The position numbers and the translations under genes are program-made. From Bacteroidales bacterium (lineage in GTDB: Bacteria > Bacteroidota > Bacteroidia > Bacteroidales > Muribaculaceae), in assembly GCA_015061085.1 (NCBI GenBank), contig SUXG01000002.1:1-64000 (forward strand): a DNA stretch of 64,000 nt, given 5' to 3'. Below, piece after piece: positions 1 through 64,000 of this stretch; position 1 is the first letter of the stretch, and each line of letters opens with the position of its first letter. A model generated the notes under the pieces. It was not told the DNA's origin and ran no database searches. It was given only the letters and a program-made list of their open reading frames with translations.

Positions 1-2431
1 CATCGTCACCCCAACCGGTGATGTTGAATTGGTTGTTGGTAGCGTCTAAGAACAGGTCGGCAGTTTGACCCCATTGGAAGTCCCAACTTGGAGTAGCTGT
101 TTCAGGGTTCATGCGTACGAAGATGAGGCCACTCCATTCGCCTTCAGGGATTGTGGTGTTGACCACGCCGTTGGCATCAGGATTAGCAAAAGTAGCCCAA
201 GCGTTGGTGTCATTGTTAGCGTTGAAGACGTATAGTGCAAACCATGCGTTGTCGATAGTCCAAGTCTCAGTAGGGTTAAGGTAGATAGTCGCTCCACCTA
301 CGAAAGTAGGGACCGGCTCTTTGTAAACGCTCCAACTACCTATGTATGCACCATTGTCTGCAAGACCTGAGATGTTGTACTGGTTGTTGGTGCCGTCATA
401 AATTAAGGTTTCGGTCTTTGCTAATGCGTTTTCGATAGATGCTTGGTCGTTGGAGTTATCTTGGCGAGTGAAAATCATACCTGTCCACTCACCTTCCGGT
501 ACGAGACATTCGTAAGTTCCATAGCCATAGTTGTCTGTCATCGTTGCCCAAGCCGATGTGTTCTCGTTTTCATTAATCACTTGAAGAGCAAACCATGCGT
601 TCTCAGCGCTCCATTGGTCAGCGATATTAAGGTATGCTTTGAAATTGCCTGCGAAAGTAGGTAGAGGTTCAGGTAAAACCGGTACGACATAGTCTTCGTT
701 GATTGTTACAGCACGCACTGAACGTCCAAGCACACGAAGAGCTGATCCTGAAGAATAATTTCCTCCATATATCAAGTCGGCTGTGAACGCATATTCAGGG
801 AGACTAAAACCGCCTAAGATACAACCATTACACCATAATGAAGCAGAAGCGCCTTCGCCGACAATGCTGCCATCTTGCTTGTAGCCTGCAGCAGGGAAGA
901 ATACTGATTTGTCTTCGTATCCCGGAACTTTACTTGTGAAGCGAATACCCGGTATACCGTTTTCTGTAGCTGTGTAATCTACGTTGCAATAGTCAACGAG
1001 TTCTTGGAACTCTTCGCGTGACGGCATACGCCACTTTTCGCCATACATCACAGTGGCAATATCATCTTCGGCTTCAAGAGTGTTTTTGTTGTCGGCTGTG
1101 CAATATTTAGTAAGAGAAGTTTTAGATGTTCCGAATTTGTAATAACTCCATGAGTACCAATCTTTTTCTTCGAGTTCACCCCAAGAAAGGTAATAACCAT
1201 ATTCTTCAGGAGAAGTTGCACCGACGTTGTAGGATGCCCAATTCACAGTAAGACCAAGATCGACGTATTCCACTTCGATAGGTTCGATTGTCGGCTCGGT
1301 GTAGATGCTCCATTCAGATGAAGCTATGCCTAATTGGTTAATACCTAAAATGTTGCATTGATTATTGACTCCGTCATAGAAATAATCTTCTGTTTTGGAA
1401 AGGGCAGTTGAATTGGAAGGAGTGTCGTATTCATTTCCAATTTGATAGAAAGCCATGCTTGTCCACTCTCCCTGTGGAACCATTCCTTCGTAGATGCCAT
1501 CTTCGTTGGTGTCGGTCAAAGTAACCCATTCGTTTGTGTCGGTGTTAGAGTTGTTGACGTATAGTGCAAACCAACCATTTTCAGCATTCCATACATTTGA
1601 AGGATTGAGATATATTTCGAAATCACCTGCAAAGGTAGGATCTTCGACAGGACCTGCATAATTCTCATTGACTCTTACAGCGCGAACAGGGCGGCCAAGA
1701 TAGCGATAAGTGCCCGAACAATAGTAGCTTTTCGCATAGTCACCTTGACGCCAAAACTCGGCTGCAAAAGCAAATTCAGGTAGGACAACTTCGCCGTTAA
1801 CGCATTTATTAGTCCAATAAGTGGATAGTGCGACATCTGATACATGGTATTCATCTTGAATCCAACCGGCAGCACAAAGGAAAATAGATTTGCCTTCGTA
1901 GCCGGGAACTTTACTTGTAAATCTGACACCGGGATAACCATCTTCTGTGGCTTCGTAGTCTACTTCACAATTGTCATAGAGTTCTTGGAATTCTTCGCGA
2001 GAAGGCATGCGCCATTCACCACCCCAAAGCATAGTGGCGGCGTCGTCTTCTGCCTGAAGAATGCTTAGACCGTCGGCAGCAGTGTATTTGGTGAGGGAAG
2101 TCTTAGATGTTCCGAATTTATAGTAGCTCCAAGAGTACCAGTCTTTTTCTTCGAGTTCACCCCAAGCGAGGAAATAGCCCGGTTCGCCCGGAAGTGTAGC
2201 CCCGAGGTTGGTAGAAGCCCAATTGACTGATAGGCCGAGGTCGATGATTTCTACGTAATCCGGAGTATTGTCATCAGGGGTGTCTTCCGCTTCTTTTAAT
2301 TTCATTTCGACGATGTCTTCTGTCGGAAGCTCGATAATTTCGCCATTTGTTTTTTGAATGATAAATATCTCAGCTATTGCTGTTATTGATAGTATGGCAA
2401 ATATCAATGATAGGTAAACATGCTTTTTCAT
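1..2431 (-). CDS. Secreted Fib_succ_major / CBM26-like repeat protein, C-terminus beyond the window
   Basis: The frame is open from an ATG at 2431 to the left edge (about 810 codons), so the C-terminus is missing. A signal peptide (MKKHVYLSLIFAILSIT) is followed by a Fib_succ_major-type domain (about residues 58-250, with DLGLSVNWAS, WRMPSREEFQELYDNC and GRPVRAV), a starch-binding-module-like domain (257-377), a second Fib_succ_major domain (389-580) and two more CBM-like domains (592-695, 707 onward, with WFALYVFN and PEGEWSG). The family link rests on these motifs. The start overlaps the stop of the upstream paralogue in an ATGA, so the two genes are probably translationally coupled. The first 240 residues are nearly the same as in that paralogue. 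The likely role is a cell-surface or secreted protein, perhaps glycan-binding (inference). A T9SS sorting domain is expected past the edge but cannot be seen. Confidence 0.82.
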   Translation of the reverse strand, partial: MKKHVYLSLIFAILSITAIAEIFIIQKTNGEIIELPTEDIVEMKLKEAEDTPDDNTPDYVEIIDLGLSVNWASTNLGATLPGEPGYFLAWGELEEKDWYSWSYYKFGTSKTSLTKYTAADGLSILQAEDDAATMLWGGEWRMPSREEFQELYDNCEVDYEATEDGYPGVRFTSKVPGYEGKSIFLCAAGWIQDEYHVSDVALSTYWTNKCVNGEVVLPEFAFAAEFWRQGDYAKSYYCSGTYRYLGRPVRAVRVNENYAGPVEDPTFAGDFEIYLNPSNVWNAENGWFALYVNNSNTDTNEWVTLTDTNEDGIYEGMVPQGEWTSMAFYQIGNEYDTPSNSTALSKTEDYFYDGVNNQCNILGINQLGIASSEWSIYTEPTIEPIEVEYVDLGLTVNWASYNVGATSPEEYGYYLSWGELEEKDWYSWSYYKFGTSKTSLTKYCTADNKNTLEAEDDIATVMYGEKWRMPSREEFQELVDYCNVDYTATENGIPGIRFTSKVPGYEDKSVFFPAAGYKQDGSIVGEGASASLWCNGCILGGFSLPEYAFTADLIYGGNYSSGSALRVLGRSVRAVTINEDYVVPVLPEPLPTFAGNFKAYLNIADQWSAENAWFALQVINENENTSAWATMTDNYGYGTYECLVPEGEWTGMIFTRQDNSNDQASIENALAKTETLIYDGTNNQYNISGLADNGAYIGSWSVYKEPVPTFVGGATIYLNPTETWTIDNAWFALYVFNANNDTNAWATFANPDANGVVNTTIPEGEWSGLIFVRMNPETATPSWDFQWGQTADLFLDATNNQFNITGWGDD

Positions 2432-3621
2432 TTCTTCAAGATTTTAATAGTCTGATTGTTTGCTTTAACAATATATACGCCGGGATTATAACCGGAAATG
2501 TCTATCGCATTATAGCCACTGAGAGAATAGTCTTGATAGTAAAGTTTGCCATCAATGTCATAGATTGCGACAGCGTATGATTTTCCATTGATGATTACTT
2601 CGTTTCCGTTATAATAGAAAGTCATTTCATCTTCTTCGGCAGATTGAATGCTGACAGTGTTGTTTTCAAAATATATTTTGTTGATGTGTTCCTTGACAAA
2701 TGATGTTTCAAGCATATCGGTGCGTATGTACATCAAGTCGCCTTCAAATGTCGCTGTTGGCTTATCGGTTGAAATATATTTTTGAGTAGATCCATTGACA
2801 AATTCTACAACTAATGATACTGTGCCATTATCTTGGGAATTAGTGGTTTTTGGTTTTACGGCGCGAATAGGACGACCTATATAGCGATATGTCCCGGGAC
2901 AATGATAACTTTTTGCATAATCCCCTTCTCTCCAAAATTCTGCAGCATAGGCAAATTCAGGAAGAGCTATTTCATCATAATTAACGCATTGGTTAGTCCA
3001 ATAAGTAGATAATGCGACATCTGATACATGGTATTCGTCTTGAATCCAACCGGCAGCGCAAAAGAAAATAGATTTGCCTTCATAACCGGGAACTTTACTT
3101 GTAAGTCTAACACCGGGATAACCATCTTCAGTAGCTTCGTAGTCTATGTCGCAGTTGTCATAAAGTTCCTGGAATTCTTCACGAGTCGGCATACGCCATT
3201 CTCCTCCCCACAACATTGTTGCAGCATCATCTTCAGGTTGAAGCGTATTTATACCATCAGTAGCAGTGTATTTGGTGAGAGAAGTCTTAGATGTTCCGAA
3301 TTTGTAGTAGCTCCAAGAGTACCAATCTTTCTCTTCGAGTTCACCCCAAGCGAGCAAGTAGCCCGGTTCGCCCGGAAGTGTAGCCCCGAGGTTGGTAGAA
3401 GCCCAATTGACTGATAGACCGAGGTCGATGATTTCGACACAATCCGGAGTATTGTCTTCCGGAATGTCCATGGCATCCTTGAATCTCATTTCGTCGATGT
3501 ATTCTAATGGTAATTCAATGGTTTCTCCATTGCTTTTCTCGACTAATAGTATCTCGGTTTCGGCAAACGAAGGTGTTGCCATAGCGAGAAGTATCAGTGA
3601 TGTGTAAATAAGATTTTTCAT
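2428..3621 (-). CDS. Fib_succ_major domain secreted protein with T9SS sorting domain
   Basis: 397 residues. A signal peptide (MKNLIYTSLILLAMATPSFA) is followed by a beta-hairpin-like motif (ILLVEKSNGETIELPLEYI), then one Fib_succ_major domain (about 62-255: DLGLSVNWAS, WRMPTREEFQELYDNC, STYWTNQ, GRPIRAV). A second KYISTDKP...INKIYF motif lies at about 275-325, and a C-terminal type A T9SS sorting domain at about 340-397 (GKLYYQDYSL, GVYIVKANNQTIKILKK). It should be exported by Sec, cross the outer membrane by T9SS and be released or anchored. It is the upstream member of an ATGA-coupled pair of close paralogues. Its own function is unknown; the Fib_succ_major domain has no established activity. 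Confidence 0.85.
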   Translation of the reverse strand: MKNLIYTSLILLAMATPSFAETEILLVEKSNGETIELPLEYIDEMRFKDAMDIPEDNTPDCVEIIDLGLSVNWASTNLGATLPGEPGYLLAWGELEEKDWYSWSYYKFGTSKTSLTKYTATDGINTLQPEDDAATMLWGGEWRMPTREEFQELYDNCDIDYEATEDGYPGVRLTSKVPGYEGKSIFFCAAGWIQDEYHVSDVALSTYWTNQCVNYDEIALPEFAYAAEFWREGDYAKSYHCPGTYRYIGRPIRAVKPKTTNSQDNGTVSLVVEFVNGSTQKYISTDKPTATFEGDLMYIRTDMLETSFVKEHINKIYFENNTVSIQSAEEDEMTFYYNGNEVIINGKSYAVAIYDIDGKLYYQDYSLSGYNAIDISGYNPGVYIVKANNQTIKILKK

Positions 3622-3651
3622 AAATTTGATATTTTGAGGATTAAATATGCG

Positions 3652-3858
3652 TTATAGATAGATTAATTGAATTGTTGAAAGATTGATAAAACTCGTCCCT
3701 TTGAATGACGTTGGCAAGTCGATATTGTCAATGACGGCAATACACGAGTTCATCTGCATCTCTATAGGATTGTAGATCTCAACTGAGTCGTCGCAACTAT
3801 TTGCATGCACTATGTTGCACAACAAATAGCATAGCAATAAAAAAATAATTTTTTTCAT
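3652..3858 (-). CDS. Small secreted protein heading the Fib_succ_major operon
   Basis: 68 residues: a clear signal peptide (MKKIIFLLLCYLLCNIVHA) and a mature part of about 48 residues with two cysteines (SCDDSVEIYN, MNSCIAVIDN). It lies 30 bp upstream of the 397-residue Fib_succ_major gene in the same direction, behind a -7-like element at 3905-3912, so it is probably the first gene of that operon. I do not recognise a family. It could be a real small exported protein or a decayed N-terminus of a larger surface protein; the mature part has no repeats or sorting domain. Confidence 0.5.
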   Translation of the reverse strand: MKKIIFLLLCYLLCNIVHANSCDDSVEIYNPIEMQMNSCIAVIDNIDLPTSFKGTSFINLSTIQLIYL

Positions 3859-3904
3859 GATAGTTAATTTATTTGGTAGTTTTACAAAGATTTTTTGTTT
3901 CTGG

Positions 3905-3912
3905 CAAATTTA
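3905..3912 (-). promoter_or_regulatory. Bacteroidetes -7 element upstream of the small secreted protein operon
   Basis: The minus strand reads TAAATTTGC, a full match to TAnnTTTG, about 45 nt before the ATG at 3858. The nearest TTTG is 23 nt upstream, longer than usual, so the -33 half is weak. Confidence 0.45.
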
Positions 3913-4052
3913 ATTAACTATTTTGATTAATGTAGCAAAAAGTCAGAATGATGATGTTTCATTTCTTGAATTACAACAATAATAGCGAATAATTGCACTA
4001 ATGTGATATAAAATTAGAGAGCGATACGAGTGTTTAAGTTCAAGAATTGCAA

Positions 4053-5621
4053 CTACGAATTATGTTGTTGCACATATTCTGACGGACTCATTTCTTTGTG
4101 TTTTTTGAATGCATTGTAGAATGTTACACGGCTTTTAAAACCGACAGATTGAGCTATCCCCTCCAAAGTCCATGTCCCATAGTTTTCTTTATCAACCATT
4201 CTTTTGCATGCCTCTTCGACGCGTAATGAATTGATTAGTGAAGTGAAATTTTGTCCATAAAGTTCGTTGATAACTTGAGAGACATATTTACTTTTAGAAT
4301 TGCATAATTCTGCTAATTGAGTTAAACAGAATTCTTGCTGATAGATTGTGTCAGTTTGTGTAAGAACATGCGTTATTTTTTCTTTTAGTTCTTGCTTGGT
4401 AGAGTCTTCCAAAGAACTATTTTCGTATTTAATGATTTTTTTAGTGATGTTTTGAATAGTAAGGTTTTTATGACGTTTTTTTAGGTTGAACCATAGGTAT
4501 AAAATAATAATAATGGCGGTTATTGCTATGATAAGTACTAAAATGAGCCATTGGTTCTTGTTTTTGTAACTATTCAATCGTGATTCTTCTTCATGTAGTT
4601 GGCGTATGAAATTTAGCGAATTAACTTCGTCAAGATTGTTGACCGACATTAGGGAGTCTTTGAGTTGGAGGGCAATAATCGAATATTCCGAAGATTTAAT
4701 GCTGTCGCCTTGTGTCTCATAGAGCTCGGATAACGCAGAAGCCGAAAGGGTCCTTGCATCTATCATATTGTTTTTTGTAGCCAAATCATACATTATTTCT
4801 TCGTAATATATAGCAGAGTCGGTGTTGTTCTCGATTACGAAGGATTTAGTGATGTTGGCATATACTTGAAATTTGAGAATATTGTTTCGAAATTCGTTGG
4901 GGATGCACTGTAGCTGACGATTAAAGTAGTATCGGGCTTGAGGATAATTTTTGTCGGCTATATGACAAAGTGCATGGTGGAAATTCATAATGTAGTCATA
5001 CGACTTTTCTGTCGGAGGTATATTAGCTTTATTGAAAGCATCCAATTCCTCTTTCATCTCTTCTATTTTCTGAGCACTATAAAATCGGTTTCCTAAATTA
5101 AAAAGTGCTGTAATCAGTGATGAGTATTGTTTGTGTTTCAGAGCATTCCAGAAAGATTTACGATAGGCTTCTTCTGCTTCTTTGAAATTTTGTTGTTTAG
5201 GACGTTGTTGAGCGTATGTCATCATGAGCGCACCTTGCTCCATATATATGCCGGTTAGCTCCTTATCCATTTTGCTTTCATCACATAGCTTAATGGCTTT
5301 AATGAGTTGTTGACACGCTTTGTCATAGTCGTAGAAGCAGAAATATAATCTTGCAGAATTAGTCAAAGCGTTGATACAAATGGATTTTTCTTCTTTAGAC
5401 ATTTCTGTTGTAGCTTTGTTTCCGCAAATAGAAAAACAGATCAAGGCAGAATCACGTTGCTCCTTTTCAAGGAAACTTTTACCTAAATTAAACAGACTGT
5501 CAGTCTTTAGGTCATTCCATCTGGAGTATATACTATTAAGATTCTCTTCGGCAATAGAATTAAAGGCTACTAATTGCAAAAGAGAATACATAATAATTTT
5601 AAGTATAGTATTGTTTCTCAT
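4053..5621 (-). CDS. Membrane-tethered TPR / AraC-type transcriptional regulator
   Basis: 522 residues. An N-terminal signal or signal-anchor (about 7-24) leads into a long helical tetratricopeptide-like region (about 30-330, with repeated LFNLG, ALKHKQYSS and ARYYFNRQLQ-type helices). One transmembrane helix follows (about 357-378, LILVLIIAITAIIIILYLWF), then a linker and a C-terminal AraC HTH_18 domain (about 430-520, with GTWTLEGIAQSVGFKSRVTF and PSEYVQQH). The inferred topology is periplasmic TPR sensor and cytoplasmic DNA-binding domain. This architecture is common in Bacteroidetes next to surface-protein operons. It sits upstream of and codirectional with the 3858-1 operon and is the natural candidate regulator of it. 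The signal it senses is unknown. Confidence 0.85.
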   Translation of the reverse strand: MRNNTILKIIMYSLLQLVAFNSIAEENLNSIYSRWNDLKTDSLFNLGKSFLEKEQRDSALICFSICGNKATTEMSKEEKSICINALTNSARLYFCFYDYDKACQQLIKAIKLCDESKMDKELTGIYMEQGALMMTYAQQRPKQQNFKEAEEAYRKSFWNALKHKQYSSLITALFNLGNRFYSAQKIEEMKEELDAFNKANIPPTEKSYDYIMNFHHALCHIADKNYPQARYYFNRQLQCIPNEFRNNILKFQVYANITKSFVIENNTDSAIYYEEIMYDLATKNNMIDARTLSASALSELYETQGDSIKSSEYSIIALQLKDSLMSVNNLDEVNSLNFIRQLHEEESRLNSYKNKNQWLILVLIIAITAIIIILYLWFNLKKRHKNLTIQNITKKIIKYENSSLEDSTKQELKEKITHVLTQTDTIYQQEFCLTQLAELCNSKSKYVSQVINELYGQNFTSLINSLRVEEACKRMVDKENYGTWTLEGIAQSVGFKSRVTFYNAFKKHKEMSPSEYVQQHNS

Positions 5622-5809
5622 ACTTATAAATTAATTAATGTCCTAATAGGATAAATACTACAAATGAATCAAATTTTGTAATTTGGTTTGCAATATTAAT
5701 AATAACTTTTGAGATATGCAATTATGAAGATGATAATTTTGAATATTATATTTCAATTAATGTTGTTGTAATAGTGTGTTGTAAGGATATTCATAGCGTG
5801 TGTAATAAG

Positions 5810-5842
5810 AAAAGAGATTGCCCTTATGGAGCAATCTCTTTT
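5810..5842 (-). terminator. Rho-independent terminator
   Basis: Perfect 12-bp arms (AAAAGAGATTGC at 5810-5821, GCAATCTCTTTT at 5831-5842) with a 9-nt loop and flanking T tract on the minus strand, 26 bp past the stop of the 1550-residue gene. Confidence 0.85.
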
Positions 5843-5868
5843 GACTATGTTATGAAATAGATGTTAGG

Positions 5869-8800
5869 TTATTTCACTATTACTTTGATAGAAGTTTTGC
5901 CTGCGTTAACTACATAAACACCAGCATCAACTTTAACTATAGTGTTGGCTTTATCAATAGTTTTATTGAAGATTGTTTTGCCATCTGTAGTATAGATAGT
6001 TACATTCTTACCTTCAAAGCCTTTGATTACGATTGCACCTTTAGTGCCGTAAGCAAAGTCTGAAGAAGTAATGTTGTCAATACTTGTAGTGACAACAATC
6101 GCTGTGTTAGACATTTTTCCTTTGTTTGTAGAAGTAACCGGAAGGATGTTGTATTTGTAAGTATTGCCGAGTTCTACCTCATTGTCTGTGTATGAGCTGA
6201 GTACATTAAGGTCACTTTGTATCTTTTCGCCATTACGGAAGATGTCGTAGCCACTGATTTGATCTGTTACATAAGGAGTGTATGCCAAATCATCGAGCAT
6301 CAAGCCGAAGATGTCTTGAGATGTATAGTTGAGAGCAAAGTACTTAGCGTCGGCAGGAAGTGTTACGGAAAATTCTTCCCATACAGGATCAAGGTTAGGA
6401 TTGCTGTATTTGCCGATTTCAAGTGTAGTCACCACATAGAATGACTCGATGTCGTCTGTTGTAGAGGAAGCCATTATGCGAAGAACTTCAGGACCGTATG
6501 CGTAGTACAATGGGCGAGCTGCAAATTTTACTTCACTGCCACCTTTGATTTCAGGAGAGATGAGCCAATCGTTGGCCGGTGCAGGAGCCACATATTCTTC
6601 GGTTGGGAAAGGAACAAATGCGATAGCGAAGTTGTCGCCAGAATAAGCTGAGTAGCTTACAGCTGCACCTGCTTTTTCTGCCACTTTGTTGGCTTCTTCA
6701 GCTTTCCAAACAATGAATGAAGCTGCTTCACCATGACCTGTTGCAGGGTTGATGTTTGGTCGCCACCATCCGTTGTAGCCATACGTTTCCAAACCATCGG
6801 CGTCAATGTTTTTGAATTCACCGAGTTGTGTAGCCTTGGCGTCAAACGTTGGGCAGTCTTCAAATCCTTCTACAATGACATCAGCATTTGGCTCTGACCA
6901 TGTCAATTCTACAGATTTGCCGTCTTCACCTGATTCTGCTTTAAGGTCAGTCACAGTCACAGCATCGCCTCTCTCTACAGATATGTCAAATGATCCACTG
7001 TCGTTTTTGTTATTATCGTCAGGGGTTGTGATGCTGAACACCACTTTAGCATCTCCTAATTGATCGCTGTTAGCGTTGAGCGTAAATGGATATACAACGA
7101 CTTCGTGCTCTTCGTATTGTTTGTCGTTCGGAGCATCAACATCTTGTTCGATAATTAATTCGCTTTCTTTGAATACTTGCCATTTGCCTTTAGGAGCAAC
7201 GCTTGTTTGGAAGCCACGATTAGTGACTCTTGCTTCATAGTTTGCATCGTCATAGATAGATGGGTGGCGTTTGCCTGTCACAGAACTTACTTCGAAGTCA
7301 TTTTGGAGGTTGTCTTTGTATTCATAGTTGTCAAGGAAGAAGATTTGCTCATACTTGTCGAATGTGATTTCGATGTATGTAGATACCCAACCTTTGTCTT
7401 TGAATTCTTCAGGAAGTTTGATTTCGATTACTTGCCATCCTTCGTAGTTTTCGTCAAACAATGTGCCCACCTTCTTGGCTTCGATGCCGTTTGCTTCAGC
7501 GTAGATTTCTACTTTAGGCATATCAGGAGAAATCCATGTGTCGAATTTGAGGATAGGCTCTTTGCAGTCTATAGTAGAGAATTTAGGCATCATGAAGCGA
7601 CCTTTACGACTGTTTTCGATACGACGAGGTGAGCAAGCCAATGCGAAGCCTGTGCCATCTTCACGACGGAAGTCTTTTTGTATGATATCGTCATAGTAAA
7701 GATCTGTCACACGCCAAATAGTGTTGTATGTTTCGTCAAGCTCGTATGAGTAGCAAGGACCATATTCAAGACCACCGTCAGGGTATGTTTCAATCATAGG
7801 TAGAGTGTGTGGCTTACCAAGTACAGTTGTGCATATGTCAAAAGCAGGGCTTTGACCGGCAGCGTTCTCAACAAGGATACCGAATTGGATAATTTCCATT
7901 CCACCTGTTTTTTTGCTAAATTCGTATTCAAATACATCTGTACCGATTTCTTCATAGATTTCCCATCCGTTTGCTGTCGGGATAGCGCAGTGGTATGTGT
8001 TGCCTGTAGGACTTACATAACCACCATTCAAACCGATTGTAGGAGCTTCCCATGTAATGCGCATTGTTTTGTTGTCGTCAGAAACGTCGAGTTTCATGTT
8101 TTCAACATAGCCCGGAAGGTCTACGCCGGTGAATACAGGAATTTCGATTTCGTAACCTCTATTCTTGTCAATGAAAGGACAAATTTTGATAGTGTTGTCA
8201 CCTTGAATTGTTTCTACGACGATAGATACTTTTTCGCCCGGTTTGCCTTCGACAGGGTCATAAGCTACTTCTGTTTCAACGTATGCAGTGATAGCCTGAT
8301 CTGTATCTAATGGAGTGCCGTCAATTGATGTTGTCGGCATATTGAATTCTACTGTTGCGCTAAGTTCACCTTTTTTTGCAGGTGTGGCTTTTGCATTTGT
8401 TACAGCTGCAGGACCGTCAAGTGATACGTTTTCTGCCTTGACATTGATGTTGCGCATCAAAAGGCTCACCGGAAGTTTAACTTCAGAATCGTATTTTGCA
8501 TAGATGCCGATGTAGTATGTGCCGGCTTCTTCTATTTGGAATTTGTCGTAGTATGTTTTGAATGTAGTGTTGTCAATACCTTTTGTAGAGCTTATCACTG
8601 TAGTCATACTTTCAATAGTAGGTGCATTACCGATATAGACTGTGTAGTCGATAGTTGTGTATGGGGCAATGCTCAAAGTGTTTGCTAAATCTGTCGAGAA
8701 TGAGTATAGTTCGTTGCCGTCTTCAAATTTCAATGGAGGAAGAATCAACCAATCGTCTATACCATATGTTTCAGTGTAAATGTCGTAAGCAAAGAGCTCT

Positions 8801-10521
8801 AAGCAGTCTTCTTTGTAGAAGTCGCCATCTGCTGCGCGATATTGCCATGTCGTGTCGCCCTTAGGGTTGATTCGGGTGTAAAGAGCAAGAGCTTCAGGAG
8901 TAGGCTCACAATAATAGTCTAATGAAACTGCAGCACCGGCTACGATAGGGTTAGAGTAACCAGGATATGATTCTTTGCCATTGCATTCAGCATAGACTTC
9001 AGCTACATATGCTTCATATTCGCCGTCTTCGAGTGAGTATTCAAGACTAGTCTCAGTGATGTTACGTGCTATGCGTTCTTCATTGAGGTAGACAGAATAT
9101 GTCACTTTGTCGGCTTCGAAGTAACCATTGTTTACACCTGAAGTTACAGCGTCCCAGCTGAGACCATCTGCTGTTAATATGATATTTGTAGGAGTCTTTG
9201 GAGTGTCATGACCTATGTGTATTGGGTAAGCCTTGCGAGTTTTTAGATTGTCAATTGAAGTTATGAATGTTAATGTGTTCAAACCTTCAGGAATGTTACG
9301 AAGTTCGATTTCTTCAGTCGCACCCGGAGTGTAGTCTTCATTCCATGTTTCATCTCCGGCAATCATCAATACCACATTGATCTTTTGACTTTGAGGTATT
9401 GTAGAACCATCGATAGTGGTTGTAGGCACTTGAATTGTGATTGTGCCATAATTGTTTGGTGTGCCCTCAAATGTGTTGCCAATGATTTCTATAAAATTAG
9501 GAGCTGCAGGATTTGCTTCATAAGTAGGAGTCATGAAACTGATGTATTGTTCCATTCTGTTGTAGTCGGCAAGTTTTACAGCAGTTTCTGTAGTAGTATC
9601 GATTTTGTAGAGGTGAGAAGAATTGTCGGCATCATACATGTTTGCCCACAAGAAACCATTTAGTTGAGGAGCATAAATGATTGAACCATAGTTGCGAGTT
9701 ACGGTGTTGTTGTCTTCGAATACAGGTGTGAATTGGGGAGTTTGGTTGCCTGCAGTGTCGATAGTAACAAATTCTCCTTTGAAGTTAATGCCATAGAATG
9801 TTCCCTCATGGTATGTCATAGCACTGCAAATTTGAGATGGATCTATCTCTTTTTGTACGCTAATCACATTTGTAGGGTTTGTCAAAATGATTTTAGCAAA
9901 GGTAATACCTGTAGAGCTTGAATAGTCGTATGAATATCCGTATACGCTATTGTCGTTGTGGTTGTATGCAATATTGATGAATGCACCCAGACAAGTGTCG
10001 TCAAGAGGAATTGTAGTCGGACCTGAAATCAACTGACCTGTCTCGAAGTTGTAAATAGTGTAGTACGACTCTTGGATGTAAATACCCATTTCATCGAAAA
10101 GAGTTGTCAATGTGTGCACTTCGTTGTCATGGTAGAATGCCATTGACGGAGAGTCCCAACTTTTGAATATTGTAGAGTATGTGCCATCTGTGAAGATTTG
10201 GTTGAGTCCTATTTGGTCCCAATCGTAAGTAGGATCTTCATAGTAGTTGAGCCAACCATAGATGTTTGAACCACCTGCAGGTGCAAATATTGGTGCAAGG
10301 TTAGGACTTTTTGCTTGTCTGGAAAGACGAGCGGTAGACTTTACATCTTTGATGGATGAGTTGGTCTTTTGTCGTAGAGGGATTTCAACAGGCGCTTTTA
10401 TACGCTTTGTGGCTTCTGTTGAGCTTGATTTCTGTTTTTGCATAGTTGCATCGTTTGATGCAAATGCGCTGAAAACTGAAACAATCAGAGCCAAATAGAT
10501 TAGTGAAATAGTCTTTCTCAT
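5869..10521 (-). CDS. Large T9SS-exported multidomain adhesin-like protein (cleaved-adhesin / Fn3 domains)
   Basis: 1550 residues. A signal peptide (about 1-22) and a linker rich in basic residues precede a repeat region that may be a beta-propeller (about 80-345: SMAFYHDNEVHTLTT, AMTYHEGTFYGINF). Fn3-like segments then alternate with three choice-of-anchor J/cleaved-adhesin-like domains (about 545-700 with DDWLILPPLKF; 935-1090 with WRVTDLYYDD and EPILKFDTWIS; 1225-1400 with NDWLISPEIKGG and FGLMLDDLAY). A type A T9SS sorting domain closes it (about 1490-1550: GKTIFNKTI, GVYVVNAGKTSIKVIVK). Cleaved-adhesin domains occur in gingipain-type haemagglutinins. No protease domain is visible here, so a binding or adhesive surface role is inferred. 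Flanked by its own terminator and a -7 element. Confidence 0.85.
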   Translation of the reverse strand: MRKTISLIYLALIVSVFSAFASNDATMQKQKSSSTEATKRIKAPVEIPLRQKTNSSIKDVKSTARLSRQAKSPNLAPIFAPAGGSNIYGWLNYYEDPTYDWDQIGLNQIFTDGTYSTIFKSWDSPSMAFYHDNEVHTLTTLFDEMGIYIQESYYTIYNFETGQLISGPTTIPLDDTCLGAFINIAYNHNDNSVYGYSYDYSSSTGITFAKIILTNPTNVISVQKEIDPSQICSAMTYHEGTFYGINFKGEFVTIDTAGNQTPQFTPVFEDNNTVTRNYGSIIYAPQLNGFLWANMYDADNSSHLYKIDTTTETAVKLADYNRMEQYISFMTPTYEANPAAPNFIEIIGNTFEGTPNNYGTITIQVPTTTIDGSTIPQSQKINVVLMIAGDETWNEDYTPGATEEIELRNIPEGLNTLTFITSIDNLKTRKAYPIHIGHDTPKTPTNIILTADGLSWDAVTSGVNNGYFEADKVTYSVYLNEERIARNITETSLEYSLEDGEYEAYVAEVYAECNGKESYPGYSNPIVAGAAVSLDYYCEPTPEALALYTRINPKGDTTWQYRAADGDFYKEDCLELFAYDIYTETYGIDDWLILPPLKFEDGNELYSFSTDLANTLSIAPYTTIDYTVYIGNAPTIESMTTVISSTKGIDNTTFKTYYDKFQIEEAGTYYIGIYAKYDSEVKLPVSLLMRNINVKAENVSLDGPAAVTNAKATPAKKGELSATVEFNMPTTSIDGTPLDTDQAITAYVETEVAYDPVEGKPGEKVSIVVETIQGDNTIKICPFIDKNRGYEIEIPVFTGVDLPGYVENMKLDVSDDNKTMRITWEAPTIGLNGGYVSPTGNTYHCAIPTANGWEIYEEIGTDVFEYEFSKKTGGMEIIQFGILVENAAGQSPAFDICTTVLGKPHTLPMIETYPDGGLEYGPCYSYELDETYNTIWRVTDLYYDDIIQKDFRREDGTGFALACSPRRIENSRKGRFMMPKFSTIDCKEPILKFDTWISPDMPKVEIYAEANGIEAKKVGTLFDENYEGWQVIEIKLPEEFKDKGWVSTYIEITFDKYEQIFFLDNYEYKDNLQNDFEVSSVTGKRHPSIYDDANYEARVTNRGFQTSVAPKGKWQVFKESELIIEQDVDAPNDKQYEEHEVVVYPFTLNANSDQLGDAKVVFSITTPDDNNKNDSGSFDISVERGDAVTVTDLKAESGEDGKSVELTWSEPNADVIVEGFEDCPTFDAKATQLGEFKNIDADGLETYGYNGWWRPNINPATGHGEAASFIVWKAEEANKVAEKAGAAVSYSAYSGDNFAIAFVPFPTEEYVAPAPANDWLISPEIKGGSEVKFAARPLYYAYGPEVLRIMASSTTDDIESFYVVTTLEIGKYSNPNLDPVWEEFSVTLPADAKYFALNYTSQDIFGLMLDDLAYTPYVTDQISGYDIFRNGEKIQSDLNVLSSYTDNEVELGNTYKYNILPVTSTNKGKMSNTAIVVTTSIDNITSSDFAYGTKGAIVIKGFEGKNVTIYTTDGKTIFNKTIDKANTIVKVDAGVYVVNAGKTSIKVIVK

Positions 10522-10554
10522 AAATCCTTATTTAAATTTGTTAATGATTTTTTG

Positions 10555-10562
10555 CAAATTTA
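10555..10562 (-). promoter_or_regulatory. -7 element for the 1550-residue surface protein
   Basis: TAAATTTGC on the minus strand, 34 nt before the ATG at 10521. No good -33 TTTG at 19-21 nt. Confidence 0.45.
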
Positions 10563-10724
10563 GATAAAGGATTTATAAAACGATTTAAACTATTTTAAAT
10601 GTGGCGAATTTGATTGAATTTTGTGATTTTTCGTGACTTCTTAATGTCTTATTTTGTGTGTTTAGTCTGTGAAGCAAAATTGTCGGTGTTTGTATATATT
10701 GTCAGTGGCGAATATGTGTCGATA

Positions 10725-11309
10725 TTAGCCATAGATCATGCGTTTGTATTCTTTCTTGAGGTTGCTAAGATATTGTTGTGTGATACCTAAATATGATGCG
10801 ATGATTTTCATTGGCACTTTTTGGAAAATCTCCGGTCTATTTTTTGCCAAGGATATAAAGCGCTCTCTTGCGTCACCGCTGATTACAGAGTTTTTCTTTT
10901 CGAAGAAGAAGAGTTGACATTGAGCCATGCTCAACACCCAACGAGCAAACTCATGAGATTCTGCAATAAGATTGTCAAAACGTTCTTTTGATTGCTTCAT
11001 TACCACAGAATCGCAACACGCAATGACTTGATAGAATGCCGGCTTGTTGAAATAATACGGATGAAGTGAGTACATCATTGTTCCCGGTAAAGAGAATCCC
11101 CAACAACAATCTTTGGCTCCGCTAAGATATGTGTGGGCCATTATACCCTCTTTTACAATGTAGATATTTGTATCTAATGAACCATCTGCAATCAGGATGT
11201 CGCCTTGATGCAATGTTATTTCCTCCATTGACGAGATAAATTGATCCATAATCTCATCTCGGAGTTGGTAGGAACATTCTTTAGAAAGCAGTTGTTTTAA
11301 TTCTTTCAT
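10725..11309 (-). CDS. Crp/Fnr family transcriptional regulator
   Basis: 194 residues, near the usual size. An N-terminal cyclic-nucleotide-binding-like beta-barrel (about 25-115: ITLHQGDILIADGSLDTNIYIVKEG) is followed by a long dimer helix and a C-terminal winged HTH (about 160-190: VPMKIIASYLGITQQYLSNL). The canonical cAMP phosphate-cassette residues are not evident, as is common for Bacteroidetes members of this family, so the ligand may differ. Transcribed alone from a very good promoter at 11343-11373. Targets cannot be told from sequence. Confidence 0.85.
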   Translation of the reverse strand: MKELKQLLSKECSYQLRDEIMDQFISSMEEITLHQGDILIADGSLDTNIYIVKEGIMAHTYLSGAKDCCWGFSLPGTMMYSLHPYYFNKPAFYQVIACCDSVVMKQSKERFDNLIAESHEFARWVLSMAQCQLFFFEKKNSVISGDARERFISLAKNRPEIFQKVPMKIIASYLGITQQYLSNLKKEYKRMIYG

Positions 11310-11342
11310 TATTTAGGGAAATGGTAAAAACTTATTTAGCCA

Positions 11343-11373
11343 CAAAGGTATAATAATTGTGCTATTTTTCAAA
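11343..11373 (-). promoter_or_regulatory. Bacteroidetes promoter for the Crp-like regulator
   Basis: The minus strand shows TTTG (11373-11370), 19 nt, TACCTTTG (11350-11343): both halves are exact with ideal spacing. About 33 nt to the ATG. Confidence 0.75.
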
Positions 11374-11423
11374 ATTTTTATTTATAATAGTTGTTAATTG
11401 ATAGTTATAATTGTTGGTATTGA

Positions 11424-12908
11424 TTAGTATCTCCTTTTGAAATGTCTCGTTATAAGGCATTCTACATCTTTGAGAATGGGTGATTTTATGAGTCTTAAGC
11501 CAATGTAATATAACGTCAGTCCCACAATAGATTGAAGTATAATCATAGTAATATTGTGGTCGATAAAACTACCGATACACCACATTGCAATGCAACATGC
11601 GATTGTAGTTATAAAGTAGGGCATCATGTCGGTAATAAATGAAGTTTTGTGGTATCCGGTGTTTCGAGAGGCTCTAAATAGAATAAATATATATGTAGCT
11701 GCAGATGCTGCTAATTGTCCCCAAACAAGAGCTTCGACAGATTGCATAAATATGGTGGATATGATAGCCACAAGCGTAAGACCATCTTTGATAAATTCTA
11801 CGATTACTAAGCTTTTTGCATGACCTAACGATAGAAGATAATTATTGTAGAGCGATGTGAGTACAACAAATATTCCTCGCATTAACAATATTTGGAACAA
11901 TATGATTGCAGAGTCCCACTTATTGCCAAAAAGGATATGGAATATCGGTTCTGCCATGACGATTAATCCACACATAAATGGGAAAAGAATGAATGATGTA
12001 AAATTATTCGTTTTTTTTACAATTGATTTAAAACGTTCTCTATCATCTTGATACTGTGATAGAACAGGCACAAATGAGGCTGTGAGGATTTGCGAGATAG
12101 AGGCACTACCCATTTTGCTCCATTTGTCAGCTTGAGTGTAGTTTCCCAAGGCTGCGAGATTGTAGTATGCTCCAATTACAAACGAATAAATATTTAGAAA
12201 GACTGTGTTGAGAAAAGAACTTGTGAAGACTCCCATGCCGACTTTGTAGATTTGCCGAAGAGAATCTATGTGGAATCCTCCATTAGGCTTCCAACCTCCG
12301 ACGACCCATAGCCAAGTGGTTTTGATGCCGGCAAGAATTATTGATTGCCACACCAATGCCCATGCTCCAAATTCGTTTAATGCCATAATTATGCCGACGA
12401 TTCCGGATATAATAAGTCCAAAGAGATTGGATACAGCAATCATTTTTACATTCATGCCTTTCATCAATCTGTTGGTTTGGACGATTGATAATCCATTGAT
12501 GATGAAACACAAAAACATAACCCGTGACAGAGGGATAAGACGAGTGTCTCCTTGGAAAATATCAGCAATCAATGGGGCTGCAAACCATAGTATTATGTAT
12601 ATGATTACGCTGACAATAAGATTAAACCAAAAGACTGTAGAGTAATCTCTATCAGTCGGCTCTTTCTTTTGTAACAATGCGGCACCAAATCCACTATCTA
12701 CAAAAAGTGTGGCAAAGGCTTGAAAGACCAATATAGCTCCGACTAATCCGAAATCGTCTTTAGACAATACATTGGCCAATACAATTCCGGTGATGGCATA
12801 AATAATTTGTGATGAAAACCGGTCGATTGTATTCCATTTGATGGTTCGTGCGGTCTTTTGTCTGAAGGAAGACTCACGATTGTTGTCATTGGAGAAACTG
12901 CTTGTCAT
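11424..12908 (-). CDS. Polysaccharide flippase of the MOP superfamily (PST/Wzx-like)
   Basis: 494 residues with about 12-14 hydrophobic segments. The conserved N-terminus matches lipopolysaccharide biosynthesis flippases (TARTIKWNTIDRFSSQIIYA, VLSKDDFGLVGAILVFQAFA, DSGFGAALLQKK). The family moves lipid-linked oligosaccharide units across the inner membrane. No glycosyltransferase genes are next to it, so the polysaccharide it serves is unknown. Codirectional with the DUF2807 gene 45 bp upstream. Confidence 0.85.
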   Translation of the reverse strand: MTSSFSNDNNRESSFRQKTARTIKWNTIDRFSSQIIYAITGIVLANVLSKDDFGLVGAILVFQAFATLFVDSGFGAALLQKKEPTDRDYSTVFWFNLIVSVIIYIILWFAAPLIADIFQGDTRLIPLSRVMFLCFIINGLSIVQTNRLMKGMNVKMIAVSNLFGLIISGIVGIIMALNEFGAWALVWQSIILAGIKTTWLWVVGGWKPNGGFHIDSLRQIYKVGMGVFTSSFLNTVFLNIYSFVIGAYYNLAALGNYTQADKWSKMGSASISQILTASFVPVLSQYQDDRERFKSIVKKTNNFTSFILFPFMCGLIVMAEPIFHILFGNKWDSAIILFQILLMRGIFVVLTSLYNNYLLSLGHAKSLVIVEFIKDGLTLVAIISTIFMQSVEALVWGQLAASAATYIFILFRASRNTGYHKTSFITDMMPYFITTIACCIAMWCIGSFIDHNITMIILQSIVGLTLYYIGLRLIKSPILKDVECLITRHFKRRY

Positions 12909-12953
12909 TATGTAATTTCTTCGATTAAATCGGGCTTTTTTGTCAATGATAGA

Positions 12954-13649
12954 TTATTTCAGTTGTATGATATTGCCTCCTCCACTTTTCTTTATTGTCG
13001 GGTTACCTTTATAGTAAATTTTAGTGGTGCCGATACCTTTGGTTTGTAGTAGGTCGGTAGGGTGACAACCGATGCTGCCGGTTCCCAAAATTGTGCATAT
13101 TACTTTTTTTGCAATAAGTTCGTCGGCTTGAATAGTGCCAGTCCCAATAGTTTTGATTTTTGCTGTATTGGCACTGCCGTTGGCAACGATTGTGCCATTG
13201 CCGGTAGATAATTGAATTTCGGCAGTTGTTGTTTTCAAATTATCAATGATAATTTTGCCGTTGCCGATAAGTCTTGTTTTGAATAGTGGACAAGGAGAAG
13301 GTGTGTCGATAAACACTGTCTTCTCGGAAGACGATTCAATGCTGTTTAGATAGTCGGAATATACTGTCAGATTAGGAAGATCGTCTTTTCCGGCATACTC
13401 TGTTGCGAGTTCTATTTTAAGAGTACCTTTGTTATTGCTGAAAATGTAGGCATTGGCAAAGGTGCGATCAGCGTCATAGACTGCGTATCCTGCAGAGTCT
13501 GGATTACATCGATATATGACATTGATATTGTTGACTACTTTTAAATGAGTAAAGTCACCAATCTTAATGCGATATGTATTTACGTCTGCAAAACAAGATA
13601 TTGCAGAAATAATAGATAGGATAATTACTGTTGTTAAATTTTTGAACAT
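12954..13649 (-). CDS. Head GIN / DUF2807 domain secreted protein
   Basis: 231 residues: a signal peptide (MFKNLTTVIILSIISAISCFA) then a right-handed beta-helix-like DUF2807 fold with the typical repeated short strands (IQLSTGNGTIVANGSANTA, TIGTGTIQADELIAK, GTGSIGCHPTDLLQ). The family is annotated as a putative auto-transporter adhesin domain, but its function is not established. The start codon lies 16 nt inside the end of dusB, so the two are cotranscribed and probably coupled. Confidence 0.82.
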   Translation of the reverse strand: MFKNLTTVIILSIISAISCFADVNTYRIKIGDFTHLKVVNNINVIYRCNPDSAGYAVYDADRTFANAYIFSNNKGTLKIELATEYAGKDDLPNLTVYSDYLNSIESSSEKTVFIDTPSPCPLFKTRLIGNGKIIIDNLKTTTAEIQLSTGNGTIVANGSANTAKIKTIGTGTIQADELIAKKVICTILGTGSIGCHPTDLLQTKGIGTTKIYYKGNPTIKKSGGGNIIQLK

Positions 13650-14635
13650 ATTTCTTGATTTAAAAATTTTTCTTCGATTTCATCGAGTATTTTTGTCAAT
13701 TCATCTAATGTGTCGGCTCGTAACATTCGTATACGCGTTTCCTTGAAGTTTGATATGCCTTTTAATAACGGAGTAGCAGCGAGATGACGTCGGATATGTA
13801 ATATGCCACGATATTCGTCGATACGATCGATGCTCTCTTGAATCTGTCGTCGTAAGATGTTCATTTTTTCGGTGTCGCTGAGAGGGGTGACTTCGCCGGT
13901 GGTGATATATTGGGCAATCTCTCGAAATATCCATGGTGCGCCGATTGCTCCACGACCCACCATTATGCCATCGACTCCGTATCGATCGAAATAATCATTT
14001 GCTTTTTTAGCAGAAGTGATGTCTCCATTTCCGATGATAGGTATTGTCATGCGAGGGTCTTCTTTGAGTTTCCCGATGAGTGTCCAGTCTGCTTCACCGA
14101 TATACATCTGACTACGTGTTCGTCCGTGTACGGTCAACGCGCTGATACCACAGTCTTGAAGCATTGGCCCGAGGTCGCATATAATTTTGTTTTCGCAGTC
14201 CCATCCAAGACGTGTCTTGACGGTGACAGGTAGATTGACGGCTTTGACCACTTCGCGTGTGATGTGTAAGAGTTTAGGGATGTCGCGTAGCATTCCTGCG
14301 CCAGCGCCTTTGCCTGCTACTTTTTTGACTGGGCAACCGAAGTTGATGTCGATTAGCTCAGGCTTAGCATCTTCTACTATTTTGGCTGCTTCAATCATGG
14401 CTTCGATGTCGCGACCATATATCTGTATGGCGACAGGCCGTTCAACTTCGTTAATTTGAAGTTTTCGTGTTGTAGAGTTGATGTTGCGGATCAAGGCTTC
14501 AGCTGAAACAAATTCTGTATATACCATTTTTGCTCCCATTTCTCTACAAATAAGGCGAAAAGATGGGTCTGTGACATCCTCCATGGGTGCCAGCATTACA
14601 GGCTTTGAGCCAAGTTCGATTGATCCGATTTTCAT
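13634..14635 (-). CDS. dusB: tRNA-dihydrouridine synthase DusB
   Basis: 333 residues, the normal length. FMN-dependent TIM-barrel enzyme that reduces uridine to dihydrouridine in tRNA. Visible motifs: APMEDVTD near the N-terminus, the catalytic-cysteine loop INFGCPVKKVAGKGAGAGML, and the FMN phosphate-binding segments IPIIGNGDI and GVDGIMVGRGAIGAPWIF. A C-terminal helical RNA-binding domain follows (RHLAATPLLKGI). Its end overlaps the DUF2807 gene by 16 nt. A -7 element lies at 14653-14660. Confidence 0.93.
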   Translation of the reverse strand: MKIGSIELGSKPVMLAPMEDVTDPSFRLICREMGAKMVYTEFVSAEALIRNINSTTRKLQINEVERPVAIQIYGRDIEAMIEAAKIVEDAKPELIDINFGCPVKKVAGKGAGAGMLRDIPKLLHITREVVKAVNLPVTVKTRLGWDCENKIICDLGPMLQDCGISALTVHGRTRSQMYIGEADWTLIGKLKEDPRMTIPIIGNGDITSAKKANDYFDRYGVDGIMVGRGAIGAPWIFREIAQYITTGEVTPLSDTEKMNILRRQIQESIDRIDEYRGILHIRRHLAATPLLKGISNFKETRIRMLRADTLDELTKILDEIEEKFLNQEICSKI

Positions 14636-14652
14636 AATTTAAATCTATTATG

Positions 14653-14660
14653 CAAAATTA
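14653..14660 (-). promoter_or_regulatory. -7 element for dusB
   Basis: TAATTTTGC on the minus strand, 18 nt before the dusB ATG; no clear -33 partner at the usual spacing. Confidence 0.45.
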
Positions 14661-14714
14661 ATGATTAATGTTGTGCAATGTGTTTAAAAGAAGTTAAAAG
14701 AAATAAATTGAGTG

Positions 14715-15941
14715 TTACATTATAGTTAGCGTCGAACAATTCTGCGAATGAATCAGTTCGGCGACATCTCTGATTTGTTGAGGAGTGACTTCCATTAGCA
14801 TTCTTGCACTCCACTCGATATCATGGATTTCGTTGTAATAAAGTAGGCTTTTTCCGAGTCCGATAGCTCGTGATTCTTTGTGGTCGGAACTTACGTGTAA
14901 TTGACCAAGGTATTGTCGTCTCGCTCGCTCAAAAATGCTCGGTTTCATCGTATTATTTGCCAATTTATCGAGCTCGCGGTGGATGATTTTTTTGCATTTT
15001 GTAATATTTGACGAATCGCAACCAAAGTATATCTGGAATAGACCACAATTACTCATCAACCCTACTGAAGAATCGACTGTGTAAACGAGACCGTTTCGCT
15101 CTCTTAATTCTTGGTTAAGTCGAGAGTTCATACATGGACCACCGATGTAGTTGTTGAGTAGAAACAAGGCAAATCGGCGATCGTCATATTTGCCGAATAT
15201 GCGTGAGCCGATAATGGTGTGCGCTTGATGTCCGTTGTTATTGATTGTTTTTTCGAAGGGTGCAATTGTCTCCGGAATTTCTCTATTGTTGTATTCGTAT
15301 GGGAATTTAAGATTTCCGAATTGTTTTGTGATTTCTCGCTCTACTCTGTCGAATGGAGTCGGGTCAACACAATATATTGCCATATTTTGAGGAGTATAAA
15401 ATTTATCGATGAAATCGCGACATTTTGAACTGTTCAGACTTTTTACACTTTCTGGAGTGCCTAAAATATTGTGTCCCATAGAGCTCCCTTGATAGATGAA
15501 ATCTTCAAATTTATCAAAGACTGTTTCGCTTGGACTGTCAAGGTAAGAGTTGATTTCATCGATTACGACTTCTCTTTCCTTGTCAAGCTCATGCTCGGGA
15601 AAAGTCGCATTCTTGACCAAGTCTGCGATTAATTCCAGACCTCTTTGGAGATAGCCTTGCGGAGCGACTGTGTAAACCACAGTCTCTTCCTTAGTCGTAT
15701 AGGCATTTAGCTCGCCACCGACACGTTCCATCCGATTGCTGATATGCCAGCTGCTTCGTTGTGAAGTGCCTTTGAAAATGGTGTGTTCTACAAAATGAGC
15801 TAACCCATAGCAGTCAAGATTTTCGTCTCGACTGCCGGCATTGACAGCAATGCCACAATAGGAAACCTTCCCGGATGTGCGGTAGTGTACGCAACGCAAC
15901 CCATTGGGTAAGGTAAATATGTTGTACGTCTGATTTATCAT
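14715..15941 (-). CDS. M16 family zinc metallopeptidase (insulinase-like)
   Basis: 408 residues. The inverted zinc motif HxxEH is present as HFVEH (residues 49-53), with the downstream glutamate in KEREVVIDEIN (about 129). The C-terminal M16_C half carries the substrate-binding signature GGPCMNSRLNQELRERNGL. No signal peptide, so it is probably cytoplasmic, like processing-peptidase-type single-domain M16 proteins. The partner, often an inactive M16 subunit, is not adjacent. Divergent from the DUF6377 gene, with its own promoter at 15968-15998. Confidence 0.9.
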   Translation of the reverse strand: MINQTYNIFTLPNGLRCVHYRTSGKVSYCGIAVNAGSRDENLDCYGLAHFVEHTIFKGTSQRSSWHISNRMERVGGELNAYTTKEETVVYTVAPQGYLQRGLELIADLVKNATFPEHELDKEREVVIDEINSYLDSPSETVFDKFEDFIYQGSSMGHNILGTPESVKSLNSSKCRDFIDKFYTPQNMAIYCVDPTPFDRVEREITKQFGNLKFPYEYNNREIPETIAPFEKTINNNGHQAHTIIGSRIFGKYDDRRFALFLLNNYIGGPCMNSRLNQELRERNGLVYTVDSSVGLMSNCGLFQIYFGCDSSNITKCKKIIHRELDKLANNTMKPSIFERARRQYLGQLHVSSDHKESRAIGLGKSLLYYNEIHDIEWSARMLMEVTPQQIRDVAELIHSQNCSTLTIM

Positions 15942-15967
15942 TTGCTATTGAAAATGTTATTAGAATA

Positions 15968-15998
15968 CAAAGTTAGTGGAATTCGTTTGTATGACAAA
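15968..15998 (-). promoter_or_regulatory. Bacteroidetes promoter for the M16 peptidase
   Basis: Minus strand TTTG (15998-15995), 19 nt, TAACTTTG (15975-15968). Exact consensus in both halves, 27 nt before the ATG. Confidence 0.78.
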
Positions 15999-16190
15999 GA
16001 AAATAAACTTCATTTGTACGATATCATTCAATTTGGGACAATAAAAAGGAATTATTTAAGGTTGTATGTGATCTATATAGAACTGATGATAATGTGTTGA
16101 AATTAGTGCTTTTATGAATTAAGTTGTTGTTTTATGGATTGTATAGTAAATATTAAATTAATATTTTGTGATATTTTGATTGATTGTCAC

Positions 16191-16198
16191 TATCTTTG
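16191..16198 (+). promoter_or_regulatory. -7 element that sets the start of the DUF6377 gene
   Basis: TATCTTTGC, an exact -7 match; a TTTG at 16165-16168 is 22 nt upstream. Transcription would begin near 16203, past an upstream in-frame ATG at 16134, so the gene must start at 16218. Confidence 0.6.
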
Positions 16199-16217
16199 CA
16201 AAAAAAGAAATTTAAAT

Positions 16218-17810
16218 ATGTATCGTATATATTGTGTAATATTTTTTGTTGCATTATTTGTCAATGTTTTTGCCGGAAAGGATGATGTTTCTGATGTGAA
16301 ATTGCCAATATCGGAGTTGAAGATGCTCGACAATTCGTTGCGAGACGCCAGAAGGTATGATAAGGCTAAAATGTTGACCATAGATTCGTTGCAAAAAGTT
16401 TTAAAGAAAGTATCATTAAAGGACTATGTCGCACAGTGGAATTTAAACATGGATATAGGTAATCAGTTTAAAGCATTTAGTGCAGACTCGGCATTGAAGT
16501 ATTATCGTAAATCATACAATATCTCGATGCTTGTAGGAGTAGATTCGCTAAAGAAACTGAGTGAAGTTGCCAGTTTGAATGCTCTTTCTGCAGCCGGTAT
16601 ATTCCCTGAAGCGGTGAATATGTTGGATTCTCTTGAAAAAGAAAGTGCTCAAGAATCGATTAGAATAGAGTTGTTGAAGGCCGGAAGGCAATTGTATTCT
16701 TACATGTTGAGCTATGTCGATAATCATCAACAATTCTATGCAAAGTATAATGAGAAATATAATAAGTATGATGATGAGTTGTTAAAGATATTGCCCAAGG
16801 AGTCGGCGTATTATAAATTTGTCTATGCAGAGCATCTGATTCAAGAGAATAGATATAAAGAAGCAAAACAAATATTGGAAGTATTGATGAAGGAACTGCC
16901 TGATCACACAAATCTTTATGGTATGTGTGCGTATCAGATGGCTGAAGTGTATAGAAATCAAGGAGATGAAACACAGTATGCACGATATTTGGCATTGTCG
17001 GCGATAAGTGATATAAAGGGCAGTGTAAAAGAGACGATGTCGTTGCCAACGTTGGCGCATTGGCTATATGAGCATGGCGATTTGGATCGTGCGTTTAACT
17101 ATATTAATGCCTCATTGCAAGATGCAATGACGGGTAATGCGCGAATGAGGACTGTGACAGTTGCTCGATTTGTGCCGATGATCGATAATGCCTATCGACA
17201 AAAAATCAATTCATCACGAGACGAGTTGATGATATATTTCATTTTGGTCACATTGTTATTGTTGATCTCCGGAGTTTTATTATTTGTGTTGATGCGTCAA
17301 ATGAAGCGTATCAGAGAAGCTCAAAAAAAATTGGCTGCCACAAGTAGGATTCAGGATTCATATATAGGTAACTTCCTTGGACTTTGTTCGTCGTATGCCG
17401 ATAAGTTGGAATCGATGAGTAAACTCGTTAGCAGAAAAATATCAGCCGGGCAGACAGATGAATTGCTGAAATTGATAAAGTCCGGAAAGTTTACAGATGA
17501 TCAGAATGATGATTTTTACAAAATATTTGATAATGCGTTTTTGGATTTGTATCCGGACTTTGTTGATGAAATAAATAAGCTGTTGCGACCTGAAGATCAA
17601 CTTGTCGTCAAAAATGGTCAGGGCCTATCTCCGGAATTGAGAATATATGCCTTTGTCAGACTTGGAGTGGAAGAGAGTACCCGAATTTCTCAGATTCTTC
17701 ATTATTCTGTAAGTACTATTTATGCTTATCGAAATCGAATGAGAAATCGAGCAATAAATAGGGATAATTTTGACTCTGATGTGATGAAAATCGGAAGAAA
17801 TTTTGATTAA
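16218..17810 (+). CDS. DUF6377 protein: TPR sensor, transmembrane helix, LuxR-like HTH
   Basis: 530 residues from the ATG at 16218, chosen because the promoter lies just upstream and the protein then begins with a signal peptide (MYRIYCVIFFVALFVNVFAG). A TPR-like helical region (about 40-330: KQILEVLMKELPDHTNLYG, HGDLDRAFNYINASLQDA) precedes one transmembrane helix (about 338-358). The C-terminal DUF6377 region ends in a helix-turn-helix (LSPELRIYAFVRLGVEE, ILHYSVSTIYAYRNRMRNR). Same general design as the 4053-5621 regulator but with a different output domain. The inferred role is an envelope-sensing membrane-bound regulator. No obvious target operon downstream; the next 0.9 kb is non-coding. 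Confidence 0.85.
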   Translation: MYRIYCVIFFVALFVNVFAGKDDVSDVKLPISELKMLDNSLRDARRYDKAKMLTIDSLQKVLKKVSLKDYVAQWNLNMDIGNQFKAFSADSALKYYRKSYNISMLVGVDSLKKLSEVASLNALSAAGIFPEAVNMLDSLEKESAQESIRIELLKAGRQLYSYMLSYVDNHQQFYAKYNEKYNKYDDELLKILPKESAYYKFVYAEHLIQENRYKEAKQILEVLMKELPDHTNLYGMCAYQMAEVYRNQGDETQYARYLALSAISDIKGSVKETMSLPTLAHWLYEHGDLDRAFNYINASLQDAMTGNARMRTVTVARFVPMIDNAYRQKINSSRDELMIYFILVTLLLLISGVLLFVLMRQMKRIREAQKKLAATSRIQDSYIGNFLGLCSSYADKLESMSKLVSRKISAGQTDELLKLIKSGKFTDDQNDDFYKIFDNAFLDLYPDFVDEINKLLRPEDQLVVKNGQGLSPELRIYAFVRLGVEESTRISQILHYSVSTIYAYRNRMRNRAINRDNFDSDVMKIGRNFD

Positions 17811-17904
17811 TAGTCTGTATTATAAGTTATATTTGTGGATATTTAATCTAATTATAATCTGATGATTAGTAAATATAATACTTATATTTTTATTATAATA
17901 TAGA

Positions 17905-17933
17905 TTGAATTTGAGACGGATGTTGTAATTTTG
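17905..17933 (+). promoter_or_regulatory. Candidate promoter of small RNA copy 1
   Basis: TTG (17905-17907), 18 nt, TAATTTTG (17926-17933), an exact -7 element. No coding gene follows for about 800 bp. Confidence 0.45.
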
Positions 17934-17938
17934 TAATC

Positions 17939-18085
17939 GCTAAGGTATTAGCAAAGCTCTTTCGGAGTTTTTTATAGAATCGAACAAAGAGATAAATATC
18001 ATATATGTTAGGTTTGTAGACAATAAAATTAGATTTATGATTCGCATTGTGCAGGTTTCTTGTGAAAGACGCCTGCTTTTTATTT
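17939..18085 (+). ncRNA. Candidate small RNA, copy 1 of a sibling pair
   Basis: Predicted transcript of roughly 145 nt between a -7 element and a terminator-like hairpin. The 5-prime end can form GCTAA (17939-17943) / TTAGC (17948-17952). The 3-prime end has GCAGG (18051-18055) / CCTGC (18072-18076), with inner TTTC/GAAA pairing, then a T run. The last 86 nt recur at 18579-18664. A second weak hairpin with T run at about 17953-17973 could end the transcript early. No known family recognised; an RNA is inferred from promoter, terminator and duplication only. Confidence 0.45.
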
Positions 18086-18089
18086 ATAT
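18004..18089 (+). repeat. 86-bp direct repeat, copy 1
   Basis: Matches 18579-18664 at 82 of 86 positions. It starts TATGTTAGGTTTGTAGA and ends in the hairpin plus T run. The four differences include G/A and C/T changes beside or within the hairpin, where G-C becomes G-U so pairing survives. Confidence 0.9.
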
Positions 18090-18426
18090 CCACATGATCA
18101 GTCGATTCCATAAATGAATATAACCATCACTTAGATTGGCAATTAAAGATAGATTGTTTTTTATTTGAAAATATGGATTTGTGCTAATTGATGACTTCGA
18201 TAATTGATGTGATTGGATATCGAAGTGAAGAAAACTAAATTATCAGTATATAATGCCGGATTTAGGGAAATGAGGTCTCATTTGGAGGACTTTCTATGTC
18301 AATAACTAAGATTTTGAGTTATATTATAACTTTAATATAACTTGTATTATAAAAATGTAAGTAGTAGAAAATCAACTGAATAATAATTTTATTACTTATA
18401 TAAATATTTATATTGATATTACATAA

Positions 18427-18458
18427 TTTGCGTAGAAACACAAAGGGTAGTAATTTTG
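18427..18458 (+). promoter_or_regulatory. Strong candidate promoter of small RNA copy 2
   Basis: TTTG (18427-18430), 20 nt, TAATTTTGC (18451-18459): exact in both halves. No start codon with a plausible gene follows until aroQ, which has its own promoter. Confidence 0.65.
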
Positions 18459-18462
18459 CAAT

Positions 18463-18657
18463 GTCAAAATAAAATGACATGTACAGAAAATGATTCGTCA
18501 TATAAATGGCAGAAAATATAGTTAGGAAAATTTGGTATAAAAGATTAAGGTTTTTATAAGATTAGTAAATAAATCGTTTATGTTAGGTTTGTAGAAAATA
18601 AGATTAGATTTATGATTCGCATTATGCAGGTTTCTTGTGAAAGACGCCTGTTTTTTA
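18463..18657 (+). ncRNA. Candidate small RNA, copy 2 of a sibling pair
   Basis: Predicted transcript of about 190 nt. An imperfectly placed 5-prime hairpin (ATGTCA 18461-18466 / TGACAT 18475-18480) sits at the expected start. The 3-prime 86 nt are shared with copy 1, ending in GCAGG (18627-18631) / CCTGT (18648-18652) and a run of six T. The region between is unrelated to copy 1, so the two would share a 3-prime module but differ in the 5-prime half. It ends about 80 bp before aroQ. Confidence 0.5.
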
Positions 18658-18664
18658 TTTATAT
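18579..18664 (+). repeat. 86-bp direct repeat, copy 2
   Basis: See copy 1 at 18004-18089; 82 of 86 positions agree and there are no gaps. Confidence 0.9.
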
Positions 18665-18688
18665 AAACTACAGAAAAATCATATCTGC

Positions 18689-18719
18689 TTGCAATTTAAA
18701 AGCTATTGCACTAACTTTG
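18689..18719 (+). promoter_or_regulatory. Promoter of the aroQ operon
   Basis: TTG (18689-18691), 20 nt, TAACTTTG (18712-18719), followed 19 nt later by the aroQ ATG. This excludes an in-frame upstream ATG at 18612 as the start. Confidence 0.7.
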
Positions 18720-18737
18720 CAGAATATTAGAGGGAAT

Positions 18738-19166
18738 ATGAAAATACTTATTATAAATGGTCCCAATTTAAATCTGTTGGGCAGGCGTGAGCCGGAGATA
18801 TACGGAACGACATCATTTGAAGACTACTTTGCTTCTTTGAAAGAAAGATTCAAAGAGGTTGAGTTATCGTATTTCCAGACAAATCACGAGGGTGAAATAA
18901 TAGATAAGTTGCATAGCTGTATAGGTGTGTGCGATGCAGTTGTACTGAATGCGGGTGCATATAGTCACACATCGTTGGCCATAGCAGATGCAATAGCTTC
19001 GATAGATTTGCCTATTGTGGAGGTTCATATAAGTAATGTTTTTGCACGTGAAACAATCCGACAACATTCAATGCTGTCGTCAGTGTGTAAAGGAGTGATT
19101 GTCGGTTTCGGTCTTAAATCATACGATTTGGCAGTCAGTTCATTAATTGATATTTGCAAAAAATGA
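18738..19166 (+). CDS. aroQ: Type II 3-dehydroquinate dehydratase
   Basis: 142 residues from the ATG at 18738, typical of the type II enzyme. It dehydrates 3-dehydroquinate to 3-dehydroshikimate in the shikimate pathway. Motifs: NGPNLNLLGRREPEIYG with the catalytic Arg and Tyr, FQTNHEGEIIDKLH, NAGAYSHTSLAIADAI, and EVHISNVFARETIRQHS with the catalytic His. aroB, for the preceding pathway step, lies 2.4 kb away on the other strand. First gene of an operon with the O-methyltransferase, rbfA and a LolC/E-type permease; its stop overlaps the next start (ATGA). Confidence 0.95.
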   Translation: MKILIINGPNLNLLGRREPEIYGTTSFEDYFASLKERFKEVELSYFQTNHEGEIIDKLHSCIGVCDAVVLNAGAYSHTSLAIADAIASIDLPIVEVHISNVFARETIRQHSMLSSVCKGVIVGFGLKSYDLAVSSLIDICKK

Positions 19167-19804
19167 ATCAAAAATTAGACGAATATATATTAAATCATAT
19201 TGATGAGGAGCCCGATTTTCTACATCAATTGGATAGAGACACACATTTGTATCATTTACGACCTCGAATGTGTTCGGGACATCTCCAGGGTCGCATTCTA
19301 AAGATGCTTGTAAGAATGATAAATCCAAGTAAAATTTTGGAGTTAGGGACCTTTACGGGATATTCAGCGTTATGTATGGCTGAAGGAATGTCGGAGATGT
19401 GCGAATTGCATACAGTGGAGATAGATGATGAATTGGAGGATTTTGTAAGAGCTCATTTTGAAGAATCCGGATTTGCCGACCGATTGCATTTGCATATTGG
19501 GGACGCAAAGGAGATAATCAAGTCGATGAATGATGCTAAATTTGACTTGGTCTTTATGGATGCAAACAAAAGAGAGTATTGTGAATATTATGAATTAATA
19601 TTTCCTTTATTGGCCGAGGGAGGCTATATTTTAGCTGACAATACACTGTGGGATGGACATGTGGTGGATGACTCACACATTAATGATGCTCAGACGCAGG
19701 GTATCATGCGATTTAACAAAATGGTGGCAGAAGATCCTCGAGTGGAAAAGGTTATCCTTCCGATTCGTGACGGATTGACTATTATACGAAAAATTAAAAA
19801 TTAA
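19163..19804 (+). CDS. Class I SAM-dependent O-methyltransferase (caffeoyl-CoA OMT-like)
   Basis: 213 residues from the ATG at 19163, which overlaps the aroQ stop as ATGA; a TTG nine bases earlier is less likely. SAM-binding motif I is ILELGTFTGYSALCMAEGM, followed by the acidic VEIDDELEDF, DLVFMDANKREY and GGYILADNTLWDGHVVD, as in the metal-dependent Methyltransf_3 family. The small-molecule or RNA substrate is unknown; some relatives modify tRNA. Neighbours are housekeeping, so a housekeeping role is plausible. Confidence 0.88.
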   Translation: MNQKLDEYILNHIDEEPDFLHQLDRDTHLYHLRPRMCSGHLQGRILKMLVRMINPSKILELGTFTGYSALCMAEGMSEMCELHTVEIDDELEDFVRAHFEESGFADRLHLHIGDAKEIIKSMNDAKFDLVFMDANKREYCEYYELIFPLLAEGGYILADNTLWDGHVVDDSHINDAQTQGIMRFNKMVAEDPRVEKVILPIRDGLTIIRKIKN

Positions 19805-19817
19805 AAAGATCATATAT

Positions 19818-20180
19818 ATGGAAACAAAAAGACAAGCTAAAATATCTCGATTATTACAAAAGGAATTAAGTGAAATATTTCGCCGTCAAACAGCAGGCTT
19901 GGGTGGAGTATTGGTGTCGGTCAGTGTTGTCAGAGTGTCGCCTGATTTGGGCATAGCTAAGGCTTATTTGAGTATATTTCCAAGCGAGAAGTCGGCGGAA
20001 ATACTTGAGAATATCAATGCGCAAAGCAAAAGTGTGAGATATGAGTTGGCACAAAATGTTCGACAAGTTTTAAGAAAATGCCCGGAGTTGCAATTTTATT
20101 TGGATGACTCGTTAGACTACATCGAAAACATAGATAAATTGTTAGCTTCTGATCCACTGAAAGAAGATCCGAATAATTAA
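19818..20180 (+). CDS. rbfA: Ribosome-binding factor A
   Basis: 120 residues, the standard size. A small KH-like protein that binds the 30S subunit during 16S rRNA 5-prime end maturation. The N-terminal helix (RQAKISRLLQKELSEIFRR) and conserved core (VSVVRVSPDLGIAKAYLSIFP, LRKCPELQFYLDDSLDYIENIDKLL) are typical. 13 bp after the O-methyltransferase and 35 bp before the permease, same operon. Confidence 0.93.
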   Translation: METKRQAKISRLLQKELSEIFRRQTAGLGGVLVSVSVVRVSPDLGIAKAYLSIFPSEKSAEILENINAQSKSVRYELAQNVRQVLRKCPELQFYLDDSLDYIENIDKLLASDPLKEDPNN

Positions 20181-20215
20181 AAGAGAGTCGGGCAACAAAT
20201 CACCCAATATTATCG

Positions 20216-21577
20216 ATGAAATTTAAAATTCCACTATCAGCTCGGATTGCCTATCGTTATCTAATGTCGAAAAAGACATATAGCATGGTCAATCACATAT
20301 CCATTGTTTCAATATGTGGAGTCGCAGTTGCAACAATGGCTATTGTTTGTGTGCTGTCAGTATTTAATGGTTTTCAAGATGTGTTGGGAGGAAAGTTGGA
20401 TCAGCTATCGGCTGATGTGAAAGTGACTTCTTTGAAAGGAAAAGTTATTGAGTCAGCAGATTCTCTGATCGATCTTCTTGAGTCTTTGCCGGAGGTTGCG
20501 ATGGTGATGCCTATGGTCGAAGACAATGCGTTGGCAATATATAATCGGCGTCAGTTGCCTGTGAGGATACAAGGCGTTGATGCCGATAAATATTCATCAA
20601 TGACAGCCATTCGAGATTTAGTGAAAGAGGATGGCAAGTATGCTCTCATTTCAGATGTCGATGAGGCGATAGATGTCTTCGCTGATAGTGTGTCAGAAGA
20701 TGTGCTTGATGAAAATGCGTTATTTGCATATGCCGATGAGTTGTATGCTGATGAACCGATAACAGAGCCAATGGATGATTATCAAGCTATAATCAGTGTC
20801 GGTGTAGCTGTAAGTCTGAAAGCACATCCTGACGACTCAAAGTCATTAGGTCTTTATGTTCCGAGAAGATTGGGGATGGTAAACATGGGAAATCCTGCAG
20901 CATCATTTATAAGTGATTCGCTTAGTATCGCAGGTGTGTTTCAAGCAGACCAAGCGCAATATGACGAAAATACAGTGATTGTAGATATTGCATTGGCAAG
21001 ACGAATGTTTCAATATGACGCAGAGGCTACAAGTGTTGAAATTAATTTGAAGCCGGGTGTTGATTTAAATGATTTTTGTGCTACTTTGTCGGAAAGTTTG
21101 GGCGCAGAATATGTAGTGCAAGACAGGCATAGTCAGCAGGATGTGCATTTCAAGATGATAAATATCGAGAAATGGGTGACATTCCTTTTGTTGGCATTTA
21201 TATTGTTGATAGCATCATTCAATATGATTAGTTCGATGTCGATGTTGATAGTGGAGAAAGTCGAAAGTATCAAAATATTGCACAATTTAGGTGCTTCTCG
21301 TGCTATGATAGGAAATGTGTTTAGGTGGGAAAGCTGTTTTGTCAATATTGTAGGTTCTATCTCCGGTATAGTGATGGGATTAGTGTTGTGCTTGTTGCAA
21401 CAACATTTCGGACTTATTAAACTTAACGGAGAAGAAGGCAGCTTGATAATAAGCGCATATCCGGTAAAAGTGTTGTTTGTTGATATTATAATAGTTTTGG
21501 TGCCGATATTCCTGATAGGCTTGTTGACTTCGATGATCTCGGCTCATTATGCCAAGTCATCTCTCAACGAAGAATAA
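20216..21577 (+). CDS. FtsX-type ABC permease, LolC/LolE-like
   Basis: 453 residues with one N-terminal transmembrane helix after the conserved ARIAYRYLMSKKTYSMVNHIS, a long periplasmic domain (about 45-310) and three C-terminal helices. The FtsX domain signature is visible (FNMISSMSMLIVEKVESIKILHNLGAS). By family it should extract lipoproteins from the inner membrane together with an ATPase (LolD), which is not in the window. The periplasmic part contains an unusually acidic stretch (about 145-185). Its stop is 2 bp from that of convergent aroB. Confidence 0.88.
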   Translation: MKFKIPLSARIAYRYLMSKKTYSMVNHISIVSICGVAVATMAIVCVLSVFNGFQDVLGGKLDQLSADVKVTSLKGKVIESADSLIDLLESLPEVAMVMPMVEDNALAIYNRRQLPVRIQGVDADKYSSMTAIRDLVKEDGKYALISDVDEAIDVFADSVSEDVLDENALFAYADELYADEPITEPMDDYQAIISVGVAVSLKAHPDDSKSLGLYVPRRLGMVNMGNPAASFISDSLSIAGVFQADQAQYDENTVIVDIALARRMFQYDAEATSVEINLKPGVDLNDFCATLSESLGAEYVVQDRHSQQDVHFKMINIEKWVTFLLLAFILLIASFNMISSMSMLIVEKVESIKILHNLGASRAMIGNVFRWESCFVNIVGSISGIVMGLVLCLLQQHFGLIKLNGEEGSLIISAYPVKVLFVDIIIVLVPIFLIGLLTSMISAHYAKSSLNEE

Positions 21578-21579
21578 TA

Positions 21580-22635
21580 TTACTGATTTAAATCTCTAAA
21601 AATATCGAGGGCAGTCTTAATCTGCTCTACTGATGAGTGGCAGTCGATTATAGGCGTGCCGACAGATTTCATCAGAGTGAAATTTATTTCCGAATCGGCG
21701 TTTTTCTTATCTTGTCGCATGAAATCAATCAGTAAATCATAGTCATTGCATGTAATAGGCAGTGAGCCGAAGTTGTCTTTGACATATGAACTGATTTGAT
21801 GCAAAACTTGGCTTGGGAATTGCAATACTAAGTGGCTGAGTACCAATTCGGCAACGATGCCGTATGCAACAGCAACTCCGTGGGGTATGATGTGATTTTT
21901 GGATAATGACAGACTCTCAAAAGCGTGCCCGAAAGTATGCCCGAAATTGAGCGCTTTGCGTATGCCGTTTTCGTATGGGTCTTCGGCGACAATAGCTTCT
22001 TTGACCATCACCGAGTCGCGAAGTATATCCATGAATTCGTCTCGATAAATTGAATCGATGTCGGAATTTAATATGTCAGAAGTGGATTTTAAATCTTTGA
22101 GCAATGCGTGTTTCAGCATTTCGCCAAGACCGGAAAGAATATCGTCATGGCTGAGAGTTTTTAAAAAACGAGTTGAGATTATTGTTGCAAATGGAGGATG
22201 GATTGCACCGATAGCATTTTTGATGTTTTGGTGATTGATTGCAGTTTTCCCTCCGATTGAGGCATCGATTGCCGACAAGATTGTGGTCGGCACATTTATA
22301 TACTTTATCCCACGTTTATATGTGGCTGCGGCAAATCCTCCGATATCACTGATCACGCCACCTCCGATATTGATTAACACTGCATGTCGGTCGGCTTTAT
22401 TGTCGATTAATGCTTGCCATATTTCAGACAATGAATTTATGTCTTTGTGGTTTTCACCGGATTCTATAGTGATGTGGATAGCTGATTGAAAGATGAGATT
22501 ATCGGAAAAATATTTCAATGTGTGTTGACGTGAAAATTTGTCGGTTAGGACAAAGATTTTTGAAGGTTTTATTTCGGCGATCAACAGATTGAGATTGTCG
22601 ATAATATCGTTGGAGAATATAATTCGGGTGTCCAT
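21580..22635 (-). CDS. aroB: 3-dehydroquinate synthase
   Basis: 351 residues. NAD- and metal-dependent cyclisation of DAHP to 3-dehydroquinate. Motifs: GGGVISDIGGFAAATYKRG, PTTILSAIDASIGGKTAINH, metal ligands in GLGEMLKHALL and NFGHTFGHAFE, and a later His in PHGVAVAYG. The start lies 1 bp after the stop of the HAD phosphatase gene, so they are cotranscribed. Converges with the permease gene with no intergenic space. Confidence 0.95.
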   Translation of the reverse strand: MDTRIIFSNDIIDNLNLLIAEIKPSKIFVLTDKFSRQHTLKYFSDNLIFQSAIHITIESGENHKDINSLSEIWQALIDNKADRHAVLINIGGGVISDIGGFAAATYKRGIKYINVPTTILSAIDASIGGKTAINHQNIKNAIGAIHPPFATIISTRFLKTLSHDDILSGLGEMLKHALLKDLKSTSDILNSDIDSIYRDEFMDILRDSVMVKEAIVAEDPYENGIRKALNFGHTFGHAFESLSLSKNHIIPHGVAVAYGIVAELVLSHLVLQFPSQVLHQISSYVKDNFGSLPITCNDYDLLIDFMRQDKKNADSEINFTLMKSVGTPIIDCHSSVEQIKTALDIFRDLNQ

Positions 22636-22636
22636 A

Positions 22637-23386
22637 TCAATCGTTTTGCGATAAGGTTAGAAGGAGGTGTAGATTGTCGGCAAAACTTTGCATAGAGTCG
22701 AAAACAATGTCTGCTCCGGCATTATATAGGTCAGACTCTGAAAGTGGTCCTGTGGTAATTCCGATAGTGAAACATCCGGCTGCATGACCGGCTTGTGCTC
22801 CAAGAGGAGCATTTTCGATGACTATGGCATTGGAGTGACACACCCCGGCTTTTTCCAGACCTTTAAGGTATGGTTCCGGATCGGGCTTACCTTTTGTGAC
22901 ATCAAGTGCAGTGATTCGTTTTTGTGGTTCGAATGCACTCGGGAAATCGGAGTCTATATATTTGATTAGGCTGTTTTGAGCAGAGCCGGTCACGAGCACT
23001 CTGTCGATACCGCAGTCGATGAGGTTTTGTAGCATGGCATTTGCTCCCGGCATCACTTCTTTTTTGCCGATTTCAACGAAATATTCTGCCTTTTTCTCGT
23101 AAAGCTTGCGCCATTCTTCTTCGCCGGCTATTCTTCCGTATTTTCGTTGGAAAAGGAGATTGATTGTGGCCTTTCCGGTCATCCCTTCGTAGAGGTAAAA
23201 CTCTTCGCGAGAACATTCGATACCGACTTCGCTCATCATTTTGTGCCAAGCCAATGTGTGATATTTCATTGAGTCATAGAGCACTCCGTCCATATCGATT
23301 AATGCGGCTTTAATGTCAAGCCTGTCGATATGGTTTCTACTAATGTATGAGTTGATAGAAGATTTTATTTTGTCGGATATTGTCAT
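22637..23386 (-). CDS. HAD-superfamily phosphatase / beta-phosphoglucomutase-like
   Basis: 249 residues. HAD motif I is DMDGVLYDSM (nucleophile Asp), with a helical cap (YEGMTGKATINLLFQ), motif II VLVTGSAQ, the motif III lysine in KGKPDPEPYLKGL and motif IV in VIENAPLGAQAGHAAGC. Subfamily IA, probably a sugar-phosphate phosphatase or mutase. Sits in an operon with aroB and the DUF5715 lipoprotein; nothing links it firmly to the shikimate pathway. Confidence 0.88.
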   Translation of the reverse strand: MTISDKIKSSINSYISRNHIDRLDIKAALIDMDGVLYDSMKYHTLAWHKMMSEVGIECSREEFYLYEGMTGKATINLLFQRKYGRIAGEEEWRKLYEKKAEYFVEIGKKEVMPGANAMLQNLIDCGIDRVLVTGSAQNSLIKYIDSDFPSAFEPQKRITALDVTKGKPDPEPYLKGLEKAGVCHSNAIVIENAPLGAQAGHAAGCFTIGITTGPLSESDLYNAGADIVFDSMQSFADNLHLLLTLSQND

Positions 23387-23402
23387 AGGAAATCAAGCAG
23401 AT

Positions 23403-24134
23403 TTATTTTGTTGCAGTTATGTGAAAACAAGCAGTTTTATACTCATATTTTACAAGACATCTCTCTTGCTTGCGCAAATCAAGCAAAACCTCTCCGAGTA
23501 CCCCTTTGAGGTCATTGCCGTTGATTGTGCGAGTCGAATCGAGGCAGAAGAAATGGTTGTAGCTGATGTCAAATGTAGTCCCAAATTGATGTGTTGATGA
23601 GTCTGAAGCATTGACATTTACGCGACGAAGTTTTTTGACCGTGGTTGGAGTTCGCAATAGGCTTGTTACTTTGATTCGATAGCCGTCGGCTCCTCTGTTG
23701 GCTAATGAGTCGATGAAATTTTTGCCAATGTCTTCCAAAAGTTCAGCAGCTTCCGGAACAAGAAACGGCAGAGAGTGAGTCAATTTATCGACATGGTAGA
23801 ATTTATTTGACTCTATTTTTACGATAGGACGTTTTGTGAAATATGAATTTTTAACCGAGACAATTGGGTCAATACCTAATTTTTCGGCATAAGCATACTG
23901 ATATTTATTGCTGTCATTGAAGACTTCTCTGAAGTTGCCAAAATAATTTACATGGATGCGTGCGTTGGAATACGACCCGTTCTTTAGCTCCGTATTTTTT
24001 TTTGTGTGAGTATTGTTGACAGAGTCAATTGTGATAGAGTCATTATGTGTAGTGTCGCATTGTTTGTCGCTGCATTGAGCGAGGAAAAACAAGGCGCACA
24101 GAGAGCATGCAATAATGTATGTGAATGATTTCAT
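23403..24134 (-). CDS. DUF5715 family lipoprotein, peptidase M15-like motif
   Basis: 243 residues from the ATG at 24134, chosen because the protein then begins with a lipoprotein signal (MKSFTYIIACSLCALFFLAQ and Cys). The C-terminal half has SSTHQFGTTFDISYNHF, which resembles the SxHxxGxAxD zinc-site motif of M15 D,D-carboxypeptidases, and LLRTPTTVKKLRR before it. A periplasmic role in peptidoglycan is plausible but not shown. Upstream member of the operon with the HAD phosphatase and aroB. Confidence 0.8.
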   Translation of the reverse strand: MKSFTYIIACSLCALFFLAQCSDKQCDTTHNDSITIDSVNNTHTKKNTELKNGSYSNARIHVNYFGNFREVFNDSNKYQYAYAEKLGIDPIVSVKNSYFTKRPIVKIESNKFYHVDKLTHSLPFLVPEAAELLEDIGKNFIDSLANRGADGYRIKVTSLLRTPTTVKKLRRVNVNASDSSTHQFGTTFDISYNHFFCLDSTRTINGNDLKGVLGEVLLDLRKQERCLVKYEYKTACFHITATK

Positions 24135-24330
24135 TGTCGATGTTGTTGAATTATTGTGTAAAGTTAGGACAAATTTGTAAAATAGACAAATGTATTGCAG
24201 TTGGGACATCTGTTTGGAAGCCTATTTTTTATAGGATGCCTCTATAAATTGTGTGACATGATAATTTTTTGTAAGGCTTGTGGTTCTCAGTCGGTAAAAG
24301 GCGAATTTTGTGGTGTATAATCAAATTTAG

Positions 24331-24361
24331 TTTGAATTTTCCGAAAAAATGATTAACTTCG
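24331..24361 (+). promoter_or_regulatory. Promoter of tyrS
   Basis: TTTG (24331-24334), 19 nt, TAACTTCG (24354-24361); one mismatch (C) in the -7 element. The ATG is 43 nt downstream. No T-box or other leader structure seen. Confidence 0.6.
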
Positions 24362-24403
24362 CAACTCAAGAATAGAATATTAACAATAAAACAAAATATA
24401 TCG

Positions 24404-25696
24404 ATGAATTTTGTAGAAGAATTAAGATGGCGCGGTATGATTCATACAATGATGCCGGGCACAGAAGAATTATTGGAAAAAGAGATGGTGACAGCATATT
24501 TGGGTATTGACCCGACTGCTGACTCATTGCATATAGGACACTTGTGTGGGGTAATGATATTACGTCATTTCCAACGTTGTGGCCACAAGCCATTGGCGTT
24601 AATCGGTGGTGCAACAGGTATGATTGGCGACCCATCAGGAAAATCGCAAGAACGCAATCTGCTTGACGAAGAGACATTGCGTCATAATCAAGAGGCTATC
24701 AAGCGTCAGCTCGCAAAATTCCTCGATTTCGAAAGTGATGCACCAAATCGCGCCGAACTTGTCAATAATTATGACTGGATGAAAGAGTTCTCATTCCTTG
24801 ATTTTGCTCGTGAAATAGGCAAGCACATCACAGTCAACTATATGATGGCAAAAGAATCTGTTCAAAAGCGTTTGAATGGTGAAGCTCGCGATGGATTGTC
24901 ATTCACAGAGTTTACATATCAATTGCTTCAAGGCTATGACTTTTTACATCTCTATCAGCATAAGGGTTGTAAATTGCAGATGGGTGGTAGCGATCAATGG
25001 GGCAACATCACGACAGGCTCTGAATTAATTCGTCGTAAACTTGGTGCTGAAGCATACGCATTGACATGTCCGCTTATCACAAAAGCCGACGGTGGTAAGT
25101 TCGGTAAGACCGAAAGTGGAAATGTGTGGTTGGATCCACGTTATACAAGTCCGTATAAGTTCTATCAGTTCTGGCTTAATGTCAGCGATTCGGATGCAGA
25201 AAAGTATCTGAAGATTTTCACATTTATATCGCAAGAAGAAATCGCAGAGTTGGTAAAACAGCATGCAGAAGATCCTGGTCAGCGTCCACTCCAAAAGCGC
25301 TTGGCAAAAGAGGTGACAATCATGGTGCATAGCGAAGCTGACTATAATGCTGCGCTTGAGGCGAGCCAAATTCTTTTCAGCAATAAGGCAAATGAAACGC
25401 TTAAAAACATCGATGAAGCGACATTGCTCGATGTCTTTGAAGGCGTTCCTCAATTCGAAATCTCAGCCGAAGAACTTAAAGCCGGAATTCCGGTGCTTGA
25501 CCTTTTGGCAGTGAAGTCAGCTGTGTTTGCTTCAAAGGGAGAGGCTCGTAAAATGGTACAAGGTGGTGGCGTAAGCATCAATAAAGAAAAAATCGCTGAC
25601 CCTAATGCGAGTGTTTCGGAAGAAGTGTTGTTGAATGGTAAATACATACTCGTTCAACGTGGTAAGAAAAACTATTATTTGTTGATAGTGAAGTAA
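24404..25696 (+). CDS. tyrS: Tyrosyl-tRNA synthetase
   Basis: 430 residues, the standard bacterial length. Class I synthetase: the HIGH motif is in SLHIGHLCG (about residue 45), tyrosine-binding residues in [11 protein letters not shown] and [13 protein letters not shown], the KMSKS-equivalent KFGKTESG (about 230), and a C-terminal S4-like RNA-binding domain (about 365-430: [20 protein letters not shown]). Monocistronic, between its own promoter and a terminator. Confidence 0.96.
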
Positions 25697-25718
25697 TAAC
25701 AGATATCGATTTATATTT

Positions 25719-25750
25719 CAAAGGTTGGGCATCATTGCTCAACCTTTTTT
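25719..25750 (+). terminator. Rho-independent terminator after tyrS
   Basis: AAAGGTTGGGC (25719-25729) / GCTCAACCTTT (25736-25746), with one G-U pair, then a T run. Confidence 0.85.
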
Positions 25751-25856
25751 GTCTATGCAATGATTTTTCAGTAAGAGTAAATAATGAGAGAAAAGAAAGA
25801 TTAAGTGTTAAGACAATATAAAATAAAGGTGTAAGAGAGTAATTTGATGCGATAAG

Positions 25857-25888
25857 TTGTTGAGATTGCTGATTTTTTGCTAATTTCG
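25857..25888 (+). promoter_or_regulatory. Candidate promoter of the FKBP operon, upstream of the MITE
   Basis: TTG at 25857-25859 or 25860-25862, 18-21 nt, TAATTTCG (25881-25888), the same C variant of the -7 seen for tyrS and lrp. If used, the transcript carries the whole MITE-like element in a leader of about 280 nt. Confidence 0.5.
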
Positions 25889-25909
25889 CAGTGTAAAAGT
25901 ATTTTTAAT

Positions 25910-26056
25910 GGGAACTTCTATAAATTGCTTTGTGGTGATTTATGAATTTTGACTGAGTTAAAGGCGAAAAGATACCGGTCAAAAACATAGAGCATACAAA
26001 AGGAAGCTCCCCAAAGCTAAAGGAATAACTAAATCCGGGAATTTTTAGAAGTTCCC
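25910..26056. mobile_element. MITE-like element, 147 bp, with 17-bp terminal inverted repeats
   Basis: Left end GGGAACTTCTATAAATT (25910-25926) and right end AATTTTTAGAAGTTCCC (26040-26056) are inverted repeats matching at 16 of 17 positions. The interior is too short for a transposase. The right-end sequence recurs, decayed, at 62147-62181, which supports a dispersed element. No clear target-site duplication was found. A minus-strand reading frame crosses the element but has no gene-like context. Confidence 0.65.
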
Positions 26057-26174
26057 TTGTGTTAATAGAAGACTCTTTTCTGTGGCTGAAAATATTATGC
26101 GAATATTTTTGGCATGGCAATTGTAGTCAGATATAGTCAGAATGATAAATAACAAATTTAGAAACAGATAGAAA

Positions 26175-26765
26175 ATGGACAAATTAAGTTATGCATGGGG
26201 TTTGGCTATGGGTCAACAACTCCGTGGAATGGGTGTAAAAGATTTGAATGTAGAAGATTATGCAGCAGCAGTAAAGGCTGTGTTTGAAGGAACAGAATCG
26301 GCTATTCCATTCGAAGAAGCTCAAACGCTCATCAACGAATATCTTCAAAGCCTTGAAGAAGAAATGACAAAAGCAGCTCGCGAAGCAGGCGAAAAATTCT
26401 TGGAAGAAAACAAGAAGAATGAAGGTGTAAAGGTGACTGCAAGCGGTCTTCAATATGTGGTTGAGAAAGAAGGCGAAGGTGCACAACCGACAGCTACAGA
26501 CGAAGTGACAGTTCATTACACAGGAAAATTGCTAAATGGTCAAGTGTTTGACAGCTCAGTTCAACGTGGCGAGCCAGCAACATTCCCACTCAATCGCGTT
26601 ATTCCGGGATGGACAGAAGGCGTTCAATTAATGAAAGAGGGCGCTAAGTACACATTCTTTATTCCGTCTGATTTGGCATACGGTCCACAAGGTATTCCAA
26701 ATGCAATTCCTCCACACTCTACTCTTATCTTTGAAGTTGAGTTGATTAAGGTAATCAAGAAATAA
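26175..26765 (+). CDS. FKBP-type peptidyl-prolyl isomerase (FklB-like), cytoplasmic
   Basis: 196 residues, no signal peptide. An N-terminal helical dimerisation domain (FKBP_N, about 1-85: YAWGLAMGQQLRGMGV) and a C-terminal FKBP domain (about 90-196) with intact active-site residues (VTVHYTGKLLNGQVFDSSVQ, VIPGWTEGVQLMKEG, DLAYGPQG). It catalyses proline cis-trans isomerisation in protein folding. First of four consecutive FKBP-related genes; the others are lipoproteins. Confidence 0.92.
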   Translation: MDKLSYAWGLAMGQQLRGMGVKDLNVEDYAAAVKAVFEGTESAIPFEEAQTLINEYLQSLEEEMTKAAREAGEKFLEENKKNEGVKVTASGLQYVVEKEGEGAQPTATDEVTVHYTGKLLNGQVFDSSVQRGEPATFPLNRVIPGWTEGVQLMKEGAKYTFFIPSDLAYGPQGIPNAIPPHSTLIFEVELIKVIKK

Positions 26766-26773
26766 AAAGAGCT

Positions 26774-27289
26774 ATGCGAATTAAAAGTGTCTTGGTCGGA
26801 ATAGCAGTGGCTATGATGGCAGTGGCTTGCAACACAGAGTCAAAGGATGCCGGTAATGATTCATTGAGTGTAAAACCACAAGAAGAAGCAAAGGAGGCAT
26901 CAATAAAAACGTTTGACGACTCAGTTGCATATTTTATGGGTCAAGATGCAGCTTTGGCATATTGGCGTGCGGCTAAAATCGATTCAACCTTGTCAGGCAA
27001 AGAGAATGCAGAACAATTCCGTAAGGGTATAGAGGATGGCCTGAAAGCCGCAACAAAGTCGAATGCGTATGCAATCGGATTGCAACATGGTCTTGTCGCA
27101 TTTACAAGCATCAAAGGTCTTAATGATAATCTTAAGACAGCATTGAGCGCGGAAGCATTCATGAAAGGTCTGAATATGGCAATGGAGTCGGAAAATGCTG
27201 TCGATGCAGTTAAATTTCAAGCTGATATGAGTGAAGTGGAGGCAAGATTAAACACATTGATGATGCAGACTCAAGACACAATCAAATAA
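26774..27289 (+). CDS. Lipoprotein with stand-alone FKBP N-terminal-type domain
   Basis: 171 residues. A lipoprotein signal (MRIKSVLVGIAVAMMAVAC) is followed by a helical domain (about 40-165: DDSVAYFMGQDAALAYWRAA, AYAIGLQHGLVAF) clearly related to the N-terminal part of the 305-residue protein two genes on, and in layout to FKBP_N domains. There is no FKBP catalytic domain. Starts 8 bp after the cytoplasmic isomerase and ends 18 bp before an isomerase lipoprotein, so it may supply the dimerisation half for that protein (inference). Confidence 0.75.
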   Translation: MRIKSVLVGIAVAMMAVACNTESKDAGNDSLSVKPQEEAKEASIKTFDDSVAYFMGQDAALAYWRAAKIDSTLSGKENAEQFRKGIEDGLKAATKSNAYAIGLQHGLVAFTSIKGLNDNLKTALSAEAFMKGLNMAMESENAVDAVKFQADMSEVEARLNTLMMQTQDTIK

Positions 27290-27307
27290 TAATTAAAAAA
27301 TAAACAG

Positions 27308-27796
27308 ATGAAAAAGATTTTTTTCTATGCAGCAGCGGTGGCTGTAATGGCATCATGCGCAAATAAGCAATCAGAAACCACTGATACTCAGGTGGCAGAA
27401 GATACAGTCGTTGTGGAAGAAGTGGTCGAACAACAAGCGGTGTTTGTTGATACTACAGGTTACACCACTACTGCATCAGGTCTCAAATATAAGGTTGTGA
27501 AAGAAGGTACAGGTGCTATGCCTAAAGCTGAAGATTCTGTCGAAGTGCACTACACAGGCAAGCTCCTCGACGGCACTGTGTTCGACAGCTCTGTTGAACG
27601 CGGTGAGACTATTTCATTCCCATTGAAAGGTGTGATTAAAGGTTGGACAGAAGGTCTTCAGTTGATGAAAGAGGGTGCAAAATATGAGTTTATCATCCCT
27701 CCATATCTTGCTTACGGCGAACGTGGTACTCCTGGTGGTCCGATCGGTCCGAATGCAACTCTTTATTTCGAAGTAGAACTATTTAAGGTAAAATAA
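27308..27796 (+). CDS. FKBP-type peptidyl-prolyl isomerase lipoprotein
   Basis: 162 residues. The lipoprotein signal (MKKIFFYAAAVAVMASC) leads to an acidic linker (EDTVVVEEVVEQQ) and a complete FKBP domain (about 55-162) with intact catalytic motifs (VEVHYTGKLLDGTVFDSSVE, VIKGWTEGLQLMKEG, YLAYGERG). It lacks the N-terminal helical domain usual for FkpA-type periplasmic isomerases, a domain encoded separately by the gene just upstream. Expected in the periplasm, lipid-anchored. Confidence 0.9.
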   Translation: MKKIFFYAAAVAVMASCANKQSETTDTQVAEDTVVVEEVVEQQAVFVDTTGYTTTASGLKYKVVKEGTGAMPKAEDSVEVHYTGKLLDGTVFDSSVERGETISFPLKGVIKGWTEGLQLMKEGAKYEFIIPPYLAYGERGTPGGPIGPNATLYFEVELFKVK

Positions 27797-27802
27797 TAAG
27801 AT

Positions 27803-28720
27803 ATGAAAGTAAAATTTTTAGGAGCATTGGCATTAGGAGCAACAATGCTTGTGGGATGTGGAACAGTGCCACAGTCAAAAGAACTCAGCGAAATCAGTAA
27901 TGCGACAATGGCAGATTCTCTTGCGTACTATCTTGGAGAGCAAGGCGCAATGGCATATTGGCAAGCAACAGCACAAGATACGACTCTGAAAACAGAGGCT
28001 GCGCGTGCTGCATATCTTAAAGGTTTCAAGAAGGGAATGGAAAGCATTACAGAAGAAGATGCCTACAATCGTGGAGTCAGCCAAGGAATGAACCTTGCAA
28101 TGTATTTGAAAACATTGAAGGCAGAATATGATGTTGATTTAAAGAATGATCCGGCACTTGCAGGTTTGGCATTCGGTATGCAAAGTGATACAATTGTAAA
28201 TCCGAGAATGCTTCAACAAGCAATCCAGCCTATCGGTATGCAACTTGAAGCCATCAAGAGTAAAAAAGATAAGGAAATTGCAGATAAGAAGATTGCAGAA
28301 GAAATGCAAAAATCTAATTATCAAAAAGATGTCAATGGACTTGTCTATAAGGTTATGGCAGAAGGTAAAGGCGATAAGCTTGAGGATGGACAAATGGTGC
28401 TTGTTGAGTTGATTATGACAGATGTAGCCGGAAAGCCACTTGTTCCAACTGATGTTAAGCCACAAAAGGTCGTTGTCGGTCAACATCACTATATTTCAAT
28501 GTTGAATCAAGTATTGCCTATGATGCAGGTCGGTTCGGCATACAAAGTGCTTGGCTCGGCTATAGAACTCTTCGGCCCGCAATCACGTCAATTCCGACTT
28601 AAGGGTAGCGATATCGCTTGCATGGAGGTAAAAGTTGTCGGCTATTGCGATGAAAAAGGCGAATTATCAGAAACACCGATAAAAGTTGCAAAAGAGGATG
28701 TAAAGATAGCAAATAAATAA
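27803..28720 (+). CDS. Lipoprotein with FKBP_N-like domain and degenerate FKBP domain
   Basis: 305 residues. A lipoprotein signal (MKVKFLGALALGATMLVGC), then a helical domain (about 30-165: DSLAYYLGEQGAMAYWQAT, EDAYNRGVSQGMNLA) related to the 171-residue lipoprotein. The C-terminal region (about 170-300: NGLVYKVMAEGKGDKLEDG) is FKBP-like in outline, but the catalytic FDSS and VIxGWxEGL stretches are replaced. It is probably a non-catalytic chaperone or partner of the isomerases in the same operon (inference). Ends just before a strong terminator. Confidence 0.75.
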   Translation: MKVKFLGALALGATMLVGCGTVPQSKELSEISNATMADSLAYYLGEQGAMAYWQATAQDTTLKTEAARAAYLKGFKKGMESITEEDAYNRGVSQGMNLAMYLKTLKAEYDVDLKNDPALAGLAFGMQSDTIVNPRMLQQAIQPIGMQLEAIKSKKDKEIADKKIAEEMQKSNYQKDVNGLVYKVMAEGKGDKLEDGQMVLVELIMTDVAGKPLVPTDVKPQKVVVGQHHYISMLNQVLPMMQVGSAYKVLGSAIELFGPQSRQFRLKGSDIACMEVKVVGYCDEKGELSETPIKVAKEDVKIANK

Positions 28721-28744
28721 TCGGGATTAAATATTTGTTATAAA

Positions 28745-28784
28745 AAATAGCAGTCTATTCAATTGGGTAGATTGCTATTTTTTT
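28745..28784 (+). terminator. Rho-independent terminator of the FKBP operon
   Basis: AAATAGCAGTCTA (28745-28757) / TAGATTGCTATTT (28768-28780), with a G-U pair, then a T run. Confidence 0.88.
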
Positions 28785-28834
28785 GAATAAATGTTAAAAA
28801 ATAGGCAATTTGATAAAGTTTTAGGGTGAAAGAG

Positions 28835-28865
28835 TTGTAAATATCATAAATTGTAATTAATTTCG
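28835..28865 (+). promoter_or_regulatory. Promoter of the lrp-yfhO operon
   Basis: TTG (28835-28837), 20 nt, TAATTTCG (28858-28865). The Lrp ATG is 25 nt further on. Confidence 0.55.
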
Positions 28866-28889
28866 CAAAGTAATTGAAAATATAGCAAT

Positions 28890-29363
28890 ATGGAAAAAAT
28901 TGACAATTTGGATCGTAAGATCTTAAATATCGTGATGAGAAATGCTCGTATAGCATCAAAAGATGTTGCATTGGAATGTGGAGTGTCCAGAGCTGCGATC
29001 CATCAACGCATACAACGTCTGATAGAGATGAATGTTATCACCGGCTCAGGCTATACAGTTGATCCTAAGATATTGGGCTATAATACATGCACGTATGTCG
29101 GAGTAAAACTTGAAAAAGGTTCGATGTATCGTGATGTAGTGGCAGAACTCGAAAACATTAAAGAAGTTGTTGAATGTCACTTTACAACAGGTCCATATTC
29201 AATGCTTATCAAAGTCTATGCGAAAGATAACTTGGATTTGATGAAGTTGTTGAACGATCGAATACAACACATCCCTGGCGTTACAGAAACAGAAACATTG
29301 ATTTCTTTAGAACAAAGTATGAACAGACAAATAGATGTGGAGCAGATAAAATCTAAGAAATGA
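28890..29363 (+). CDS. Lrp/AsnC family transcriptional regulator
   Basis: 157 residues, standard size. N-terminal HTH (about 10-55: LDRKILNIVMRNARIASKDV, CGVSRAAIHQRIQRL) and C-terminal RAM/AsnC ligand-binding domain (about 70-145: YVGVKLEKGSMYRDV, ECHFTTGPYSMLIKVYAKD). It senses an amino acid in characterised members; the ligand here is unknown. Its stop overlaps the start of the YfhO gene (ATGA). Confidence 0.93.
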   Translation: MEKIDNLDRKILNIVMRNARIASKDVALECGVSRAAIHQRIQRLIEMNVITGSGYTVDPKILGYNTCTYVGVKLEKGSMYRDVVAELENIKEVVECHFTTGPYSMLIKVYAKDNLDLMKLLNDRIQHIPGVTETETLISLEQSMNRQIDVEQIKSKK

Positions 29364-31858
29364 AAAAAACATATTTGTTCTCAATAATGGCTGTGCTGCT
29401 TATGGCAGTCATAGCCTTTTTATTTTTCTATCCTGATGCGATGGAAGGTAATGTGCTTCAACAGCATGATATTCAGCAAGGTTTAGCCAATGGACAAGAA
29501 GGAAAAGCTTTTGCAGAAGATACCGGTGAAACGACACGTTGGACAAACTCGTTGTTTGGAGGGATGCCTAACTTTCAAATCTCTCCATCGTATCCATCGT
29601 CTAAAATGATATCGTGGATAACGTCGTTATATGGCTTGGGATTGCCGTCTCCGGCTAATTTGTTGTTCATGATGATGCTTGGATTCTTTATAATGTGTCT
29701 ATGTTTCAAAATGAAGTGGTATGTTGCATTGTTGGGTGCAATAGGTTGGGGTTTTTCAACTTATTTCATAATAATAATCGGAGCAGGTCATATATGGAAA
29801 TTTGTGACATTGACATTCGTACCACCGACCATAGGAGGTGTTGTTCTGTGCTATAGAGGTCGTTATCTTGCCGGAACGGCTCTTGCCGGGTTGTTTGGAG
29901 CATTACAACTTCAGGCTAATCACCCACAGATGTCTTACTATTTCCTTTTTGTCATATTCTTTATGGTATTGGCTTATCTTTGGTCGGCAATAAAGGAGAA
30001 GAAGATGCGTCGATGGGGCATAGCGACAGCGTGTGTCATGGTTGCAGGGGTCTTGGGTGTGTTGGCGAATTCTCCAAGTTTATACAATACATACGAGTAT
30101 TCAAAAGAGACTATTCGAGGTAAAAAGACAGAGATAGTTTCTCAGCAAGAGGCTACACTTTCTGTAGAGGAGAAGAAAGGTCTTGATTTTGATTATATAA
30201 CTGCATGGAGTTACGGACCGGATGAAACGTTGACATTGTTGATACCTAACGTTAAGGGTGGAGCAACAATCAAACCGATTGAAGGACAGAACTACAGAAA
30301 ATCGGTGATTGAAACAGACTATATAGAAGAACGCTATAATCAAGGATTGATCGCTGCAGAAGAGATGCAATGGATGGGTCAGTTTAGTCAATATTTTGGT
30401 AATCAGCCGATGACAAATGGTCCAGTCTATGTTGGAGCAATAATTTTCTTGTTGGCTGTGTTGGCAATGTTTGTGGTTGAAGGGCCGATGAAGTGGGCTT
30501 TATTTGCAGCAACAATACTATCGATATTGCTGGCATGGGGGCATAATTTTGCGTGGTTCACACAGCTGTTTATCGATTATTTCCCGGGATATAATAAATT
30601 TAGAACGGTATCAAGCATTCTAGTCATAGCAGAGTTTACATTGCCGTTGCTTGCAATGATGTGTGTCAATAAGATCATGACCACTCCGGATTTCTTGACA
30701 AAGTATAAAAAATCGTTTTTCGGGGTTATGGGCGTCGGCATGTTGATATGCTTATTGGGATGGTTGTCACCGGGTATATATGGCAATGCTTTCAGTGCCG
30801 GCGAACTTGAGGCATTGAATGATGCCGGAGCATTTGCAAATCCTCAAATAAACGGAATATTGCATAATATCAGAGAAGCTCGACTCTCATTAGTGTCAGC
30901 AGATTCGTTGCGCTCGATGTTTATTGTTCTTTTGGGCGCAAATATATTGTTTTGGTATGCCAAAGGTGTTATCAAGAAAAACTATATATTTATCGGGTCG
31001 TTGATGTTGGTGGTTCTCGTTGATTTATATACTGTCAACAAAAGATACGTAAATACTGAAAATTTTGTGGCTGCGGCAAATGATGAAGCTGTGTTTGAGC
31101 CTACGGCAGTAGATTTGGAGATATTGAAAGACACGACGATGAACTATAGAGTCATGGACTATAATGGCTTCGGCGAAGCTCGCTCGTCATATTTCCATAA
31201 AACAATAGGAGGTTATCATGCAGCGAAGCTCACTCGCTATAATGACCTTATCGAACATCAAATCAATAAGGGCAACCTTGATGTGCTCAATATGCTCAAT
31301 GCGCGCTACTTTATCGGTCGCGATGAGGCAGGTCAGACTGTTTGCGAGCTGAATCCCGACGCTATGGGAAATGCTTGGCTTGTCGATCAAGTAGATTATG
31401 TGGATTCTGCCAACGAGGAGATGTTGGCACTCACAGGCTTGGCTGTCGATTCTGTGGCTGTCGCTGACAAAGCGTTTGAGCCGGTGCTTGGCAAGAGTCA
31501 GCCTAAGATGCCGGGTGACACTATTTTTGAGACCACATACGCACCTAATCGCTTGACATATCATGCTCGTACGCAAAAGGGTGGTGTGGCTGTGTTCAGC
31601 GAAGTTTATTTTCCATGGGGTTGGAAGGCTACTATCGACGGCAAGGAAGCGGAGATAGGTCGTGTCAACTATGTATTGCGTGCCTTGAATCTGCCAGCCG
31701 GAAGCCACACTGTGGAGTTTGTGTTTGATCCGGAATCAATACATGTGACTAATACTATTGCGACGATAGCGATAATTCTTATTTATTTGCTTTCAGCCGG
31801 TGCTTTGGGCTTTATGGTGATAGGAATATTAAAGAAAGGAAAAACATCGCAGAAATAA
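29360..31858 (+). CDS. YfhO-family multi-spanning membrane protein
   Basis: 832 residues with about 12-14 hydrophobic helices and a large C-terminal extracytoplasmic domain (about 560-800) before a last helix. Typical YfhO features: QHDIQQGLANGQEGKAFAED near the N-terminus, TRWTNSLFGGMPNFQIS, LQANHPQMSYYF and YFPGYNKFRTVSSILV. In Gram-positive bacteria YfhO glycosylates lipoteichoic acid; the Bacteroidetes function is not established, though a lipid-linked sugar transferase role is likely. Overlaps lrp by ATGA. The last 550 bp are visibly richer in C-ending codons than the rest. Confidence 0.88.
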   Translation: MKKTYLFSIMAVLLMAVIAFLFFYPDAMEGNVLQQHDIQQGLANGQEGKAFAEDTGETTRWTNSLFGGMPNFQISPSYPSSKMISWITSLYGLGLPSPANLLFMMMLGFFIMCLCFKMKWYVALLGAIGWGFSTYFIIIIGAGHIWKFVTLTFVPPTIGGVVLCYRGRYLAGTALAGLFGALQLQANHPQMSYYFLFVIFFMVLAYLWSAIKEKKMRRWGIATACVMVAGVLGVLANSPSLYNTYEYSKETIRGKKTEIVSQQEATLSVEEKKGLDFDYITAWSYGPDETLTLLIPNVKGGATIKPIEGQNYRKSVIETDYIEERYNQGLIAAEEMQWMGQFSQYFGNQPMTNGPVYVGAIIFLLAVLAMFVVEGPMKWALFAATILSILLAWGHNFAWFTQLFIDYFPGYNKFRTVSSILVIAEFTLPLLAMMCVNKIMTTPDFLTKYKKSFFGVMGVGMLICLLGWLSPGIYGNAFSAGELEALNDAGAFANPQINGILHNIREARLSLVSADSLRSMFIVLLGANILFWYAKGVIKKNYIFIGSLMLVVLVDLYTVNKRYVNTENFVAAANDEAVFEPTAVDLEILKDTTMNYRVMDYNGFGEARSSYFHKTIGGYHAAKLTRYNDLIEHQINKGNLDVLNMLNARYFIGRDEAGQTVCELNPDAMGNAWLVDQVDYVDSANEEMLALTGLAVDSVAVADKAFEPVLGKSQPKMPGDTIFETTYAPNRLTYHARTQKGGVAVFSEVYFPWGWKATIDGKEAEIGRVNYVLRALNLPAGSHTVEFVFDPESIHVTNTIATIAIILIYLLSAGALGFMVIGILKKGKTSQK

Positions 31859-31863
31859 GAAAT

Positions 31864-32436
31864 ATGAAGGCTTTGGGCCTATTTGATAGTTTTGCGCAAT
31901 GGTATAAACGATTGAGGCATAGTAAGGGGTTTGGCATACATTCCCCTTTTGCCTTTATGCTTGTCAATGAAATAATTAATTGTCGTTGCAGATATTATGG
32001 ATATGATGACATCGAGCCGTATATCGATTCGATGAAAGGACGCAAGCAGCGTCGCTTGGCTCGATTGTTGATCCGGCTTGTAGGGCGAATTTCGTTCAAG
32101 AAATTTATTATAATAGGAAAGGCTGATGATGTGCTGATAAAAGCAGTAGAGATAGCTGATAGCAGGGTGGAGATTGAAAGAGACGTTGAAGAGGTGTTGT
32201 CTTTGTCGCTGATTTATGTGGTCGGATTATGCGATGCGGACGAAGAGTTATCTGCTTCGATGCAAGTGGATGGAAATGTATTTGTTTTTGATGGTCTTTG
32301 TGATAGCGAATTGAGAAAACAGTACGAGAATCTTGTGTCAGAGTGTCGGCATGGTGTGGTGTTTGAAGATCGTGATATGTCGATAGTGTTTGTTTGTAAT
32401 CATTTGCCATTTGTGAAATATTCAATGATAATTTAA
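31864..32436 (+). CDS. Degenerate methyltransferase-like protein (HSPF family)
   Basis: 190 residues. The N-terminus RHSKGFGIHSPFAFMLVNEI and the following RKQRRLARLLIRLVGRI match a Bacteroidetes family of SAM-dependent methyltransferases that starts with a HSPFxF motif. At the place of SAM motif I (usually ExGxxxG) it reads FIIIGKADDVLIKA, and the protein is shorter than the family norm, so catalysis is doubtful. 5 bp after the YfhO gene and 1 bp before xerD, within one operon. Assignment is by motif only. Confidence 0.6.
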   Translation: MKALGLFDSFAQWYKRLRHSKGFGIHSPFAFMLVNEIINCRCRYYGYDDIEPYIDSMKGRKQRRLARLLIRLVGRISFKKFIIIGKADDVLIKAVEIADSRVEIERDVEEVLSLSLIYVVGLCDADEELSASMQVDGNVFVFDGLCDSELRKQYENLVSECRHGVVFEDRDMSIVFVCNHLPFVKYSMII

Positions 32437-32437
32437 G

Positions 32438-33367
32438 ATGTCGGCTGAAGGAAAATATTTGCGACCATTGAAGGCTTTGGGAGATATTCTTGATGATTAT
32501 TTGTCATATTTAGGTATGGAACGTGGTCTATCGCTAAATACGTTAAAAGGATATAGTTGTGACATACGTCATTTTTTTGAATATCTCGTGGTGATATCAA
32601 AGACTCCGGTCGATGTCGAAGAGGACGATTTGCATCAGATGTTGGTTGCTGTTAGTGAAATGGGGGTTCAGCCTCGCACGCAAGCCAGAATGATTGCAGC
32701 GTTGCGTTCGTTTTATAAGTTTATGCGACTGGAAGGTTATGTCGATAGAAATCCGGCATCAAACATAGATATGCCTCGGTTGGCGCACGTATTGCCCGAT
32801 GTATTGAATGTAGATGAGATTGACGCGATGATAGGCTGTATCGATATGTCGAAGGCAGAAGGACAGCGCAATAGGGCTATAATAGAAGTCCTTTATGGAT
32901 GTGGGTTGCGAGTGTCGGAGTTGACAGAATTGCGTATCAGCAGGATTTATGCAGAAGATAAATATTTGTTGGTAGAAGGAAAAGGTTCGAAGCAAAGACT
33001 TGTCCCGATGTGTGATGCTACGTTGAAAGAAATATCATCATATCTTGAGGATAGGGCTCGTCTGGATATTAAGCCGGGTAATGAAGATATTCTGTTCTTA
33101 AATCGCAGAGGCAGGAAGTTGACGCGAGTAATGATATTCTATATAATTCGAGATCTCGCCGAGCTGGCAGGGATAAAGAAACGTGTCAGTCCGCATACAT
33201 TGCGCCATTCGTTTGCGACACATCTTCTTGAGGGAGGTGCTAATCTCAGAGCTATCCAAGAAATGCTTGGTCATGAGAATATAGGGACTACAGAGGTCTA
33301 TTTGCATTTCGATAAGACATTGCTTAGAAAAGAGCTTATGGATCATCATCCGCTTTATTGTCGATAA
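32438..33367 (+). CDS. xerD: Tyrosine recombinase XerD
   Basis: 309 residues. N-terminal SAM-like core-binding domain (about 15-100: YLSYLGMERGLSLNTLKGYS) and C-terminal catalytic domain with the full set of residues: Arg in YGCGLRVSELTELR, Lys in EGKGSKQRLVP, His-x-x-Arg in SPHTLRHSFATHLLEGG, His in MLGHENIGT and the nucleophile Tyr in TTEVYLHFD. Resolves chromosome dimers at dif with XerC. Its position among housekeeping genes, with no integrase-type neighbours, favours the Xer role over an element integrase. Followed by a hairpin shared with tRNA-Asp. Confidence 0.93.
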   Translation: MSAEGKYLRPLKALGDILDDYLSYLGMERGLSLNTLKGYSCDIRHFFEYLVVISKTPVDVEEDDLHQMLVAVSEMGVQPRTQARMIAALRSFYKFMRLEGYVDRNPASNIDMPRLAHVLPDVLNVDEIDAMIGCIDMSKAEGQRNRAIIEVLYGCGLRVSELTELRISRIYAEDKYLLVEGKGSKQRLVPMCDATLKEISSYLEDRARLDIKPGNEDILFLNRRGRKLTRVMIFYIIRDLAELAGIKKRVSPHTLRHSFATHLLEGGANLRAIQEMLGHENIGTTEVYLHFDKTLLRKELMDHHPLYCR

Positions 33368-33413
33368 GAAGTTTTTCCTTTTCAGAATCGCTAAACTTTT
33401 TGCTTACCCACAC

Positions 33414-33447
33414 TAAATAACTACTGAACCTAAATAACTACTGAACC
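33414..33447 (+). repeat. Two tandem copies of a 17-bp unit
   Basis: TAAATAACTACTGAACC at 33414-33430 and again at 33431-33447, identical. Short and probably a simple tandem duplication. Confidence 0.9.
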
Positions 33448-33475
33448 GATAAAAGGTGTCGGTATATATACAAAC

Positions 33476-33517
33476 AAAAAAGCCAACCGTAAATATTGAT
33501 TTAGCGATTGGCTTTTT
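33476..33517. terminator. Bidirectional terminator between xerD and tRNA-Asp
   Basis: AAAAAAGCCAA (33476-33486) pairs with TTGGCTTTTT (33508-33517), with A and T tracts on both strands, so it can end both the xerD transcript and the tRNA. Confidence 0.8.
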
Positions 33518-33531
33518 AACTCTCTCCTCGG

Positions 33532-33605
33532 CGGTATGGACGGGACTCGAACCCGCGACCCCCTGCGTGACAGGCAGGTATTCTAACCAGCTGAACTACC
33601 ACACC
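33532..33605 (-). tRNA. tRNA-Asp (GTC)
   Basis: 74 nt on the minus strand. The acceptor stem GGTGTGG/CCATACC pairs over 7 bp with one G-U. The D arm has AGTTCAGCTGGTTAGAA, the anticodon loop CTGTCAC gives anticodon GTC, and the T arm has GCGGGTTCGAGTCCCGT. Discriminator G; CCA is not encoded. Promoter at 33654-33685, terminator at 33476-33517. Confidence 0.97.
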
Positions 33606-33653
33606 ATGTTTGAGTCTTGCTTTCGGTTGTTATTTGTCTCCCGATTGCGAGTG

Positions 33654-33685
33654 CAAAGTTACGACCTTTTTTTGAACTGACCAAA
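33654..33685 (-). promoter_or_regulatory. Promoter of tRNA-Asp
   Basis: Minus strand TTG (33684-33682), 20 nt, TAACTTTGC (33661-33653), about 48 nt before the mature tRNA 5-prime end. Confidence 0.7.
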
Positions 33686-34030
33686 TATTTTGAAGAAAAA
33701 AATTCACTTTTTTGTAAAATATTTTACAACTATCTGAGAATGAGCAAAATAAAAATTATGGAAAACCGTGCTTTTTTTATGATTTTTTGAAGATGCGATG
33801 TTGGATTACTCTTGAAGACTGAAAAAATATCGCTGTTTAGTAAAATTAATACTTTGTTAGAGTACTATTTTAGTAGGTATAGTCGATATTTTTAATGTAT
33901 GGTAAACGTACTTAAGTGTAAAAATAAAATTATGAGGATACAAAATAATATATAAGAACTTTTTATGCAAATACAGTTGCTATTTAGATGGTTTATCGGA
34001 ACAAATAATGTTTATATATACTGATAATAC
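33686..34030. other. AT-rich non-coding stretch with one perfect palindrome
   Basis: No reading frame with gene-like properties. The only distinct feature is an 18-bp perfect palindrome, TTGTAAAATATTTTACAA, at 33712-33729. Nothing else was recognised. Confidence 0.6.
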
Positions 34031-34066
34031 AAAAATAATGGGCGAAAATCACCCATTATTTTTTTG
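34031..34066 (-). terminator. Rho-independent terminator of the lipoprotein pair
   Basis: AAAAATAATGGG (34031-34042) pairs with CCCATTATTTTT (34052-34063); T run on both strands, 20 bp past the minus-strand stop. Confidence 0.85.
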
Positions 34067-34084
34067 TATTAGATTCCACTAAAT

Positions 34085-35050
34085 TTATTCTTCCTTAATT
34101 AGATTAAATTTTGTTGAAATTTCCTTTTGTTCAATAGCTTGACGAAGATTAAATCTTTTCTTCTGCGTAATATAACCTGATTTTTCGCAAATTACTTCTA
34201 TTTGAACATTTCCGGAATTGTTAAATGTAAGGCCTTTAATATCAAATGATTCTGTAGTTTCGTATGGGGTTGTTCCTACATAATTTTGATTTGTGTTTTT
34301 AACGTCTGATGTTGAAGATACAACACGAGTGTAAACATCAGCACCTCTTGGAGATGATTCTATGAACCACCTTATTATAGTGTTTTCTAAAGCAGTATTA
34401 CCATCTCCAACAACTTTCTTATTCTGTTCTAATGCAGGATTATCTGATCTTTTGAGGAAATATGCAATTCTTTCCCAATCGATGTCTTCCATCGCTTTTA
34501 CAAAAGCTTCATTGAGTGCTTTCGATGCCAACTGTGAATTTTTGCTCGAACCATTAATACTATAACGTCCAACAGCAGTTACATTCGGATAGACTTGCTT
34601 ATTATTATTGTCAAAAACTTCCAGACTAATTTGAACAAGTCCAGACCAACCTATCCCGGAAAGATAACTGATATTATATTCTCTAATTTTTACAGACAAG
34701 TAATAATCTGTTGATATATCTGCATCTAAATCAAAACCCATTGTACGCATATAGCGACGCATGCTTTCTGAAACAAAAGGTTCTAAATCCGGATACAGAG
34801 TCGTTTTAGGAACAGATGTTACACTTGCATCATAAATATTAAGTATATTACTCTTGGAACGTGAATCTTTGACATTTAATCTTATGCCATAGTCTAAATC
34901 GACAAACTTATTTGGTTGGCCTTCGTTCAATAAATCCAATCTTATATCCAAAGTTTGTGGTTCGGTTACGACAACACTTTTTGTCAAACTACAAGATTGA
35001 AGTACGAATAATAATGATACAAGAAAGATTGAATTAAAAATTGTTTTCAT
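34085..35050 (-). CDS. Lipoprotein of unknown function with PEGA-like C-terminus
   Basis: 321 residues. Lipoprotein signal with lipobox VLQSC (about residue 20). Residues 30-200 form a mixed alpha/beta region (DYYLSVKIREYNISYLSGIG, ASKALNEAFVKAMEDIDW) reminiscent of YajG-type outer-membrane lipoproteins, a weak impression. Residues about 230-310 resemble a PEGA domain (SSPRGADVYTRVV, YVGTTPYETTESFDIKG, EVICEKSGYITQKKRF). Two bp after a second lipoprotein gene, so one operon. A periplasmic or outer-membrane location is expected. Confidence 0.7.
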   Translation of the reverse strand: MKTIFNSIFLVSLLFVLQSCSLTKSVVVTEPQTLDIRLDLLNEGQPNKFVDLDYGIRLNVKDSRSKSNILNIYDASVTSVPKTTLYPDLEPFVSESMRRYMRTMGFDLDADISTDYYLSVKIREYNISYLSGIGWSGLVQISLEVFDNNNKQVYPNVTAVGRYSINGSSKNSQLASKALNEAFVKAMEDIDWERIAYFLKRSDNPALEQNKKVVGDGNTALENTIIRWFIESSPRGADVYTRVVSSTSDVKNTNQNYVGTTPYETTESFDIKGLTFNNSGNVQIEVICEKSGYITQKKRFNLRQAIEQKEISTKFNLIKEE

Positions 35051-35052
35051 CT

Positions 35053-35607
35053 TTACTTAGAAGTTTTAAGTTGTATTAATTTTGCCGTAACTGTTGTTTT
35101 GAAGATTATCTCGTTACCTTTTTGTTCGGCTTTGGTCGAAATGATTGGTTCGATTAGTCCGTCTGAACCATATTGTTGTGCTATATTGATAGCACGATAA
35201 GAAGCCAATCTGATTGCTATCACTTCGGGATTAAATTCATTAAAATTAGTTCTGCTATATACATTGTCAAGATAACCTTGTCTTACTACACCACTATATT
35301 CATTCAATAACATTCCGAGACCGTTATCTATATAATATAAAGAAAATTCGCCATTCTCTTCATGAATTTCTGCTTTGTTCTTTTTAATAGTTGCCTTTAT
35401 AATAGCTTCGCTTGTAATAGTGTTAAGTATTTCATAATCTCCGGCGACAAGATTCAATTCATTGAGTTCTACGGAATTGACTGTGTTAATTGCATTTGGT
35501 ACTATATATGTTTTTTGAATTTGAATTGATTTACATGATGTATTAATTAACGCAATCAATAATACTGCTGCAAATAATATACCTTGTTTAAAATTTCTTG
35601 ACTTCAT
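35053..35607 (-). CDS. Lipoprotein of unknown function
   Basis: 184 residues. Signal with lipobox INTSC (about residue 25). The mature part alternates strands and helices (NSVELNELNLVAGDYEIL, AIRLASYRAINIAQQYGSDG, EIIFKTTVTAKLIQL), like small Bacteroidetes envelope lipoproteins that begin VAGDYEIL. No family was recognised with confidence. Precedes the 321-residue lipoprotein; the rod-like RNA lies 70 bp upstream on the same strand, so the operon either follows that RNA or uses a promoter between. Confidence 0.7.
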   Translation of the reverse strand: MKSRNFKQGILFAAVLLIALINTSCKSIQIQKTYIVPNAINTVNSVELNELNLVAGDYEILNTITSEAIIKATIKKNKAEIHEENGEFSLYYIDNGLGMLLNEYSGVVRQGYLDNVYSRTNFNEFNPEVIAIRLASYRAINIAQQYGSDGLIEPIISTKAEQKGNEIIFKTTVTAKLIQLKTSK

Positions 35608-35677
35608 TTTTTAGTTAATTTAAAAGATGTGAATATGTGAACATTTAATTTAGGTCCAACTTCGGAATGCAGACAAT

Positions 35678-35893
35678 AAAAAGACGCGGACCATAACTTT
35701 ATTTGTTTCTGAGGTATCGCCAAACACCATTCTCCCAAATAAGTAAAAGCCCACGTCATACGACGCGAGCATTAACTTCTACTCTTGGGAGTTTCTTCTT
35801 TTTTGGCGATTTTCAGAAACAAGAATAAAGCTAACGCTTTTTATTTATATGTCTTTAATTTTCTTTTTACATAGGCATTGTTTTTGTTTTAAG
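35678..35893 (-). ncRNA. Rod-like structured RNA, 6S RNA candidate
   Basis: Seven nested stems fold one long hairpin: 35678-35683/35837-35842, 35696-35703/35824-35831, 35705-35712/35813-35820, 35717-35724/35802-35809, 35732-35738/35785-35791, 35742-35749/35776-35783, 35749-35757/35762-35770, with a 4-nt loop. Four pairs are G-U when read on the minus strand but A-C mismatches on the plus strand, which fixes the strand. A purine-rich internal bubble (35792-35801 against 35725-35731) splits the rod, as in 6S RNA. Promoter at 35899-35930; the 3-prime end has a T run near 35678. The RNA is well supported; the 6S identity is inference from shape and size. Confidence 0.7.
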
Positions 35894-35898
35894 TTGTG

Positions 35899-35930
35899 CA
35901 AAATTGACAAATATTTATCAATCCTGCAAA
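35899..35930 (-). promoter_or_regulatory. Promoter of the rod-like RNA
   Basis: Minus strand TTTG (35930-35927), 20 nt, CAATTTTGC (35906-35898); one mismatch in the -7. Predicted start near 35893, giving an RNA of about 215 nt. Confidence 0.55.
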
Positions 35931-36033
35931 TTTTTTATTAATAATTTGCTGTTTGCATATTAATTGACGATTATTTAATTGGATATGAAAGAGTGCAATG
36001 GTGTTATGTAACATCTTTAAAGATATTATGAGA

Positions 36034-36069
36034 TTCGAGTAGCACACCTTAACTGATGCTCGAAGGTGT
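36034..36069. other. Possible H-type pseudoknot
   Basis: TTCGAG (36034-36039) pairs with CTCGAA (36059-36064), and ACACC (36044-36048) with GGTGT (36065-36069), interleaved as A1-B1-A2-B2 with loops of 4 and 10 nt. No gene or promoter clearly attached; the stretch 35931-36183 otherwise shows nothing. Confidence 0.3.
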
Positions 36070-36183
36070 AAATGGTAATTCCAATGTTTCTTCAACCTCG
36101 TTAAAACTCTCTACTGCAGATCAATATTATAGGATCTTGTATCTGTCATATAGATAGGATAGAACTTGTGGGGGAGATATGGC

Positions 36184-36216
36184 AAAGGCTGATTCTCACC
36201 TGGGAATCAGCCTTTT
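36184..36216 (-). terminator. Strong terminator after the first POT transporter
   Basis: AAAGGCTGATTC (36184-36195) pairs with GAATCAGCCTTT (36204-36215), perfect 12 bp, 50 bp past the minus-strand stop. Confidence 0.88.
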
Positions 36217-36266
36217 GTGTCTGTGGGAATTTTTATTTATTCCTGTATTTTTGTGCGTGTTAGTGA

Positions 36267-38018
36267 TTACTTTGTCACGCTTTCGAGACGCTTCATCATG
36301 ATGAACATGAAGAGTGCTGAGAGTAAGCACAATGAAATGAATACTGCCCATACGCTCCACAATGGAATACCTGCCCAAAGGAAACCACCGACTGCAACGA
36401 GCATGTTACCGATAGCTGTAGCTACAAACCATCCACCCATCATCAAACCTTTCAACTTCGGAGGTGCTACCTTTGACACGAATGAAATACCCATTGGCGA
36501 GAGCAACAATTCTGCGAATGTAAGGATAAGGTAAGTGAAGATTAACCAGTAAGGTGATGTGCGAGTTTCTTTCTTAGTGTCTGCCTTGATCGCTTCAAGT
36601 TCAGCGTTAGCAGCTGCCACTTGTGCTTGGTCGCTATCAGCTGACAATGTCACCATAGAAGCGTTGTAAGCAGCCTCAAACACCTCTTTGTTTTCCTTAG
36701 TAAGCTTGCCTTCGAAGTCAGACTTAGCCTTTTCGGCTGTCTTGACTGCTTCTTCGTCAGCTGCGTTGTTCATATCCTTAGCGATAGTTTCAGCCTTGTT
36801 GACTGCGATAGCGCGTGCTTGGTCGTTAGGAGTGTTGAGACCTTGTGAACCTACTGCCATGATAGCAAAACCAATAGCCGCTACGAGCATACCGTAAGCA
36901 ATCTTGCGTGGAGCTGATGGCTCTTTGCCACTCTTAGCGAGCGAACCGAAGATAGCCATTGATACAGGTGTGAGGGCCACAACGTAGAATGGGTTGAATT
37001 GTTGGAAGATAGGAGCTGACACTGCCAATTCTGCGCCTTCTGAGCCAAATGCACGATAAACCAAAAATGCAAGGATGCCGGTAGCCAATACGCCTGATAG
37101 CAATTTACCCTTAGCCGATGTGCTTTGGAATATAGAGAATGTCGCATAAACAGCCACGATGAGAAGAACAAGATTCCATACGTCGAAGAGCATGGTGTCG
37201 AAGCCGTATGCCATAGTATTTGTAAACTCATCAGCGAAATAAGTCAATGTAAGACCATTTTGGTGGAATGCCATCCAGAAGAAGATTACGACTGCAAACA
37301 CAAGGCAGAGAGCCACAATGCGTTGCTTTGTTTCAGCCGGTGACAAGTTGTCGTTGACTTGAGTTGCTGTTGCACCATTCTTCTTGCCGCCTTCGACATG
37401 ACGGAATGTAGAGCGGAATGCGTAATAGATGATGATTGATACGATAAGTGCTACGCATGCCACTGCGAATGCGAAGTGATAAGCATCGTTTGACGAATAG
37501 CCGAGGTCGTTTTGTGCCCAGTTCTTGATGCCAACGGCTGTGGTCGGAGCGAAAAGAGAACCGACATTGATAGCCATGTAGAAAAGAGAGAAACCAGAGT
37601 CACGTTTGTCTGCATACTTAGGATCGTTATACAAGTCACCAACCATTACCTGGAGGTTACCCTTAAAGAGACCGGTACCGAGACTGATAAACAAGAGAGC
37701 AGCCATCATGGCAATCATTGCAACCATATCTCCTCCCAAAGGGAATGACAACAACATGTAGCCAACAAACATGATAGAGATACCGATTGTCACCATTTTG
37801 CCGAAGCCAAACTTGTCGGCCATAACGCCACCGATAAGCGGCATGAAATACACTAACCCAAGGAATGTTGAGTAGATAGCACCGGCTGTGCCGGCTTCGA
37901 GGCCGAAGTTTTCACGCAAGAAGAGTGCGAAAACAGCCAACATTGTGTAGTAGCCAAAACGCTCACCTGTATTTGAGAGAGCCAAGGCATAGAGTCCTTT
38001 TGGATGTCCTTTAAACAT
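36267..38018 (-). CDS. POT/PTR family peptide transporter with a soluble insert
   Basis: 583 residues. Proton-coupled di/tripeptide symporter of the major facilitator superfamily. The N-terminal motif SNTGERFGYYTML matches the POT ERFxYY signature, followed by GTGLFKGNLQVMVGDLY and SGFSLFYMAINVGSLFAP. Fourteen or so membrane helices. Between late helices (about residues 385-488) lies a charged, Ala/Glu/Lys-rich insert of about 95 residues (AKDMNNAADEEAVKTAEKAK) not found in well-known members. It is followed by a second POT gene upstream on the same strand, each with its own terminator. Confidence 0.92.
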   Translation of the reverse strand: MFKGHPKGLYALALSNTGERFGYYTMLAVFALFLRENFGLEAGTAGAIYSTFLGLVYFMPLIGGVMADKFGFGKMVTIGISIMFVGYMLLSFPLGGDMVAMIAMMAALLFISLGTGLFKGNLQVMVGDLYNDPKYADKRDSGFSLFYMAINVGSLFAPTTAVGIKNWAQNDLGYSSNDAYHFAFAVACVALIVSIIIYYAFRSTFRHVEGGKKNGATATQVNDNLSPAETKQRIVALCLVFAVVIFFWMAFHQNGLTLTYFADEFTNTMAYGFDTMLFDVWNLVLLIVAVYATFSIFQSTSAKGKLLSGVLATGILAFLVYRAFGSEGAELAVSAPIFQQFNPFYVVALTPVSMAIFGSLAKSGKEPSAPRKIAYGMLVAAIGFAIMAVGSQGLNTPNDQARAIAVNKAETIAKDMNNAADEEAVKTAEKAKSDFEGKLTKENKEVFEAAYNASMVTLSADSDQAQVAAANAELEAIKADTKKETRTSPYWLIFTYLILTFAELLLSPMGISFVSKVAPPKLKGLMMGGWFVATAIGNMLVAVGGFLWAGIPLWSVWAVFISLCLLSALFMFIMMKRLESVTK

Positions 38019-38053
38019 AAAATTTTGAGATTAATTAATTACAAATTTGGTTG

Positions 38054-38061
38054 CAAAGTTA
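38054..38061 (-). promoter_or_regulatory. -7 element for the first POT transporter
   Basis: TAACTTTGC on the minus strand, 36 nt before the ATG at 38018; the -33 half is not evident at the usual spacing. Confidence 0.5.
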
Positions 38062-38164
38062 AGTATTATATTTCAAACTATCGATATTCTCGCCCATATT
38101 CCCACTTTTAGGCACTATAGATACTATAGAACTATAGTTACAATGAATACAATGGACATTATGC

Positions 38165-38198
38165 AAAAGAGACTGCCTCGAGAAGAAACAGTCCCTTT
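38165..38198 (-). terminator. Terminator after the second POT transporter
   Basis: On the minus strand AAAGGGACTG pairs with CAGTCTCTTT, with a G-U that would be a mismatch on the plus strand, plus a T tract; 64 bp past the stop at 38262. Confidence 0.75.
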
Positions 38199-38261
38199 GA
38201 TGTGTGTATTTGAGAAGGCTTTTCGTTATGCGCCCTCGGCTTTGTCGGTTGTGAACACGGA

Positions 38262-39776
38262 TTATTTAGTTACTCTTTCAAGCCATTTTACCATACCGAG
38301 CATTGTACCCATCGAAATGATACATACAATCAAGAATACAGTCCAGCATTGCCAGATTGGCCAAGCATTATACATCAATGGTCCCATCCATAACAAAAGG
38401 TTACCTACTGCAGTTGCACCAAGCCATAGACCTTGGCAAAGACCTTGTAGATGTTTTGGAGCCACTTTTGACACGAATGAAAGGCCAAGTGGAGAGATAA
38501 ACAATTCGGCTACTGTAAGGAAGAAGTAGAGTGCAAACAATACCCATGCACCGGCCTTAACTTGGTCGGCAATTGGTTGTGCAAGGTAATCTGTTGCTGA
38601 TGGATAACCCATTACGTATGAATAAATTGCCAAGAATAGATATGCAAGACCGGCGATAAACATACCAATAGCAATCTTTCTCGGTGTAGAAATTTCTTTA
38701 CCACGACGGCTCAATGCACCGAATATAGCCATGATGATAGGTGTAAGAACAATCACATAGAATGGATTAAGAGCCTGCCAAATTTCTGGCTGTACGGTTG
38801 ATGTCTCAACGAAGTCGCGAGCAAACAACGATAATGATGTACCATTTTGGTGGAAAGAGAACCAGAAGAAGATAGCGACACCGAGCACAGCAAACAATGC
38901 ATACATACGTTGTTTTATATCTTTTGCCATCGCTGCTTTTTCTTCAGCTGTATAAGTGACTGTCTCTGCAGCTGCTTTCTTAGCAGGTGTTGGGAACTGC
39001 TTCTTTGTGCAGATAAAAATTGTCAATGAGATGAACATCGCTGCTACTGATGCGATAAATGAGTAATGGATACCCTCATTGAAAATTTGAAGATACTGCT
39101 GACATGATTCTGCAAGGTTATCGATGCTACCACCGGCAGCTGTCATTGCTGTTGTAAGGTTGTTCATCGCTTCTGCTGTCATTGCTGTACCGTTGTTGAT
39201 AAACTCATGACACAATGCAGGAAGATTTGAGTTGTAAACAAATCCATTCTCACCAAGCCACCATGAACGCAACAATGGAGCTACGAAAGGAGCGATAAGA
39301 CCACCAACGTTGATAAATACATAGAAGATTTGGAAACCGGAGTCACGTTGTTTTTCATAACGAGGGTCATCATACATCTGACCTACGATTGCCTGAAGGT
39401 TTCCCTTAAACAGACCATTACCAAATGCAATCATAAACAATGCACCGCAAGTCATAGCCAATAACCATGTGCTATTTCCTGCTGTAGCAAGAATTGGGAA
39501 TGACAACACTACATAACCCAAAGCCATTATGACAAGACCGGTCATGATAGTACCCTTGTAATTCTGTGTCTTATCGGCAATAAGACCACCGACTAAACTG
39601 AGAATATAGATTCCAGCATAGAAGAATGAATAAACCAATGCACTTGTTTCGTCGCTTAGACCAAACTTAGAGCATAGAAACAACACGAGTACGGCATTCA
39701 TGATGTAATAGCCGAATCGTTCTCCCATGTTACTGAGAGCTGCAGGGATCAACCCTTTTGGATGATTTTTAAACAT
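38262..39776 (-). CDS. POT/PTR family peptide transporter, second paralogue
   Basis: 504 residues. Same family as the neighbouring 583-residue transporter: SNMGERFGYYIMNAVLVLFLC, GNGLFKGNLQAIVGQMYDD and SGFQIFYVFINVGGLIAPFV. The long insert of the neighbour is absent. Instead about 65 extra residues (about 160-225: LCHEFINNGTAMTAEAMNNL) separate two mid helices. The two genes look like an old duplication with divergence. Likely substrate di- and tripeptides (family knowledge). Confidence 0.92.
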   Translation of the reverse strand: MFKNHPKGLIPAALSNMGERFGYYIMNAVLVLFLCSKFGLSDETSALVYSFFYAGIYILSLVGGLIADKTQNYKGTIMTGLVIMALGYVVLSFPILATAGNSTWLLAMTCGALFMIAFGNGLFKGNLQAIVGQMYDDPRYEKQRDSGFQIFYVFINVGGLIAPFVAPLLRSWWLGENGFVYNSNLPALCHEFINNGTAMTAEAMNNLTTAMTAAGGSIDNLAESCQQYLQIFNEGIHYSFIASVAAMFISLTIFICTKKQFPTPAKKAAAETVTYTAEEKAAMAKDIKQRMYALFAVLGVAIFFWFSFHQNGTSLSLFARDFVETSTVQPEIWQALNPFYVIVLTPIIMAIFGALSRRGKEISTPRKIAIGMFIAGLAYLFLAIYSYVMGYPSATDYLAQPIADQVKAGAWVLFALYFFLTVAELFISPLGLSFVSKVAPKHLQGLCQGLWLGATAVGNLLLWMGPLMYNAWPIWQCWTVFLIVCIISMGTMLGMVKWLERVTK

Positions 39777-39826
39777 AAAATTTGTAGTGAAATTAATTAT
39801 TGAATGATTTATTTAATTTTCGTGAT

Positions 39827-40255
39827 TTAGTTACCTTTCAGAGTTTTAAACGCCAAGGCGTACATGCGCATTTGCTTCACCATCGCCACTAAGCCGTTGC
39901 TGCGTGTAGGCGAAAGGTGTTCTTTGAGACCGATGTTGTCAATGAAATAAAGTTCTGAGTCGAGGATGTCTTCCGGTTTCTGATAACTTAATACTCTTAG
40001 CAACAACGCTACTATACCCTTGACAATCATTGCATCAGAGTCTGCCTCAAACACAATTTTACCTTCATTGTTCAATTGAGCATGAATCCAAACGCGTGAC
40101 TGGCATCCTTCAATTAAATTTTCGGGTGTTTTAAGGCTCTCGGCGATAGGAGACAATTGACCTCCAAGTTCGATAATATATGCATAACGGTCCATCCAAT
40201 CTGTCAGACCTTCAAACTCTTCTATTATCTCGTCTTGTATATTATTGATACTCAT
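39827..40255 (-). CDS. sufE: SufE family cysteine desulfuration protein
   Basis: 142 residues from the ATG at 40255. An upstream in-frame ATG at 40321 lies before the promoter -7 element and is rejected. SufE accepts persulfide sulfur from a SufS-type desulfurase for Fe-S cluster assembly. The active-site cysteine is Cys51 in LIEGCQSRVWI; the C-terminal HLSPTRSNGLVAMVKQMR is typical. suf genes are not adjacent. Confidence 0.92.
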   Translation of the reverse strand: MSINNIQDEIIEEFEGLTDWMDRYAYIIELGGQLSPIAESLKTPENLIEGCQSRVWIHAQLNNEGKIVFEADSDAMIVKGIVALLLRVLSYQKPEDILDSELYFIDNIGLKEHLSPTRSNGLVAMVKQMRMYALAFKTLKGN

Positions 40256-40298
40256 ATTGTTACATTGTTTGTGAGTGATATTTATACTACATCTTTGA

Positions 40299-40306
40299 CA
40301 AAGATA
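40299..40306 (-). promoter_or_regulatory. -7 element that sets the sufE start
   Basis: TATCTTTG on the minus strand; transcription would begin near 40294, inside the longer frame and before the ATG at 40255. Confidence 0.55.
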
Positions 40307-40400
40307 GGAAAAAAATATCACATTTTTTTATGTTTGTGTAAAATCTATGTTTTTTTTGTGTTTTTTACATGAAATTAATAATTTATAGTCTAATTTTATT

Positions 40401-40432
40401 TTTTGTAGAAAAGGCAATATTTATTAACTTTG
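40401..40432 (+). promoter_or_regulatory. Promoter of the PlsC-type acyltransferase
   Basis: TTTTG (40401-40405), 19 nt, TAACTTTGC (40425-40433), 23 nt before the ATG. Exact consensus. Confidence 0.75.
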
Positions 40433-40455
40433 CATAAACTATAATTGAAAATTGA

Positions 40456-41304
40456 ATGAACACAACTCCACTTAAAATTGATTTGCAGGCAATTATTAAA
40501 TCTCGGTTGCCACAAAATAAGTCAAAATTCATTCCGACGTTTCTAATCAAAATGTTGGAAAAATTGGTGTGTCAAGAGGAGTTGAATGGAATTTTAAATC
40601 GCACATTCCCACATGAAGGAGTGGCTTTTGCAGATGCTGCGCTTAGTGATCTTAATATTACTGTGGATGTCGTAGGGTTAGAAAATATCCCATCGACGGG
40701 CAGATTTATTTTTGCTTCGAATCATCCTCTTGGAGGACTTGATGGAATAGCATTGATAAAAGTCATTGGAGGTATTTATGGCGATGAAAATTTTCGCTTT
40801 TTGGTCAATGATATGTTGATGAAGGTGCGGCCATTGAGAAATGTGTTTCTTCCAATCAATAAATACGGAGCACAAGGTCGTAGTGCTGCAGTGCAAATAA
40901 ATCAGGTTTATGAATCTGATAGGCAAATGATTATATTTCCGGCGGGATTGGTGAGCCGTAAACAAAAAGGAGGCGAAATAAAAGATCTTCAATGGCAAAA
41001 AGCATTTATAGTCAAAGCGATTGAATATCAACGAGATATAATTCCTGTATTCTTTGAGGGATTCAATTCACTATTTTTCTATAATTTCGCCAAATGGCGC
41101 AAATGCAGTGGACTGAAATTCAATATTGAGCAAGTCTTGTTGCCGTCGGAAGTGTGTAAATCGAAAGGTAAGCATTTCCGAATTCATATAGGCAAACCAA
41201 TCAGTTGGCAATCGCTTGTCGAAAGCAAAAAGACTCCGATGCAATTGGCTGCTGATGTCAAAGAAATTGTGTACAACATCAATTCTTGTCCGGAAAATAA
41301 ATAG
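40456..41304 (+). CDS. PlsC-type lysophospholipid/glycerol acyltransferase
   Basis: 282 residues. The acyltransferase block is visible: SNHPLGGLDGIALI carries the catalytic His and Asp of the HxxxxD motif (with one residue more between them than usual), and IIFPAGLVSRKQKGG is the substrate-binding block. No clear membrane helix, consistent with a peripheral protein. It transfers an acyl chain to a lysolipid. In Bacteroides a related protein (GlsA, partner of GlsB) makes glycine lipids; that role is possible here but no GlsB-like gene is adjacent. Confidence 0.82.
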   Translation: MNTTPLKIDLQAIIKSRLPQNKSKFIPTFLIKMLEKLVCQEELNGILNRTFPHEGVAFADAALSDLNITVDVVGLENIPSTGRFIFASNHPLGGLDGIALIKVIGGIYGDENFRFLVNDMLMKVRPLRNVFLPINKYGAQGRSAAVQINQVYESDRQMIIFPAGLVSRKQKGGEIKDLQWQKAFIVKAIEYQRDIIPVFFEGFNSLFFYNFAKWRKCSGLKFNIEQVLLPSEVCKSKGKHFRIHIGKPISWQSLVESKKTPMQLAADVKEIVYNINSCPENK

Positions 41305-41483
41305 ATTGCCAAGATAGGGGCATAAAAGCAATTAAAATAAAATTATTAGGGATTCTACGAACTATTTTATTTGGCAGAATGTTGAATATAAGGTTAACTA
41401 TAGAATCATAAATCGAGTTAATAATTTATTAACTAATTAACCGACTGTCATTAGAGAGTTTTTTACTAATCAACATAAATGTT

Positions 41484-41975
41484 ATGAATATAAATAAAAA
41501 AATAATCTTTGGCATCGTGTGTCTTTCATATCTTGGATTGGGACGCATCTCTGCTAATGTGATGCAAATACACTTTAACAAAGATAGACCGGTGTGCGAA
41601 ACTTATTTGAGTACAATCGATAAAATCACCTTTACCGATACTGGTTTTTCGATGCACTTAACCGATAATGCTACCGAAAATTATGGCTATGGAGAAGTGG
41701 AAAAAATCACATTTTCCGATTTTAGCAGTATTGAAAAAATTGGTAAAGAGGAAAATCTCAAGCTTATGATTTCGCCAAATCCGGTCGATAATATCATTCG
41801 TATAATAGGTTATAACAACTCTGAGCCGGCTCAACTCTCAATCTATTCTCTCAACGGAGAGGAAGTGATGCGAATAGACAATTGGCAAGGCGAGCTTATC
41901 GATGCGTCTCCACTCTCGGCAGGCATTTACATTTTAAAAATTAACACCATCGCAATTAAATTTATCAAATTATGA
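41484..41975 (+). CDS. Small T9SS sorting-domain protein, cassette copy 1
   Basis: 163 residues. Signal peptide (MNINKKIIFGIVCLSYLGL; start taken at 41484), then a short beta region with two KITF-type motifs (ETYLSTIDKITFTD, YGEVEKITFSDFSS), and a complete type A T9SS sorting domain from about residue 90 (LMISPNPVDNIIRIIGYN, YSLNGEEVMRIDNW, LSAGIYILKIN, IKFIKL). Apart from the sorting domain there are only about 60 mature residues. The stop overlaps the start of the next gene (ATGA). 283 bp (41655-41937) are identical to the copy at 44288-44570. Function unknown; possibly a carrier or anchor. Confidence 0.82.
   Translation: MNINKKIIFGIVCLSYLGLGRISANVMQIHFNKDRPVCETYLSTIDKITFTDTGFSMHLTDNATENYGYGEVEKITFSDFSSIEKIGKEENLKLMISPNPVDNIIRIIGYNNSEPAQLSIYSLNGEEVMRIDNWQGELIDASPLSAGIYILKINTIAIKFIKL
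41655..41937 (+). repeat. 283-bp exact direct repeat, copy 1
   Basis: Identical to 44288-44570 by direct comparison of all positions; covers the second KITF motif and most of the sorting domain. Confidence 0.95.
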
Positions 41976-44071
41976 AGAAAATATACACATTATTAGCCTT
42001 GCTGATGACATTCTTCTATGTCTCGGCACAAACCACAGAAGTGAGAAATCGTCTGGTCATCACAGAAAAAAGTGGTAAACAGAATATATTTATAATAAAT
42101 GACTTAGAAGATGTTTCGTTTCAGACGATAAAATATGTATATGCTGATATCGTTATCCATGAAGTGGCTAACGATAAACTTGTCGTCTCGACTACGAAGT
42201 CAAGAAATTGCGTAAGCTACAAATTGATGTGTATGCCATCGGCAGAAGCATCTCAGTTTTCAGATTTGGAATTGGCTGAATATATCAACGAAAATTCAAT
42301 AAACACCTACACACAAAATCTTGATTACGAAGAATTGAGTGGTTTTGATTTTTCGACACACGACAATTATACGCTTGCTTCTGTCGGCATCGATACCTAT
42401 GGCATACCATCGGAGGTGGTAAGAGTTCCATTCTCTCTTACAGACATCAGCGATGTTCTTAATGTCTATGACATTACTCAAAATAGTTTCTCTTTCGATA
42501 TTAATATTGAAGGCGATTACATATTTTATCCTATAGCAAAAGCCGAGTTGGATTATTATGGAGTTACAGCCACTCAATATCTTGAACAGTTTGGTATTCC
42601 GGGTGTGGATTCTAATAGTTATACGTGGATTGATGGCAACTATTATGATTCCGTATATTTGATGAGTGTAAAGCCTGATAGAGAATATATTCTTGCAGCC
42701 GTTCAGACAGATTCAGACAGAAATATAATCAGTGATTTGACATATACATTGGAGTTTAGTACGCCTCCGACAGCTTCTTCCGAAGCCGGCGTACAAACTG
42801 CCTATTCCGACATTACCTCTACATCGGTGAAGATTACGACTACTCCTGACAGTTCAATCAAGCATTATTATGTATATGTGCGTGACAAGGTATGGTATGA
42901 TAGTATTATATCAGGCTACGGAGAGAGTATGCTTGCTACACTTCTTAAGCACCAGAGTGCCGGGTCATGGTATCTGACAGGCGATAATACTGACACATGG
43001 AGCGGATTGATTCCAAGCACAGAATATTGCATCGGAGTATTAGCAGTAGATAATAACGACGCTGAGAAACTTGAGATTTTCAATTTCACCACCCTTGAAG
43101 CATCGGGCATCATGCCTGAGGTGGGTATAATGTTGAAGCCTCACAGCACTAAGGGACATAATACATTGTCGCTAAATATAAAGTCAGAAAATGTTGCGAC
43201 TATATATTATGCTTTTACTGCTGATGCTGATATTAAGGAAGAATTAGACAAAGGTTATAGTGTTGCGGATTTGGCAAAGAATCGCGGAGTGCAACTTTCG
43301 GCAGAAGAAATTGCGATGTCTGCATCGAGCAGCGGATTTAATATCGAGTTGGAAAATCTATGGCGAAGCACCGACTATACATGCGTAGTATGCGCTATAA
43401 GCGCCGAACAAATAGAAACAACAGCAAGCATTACAGCTACTACCAATCCTGAACCTGTACCTACACGCGTCGAATCTGATTTATTCGAATCTCTTGTCGG
43501 CGAATGGGAGATTTCTTACGAGTTTATGGATTACAATTATCAACAACAAGTGATCGAGGGGGCCATAGTCAGAATAGCAGCAGGCGTTGATGATGAAAGC
43601 GCTCAAGAATATCGTTCGCTCAATCGTCTTGTCATTCTCGATTATCCATTCCAAGCAGATTGGGAAATTAATCCTATACCATCGTATGTGCCTGAAGATT
43701 TGTTTAAATATTCTTATTGGAACAATAATAAATCGTTGGCATATCGTGATTACGGTCCTAAATTCTTTTTGGAAATAGATGCGAATGGAAATATAACTAT
43801 TCCAACGGCACTAAACTACAATTTCTATGGTTGGAGCGATAATGTGATGCAATTTTATGGTTGTGACTATGATAATCAAAAGACTGCTCCTGCAACTTTC
43901 CCTGTAACGTTGTCAGATGATGGCAATACACTGACTATCAAGGCCCACGTATCAGGTTCAGAATTCAACAATGGTGTTTATCGTCCGGCAGTGTTTATGA
44001 AACAAAGCTCCGGCGACAAGATGTGGAATGCCGCAATTACCGACATTGTGCTCACTCGAGTGGTTAAATAA
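41972..44071 (+). CDS. Secreted Fn3-like multidomain protein with lipocalin-like C-terminus, cassette copy 1
   Basis: 699 residues. Signal peptide MKKIYTLLALLMTFFYVSAQ, then the EKSGKQNIFIINDLEDVSFQ hairpin motif and four Fn3-like segments (about 55-155, 160-270, 275-380, 385-500, each ending in a PSTEYCIGVLAVD-like strand). The last 190 residues start LFESLVGEWEISYEFMD, a lipocalin-like pattern. It has no T9SS sorting domain and no lipobox, unlike its coupled upstream partner. Its first 35 residues are close to those of the 835-residue protein at 44605. Probably exported; how it is held at the surface is open. Confidence 0.75.
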   Translation: MKKIYTLLALLMTFFYVSAQTTEVRNRLVITEKSGKQNIFIINDLEDVSFQTIKYVYADIVIHEVANDKLVVSTTKSRNCVSYKLMCMPSAEASQFSDLELAEYINENSINTYTQNLDYEELSGFDFSTHDNYTLASVGIDTYGIPSEVVRVPFSLTDISDVLNVYDITQNSFSFDINIEGDYIFYPIAKAELDYYGVTATQYLEQFGIPGVDSNSYTWIDGNYYDSVYLMSVKPDREYILAAVQTDSDRNIISDLTYTLEFSTPPTASSEAGVQTAYSDITSTSVKITTTPDSSIKHYYVYVRDKVWYDSIISGYGESMLATLLKHQSAGSWYLTGDNTDTWSGLIPSTEYCIGVLAVDNNDAEKLEIFNFTTLEASGIMPEVGIMLKPHSTKGHNTLSLNIKSENVATIYYAFTADADIKEELDKGYSVADLAKNRGVQLSAEEIAMSASSSGFNIELENLWRSTDYTCVVCAISAEQIETTASITATTNPEPVPTRVESDLFESLVGEWEISYEFMDYNYQQQVIEGAIVRIAAGVDDESAQEYRSLNRLVILDYPFQADWEINPIPSYVPEDLFKYSYWNNNKSLAYRDYGPKFFLEIDANGNITIPTALNYNFYGWSDNVMQFYGCDYDNQKTAPATFPVTLSDDGNTLTIKAHVSGSEFNNGVYRPAVFMKQSSGDKMWNAAITDIVLTRVVK

Positions 44072-44116
44072 TCGACTATCATCAGATAATTTTTATAAAT
44101 CATAAATATAAGCGAT

Positions 44117-44608
44117 ATGAATATACGAAAAAAAATAATCTTTGGCATCGTGTGTCTTTCATGTTTTGGTTTGGGAGACGCCTCTGCTAATGTGATGCAA
44201 ATACACTTTAACGAAGATGAACCTATAATCGAAACCGATTTGAGTACAATCGATAAAATCACCTTTACCAATACAGGTTTCTCGATACACTTAACCGATA
44301 ATGCTACCGAAAATTATGGCTATGGAGAAGTGGAAAAAATCACATTTTCCGATTTTAGCAGTATTGAAAAAATTGGTAAAGAGGAAAATCTCAAGCTTAT
44401 GATTTCGCCAAATCCGGTCGATAATATCATTCGTATAATAGGTTATAACAACTCTGAGCCGGCTCAACTCTCAATCTATTCTCTCAACGGAGAGGAAGTG
44501 ATGCGAATAGACAATTGGCAAGGCGAGCTTATCGATGCGTCTCCACTCTCGGCAGGCATTTACATTTTAAGAATTAATACCACTACAATTAAATTTATCA
44601 AATCATGA
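44117..44608 (+). CDS. Small T9SS sorting-domain protein, cassette copy 2
   Basis: 163 residues, the paralogue of the 41484 protein: signal peptide, STIDKITFTNTG and GEVEKITFSDFSS motifs, type A sorting domain ending TIKFIKS. Differences are confined to the N-terminal 55 residues and the last few codons. The 283 bp between (44288-44570) are identical, pointing to recent gene conversion or duplication. The stop overlaps the start of the 835-residue gene (ATGA), repeating the arrangement of copy 1. Confidence 0.82.
   Translation: MNIRKKIIFGIVCLSCFGLGDASANVMQIHFNEDEPIIETDLSTIDKITFTNTGFSIHLTDNATENYGYGEVEKITFSDFSSIEKIGKEENLKLMISPNPVDNIIRIIGYNNSEPAQLSIYSLNGEEVMRIDNWQGELIDASPLSAGIYILRINTTTIKFIKS
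44288..44570 (+). repeat. 283-bp exact direct repeat, copy 2
   Basis: Identical to 41655-41937. Confidence 0.95.
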
Positions 44609-47112
44609 AAAGAATATATACAATATTGGCAGTGCTGATGACATTCTTCTATGTCTCGGCACAAACCACAGAAGAGAGAAATCGTCTGGTCGTCACTGAA
44701 AAGAGTGGCACGCAGACCGCATTCAAAGTAGAAAATATCGAAAGCATCTCGTTTGAATATGTAAATGAAGGGACAGATGGATTCGGCGTCGACATAAGTT
44801 GCTCCTCAATCGATATCACCGGTGCCACCATTATATTTACGCCAAACGAAACTTCGACGTACTACATCGCACGCGTAATGTCGAAGAAAGATCTGCAATC
44901 ATATAAATGCTATGACGATAACGGCAAATTAGACGATGCTGCAACGCTGAAATACGTTACAAACAACCCTTATATAGACGACTATGCGCACACAGGTGTA
45001 TACACTATGACGCTGAATAATCTTATCCCAGACACAGAATATGTCGCTTTAGCATTCGAATATTATACCGATGTAGATAAGGTTGACTATGTTGAGTTTA
45101 AAACTCCGGAGGGGGAAATAGATGCTAAATTTATAGCATCTGACATTGTTACAGATTACAGAAAAGCCACTGTGAATATCACAGCAAAAAATGGTGGTGC
45201 GGCATGGACTTACTATCTGATGGAGAAAGAATGGTATCTCACCTACGATGAACCTATCCAAAACTGCTACTATGGATTGTACAACACATTCGTAATTAAC
45301 CCGGGAAGTTACAATAACTCTTTCAGCGAATACCTCAAGACTATAGCCCTATATGGCGATCAAACCATCACACTCAACAACCTTGAGAGCGACAAAGAAT
45401 ATGTGCTCGCAGTATTCAATATCGACATCAATACTACCGACCCGACTCAAATCTATGATTGGTATTATTTGCCGGTAGAGTTTAAAACACTAACTCCTGA
45501 CCAAGACAATAAGCCTGAAGTAGATGTGTTCGTAGAACGTATCGAACAAAACACAATGAACTACTACATCTATTTCAATGTCCATCTAAACGATGCTACA
45601 ACAGAAGCATACGACAAACTATTGCCGTACAACACTTTCGGTGCATACTACCAAGATGGTGGTTGGGATAATGTGGGCGACCTCTTCCACTCACCATACG
45701 GTACAAACCACTCTTTGACTGAATACGACGCAACAGCTATTGAGCAAGCCAAATCTTCTGAAGGCTTCACCTTCGTATCAGTTTGGCCAAAAAGCACCCA
45801 TGAATACTATAAGAGCGAAGGTAACTATGACTACGGTCTTTGTATCACCGTTTTCAACGAACAAGGTGTTCGTGCTCAAAATGGGGTAATTGTGACAGCT
45901 AACGAATTGGAGAATGCCGACATTAAAGAGGACTCAACCGATGGTGGCAATCTTAAGATCGACATCTCAACAGTGTCTGTAAATCCAACTAATGTAACAA
46001 TCAAGTTCACTCCAAGCGACCCGAATATTGAGTACGTAGCTCGAATGATATCAAAAGCCGAAATGGTTGCTTCCGGACTGATAAATGCCGACGGAACTGT
46101 AAATGAATTGGAAACACTTGCTTATCTCCTCAGAAATCCATACATCGATACATATAAACGTGTTGGTGACTACGAAATGTTTGTCAACTACCTCCGCCCT
46201 GAAAGTGAATATGTGGCTGTCGCATTCGAATATTTCACTGAAGTGATGAAACTCGACTACTTCTCGTTCTCTACTCCTAAGGGTGATACAAAAGACCAGT
46301 TCGCAGTAGAAAGCATGGATATCGACTACACTAAAGCCACAATTGACGTAACGGCATTGAATAATGGTGGGGCGTGGACTTACTATTTGATGGAAAAAGA
46401 ATGGTATATCACTTATGATGAGCCAATCCAAAACTGTTACTACGGGCTTTACAATACATTCGTAATCGATCCCGGCAAATACAACAACTCATTCAGCGAA
46501 TACCTTCAGACTGTAGCTCTCTACGGCGACCAAACCATCACGTTGACTAACCTCGAAAGCGACAAGGAATATGTGCTTGCTCTATTCAATATAGATATAA
46601 ATACTGCCGACCCGACTCAAATCTACGATTGGCGTCACATGCCGGTGGAATTTAAGACACTCACACCGGGTGCAGATAACAAACCTACAGTTGAAGTCAA
46701 ATTAGATAAAATCGAACAAGATGATATCAACTATTACATCTATGTCAATCTAAAGGTTAATGATGTTGTGGCTGAGGCATACGATAAGTTATTGCCTGAC
46801 AACAGCTTCAAGAAATATTACGAAGAAGGCGGTTGGGACAATATGGGCGACCTTTTCCATTCACCTTCGGGTTGGGGTAATCACAACTTGACAGCATACG
46901 ATCCTGAAGCTATAACTAAAGCCAAGTCTGCCGACGGATATACGTTCAAATATACATGGCCTAAATCTTATCATAACGAATCAGTGAAGTATGGTGATGT
47001 CTCGGAATACTACGGATTATGTGTGACCGTATTTACCGAACAAGCATCTCGCGCTCAAGACGGCCTCATTATCTACAAAGAGGATTTGGAAAATTCAAAT
47101 TATGTAGAATAA
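44605..47112 (+). CDS. Secreted protein of two long tandem Fn3-like repeats, cassette copy 2
   Basis: 835 residues. Signal peptide MKRIYTILAVLMTFFYVSAQ and EKSGTQTAFKVENIESISFE motif as in copy 1, then two direct repeats of about 385 residues (about 54-440 and 445-835). Shared blocks include GAAWTYYLMEKEWYLTYDEP / GGAWTYYLMEKEWYITYDEP, YGDQTITL-NLESDKEYVLA and GGWDN-GDLFHSP. Each repeat seems to hold three beta-sandwich segments. No T9SS sorting domain and no lipobox. The body is unlike the 699-residue partner of copy 1, so the cassettes share the 5-prime part and differ in cargo. Codons are richer in C endings than in the neighbours. Confidence 0.78.
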   Translation: MKRIYTILAVLMTFFYVSAQTTEERNRLVVTEKSGTQTAFKVENIESISFEYVNEGTDGFGVDISCSSIDITGATIIFTPNETSTYYIARVMSKKDLQSYKCYDDNGKLDDAATLKYVTNNPYIDDYAHTGVYTMTLNNLIPDTEYVALAFEYYTDVDKVDYVEFKTPEGEIDAKFIASDIVTDYRKATVNITAKNGGAAWTYYLMEKEWYLTYDEPIQNCYYGLYNTFVINPGSYNNSFSEYLKTIALYGDQTITLNNLESDKEYVLAVFNIDINTTDPTQIYDWYYLPVEFKTLTPDQDNKPEVDVFVERIEQNTMNYYIYFNVHLNDATTEAYDKLLPYNTFGAYYQDGGWDNVGDLFHSPYGTNHSLTEYDATAIEQAKSSEGFTFVSVWPKSTHEYYKSEGNYDYGLCITVFNEQGVRAQNGVIVTANELENADIKEDSTDGGNLKIDISTVSVNPTNVTIKFTPSDPNIEYVARMISKAEMVASGLINADGTVNELETLAYLLRNPYIDTYKRVGDYEMFVNYLRPESEYVAVAFEYFTEVMKLDYFSFSTPKGDTKDQFAVESMDIDYTKATIDVTALNNGGAWTYYLMEKEWYITYDEPIQNCYYGLYNTFVIDPGKYNNSFSEYLQTVALYGDQTITLTNLESDKEYVLALFNIDINTADPTQIYDWRHMPVEFKTLTPGADNKPTVEVKLDKIEQDDINYYIYVNLKVNDVVAEAYDKLLPDNSFKKYYEEGGWDNMGDLFHSPSGWGNHNLTAYDPEAITKAKSADGYTFKYTWPKSYHNESVKYGDVSEYYGLCVTVFTEQASRAQDGLIIYKEDLENSNYVE

Positions 47113-47152
47113 TGTGTCATTGATTTAATATAGACAATCGGATAAATGAATT

Positions 47153-47167
47153 TTGACCTGAGGTCAA
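47153..47167. other. 15-bp perfect palindrome
   Basis: TTGACCT-G-AGGTCAA, just after the 835-residue gene; a possible operator or the base of a hairpin. No other support. Confidence 0.3.
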
Positions 47168-47182
47168 TTTACATACTGCTCT

Positions 47183-47220
47183 ATGCCCACACTCCCTGTT
47201 TTTATAGGGAGTGTGGGCAT
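47183..47220 (+). terminator. Very strong hairpin, probable terminator
   Basis: ATGCCCACACTCCCT (47183-47197) and AGGGAGTGTGGGCAT (47206-47220) form a perfect 15-bp stem with an 8-nt loop. There is no long T run after it, only ATTAAATTTT. Confidence 0.65.
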
Positions 47221-47371
47221 ATTAAATTTTGAGAGGAGGAATCTACTATTGAAATCGTTCAATAGGTCATTTCTTCTGCCTCCTAACGTTGAGGTATGTC
47301 TTTATCCCAATTTCTATCAATTAATCGATCAATTAGCGAGAAAATGGAGAAATTTAAATCGTCATTCCGTA

Positions 47372-47401
47372 TTGTGGATTGTATAATTTGTGTTAACTTT
47401 G
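47372..47401 (+). promoter_or_regulatory. Promoter of pyrG
   Basis: TTG (47372-47374), 19 nt, TAACTTTGC (47394-47402), 58 nt before the ATG. The leader shows no clear attenuator. Confidence 0.65.
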
Positions 47402-47447
47402 CAGATTGAATGGTGTGTTCCGTTCATTACTAAAAGTTTGCAAATAA

Positions 47448-49076
<1,629 letters not shown>

Positions 49077-49108
49077 TTACATTATAAATAAAACACAGAA
49101 AAACAATT

Positions 49109-51220
49109 ATGGATAAAAACACGATAACCGGATTGGTGCTTATCGGGCTTCTATTCCTTGGTTTTATGTGGTTGTCGCCAAAACCGGAGCCAACAACCGT
49201 AAATTCAGGTGATGCTACACAGACCGAGCAAGTCAATACCATTTCCAATGGGTTGGATTCCCTTTCTCAATCGGAATTAGGATGGTTGAAAGAAAATATT
49301 CGTGCCAATGGCGTAGTCAGCGTTGTTGACTCAGTGGCTACATATAATCTTGCAGGCGATGGTTATAATCTTTCGCTTAGCAATGATAAGATTTCAGGGA
49401 CAATCAGTCTTGGAGGAGAAGTCATCAATTACAGCGATGTGGTGACTCAAGATCTTACAAAAATCAGTGCAGCGCAACAACGAAAAGCTGTAGAAACACT
49501 TCGTAATGCCATTAACACTATTGGTAAGTATGGTAAGTTTGCACAATTCCTTACCGGTAAGGACGAGGTGTTGAAACTTGAAAACGATGTTCTTGCTCTC
49601 GAACTTAATGCAAAAGCAGGTACTATCTCTCGTGCAGAATTGAAGAAATATGATTCTGAATACAATGCCGATGAGACAGTCAATGACAAGCATAAAGTGG
49701 TGTTGTTTGAAAACGGTTCAAACAATCTTGATTTCGTGATTAATACACCTCAATCACTCAATACTAAAGACTTTTATTTCCGTCCTCAGCAATTAAATGA
49801 TTCTACAGTGCTGATGACTCTTGATCTTGCACAAGATGTATATTGGGGAATTAAGTACACGCTTCCTAAAGGTGAGAACTATGTTGTAAAAATCGATGTT
49901 GTTCAGAAAAACATAGGTAAAGAAGTGTTGTCAAACAGCCCTATTCTCGGCGTAGAATGGAATCAAGATCTTCGTCGTCAAGAGAAAGGTCAAATGTTTG
50001 AAGAGCGTAACTCGGCTCTTTATTATAAGTTTGCCGGAGGTGGCGTGGAAAATCTAAATGAAATGGAAGATGAGGCAGAAGAGAAGGTGTCAAAATTGGA
50101 ATGGATTGGTTTCAAGAATCAATTCTTCTCAACAGTGCTCATCCCTCGTGAAACAATTAATACAGCAGACTTTAAATCGACAATTATTCCTCGAGGTACA
50201 GAATATCTGAAGAATTTGTCTGCTTCTGCAGAATTTAACGACTACAATTGGCAGTCGGAAAATCCTGTTAGTTTTGATTACTTCATTGGTCCTAATTTGT
50301 ATCCTCTCCTTTCTGACCTTGAAGATACAATTCATCCTGAAGAAGACCTTGAACTTACAAAACTCATTCCGCTCGGTTGGACATTCTTCCGTTGGATTAA
50401 TACGATAATTATAATACCAGTGTTTGATTTCCTTGGAGGATTTGGTCTTAATTATGGTATTGTAATCCTATTGCTCACGATCTTCATTAAATTGATAATC
50501 TTCCCATTCACATTCAAGAGCTACAAGAGCCAAGCGAAGATGCGTGTGCTTGCACCGGATATCAAAGCTATAAACGAAAAATATCCGGGAAATGAAAATG
50601 CAATGCTACGTCAGCAAAAGACTATGGAACTCTATAGCAAGGCCGGTGCATCACCATTCTCAGGTTGCTTGCCAATGTTGTTCCAAATGCCTATCCTTTT
50701 TGCGATGTTCACGTTCTTCCCTTCTTGCATCGAATTGCGTGGCGAAAGTTTCCTTTGGGCACATGACCTTTCTGCTCCTGATGCTATCATCTCATGGTCG
50801 GGCAACATTCCGTTGATTACAGAATACTTTGGTAATCATATCTCATTGTTCTGTCTTCTCATGACAGCAACTAATATCATCTACACATACGTCACAATGC
50901 AAAGCCAAGGTGGAGCTCAGATGCCGGGTATGAAGTGGATGATGTATTTGATGCCGGTGATGTTCATGGTATTCTTCAACAATTATGCTTCAGGTCTAAG
51001 CTACTACTACTTCCTCTCATTGCTCATCACAATAATTCAAACATACGCATTCCGTAAAGTTATTAAGGAAGAAGATGTGCGTAGAGAGATGGCAGAAAAT
51101 GCTAAAAAGCCTAAGAAGAAAAGTGGATTTATGGCTCGTCTTGAAGAAGCACAACGTCAGCAGCAAGCAATGCTTCGCGAGCAACAAAAACGCAACCATA
51201 ACGGTAAAGGACGTCAATAA
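49109..51220 (+). CDS. yidC: Membrane protein insertase YidC
   Basis: 703 residues, longer than E. coli YidC but normal for Bacteroidetes. N-terminal transmembrane helix (LVLIGLLFLGFMWLS), a large periplasmic beta domain (about 60-380), then the conserved five-helix 60KD_IMP core (about 420-660) with GLNYGIVILLLTIFIKLIIF, KSQAKMRVLAPDIK and GCLPMLFQMPILFAMF. Basic C-terminal tail (KKPKKKSGF, QQQKRNHN). Inserts inner-membrane proteins with or without SecYEG. Downstream of pyrG, before a terminator. Confidence 0.96.
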   Translation: MDKNTITGLVLIGLLFLGFMWLSPKPEPTTVNSGDATQTEQVNTISNGLDSLSQSELGWLKENIRANGVVSVVDSVATYNLAGDGYNLSLSNDKISGTISLGGEVINYSDVVTQDLTKISAAQQRKAVETLRNAINTIGKYGKFAQFLTGKDEVLKLENDVLALELNAKAGTISRAELKKYDSEYNADETVNDKHKVVLFENGSNNLDFVINTPQSLNTKDFYFRPQQLNDSTVLMTLDLAQDVYWGIKYTLPKGENYVVKIDVVQKNIGKEVLSNSPILGVEWNQDLRRQEKGQMFEERNSALYYKFAGGGVENLNEMEDEAEEKVSKLEWIGFKNQFFSTVLIPRETINTADFKSTIIPRGTEYLKNLSASAEFNDYNWQSENPVSFDYFIGPNLYPLLSDLEDTIHPEEDLELTKLIPLGWTFFRWINTIIIIPVFDFLGGFGLNYGIVILLLTIFIKLIIFPFTFKSYKSQAKMRVLAPDIKAINEKYPGNENAMLRQQKTMELYSKAGASPFSGCLPMLFQMPILFAMFTFFPSCIELRGESFLWAHDLSAPDAIISWSGNIPLITEYFGNHISLFCLLMTATNIIYTYVTMQSQGGAQMPGMKWMMYLMPVMFMVFFNNYASGLSYYYFLSLLITIIQTYAFRKVIKEEDVRREMAENAKKPKKKSGFMARLEEAQRQQQAMLREQQKRNHNGKGRQ

Positions 51221-51245
51221 TCATATTCATAATAGTAAATAGATG

Positions 51246-51283
51246 CAATCCTCAAGTCATTACGGCTTGGGGATTGTTTTTTT
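51246..51283 (+). terminator. Rho-independent terminator after yidC
   Basis: CAATCCTCAAG (51246-51256) / CTTGGGGATTG (51266-51276), then T7. Confidence 0.88.
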
Positions 51284-51355
51284 GTGGGGTGGAGAAGGTG
51301 TCTGCCTTCTCTGTATTTGTAGTAGTTATAGTATTATCTGTTGGTAGTGTTTGCT

Positions 51356-52273
51356 TTAGCGGTGAAGTTTGGTTAGGTTGCGAAGTAGGCCGGAGTGCTT
51401 GGTGCGTTTGATGGCAGAGTTGTGGAATATCAGTCGGAATTCTTCTTCGGTCATCGATGCGATGTCGTCGTAGCCGAGTGTGAGCATTTGTTCTGTGGGG
51501 TGAAATTCTTCGATAATAGTCGGTAGGGCACGACGGTTGTGGTGACAAGCGAGTTGGCATCGGTCACAACCGTAAAGTGGCGTGTTGACTTCGGGAGCTA
51601 CTTGCCAGTCGTCGCGACATTCAATGGTTAGATAGCTGAGGCATCGTGATGCGTCGATGCGTCCGTTGCCCATGATTGCCTTTGTGGGACATTCTCGCAA
51701 GCATCTGCCGCATCCTCCGCAGTCGCCCATGATAGGTGTATTTGGTTCTATCTCAAGTGTTGTAACTATCTCACAGAGGAAGAAATAAGACCCTCTGCCG
51801 GGGAGGATGAATGTGCCGTTGATACCTTGGAAACCCAGTCCGGCGCGCCATGCCCAGTAGCGTTCAAGTATCGGTGCAGAGTCGATGCAGATGCGAGTCT
51901 GTGCTCCCCACGTGCGTTCTATCTCTTCGCATACAGCCTTAAGTCGCTTGCGTATTACGTCGTGGTAGTCTTGACCGTATGCATAGAGCGAAATGTAGGG
52001 TAGTGATGAGTCGCGAAGTTGAGGCGGGTAGTAGTTGTAAGCGATGCTTATCACGCTTTTTGCTCCGTCGAGTAGAAGTCGAGGGTCGCGACGGATGTCG
52101 GGATAATTTTCGAGATATTTCATACTCCCGTGTCGCCCTTGGGCAAGCCACTGCATAAATTTGTCGAAGCTCTCGGCATCGACAGGCTCAGCCTTGGCAA
52201 ATCCCACGCGTTCGGCCCCTGTTGCGAGTATCATCTCGCGCAATTGTTGACGTTTGTCAGTATTCTTACACAT
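51356..52273 (-). CDS. queG: Epoxyqueuosine reductase QueG
   Basis: 305 residues. Cobalamin- and Fe-S-dependent enzyme for the last step of queuosine synthesis in tRNA. The catalytic Asp is in CIDSAPILERYWAWRAGLG. Two [4Fe-4S] motifs are present: CGGCGRCLRECP and, later, CLSYLTIECR with CDRCQLACHHN. The HEAT-repeat C-terminal extension of longer members is missing, as is usual here. Codons are more GC-rich than the window average. 12 bp after the phosphatase gene. Confidence 0.93.
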   Translation of the reverse strand: MCKNTDKRQQLREMILATGAERVGFAKAEPVDAESFDKFMQWLAQGRHGSMKYLENYPDIRRDPRLLLDGAKSVISIAYNYYPPQLRDSSLPYISLYAYGQDYHDVIRKRLKAVCEEIERTWGAQTRICIDSAPILERYWAWRAGLGFQGINGTFILPGRGSYFFLCEIVTTLEIEPNTPIMGDCGGCGRCLRECPTKAIMGNGRIDASRCLSYLTIECRDDWQVAPEVNTPLYGCDRCQLACHHNRRALPTIIEEFHPTEQMLTLGYDDIASMTEEEFRLIFHNSAIKRTKHSGLLRNLTKLHR

Positions 52274-52285
52274 ATGCGCGTTCCT

Positions 52286-52792
52286 TTATTTTAATGCGTT
52301 GAAGAGTCCTTGGCAAGCATCTTCGAGCAGCTCGATGACGATGTGAAATCCTGCCATTCCCTCGTAGTAGGGGTCAGGGATATAGGTGTAGTGGTTGTGG
52401 TCGGTGCAGAAGTCTATCATCCTGACCACTTTTCTCTCGTCTTCAACAGTCGGAGCCATGCGACGAAGATTATCGTAGTTGGTGTTGTCCATAGCGACAA
52501 TCAAATCAAACTCTTCAAGGTCGGTCGATTTCACTTGGCGAGAGCGATGCTCAAGTCGGTAACCATGTTGGAATGCACATTGGCGCATGCGACTGTCGGG
52601 CAGTTCGCCGGCGTGACCACCGTATGTACCGGCTGAGTCAAGACGAAAGCGATGGCTTTGACTTGCCTTATCAACTACGCTCTGCATTATGCCCTCGGCA
52701 GCCGGAGAGCGACAGATGTTGCCAAGACATACAAATAGGATACTGATTTCGCTGCGACCTTTCAATTCGTCGATTATATTGCCTGTTGTCAT
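52286..52792 (-). CDS. Low-molecular-weight protein-tyrosine phosphatase
   Basis: 168 residues. The catalytic P-loop C-x5-R is CLGNICRS (Cys22, Arg28) and the general acid is in IPDPYYEG (about 137-144). Cysteine-dependent phosphatase of tyrosine phosphoproteins or small phosphorylated molecules. In capsule loci such enzymes (Wzb) act on a Wzc kinase; no kinase or capsule gene is near, so it is probably a housekeeping member. Operon with queG. Confidence 0.92.
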   Translation of the reverse strand: MTTGNIIDELKGRSEISILFVCLGNICRSPAAEGIMQSVVDKASQSHRFRLDSAGTYGGHAGELPDSRMRQCAFQHGYRLEHRSRQVKSTDLEEFDLIVAMDNTNYDNLRRMAPTVEDERKVVRMIDFCTDHNHYTYIPDPYYEGMAGFHIVIELLEDACQGLFNALK

Positions 52793-52956
52793 AATTCTAA
52801 AGAGATTATTTTCTACAAATTTACAACAAATCCTTCAACGTCGCAACCTTTGTAGTGTATAGACAGGAGTGACGGTTCATTTTTTTTCGCGCTATAGTGC
52901 AATATATCGAGCCAATGGCGTGTTATATAGTTAGTACAATCAATTAAATCAATGAT

Positions 52957-54126
52957 ATGAATAGTTTCGTGTATGATATTCCGGTCAAGGTCTATTTCGG
53001 CCAAAATCAGTTGCACCACCTTGGCGAAGAATTGACCAAATATGGTCGTCGTGTGTTGCTTACCTATGGCGGTGGTTCGATAAAGCGTATCGGCCTCTAC
53101 GATGAGGTGATGAAGCAGCTCAATGAGGGCGGCTTTGAAGTGTATGAACTTTCGGGCATCGAGCCTAATCCTCGCATCGAGTCGGTGCGTGAGGGTGCTG
53201 AAATGTGTAAGCGTCATAACATCGACGTGTTGTTGGCTGTCGGTGGTGGATCAACGATTGACGCAACCAAATTCATGGCTGCCGGTGCTTGTGTAGATCA
53301 CGATCCGTGGGATTTCCTCAGCGAGAAGTGGGCTCCGATAGAAAAAGCTTTGCCTATCATCTCCATCCTCACTCTGTCTGCCACTGGCTCTGAGATGGAT
53401 AGCGGTGGCGTAATCAGCAATCCAGAGACACAGGATAAGATAGGCCGAATGGCTCCACCGATGTTGCCTAAGGTGTCGTTCCTTGATCCTACAGCTACAT
53501 ACTCTGTCAGCAAGTTTCAGACAGCGTGTGGCGCTGCTGATATGATGTCGCACATTTTGGAGGTCTATTTCAATATGGAGCAGGATCTCTATATGCTCGA
53601 CTGCTTTATGGAGGGCATGATGAAGACTATCATTCGCTACACTCCGATTGCAATGGAGCAACCCGACAATTACGAGGCCCGTGCCAACCTAATGTGGACA
53701 TCTTCATGGGCAATCAATGGTTTTGTCGATGGTGGTAAACGTCAAGCTTGGAGCTGTCACCCGATAGAGCATGAACTATCTGCCTACTATGATATTACTC
53801 ATGGTCTGGGATTGGCTATCGTTACTCCACGTTGGATGGAACACTGTCTCGACGAAACCAATGTCAGCAAGTATGTGCAGTTTGCAGTCAATGTCTTTGG
53901 CGTCGATGCGTCATTACCACCTATGCAGATTGCTCGCGAGGGTATCAGCCGATTATCTAATTTCTTCTTCAAGACGCTCGGTTTGCAGAGCACTCTGTCG
54001 GAGATAGGTATCGACAGAACACACTTCCCGATTATGGCTCGCAAGGCTTGTGGCAAGGGTGTGCTAAAGGGTTTCAAGCACCTTGTCCCGGCTGATGTGG
54101 AAAAAATCTTCGAAATGAGTCTATAA
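52957..54126 (+). CDS. Iron-containing alcohol dehydrogenase (butanol dehydrogenase-like)
   Basis: 389 residues. Group III alcohol dehydrogenase of the YqhD/BdhA type: the NAD(P)-binding GGGS appears in LLAVGGGSTIDATKF, then LTLSATGSEMDSGGVISN; metal ligands lie in AADMMSHILEVYF, HPIEHELSAYYDITHGLGLAI and PRWMEH. It interconverts aldehydes and alcohols, often NADPH-dependent. Stands alone; the preceding 150 bp have no clear consensus promoter. Terminator at 54145-54188. Confidence 0.93.
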   Translation: MNSFVYDIPVKVYFGQNQLHHLGEELTKYGRRVLLTYGGGSIKRIGLYDEVMKQLNEGGFEVYELSGIEPNPRIESVREGAEMCKRHNIDVLLAVGGGSTIDATKFMAAGACVDHDPWDFLSEKWAPIEKALPIISILTLSATGSEMDSGGVISNPETQDKIGRMAPPMLPKVSFLDPTATYSVSKFQTACGAADMMSHILEVYFNMEQDLYMLDCFMEGMMKTIIRYTPIAMEQPDNYEARANLMWTSSWAINGFVDGGKRQAWSCHPIEHELSAYYDITHGLGLAIVTPRWMEHCLDETNVSKYVQFAVNVFGVDASLPPMQIAREGISRLSNFFFKTLGLQSTLSEIGIDRTHFPIMARKACGKGVLKGFKHLVPADVEKIFEMSL

Positions 54127-54144
54127 TCTCGAAAAATATTAAAT

Positions 54145-54188
54145 AACAAAGGAGTGGGTTGTGCTACGATTCGCTCCTTTGTTGTTTT
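54145..54188 (+). terminator. Rho-independent terminator after the alcohol dehydrogenase
   Basis: AACAAAGGAG (54145-54154) / CTCCTTTGTT (54174-54183), then a T run. The following 54189-54407 is AT-rich with nothing recognised. Confidence 0.85.
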
Positions 54189-54407
54189 AGGGGGTTGATG
54201 AGAAAATAAGAGTGTAAAAAATAAGCAATTTGTTTTGTGGAATTAAAACGAAAAAGGATTTAGATTTGAATTTTAAATTTAGTGTTATGATAATAGAAAA
54301 TTTAGACATATAATTTGTGTTTCTGACAAAGGTTCTGTGGAGGTTTTATGACATTATTTTCAGTTCATACATTAAACGGTGTATTTCATACAATGGGATA
54401 AAAATAA

Positions 54408-54440
54408 TTTGGGCAATCGTTGCAGATAAAGCTAACTTTG
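54408..54440 (+). promoter_or_regulatory. Promoter of creD
   Basis: TTTG (54408-54411), 21 nt, TAACTTTG (54433-54440); the ATG is about 50 nt on. Confidence 0.65.
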
Positions 54441-54491
54441 TCATGAACTAAAACAAATCGCAAAAACAACTACTAAAAACATCAAATCAAC

Positions 54492-55799
54492 ATGAACAAG
54501 AATGTCACTTTCGATGCTAAGCGCTCGGCAATCAAAATCGGTATCATGGCAGTAATAACATTGATTCTGCTAATACCTCTCAGTATGATTAGAAGTCTTA
54601 TTGAAGACAGAGAAATTACGAAGTATGAAATTATCGATGACGTAAAGCGCTCTTATGCCGGATCGCAGATTGTAGATTCTCCGATATTTGATTCTGAAGT
54701 GGTAACAAAAGATGAGAAAACCAATAAGGATAGCACATTGACCTATTCAGAAAAATGTGCACAGGTGGATATTAAGGCTGAGATTAATACCGACGAATTA
54801 CATCGCTCCATCTATGATGTGATTGTCTATAATTCCGCGATCGATATTTCCGGTAAAATTGAAGTGACAGAAAATGCCCTTAAAGCCACAACAAATACAT
54901 TTCTGATAGGGATAAGCGATTTTAAAGGATTGTCGGAAATCCCACAACTCCAATTTGGAGGCAAGAATTACAAACTAAGTAAATATTCTAATCAATTGAA
55001 AGCGGAAGTAGAACTTCCCGAAGGGGCGAAAGTCGGCGACTTTATTGATTTTAAACTCGCCCTGAACTTGAAAGGTACAGAATCGCTGGAATTTAAACCA
55101 TCGGCTAAAGAAACTTCACTGACTATGAATTCAACATATCCGCATCCGAGTTTTCAAGGCGAATTTTTGCCAACTCAAAGAGATGTTAGAGCCGATGGTT
55201 TTAATGCAGCATGGAATGTTCTTGATATCAATATAAATGGCGATGAATATATTGAGAGTGTATCATACAATGAGAGTGCTTACGTAGAAGAAATGTATGG
55301 AAGCAAAGTAAGGTATATGGGAGTGAAACTTGTGAATCCGGCTGACCCATACATGCAAGCGATGCGTTCTGCCAAATTTGGTATTTTGATAGTATTGTTG
55401 GTGTTTGTTGCCGGTCTGTTTGTTGAGTTTATCACAAGAAAATACATAAAGGAGGTGCAATATGCGGTAATCGGTTTGTCGTTAGTGTTGTTCTATTCAT
55501 TATTGCTATCGTTCTCTGAGTTTGTTGTCTTCGGAGTGGCATATATAATTGCGGCATTGATGACTGTCTGCGCATTGACGCTCTATTACCGTGCTATCCT
55601 TAAAAGTCGTAGTGCTTACGTACTCGGACTATTTGTGGCAATGGTCTATGGAGTGAATTATATGCTTCTGCAAATGGAGACATACGCTTTACTTGCCGGC
55701 TCGTTGGTATTGTTTGTTTTGCTTTGCGTTGTGATGTATCTGACCTCTAAGACAAAAAACGGCAATGAGGTATCTATTTCTAATTCAGAAGAAGACTAA
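54492..55799 (+). CDS. creD: CreD family inner-membrane protein
   Basis: 435 residues. One N-terminal helix (IGIMAVITLILLIPLSMI), a large extracytoplasmic domain (about 40-290, with SYAGSQIVDSPIFDSEV and HPSFQGEFLPTQRDV) and five or six C-terminal helices (about 300-420). The family is tied in enterobacteria to the CreBC response and envelope stress; its biochemical role is not known. No two-component system adjacent. A decayed fragment of a second creD lies 3.4 kb downstream. Confidence 0.9.
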   Translation: MNKNVTFDAKRSAIKIGIMAVITLILLIPLSMIRSLIEDREITKYEIIDDVKRSYAGSQIVDSPIFDSEVVTKDEKTNKDSTLTYSEKCAQVDIKAEINTDELHRSIYDVIVYNSAIDISGKIEVTENALKATTNTFLIGISDFKGLSEIPQLQFGGKNYKLSKYSNQLKAEVELPEGAKVGDFIDFKLALNLKGTESLEFKPSAKETSLTMNSTYPHPSFQGEFLPTQRDVRADGFNAAWNVLDININGDEYIESVSYNESAYVEEMYGSKVRYMGVKLVNPADPYMQAMRSAKFGILIVLLVFVAGLFVEFITRKYIKEVQYAVIGLSLVLFYSLLLSFSEFVVFGVAYIIAALMTVCALTLYYRAILKSRSAYVLGLFVAMVYGVNYMLLQMETYALLAGSLVLFVLLCVVMYLTSKTKNGNEVSISNSEED

Positions 55800-55822
55800 A
55801 CGGAATAAATGTCAGTGAATTT

Positions 55823-55861
55823 CAACCTTGCGTGGTAAATACTGCTTACCACGCAAGGTTG
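55823..55861 (+). terminator. Terminator after creD
   Basis: CAACCTTGCGTGGTAA (55823-55838) and TTACCACGCAAGGTTG (55846-55861): perfect 16-bp stem, 7-nt loop. A related hairpin lies at 59237-59259. Confidence 0.85.
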
Positions 55862-55913
55862 ATAGATTTTTATTAAATGTGTGCTCATTATAGCTAACCA
55901 ATAGTTTTGATAC

Positions 55914-56888
55914 ATGAAATATTATTTTGAAAAGTTATTTGTGCTGATTACAGTGGTTGCAATAATTATGTGTAGTTGTTCTGAAAATGGAAAATTGTCA
56001 AACGATGAGGTCGAAAAGAAACGGATGAATTCGGTTTATTATTGGCGAACTGTGTTTTCGCTTGATACAACGGAAGAAGCTTTTCTTGAGAGACACAAAA
56101 TAGATAGAATATATTTAAAAATGTTTGATGTTGCAATAGAGGATAATTATGCGATGGGTAAGCCGGAAGTTGTGCCTATTGCTACAATGCAATTCAAATC
56201 GGCTATTCCAAATGATATAGAGATAGTGCCGGTGGTATATATAACGCTTGATGCGTTGCGTGCTATGTCGGGCAGAGAGTCGGAGTTTGCATCACTGCTT
56301 GTGGAGAGATTGAAGGCAATGATGTCTTATAATAAATGTGGCGAGATGCGAGAGATGCAATTAGATTGTGATTGGACAAAATCGACAAAGAAGATATATT
56401 CATCGTTGTGCTCATTGGTGAAAGAAATGTTGGGAAAAGAAGGGATAAAATTGAGCGTGACCATTCGTCTGCATCAGTTACAAGAGACTCCTCCTGAGGT
56501 TGATAGTGGAGTGCTGATGCTATATAATACCGGAGCATTAAAAGATGCCAAAACAAGAAATTCGATATTAGATGTTGAAGATGTAGAGCCTTATTTAGAC
56601 AGGGCAGATTATTCGCTTGCGTTGGATTATGCTTATCCGGCATTCGGTTGGGGCGTGAAATTTAAAGAGAATGAGTTTGTCGCGATAGTGTCAGATCAAG
56701 ACACAGTCGTATCGAAAGGAGAGCTTGTAAGAATCGAACGCCCTTCGTATAACGAGATTATCTTAGTAAAGCAACTTGTGGAAAAGGCGTTGGGCAAACC
56801 TGAAGGAGGGAATATTTTATATCATTTAGATAATAAACAATTAAAGAACTATACAGAAGATGAAATTAATCAAATATTTGCTTATTAG
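55914..56888 (+). CDS. Lipoprotein of unknown function, possibly TIM-barrel glycosidase-like (DUF3142-like)
   Basis: 324 residues. Lipobox IIMCSC (about residue 21). The mature part starts NSVYYWRTVFSLDTTEEAF and has a run of alternating strands and helices: KIDRIYLKMFDV, IEIVPVVYITLDAL, EMQLDCDWTKSTKKIYSSL, IKLSVTIRLHQL, VLMLYNTGAL, YSLALDYAYPAFGWGVKF. This looks like a beta/alpha barrel with conserved acidic residues at strand ends and reminds me of DUF3142; an actual glycosidase activity is speculation. It overlaps the next gene by 29 bp, so the two belong together. Confidence 0.7.
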   Translation: MKYYFEKLFVLITVVAIIMCSCSENGKLSNDEVEKKRMNSVYYWRTVFSLDTTEEAFLERHKIDRIYLKMFDVAIEDNYAMGKPEVVPIATMQFKSAIPNDIEIVPVVYITLDALRAMSGRESEFASLLVERLKAMMSYNKCGEMREMQLDCDWTKSTKKIYSSLCSLVKEMLGKEGIKLSVTIRLHQLQETPPEVDSGVLMLYNTGALKDAKTRNSILDVEDVEPYLDRADYSLALDYAYPAFGWGVKFKENEFVAIVSDQDTVVSKGELVRIERPSYNEIILVKQLVEKALGKPEGGNILYHLDNKQLKNYTEDEINQIFAY

Positions 56889-59079
56889 TCTCGCAATTAT
56901 CTGTTGTGTAGAATTGTCTTTTGCTTGTTGGTATCCATGGTACACGCCAAAGGGATACTATATGTATCGAGTTTATGCTGATAAACCGGTATTGAATGTT
57001 CATGAAGTGTCGGAATCGGAGGAAAACTGCAAGGAATGGCAAAAAATGACCTCGCAATCTATTCCGATTGAGGATATTGATTCAGTAGTTTATAAAATGC
57101 CGTTGGAAGTCTATGAGGAAATCTGTAAAAGCAAAAAGACTAATGGCGATAACAAATTTTTGGAATGGATAGTAGAGAAAGATACAGCAATACTTGATTT
57201 CTTGCTACTTGCAAAGACCACCGAATTTGTGCGCAATCAGCGTAATTCCCGATGGTACTATCCAACAATGCAACAAGGGGTTAGGATGACATTGGAGGAG
57301 ATTGCCGACAGAGCATTATCAAATAAGGATAAGCGTCTGCATCAAAGGTATTTGTTGCAAGGCATCAGAGCGTTGTTCTCGTTGTCTCGCTATGAGAAAT
57401 GTATAGAGATATGGGATAAAGAAGTGGTTCGTCTTCCGGAAAATAATTTGATGCGTCGGTTGATAAAACCATATATCGAGGGCGCAAAATTTCATAAGAA
57501 GCGATCAGAAAAAGCTGTTGAATTTTTTGCAGAATCCGGTGATGTTGAGTCGATGCTCTATTGCTTGAATCGAATGGGTGAAAAATTGTCGGCAGAGGAT
57601 GCTCTTGGTTTAGTGTGTGAGTATAATCAGAACACCAAGTATGTTGCCAAAACGTTGCAGGATATTGTGCGAAGCATTGAGCCATACGGAGAATTTTATG
57701 AAGAATATTATAGCGATGATTATAACGATAGCGATAGGGAGGAAAAATTGAATAGAATAGAAAAAATGCTGACTCTCTGTCGCAAAATGATCGAAGACAA
57801 AAACACCAACGACAAAGCAATGTGGTACTACACAGCCGCTTTCCTCACTGATATAAAGGGCAACGCTCTGGAAGCATCAGAAATACTGAAGAAGGCAGAA
57901 AAACAGAAAACTTCCGGTTTTATCAGCGAGTCAATAGCTGTGTTTAGAATATATCTTGATGCAAAACTCTCTGTCTATGACAATGCATACGATGCAAAAT
58001 TATTTAGGCAGATTAAGTGGCTTGATCGCAAAATAGTTGGTAATATCAAGACTATACAAACGGATGATAATTCTTGGTTTTGGGCATTAGATAACTGCAG
58101 AAGTTTTTACTATTGGAATGATATGATGCGACGCATTTTGCTTGCTGAAGTATGTCCTCGTATGATAAAAGTCGGCAAAAAGGTTAGAGCTTTACAGTTG
58201 GCAAATATGGCTGACAATCGTCTTGTCAGACTTGTCGATAAGTATTATATATACCATTGGGAAGAGCAGAGAAATGACGATGAAAAAGTCAGAACAGAGA
58301 CATTGTCAATGAAGCTCTATCGCTATTCAAAAGAAGAAAACAATTATCATGATTATAAAAATCATTTCTTTGAGATGATTGATAGTATTGGGGTAGATAT
58401 TGCTATTGCGTATGTCAATAATGTTTATAGCTCAAATAATAAGTTTGATAAATTTCTTAATGCAAGGGGATATATTGAAAAGGACTATTTATATGATATT
58501 GTGGGTACTCAATGTCTAAGAAATATGCGTTATTCAGATGCGATGACTTACTTTGAAAATATTAGCAGCGACTATCAGAATCATTTGAATGTTGTCCTTT
58601 ATTACGATCCGTTTTCAGTGGAGAGAAAAGCGATAAGAAATGGCAATGATTTTCGTTATTCATTTGCACGCGAAATGAATTCGTTGGAAATAAATATCAA
58701 GCGAACCAAAGACCCTAATCGTAAGGCGGAGATGATGTTTAGGTTTGCTATCGGAATTAGAAATTCATTCGGAAGATGCTGGTCTCTTACTCAATACTAT
58801 AAAGGCGAAGAGTTTTATGGCAGAGTGTGTAAAAAGAGAAAATGGCAGAACTATGCTTGTGCTAAAACAGCCATGAGGAAAGCAGAACAACTGATAAATT
58901 CGGCGTTGAAAACAGCGACAGATGATAATTATGCAGCTGATATGCTATATGAATTGAGCAATTTCAAAACTTTGGAAGCAAAATATCCGAATTCAAAGAA
59001 AGCCAAACTTGTCAGAGGAAGATGCGATAATCTTATCGACTATCATGCCAATATCCGAAAATTCACCGGGAATGAGTGA
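56860..59079 (+). CDS. Exported helical-repeat protein of unknown function
   Basis: 739 residues. Signal peptide (MKLIKYLLISLAIICCVELSFA) followed at once by CWYPWYTPKGYYMYRVY, then a long all-helical TPR-like region (about 130-730: LLQGIRALFSLSRYEKCIEI, MWYYTAAFLTDIKGNALEAS, MRYSDAMTYFENI). No membrane segment besides the signal. It overlaps the preceding lipoprotein gene by 29 bp; the pair looks like a fixed two-gene module. A degraded copy of its 3-prime end lies at 61994-62106. Function unknown. Confidence 0.75.
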   Translation: MKLIKYLLISLAIICCVELSFACWYPWYTPKGYYMYRVYADKPVLNVHEVSESEENCKEWQKMTSQSIPIEDIDSVVYKMPLEVYEEICKSKKTNGDNKFLEWIVEKDTAILDFLLLAKTTEFVRNQRNSRWYYPTMQQGVRMTLEEIADRALSNKDKRLHQRYLLQGIRALFSLSRYEKCIEIWDKEVVRLPENNLMRRLIKPYIEGAKFHKKRSEKAVEFFAESGDVESMLYCLNRMGEKLSAEDALGLVCEYNQNTKYVAKTLQDIVRSIEPYGEFYEEYYSDDYNDSDREEKLNRIEKMLTLCRKMIEDKNTNDKAMWYYTAAFLTDIKGNALEASEILKKAEKQKTSGFISESIAVFRIYLDAKLSVYDNAYDAKLFRQIKWLDRKIVGNIKTIQTDDNSWFWALDNCRSFYYWNDMMRRILLAEVCPRMIKVGKKVRALQLANMADNRLVRLVDKYYIYHWEEQRNDDEKVRTETLSMKLYRYSKEENNYHDYKNHFFEMIDSIGVDIAIAYVNNVYSSNNKFDKFLNARGYIEKDYLYDIVGTQCLRNMRYSDAMTYFENISSDYQNHLNVVLYYDPFSVERKAIRNGNDFRYSFAREMNSLEINIKRTKDPNRKAEMMFRFAIGIRNSFGRCWSLTQYYKGEEFYGRVCKKRKWQNYACAKTAMRKAEQLINSALKTATDDNYAADMLYELSNFKTLEAKYPNSKKAKLVRGRCDNLIDYHANIRKFTGNE

Positions 59080-59162
59080 ATTATAAGGCAATGTTAATTT
59101 AGTCAAGCATAAAAAGACTGTGATAAATCAGTAATGGTTGTAGATAATGATGCGCTTAATTT

Positions 59163-59236
59163 ATTATCGCTATCGTTCTTTGAGTTTGTTGTCTTTGGAG
59201 TGATATATATATTTGTGGCATTGATGACTGTCAGCA
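59163..59236 (+). pseudogene. creD remnant
   Basis: 74 bp matching creD 55499-55572 at about 65 positions without gaps, covering part of a C-terminal membrane helix. No open frame remains around it. Confidence 0.8.
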
Positions 59237-59259
59237 CGAGGTAAACCGTATTAACCTCG
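59237..59259 (+). terminator. Relic or functional copy of the creD terminator
   Basis: CGAGG (59237-59241) / CCTCG (59255-59259) followed by CGCAAGGTTGATA-like sequence shared with the creD terminator, where the pair reads CGTGG/CCACG. The T-to-A and A-to-T changes compensate, so pairing is kept. Confidence 0.6.
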
Positions 59260-59300
59260 CAAGGTTGATATGGTTTGTATAAATATGAATAATGGTTTTA

Positions 59301-59339
59301 TAATAGTTGTCAACAAATAGTTGACAACTATTATTTTGT
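59301..59339 (+). terminator. Perfect hairpin, probable terminator
   Basis: TAATAGTTGTCAAC (59301-59314) / GTTGACAACTATTA (59320-59333), 14 bp, then TTTTG. Ends the 55914-59079 module. Confidence 0.7.
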
Positions 59340-59535
59340 TTATTAAGGATGTATTAAGTTAAAGTGTAGATAAAGTGTTAAAATGTCGAATTGTAGTTTT
59401 TTTGAGATGCTAAAATCAATGCTGATAAAAAAATATTAGGTAGATTATAATATTATGTAAATCAGGTAAATAAATAAATTTTCAGAATTATTAACATTTA
59501 TTAACGGGGGGTAATGCTGCGCATAAAATTTTTAG

Positions 59536-59543
59536 TAAATTTG
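59536..59543 (+). promoter_or_regulatory. -7 element upstream of the DUF6562 lipoprotein
   Basis: TAAATTTG; no good -33. Would give a leader of about 140 nt. The rest of 59340-59686 is AT-rich with nothing else recognised. Confidence 0.35.
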
Positions 59544-59686
59544 TGATGTAAATTGTTGTTTTGGTAGTTGCTGACAATTGAATAAAATATAATCATATTC
59601 TGGTTGGTGATTATGAATATACAATAATAATAGATAAATAGTTAGTATGAGATTTAAATTAATATATTAACTTAAAAATTAAACAA

Positions 59687-61825
59687 ATGAAAAAGTACTT
59701 ATTTGCAGCCCTTGGCGCAGGTCTCTTGATGACTTCATGCCAAAGCGACGAGCCATTCGCACCGGGCAATGGCACAGCGCAACAAGTAGCATTCACAGTC
59801 AGTCTTCCTGACGCAGTGTCAACACGTGCAGGTGGCATAAACTCAGCAGCTGGTGGCGTTAGCAACAACGTTGGTGCAAACGTAACGTTCAACGTAGCGC
59901 TCTACCTTATCGGCGGAAGTGAAACTGAGCCTGTATATACTGCATCAGATGTGGTATCTTCAACAGGCAACCACACATCAGCTACATTCGAGCCAACACT
60001 CGTAATCGGTGAACAATATCGAGTAGTGGCTTATGCTAAGTTTGACGATGATACTCTCAATGAAGAGTTGACTGCAATCAATGTAACTCCTGAAATCAAC
60101 AATGAGCAAAAAGACGAGTATTTTGCAAATACTATCGTAACAGCAGCTCCTGAATTGTCAGCAACATTGAAGCGCCCATTCGGTAAGCTTCGCCTTATCG
60201 CTGAAGACTTGCATGAAGCAGAACGTCAATATGGCGCAGAAATCGCAAACGTGGAAGTGACATATCAATACACTCGTCCTACTGTGTTTAATGCGTATGC
60301 AGAACTTTCTGCAACAGATAACGTATATGGCGTATTCGGTGCATACACAGAAGCCGCTCAGACATTTACAGCTGCATACGGCGAATATCAAACTGACACA
60401 AACGATTCACGCACTATCTTTGTTGACTACCTTCCAGTAGATTTGGGCGAACAAATGGTGCCATTCACAGTGAAGGTTACATTCAGCAACGGCAGAGAAT
60501 ACACTCGCGATTTCCGTCAAGATATCCCTGTGAAGCGTAACCACTTGACAACACTCAAGGGTCGTCTCTTCACAATCGATTCAGACTTGACACTCACAAT
60601 CGAAGAAAACTTCGACGGCGAAACAGTTGAAAACTTTGATGAAGATATCGAATGGATTTTTGCTAATGGTGGTACTATCACATTGCAAGAAGATGTTAAA
60701 TTGAAAAAATCATTAATTGTTGCAGAAGACGCAAATGTGGTTTTGAATCTTAACGGACATAACATCGTTACTGAAGTATCAAGCAATGACCTTGAAATCG
60801 GCGATGCAATCATCGTTTACGGTAACTTGACAATCGAAGGTGAAGGTACAGTTCAAGGTAATACACGCGCTGTATGGGCAAGAGGTAACTATGGCGCAAA
60901 AGTAAGAATTAATGGTGGTCACTATATTGGTTCTACTACTGCAGATGCAAAATGCGAAGTTATCTATGCTTCCGGTGATGGTGTAATCGATATTTATGAC
61001 GGTGAATTTGAGGCTGTTAATCAAGCAGAAGGTTTTGCTGCACCACAATATGCTGTTCTTAATCTTCAAGGCAATGGCAAGACAGGTTGCGATATCAATG
61101 TTTACGGTGGTAAATTTAAAGACTTTAATCCATCTGACAACATCTCTGAAAATCCTAAGAAGAATTTCGTAGAAGAAGGTTATACTTCAGTTGAAGCAGA
61201 TGGTTGGTATTTGGTAGGACCTGAAGTTTCTTCATTATCTGCTTTCGAAGAAGCTATCAATAAGGTAAGTTTTGTTAATCTTAACGAAGCTATTGATAAC
61301 GGAAGTAATTTATTTGCCATAAATGGTAATGATGTTGTTATCAATATGAATGATTATATGATTACAGCCGGCGGTCAAGGAACAAATAACTATGCTTTTA
61401 ATGTGATTGGTAGTGATGTTGAAGTTAATGATGTTAATCTTAATGGTGCAGGATTTGCTGTTCTTGATGGTTCAAATGTGACAGTTAATAGAGGCACAAT
61501 TGCAGCAAAGCCCGGAAAATCAGGTCGTAATATGTTCTATGTTGTTGGTAATAGTACAGTGACAGTAAACGAAGGTACATATACATTCGATCGTACATCA
61601 TGCTATTTCGTTTATGTAGAGGCCGGTTCTACATGCTATATTAATGGTGGACATTTCGAAAAACTTTTAGCTAATAATGCATCAAAAGATTCATTTGTAA
61701 ATAATGCAAGTGCAGGAACTGTAATTATTACAGGTGGAACATTCAACGTAGATCCAACTAAATGGCTCGCAGATGGCTACAAAGCTGAAAAGAGTGGTAA
61801 AATTTGGACAGTATCAAAGAAGTAA
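59687..61825 (+). CDS. DUF6562-type lipoprotein with beta-helix C-terminal region
   Basis: 712 residues. Lipobox LLMTSC (about residue 18), then a fimbrillin-like first half of the DUF6562 type (about 25-295: QQVAFTVSLPDAVSTRAGG, FGKLRLIAEDLHEAERQYG, FVDYLPVDLGEQMVPFTVKV, RNHLTTLKGRLFTIDSDLTL). The second half is a right-handed beta-helix-like region (about 320-700) with repeated short turns (LNGHNIVTEVSSN, VRINGGHYIGSTT, IDIYDGEFEAVN, CYINGGHFEKLL, VIITGGTFNVDPTKWLADGY). Likely exposed at the cell surface; perhaps a stalk subunit or adhesin, not shown. First half uses C-ending codons, second half AT-rich ones. Confidence 0.8.
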   Translation: MKKYLFAALGAGLLMTSCQSDEPFAPGNGTAQQVAFTVSLPDAVSTRAGGINSAAGGVSNNVGANVTFNVALYLIGGSETEPVYTASDVVSSTGNHTSATFEPTLVIGEQYRVVAYAKFDDDTLNEELTAINVTPEINNEQKDEYFANTIVTAAPELSATLKRPFGKLRLIAEDLHEAERQYGAEIANVEVTYQYTRPTVFNAYAELSATDNVYGVFGAYTEAAQTFTAAYGEYQTDTNDSRTIFVDYLPVDLGEQMVPFTVKVTFSNGREYTRDFRQDIPVKRNHLTTLKGRLFTIDSDLTLTIEENFDGETVENFDEDIEWIFANGGTITLQEDVKLKKSLIVAEDANVVLNLNGHNIVTEVSSNDLEIGDAIIVYGNLTIEGEGTVQGNTRAVWARGNYGAKVRINGGHYIGSTTADAKCEVIYASGDGVIDIYDGEFEAVNQAEGFAAPQYAVLNLQGNGKTGCDINVYGGKFKDFNPSDNISENPKKNFVEEGYTSVEADGWYLVGPEVSSLSAFEEAINKVSFVNLNEAIDNGSNLFAINGNDVVINMNDYMITAGGQGTNNYAFNVIGSDVEVNDVNLNGAGFAVLDGSNVTVNRGTIAAKPGKSGRNMFYVVGNSTVTVNEGTYTFDRTSCYFVYVEAGSTCYINGGHFEKLLANNASKDSFVNNASAGTVIITGGTFNVDPTKWLADGYKAEKSGKIWTVSKK

Positions 61826-61917
61826 TACCCAAAGATGAAAAATGATATTTGGGAAATAGGCGATTGACTATTTTAACGATTTCATTTTTATTTAAATTAA
61901 TTTTAAACTATTTATGG

Positions 61918-61952
61918 CTGTGTCGCTCTTTATGGAGCGGCACAGTTTTTTT
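61918..61952 (+). terminator. Rho-independent terminator after the DUF6562 gene
   Basis: CTGTGTCGCTC (61918-61928) / GAGCGGCACAG (61935-61945), one U-G pair, then T7. Confidence 0.88.
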
Positions 61953-61993
61953 AGTATCTATTAATCTGTGTTGTCAATTCATTGTAAGGAAAT

Positions 61994-62106
61994 AGAAAGA
62001 AAACCAAGCTTATTTTATGCAGATGCAACAGTTAATCAATACCTATGCCAATTTCCGGGATGCACTTGTAATGAATGAACTACAAGGCAATGTCAATAGA
62101 GCATGA
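61994..62106 (+). pseudogene. Remnant of the 3-prime end of the 739-residue gene
   Basis: Aligns with 58994-59104. In frame it reads KKTKLILCRCNS then stop, against KKAKLVRGRCDN in the intact gene. AATGAATGAACTACAAGGCA here matches AATGAGTGAATTATAAGGCA there, with four differences in 28 over the full block. In-frame stop and shifts show it is dead. Confidence 0.65.
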
Positions 62107-62146
62107 AACATGGAGAGCCTATGAGATATTAGGACCAATTGTTGAC

Positions 62147-62181
62147 AATAACTTAATCTGAGAATTTTTGGAAGTTTCCTT
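62147..62181. mobile_element. Decayed right end of the MITE-like element
   Basis: 35 bp matching 26024-26058, the right end of the 147-bp element, at 30 positions (GAATTTTTGGAAGTTTCC against GAATTTTTAGAAGTTCCC). No left end found nearby. Confidence 0.6.
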
Positions 62182-62187
62182 AAGTTT

Positions 62188-62700
62188 TTATTTTGATTGA
62201 GGCATGGAAGAACGCAAAGTGCATGAGAGAGGGGTAATTTTCACCATAAAAGGTGTCGCTTGACGACGAGGTTTGATACTGAGATGATAATAGAATGAGT
62301 TCTGTTTGTCCCATGTCCTAATATCTATTTTACGAGTCTCTCCCGCAGGAATAGGATATGCGATTCGTTCATATCGTTTGTGCAATTGTAATGAATCAGT
62401 GGTTAAATATTCTATTTCTATTGTTACAGACTCCAATAGACAATCAGTCTTATTTGTAATAAAAAAAGACTCTATTTTAGACGATATTGTCTTGTCATAG
62501 CCGGAAAATACGATTTGACTAAGTGAATAGCCATGGTTGCAAGTTTCGCATGCGTCTGTCGATACGACGAACGAGCCGTTATTTACAATTATTGAGTCAG
62601 ACACTTCGACCTCAATATTTGTCTTTACTCTCTTTGACAATACGCTTGCAGAGTATATTGCCATTAATGCTAATAGGCAGAAGATAACTCGTTTCGTCAT
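62188..62700 (-). CDS. Conserved exported protein of unknown function
   Basis: 170 residues with an N-terminal signal (MTKRVIFCLLALMAIYSASV). The mature part is a single beta-rich domain: SQIVFSGYDKTISSKIESFF, VTIEIEYLTTDSLQLHKRYE, PIPAGETRKIDIRTWDKQNS, RRQATPFMVKI. This pattern recurs in Bacteroidales hypothetical proteins as I remember them, but no function is known. Last gene of a minus-strand operon after the 199-residue and DUF3078 proteins (gap 6 bp). Confidence 0.75.
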   Translation of the reverse strand: MTKRVIFCLLALMAIYSASVLSKRVKTNIEVEVSDSIIVNNGSFVVSTDACETCNHGYSLSQIVFSGYDKTISSKIESFFITNKTDCLLESVTIEIEYLTTDSLQLHKRYERIAYPIPAGETRKIDIRTWDKQNSFYYHLSIKPRRQATPFMVKITPLSCTLRSSMPQSK

Positions 62701-62706
62701 AGTTGC

Positions 62707-63306
62707 TTACAGATAACGTGGTGAATTACGCATCGATCCGTTGCCGTCATAGCTCGGATAGACTTTAATAAATCCTCTTTTTTGAGTTCTCTTAGGATCA
62801 GATGTTTGAATTTTTATGATGCGCCAGAAATTGGGTAACAATCCCATGGGATTTATTGTTACGCGATGTTCCTTTTTTGTAAATGTTATCCCATGTCCAT
62901 CCTCAATCAGTGTTGCGACGCATTCTTGAGGTTTTGAAAAAATGTTGTTTTGGCAGTTAGTAAACAGCCACATTCGATATTGATCGGCGTCAGGAGTTAT
63001 CGACAGATAGCCTATGATACTTCCGGGGACGATTAATTGGTCTTCTGCTTCTACTGCTATCACTTGATATTGAAATTGTTTGGAGTATTCGACAGCATCA
63101 GAGCATTTCTTTATCCACAATAAAATCTCATCATCGGGAAATGCCCACAGACCTTCAAGTTTGTCGATAGGGCATGTGTCGCAATAAGCCATTACAACAT
63201 TGCGATTTACGCCTTCTATAATTGCAGAATGAGGAATTTTTTCGTTTCCCTTGGGCAATATAAACGTCGTAAACAAGACTATCATCAATCCGGTCAGGCA
63301 TCTCAT
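62707..63306 (-). CDS. Conserved exported protein of unknown function
   Basis: 199 residues. N-terminal hydrophobic signal (LTGLMIVLFTTFIL), then KLEGLWAFPDDEILLWIKK, a beta-rich core (YQVIAVEAEDQLIVPGSIIG, GHGITFTKKEHRVTINPMGL) and a basic tail. The order LEGLWxFxDDxxxLxI suggests a small beta-barrel fold; no named family recognised. Between the DUF3078 gene (12 bp upstream) and the 170-residue gene (6 bp downstream), so cotranscribed. Confidence 0.72.
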   Translation of the reverse strand: MRCLTGLMIVLFTTFILPKGNEKIPHSAIIEGVNRNVVMAYCDTCPIDKLEGLWAFPDDEILLWIKKCSDAVEYSKQFQYQVIAVEAEDQLIVPGSIIGYLSITPDADQYRMWLFTNCQNNIFSKPQECVATLIEDGHGITFTKKEHRVTINPMGLLPNFWRIIKIQTSDPKRTQKRGFIKVYPSYDGNGSMRNSPRYL

Positions 63307-63318
63307 GGTTAAAAGTTA

Positions 63319-64000
63319 TTATATTTTTGTAGAAAATTTGTATTGGAAGCCGAAGCTGAGAATTTCTTTAAGCATCCAATGCTTCCAATGTTCATTGAGC
63401 TCAGAGCTTGAGTCATAGCGTAAATGCACATAAATCTGTGTGCTTAAGAACTTGTTGATGCTGAACGAAAGTGTGTTTTCCCAGTCTCCTGTCAAGTTTT
63501 TGTAGTTGGAGAAAATGAAAAGTCGCGAACGATAATTGATGTTCTTGGCAATATTCCAATCCATGGTAAACTCGGCATTGCTACCAATTTCGCTTGTCAT
63601 CTTCTTGCCTGATTCGATATTGAATTGAGTAGGATCAACGTTGGAGTCAATACATGTTTTCAGATTGTATGAAATAGGAGCAATAGAAGCATTAAACTTC
63701 AACGATTTGCTATTGTTCGTTGTGTTGTAGGTCATACCGAGACCGAGGTTCAAATCCGATGGTGAAAGGAATGAGGCTATCCTTGTCGTCGAATTTTGTG
63801 GATAGGTGTTTAGTAATTGTGTTTTAAATTGTGCTGTAAAGCTGTAGAACCATTTTTTGAAAGCTTTTACGCCGGCTTTTATATTCCATTGGAAAAGGTC
63901 TTCTGATATTGAATATTTGTGAACCTCATCTTGTGGCGTAGAGTATAGACCTAATTTATACTGAACGTTGTTTTCAAATAGCAGATTAGGATGATAGACT
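63319..64000 (-). CDS. DUF3078 outer-membrane protein, N-terminus beyond the window
   Basis: The frame is open from the right edge to a stop at 63319 (about 226 codons visible); internal Met at 63753 is not the true start because coding similarity continues upstream. Visible: VQYKLGLYSTPQDEVHKYSI, SISEDLFQWNIKAGVKAFKK, WFYSFTAQFKTQLLN, SFLSPSDLNLGLGMTYN, SISYSLNL-like strands and the final FGFQYKFSTKI. Alternating amphipathic strands and a C-terminal aromatic strand fit an outer-membrane beta-barrel of the DUF3078 family. Function unknown. First gene of the operon with the two small exported proteins. Confidence 0.82.
   Translation of the reverse strand, partial: VYHPNLLFENNVQYKLGLYSTPQDEVHKYSISEDLFQWNIKAGVKAFKKWFYSFTAQFKTQLLNTYPQNSTTRIASFLSPSDLNLGLGMTYNTTNNSKSLKFNASIAPISYNLKTCIDSNVDPTQFNIESGKKMTSEIGSNAEFTMDWNIAKNINYRSRLFIFSNYKNLTGDWENTLSFSINKFLSTQIYVHLRYDSSSELNEHWKHWMLKEILSFGFQYKFSTKI

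Follow-up and report, generated by a model that had tools for sequence, protein, structure and literature searches.

A tandemly duplicated candidate small RNA gene beside a SusR-like regulator gene in a Muribaculaceae genome

We propose that the gap between a SusR-like regulator gene and aroQ, in the 64,000-nucleotide stretch of Muribaculaceae DNA analysed here (the window), contains a tandemly duplicated small RNA (sRNA) gene belonging to the regulator gene, a complete scheme to which we give a probability of about 0.6. The sRNA gene itself is its firmest part: the fixed place behind a DUF6377 homologue, a promoter and a covarying terminator make it very probable, and the locus displays the features of an intergenic sRNA, namely its own promoter, an intrinsic terminator and conservation without an open reading frame (ORF). 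This agrees with an earlier sequence-only reading, which predicted two sibling sRNA genes, both with a promoter and a terminator of their own. Control of the sRNA by the SusR-type protein is probable, and the odds that pairing with mRNAs is the main mode of the RNA are, judging by analogy, about even.

According to this scheme, the membrane-bound SusR-like protein would respond to a signal, which by analogy would be a glycan or an oligosaccharide, and would activate the primary-sigma promoter TAATTTTG from direct YTATATT repeats located upstream. The resulting RNA, of about 145 nt for copy 1 or about 195 nt for copy 2, would end at the intrinsic terminator, and the single-stranded AUGUUAGGUUUGUAG near this terminator would be the working end, acting in trans, most likely by mRNA pairing like other Bacteroidales sRNAs; in most relatives, the otherwise unconserved 5' part would contribute additional AGGUWA sites.

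SusR-like regulators are activators of polysaccharide-use operons. If the sRNA is both the conserved neighbour and the target of the SusR-like regulator throughout the genus, which belongs to the abundant gut Muribaculaceae, glycan sensing would be wired directly to RNA control. With its clear layout of repeats, promoter, core and terminator, the unit lends itself to tests in cultured Muribaculaceae, and the recurring AGGUWA motif provides a handle on an RNA-binding partner or on pairing targets. Literature searches found no paper on DUF6377, none on a SusR-linked sRNA in Bacteroides and, among the titles listed, no Muribaculaceae work on sRNAs of the window's family.

Two tandem transcription units

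The 927-bp gap between the DUF6377 stop codon (17810) and the aroQ start (18738) holds, as had been described, two 86-bp blocks identical at 82 of 86 positions (Table 1). The mismatches fall at 18021, 18027, 18049 and 18076 (copy 1 coordinates), and a repeat search stretches the block pair to 92 nt with 93% identity. The promoter regions are repeated too (17922-17937 and 18447-18462, 88% over 16 nt), each including the exact -7 element already noticed by the sequence-only reading, and so are upstream stretches that this reading had not mentioned (17856-17894 and 18370-18408, 72% over 39 nt); the spacing between the repeat pairs varies slightly (525, 514 and 575 bp). Since the promoter and upstream stretches are repeated alongside the block, the duplication covers the whole transcription unit.

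Table 1. Positions of the predicted features of the locus (window coordinates)
Feature	Coordinates	Strand	Remarks
SusR-like regulator gene	16218..17810	+	Pfam DUF6377, TPR repeats, predicted membrane segment, candidate helix-turn-helix at the C-terminus
Operator-like boxes, copy 1	17815..17888	+	CTGTATT 17815, TTATATT 17827, TTATATT 17882
-7 element TAATTTTG, copy 1	17926..17933	+	exact match
5' part of RNA, copy 1	17941..18003	+	GCTAA/TTAGC hairpin in fold
Terminator-like hairpin and T run, AAAGCTCTTTCGGAGTTTTTT	17953..17977	+	inside copy 1 5' part, from fold
Conserved 3' block, copy 1	18004..18089	+	core ATGTTAGGTTTGTAG 18005-18019, GATTCGCA, GUGA-loop terminator hairpin, T run
Operator-like boxes, copy 2	18319..18414	+	TTATATT 18319, TTGTATT 18342, TTATATA 18396, TTATATT 18408
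-7 element TAATTTTG, copy 2	18451..18458	+	exact match
5' part of RNA, copy 2	18462..18578	+	ATGTCA/TGACAT hairpin at start, from fold
Conserved 3' block, copy 2	18579..18664	+	core 18580-18594, terminator hairpin with G-U closing pair, T run
aroQ -7 element TAACTTTG	18712..18719	+	aroQ gene 18738-19166

The distance from promoter to block is about 50 bp shorter in copy 1, whose 5' part is below that of most relatives in length. The terminator-like hairpin lying within this 5' part, which the sequence-only reading did not report, may truncate the copy 1 transcript ahead of the conserved block. Copy 2 keeps the usual layout, and copy 1 may be a weaker or diverging duplicate. The other loci examined contain a single copy each, except one with a partial second core (L128); relatives being mostly single-copy, duplication is not the general state.

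The aroQ gene has its own predicted promoter at 18712 and therefore lies outside the RNA unit. Its frame is open back to 18612, inside block 2, and an automatic gene caller could place the start within the sRNA; we attribute this reading through block 2 to chance, since the aroQ promoter sits at 18712, and favour 18738. No protein explains the conservation, as had been proposed: the two longer reverse-strand ORFs of the gap are without a Pfam match. A 72-aa ORF on the minus strand (17893-18111) that spans copy 1 likewise has no match in Pfam.

Each block had been described as ending in a hairpin followed by a T run, and comparison of 27 distinct sequences shows that this terminator hairpin covaries, both sides having changed in 9 of the 11 pairs. 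Terminator cells are paired at 98.3%, a level reached by none of 500 shuffles, and slid versions of the alignment pair at 46-54%. The change of a G-C closing pair to G-U in copy 2 corresponds to the C to T difference at 18076. A simple terminator scan of 17800-18760 called none, probably because of the internal mismatch of the stem. The terminator loop C-UUGUGAAA-G is kept; given that the Rfam consensus for FopS and that for BTnc231 contain similar GUGA loops, it may be a general terminator feature.

The folds of the whole RNAs are unremarkable (z of -1.60 for copy 1 and -0.33 for copy 2). The small 5' hairpins that had been suggested for both copies do appear in these folds; as a family feature, the 5' end hairpin is weakly supported, pairing of the extreme 5' end being only slightly above shuffles among 50 family members (32 versus 25.6). 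Their first 60 nt do fold better than shuffles (-12.1 compared with -8.4 kcal/mol).

Conserved core, variable 5' part and possible mode of action

Inside the shared block, the near-invariant AUGUUAGGUUUGUAG adjoins the terminator. The 15-mer ATGTTAGGTTTGTAG is kept in 28 of 28 aligned sequences, and the proteins adjoining most of these loci are just 42-61% identical. It should be noted that 48 loci, from Muribaculaceae and other Bacteroidales MAGs, were picked by an exact 21-mer of the core, so that their core invariance partly reflects how they were chosen; neither the neighbouring genes nor the promoter played a part in this choice. The 28 aligned sequences are independent of the 21-mer scan, and the 15-mer is invariant there too. 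A hairpin enclosing the core is no better than with shuffled flanks (mean of -0.66 versus -0.47 kcal/mol for 29 window-type RNAs), and the core is thus predicted to be unpaired. Because the conserved stretch is nearly constant across the genus and predicted to be unpaired, the 3' block with AUGUUAGGUUUGUAG is likelier to be the working end than a scaffold. This runs against the earlier idea of a common scaffold joined to a variable targeting part: the 5' parts are largely unalignable between relatives, 50 of them falling into 22 BLAST clusters.

The 5' parts nevertheless share a short motif. AGGT[AT]A was found 81 times in the 50 5' parts versus 13.0 in shuffles, and 0 times on the reverse strand. 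With a single member for each of the 22 BLAST clusters, 36 occurrences were counted compared to 5.6 in shuffles; DNA directly upstream of the RNA showed no excess (3 versus 2.5). This amounts to 8.9 sites per kb in the 5' parts, compared with 0.70 per kb on one strand of the window and 0.27 per kb on the other. Among the 50 parts, 22 carry one site, 16 two, five three and three four, and both window copies are among the four parts that have none. Such an enrichment fits either extra pairing seeds or protein sites.

CsrB/CsrC and RsmY/RsmZ are decoy RNAs, CsrB and RsmZ titrating CsrA in Proteobacteria. To our knowledge, the Bacteroidota are a phylum without Hfq or CsrA. A comparable decoy, whose AGGUWA sites and UUAGGUU core would bind an RNA-binding protein that is carried or titrated, would account for the forward-strand enrichment, for its persistence with one member per cluster, for its absence from upstream DNA and for its rate compared with the window strands, and most relatives here do resemble CsrB-type RNAs in having a repeated short motif in a poorly conserved body. 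However, the motif differs from that of CsrB-type RNAs and is absent from the window's own two copies, 22 of the 50 5' parts hold a single site, and no RRM_1 protein was found in the window's own genome, which is 81.5% complete. Repeated pairing seeds would, moreover, yield the same pattern, and we regard the decoy as unlikely.

We favour pairing of the core with mRNAs, in analogy to what passages of PMC7366714, PMC11697453 and PMC10861873 present for GibS, FopS and BatR, and place protein binding second. A target pattern search returned 15 matches in the own genome compared to 11 in the control, hence no excess, and one non-self match in the window. The complement of AGGUWA, T[AT]ACCT, was found 23 times ahead of 376 ORF starts, a set that includes orthologues, versus 10.0 expected. 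It occurs in 8 of 32 leaders of SusR-like genes, one locus being counted twice, compared to 1.5 in shuffles, and is missing from the other 24 and from the window leader. Autoregulation of the SusR-like mRNA by AGGUUA pairing, which fails for these 24 leaders and for the window, is accordingly kept as a lead only. On a wider view, which we rate as less likely than not, a glycan-sensing SusR-like membrane regulator would possess a conserved RNA output whose body is an AGGUWA/UUAGGUU array. This RNA, either a multi-seed sRNA or the equivalent in Bacteroidota of the multi-site RNAs of CsrB type, would couple sugar sensing to post-transcriptional control, and sister short RNAs with the same core would be fired by an ECF sigma factor.

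Promoters, operator-like boxes and the SusR-like regulator

The octamer TAATTTTG is not rare in the window (11 occurrences versus 7.8 +/- 2.6 by chance). Being common by chance, it draws its weight from its conserved place in relatives: considering the 56 distinct places defined by the core ATGTTAGGTTTGTAG with at most one change, two of which are contributed by the window, a TAnnTTTG[CT]A promoter lies 60-480 nt ahead of the core in 50.

The DNA upstream of these promoters is rich in direct repeats. [CT]TATATT was counted 113 times upstream of 50 RNA promoters versus 19.7 in shuffles, and without excess in the RNA part (3 versus 2.4). Aligned on 49 promoters, the boxes pile up at -110 to -108 (37) and at -55/-54 (27), with 111 in forward and 11 in reverse orientation across the family, and at least two boxes are present in 38 of the 49 regions. 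When one mismatch is allowed, box pairs 54 bp apart occur in 30 of 49 regions (2.8 in shuffles), pairs 77 bp apart in 20 (2.2) and pairs 66 bp apart in 15 (2.8), the relatives in all these counts not being independent samples. An 11-bp helical periodicity of the boxes was not above the control (0.59 versus a shuffle mean of 0.46 and maximum of 1.0). In the window, copy 1 has a TTATATT pair 55 bp apart, at -99 and -44, and the boxes of copy 2 stand at -132, -109, -55 and -43 from the -7 element, which are the preferred places of the family; the window gap itself shows no strand bias of the boxes (4 forward, 5 reverse).

For SusR-like regulators, passages of PMC3878776 predict operators made of two directly repeated boxes whose centres lie 67 or 77 bp from each other. 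The operator-like boxes here are direct repeats with long spacing as well, a comparison made by spacing and not by motif letters, and their usual distance is 54 bp. The RNA promoter region resembles a SusR operator in its pattern of boxes, at which the regulator would bind.

The neighbouring gene had been recognised as a DUF6377 gene, which holds (Pfam DUF6377, E 1.9e-78), and its SusR-like nature had been missed. Its product matches NCBIfam NF058541 (SusR_regulator), described as SusR family glycan utilization regulator, with 454.2 bits over residues 62-553 (E 8.3e-136), a score under the curated cut-off of 480, and by these matches we class it as SusR-like. The C-terminal parts of 25 of 25 RNA-linked DUF6377 proteins match NF058541 as well. 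In the AF2 model, the C-terminal part of the regulator has a mean pLDDT of 85 and three terminal helices, and LuxR/NarL-type DNA-binding domains recur among its Foldseek matches (for example NarL 1je8, rmsd of 2.0 over 55 columns), none of which reaches E 0.001. The protein has no HTH match in Pfam, and a PDB sequence search gave a single weak and irrelevant match. The regulator ORF is listed from 16134; the promoter-like TATCTTTG immediately 5' of 16218 and a signal-peptide-like N-terminus suggest a start at 16218.

SusR of Bacteroides thetaiotaomicron controls sus and other polysaccharide operons, as stated in passages of PMC3878776. A SusR-like membrane regulator is present there and here; its targets there are polysaccharide operons, whereas its conserved neighbour here is an sRNA gene. 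Of the 56 places, 47, including the two of the window, have a same-strand DUF6377 homologue upstream, usually 0.2-0.6 kb off; a SusR-like gene was undetected upstream in the other 9, at least 700 nt of upstream DNA being present in 54 of the 56. Such an arrangement would also be seen if the block were a long structured 3' UTR or the terminator of the SusR-like mRNA, with no separate RNA. Yet 50 of the 56 places have a primary promoter between the gene and the block, conserved operator-like DNA lies upstream of that promoter, and in L089, the closest relative, whose regulator is 81% identical, rpoN intervenes between regulator and RNA; we hold a 3' UTR to be very unlikely. The aroQ gene adjoins the RNA unit in the window alone among the 56 places.

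Distribution and related RNA families

The block search and covariance model that had been suggested for Bacteroidales were carried out. A BLAST-type search detected the block in 29 of 101 genomes, 28 of them within the window's own genus, its own genome included; a plasmid collection searched with the block gave no match. With the covariance model built from the block family (R1), 83 of 111 genus genomes gave a match at E <= 0.01, some of the weaker ones belonging to a dispersed family described below, and the best E was <= 1e-5 in 63 of the 111. At E <= 0.01, R1 had no match in 14 of 46 good genus genomes. When 247 family genomes were searched, 32 matched at E <= 0.001, 27 of these within the genus. 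A similar RNA with a TAnnTTTG promoter and GTGTTTTATGTTAGGTTTG was seen at L240:1515 and L244:1515, two relatives from other Muribaculaceae genera; no SusR-like gene was detected upstream in L240.

The core could also be read as encoding a four-codon peptide, ATG TTA GGT TTG TAG (M-L-G-L), of the kind known from leaders and upstream ORFs. All 28 aligned members keep this frame open and L240 has TAA in place of TAG, but every base is conserved and not the codons alone, the stop is missing in L244 and L081 carries GTGTTAGGTTTTGTAA, which makes a coding role highly improbable. A dispersed DNA repeat or a mobile element that has no function as RNA, a reading which the two near-identical copies and a related family scattered in the genus might suggest and which the sequence-only reading had named as the case that would overturn it, is the least credible explanation, contradicted by synteny: the own genome (2.16 Mb, 81.5% complete) holds only two close copies, the next match being at E 0.014, and neighbourhood and promoter are conserved, with compensatory changes.

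The weaker R1 matches are short RNAs with the core TTTCATGATGTTAGGTTAGT at other genomic places. An AAC-N-GTTnTA promoter, which we take to be of the ECF type, precedes 43 of 53 distinct copies compared with 2.4 in shuffles. A covariance model of this dispersed family (R2) had matches in 51 of 247 family genomes, of which 42 belong to the genus; a single genome gave as many as 14, and window-type copies can be among these matches. R2 recovers the two copies of the window with E values of 2.1e-5 and 2.5e-5. Order-wide R2 matches in 13 other genomes (E <= 0.01) were rejected as chance, the core being absent at up to two substitutions in the loci inspected. Aligning the window-type core with the dispersed one gives AAATCGTTT----ATGTTAGGTTTGT and AAATCGTTTCATGATGTTAGGTTAGT, an alignment equalled by 1 of 5000 shuffles. 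From these comparisons the window RNAs are classed as a homologous sister group of the dispersed family and not as members, since their promoters are of the TAnnTTTG type, not the ECF type.

An Rfam search did not place the window RNAs in any family. FopS is an sRNA family of Bacteroidaceae (RF04319), and passages of PMC11697453 describe traits that the window RNAs share: several paralogous short intergenic RNAs per genome, a primary-sigma promoter, a single-stranded conserved stretch followed by a GUGA-loop intrinsic terminator, and a link to glycan use, which here is a proposed one. Muribaculaceae are not mentioned in the passages searched. Binding by RbpB and repression of susC-like mRNAs would further be expected of a FopS member. 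By contrast, the window RNAs are without the UUUUUCAU seed and adjoin a SusR-like regulator. RF04319 had no match at the gathering level (56 bits) in the window and none at E <= 5 in 17800-18760, and the same search matched two loci of the own genome as a positive control. These FopS genes lie at L194:1496-1566 (C41, 72.8 bits) and L191:1496-1562 (C18, 62.9 bits), and FopS is present in 108 of 111 genus genomes. The 5' R1 seed of FopS, UUUUUCAUgGUAUUAGAU, is absent from the window RNAs, and its core alignment with them was matched by 4133 of 5000 shuffles. Given the lack of a FopS match for the window core, the window RNAs are not filed under FopS. The FopS and dispersed-family cores are identical at 14 of 17 positions, which 265 of 5000 shuffles equal, and kinship to FopS is only suggestive.

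GibS (RF04182) and BTnc231 (RF04180) of Bacteroides are likewise intergenic sRNAs of similar size with a terminator, and GibS pairs with mRNAs at start codons, according to passages of PMC7366714. The GibS model scored 20.1 bits (E 3.7) on the window, which is chance level, and the BTnc231 model gave 34.8 bits for L240 and 32.8 bits for L244, mostly from the terminator, against a gathering threshold of 80.4. As for 6S RNA, RF00013 had no match in the own genome, in a search that detects this RNA in 6 of 14 genomes used as controls, and the candidate was discarded.

Several dispersed-family loci have settings of their own. In the own genome, a dispersed-family sRNA (L071:1221-1306; C1:41620-41705) lies on the opposite strand between ECF sigma and anti-sigma-like genes and has an ECF-type promoter of its own. 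Homologues of this sigma gene were found in 10 of the 43 loci examined and homologues of this anti-sigma-like gene in 13 of them, two locus pairs being the same place; such comparable surroundings elsewhere in the genus suggest an sRNA unit driven by an ECF sigma factor. On a contig from a viral collection (L136:2797-2816 and 3286-4524), a dispersed-family sRNA has the gene of a tyrosine integrase as its immediate neighbour on one side and a DUF4249 gene on the other, and the end of this sRNA may be an integration site. Finally, L069 (1201-1678) and L149 carry tandem arrays of dispersed sRNAs, with about 195 or about 135 nt per unit and a promoter-like sequence before every copy.
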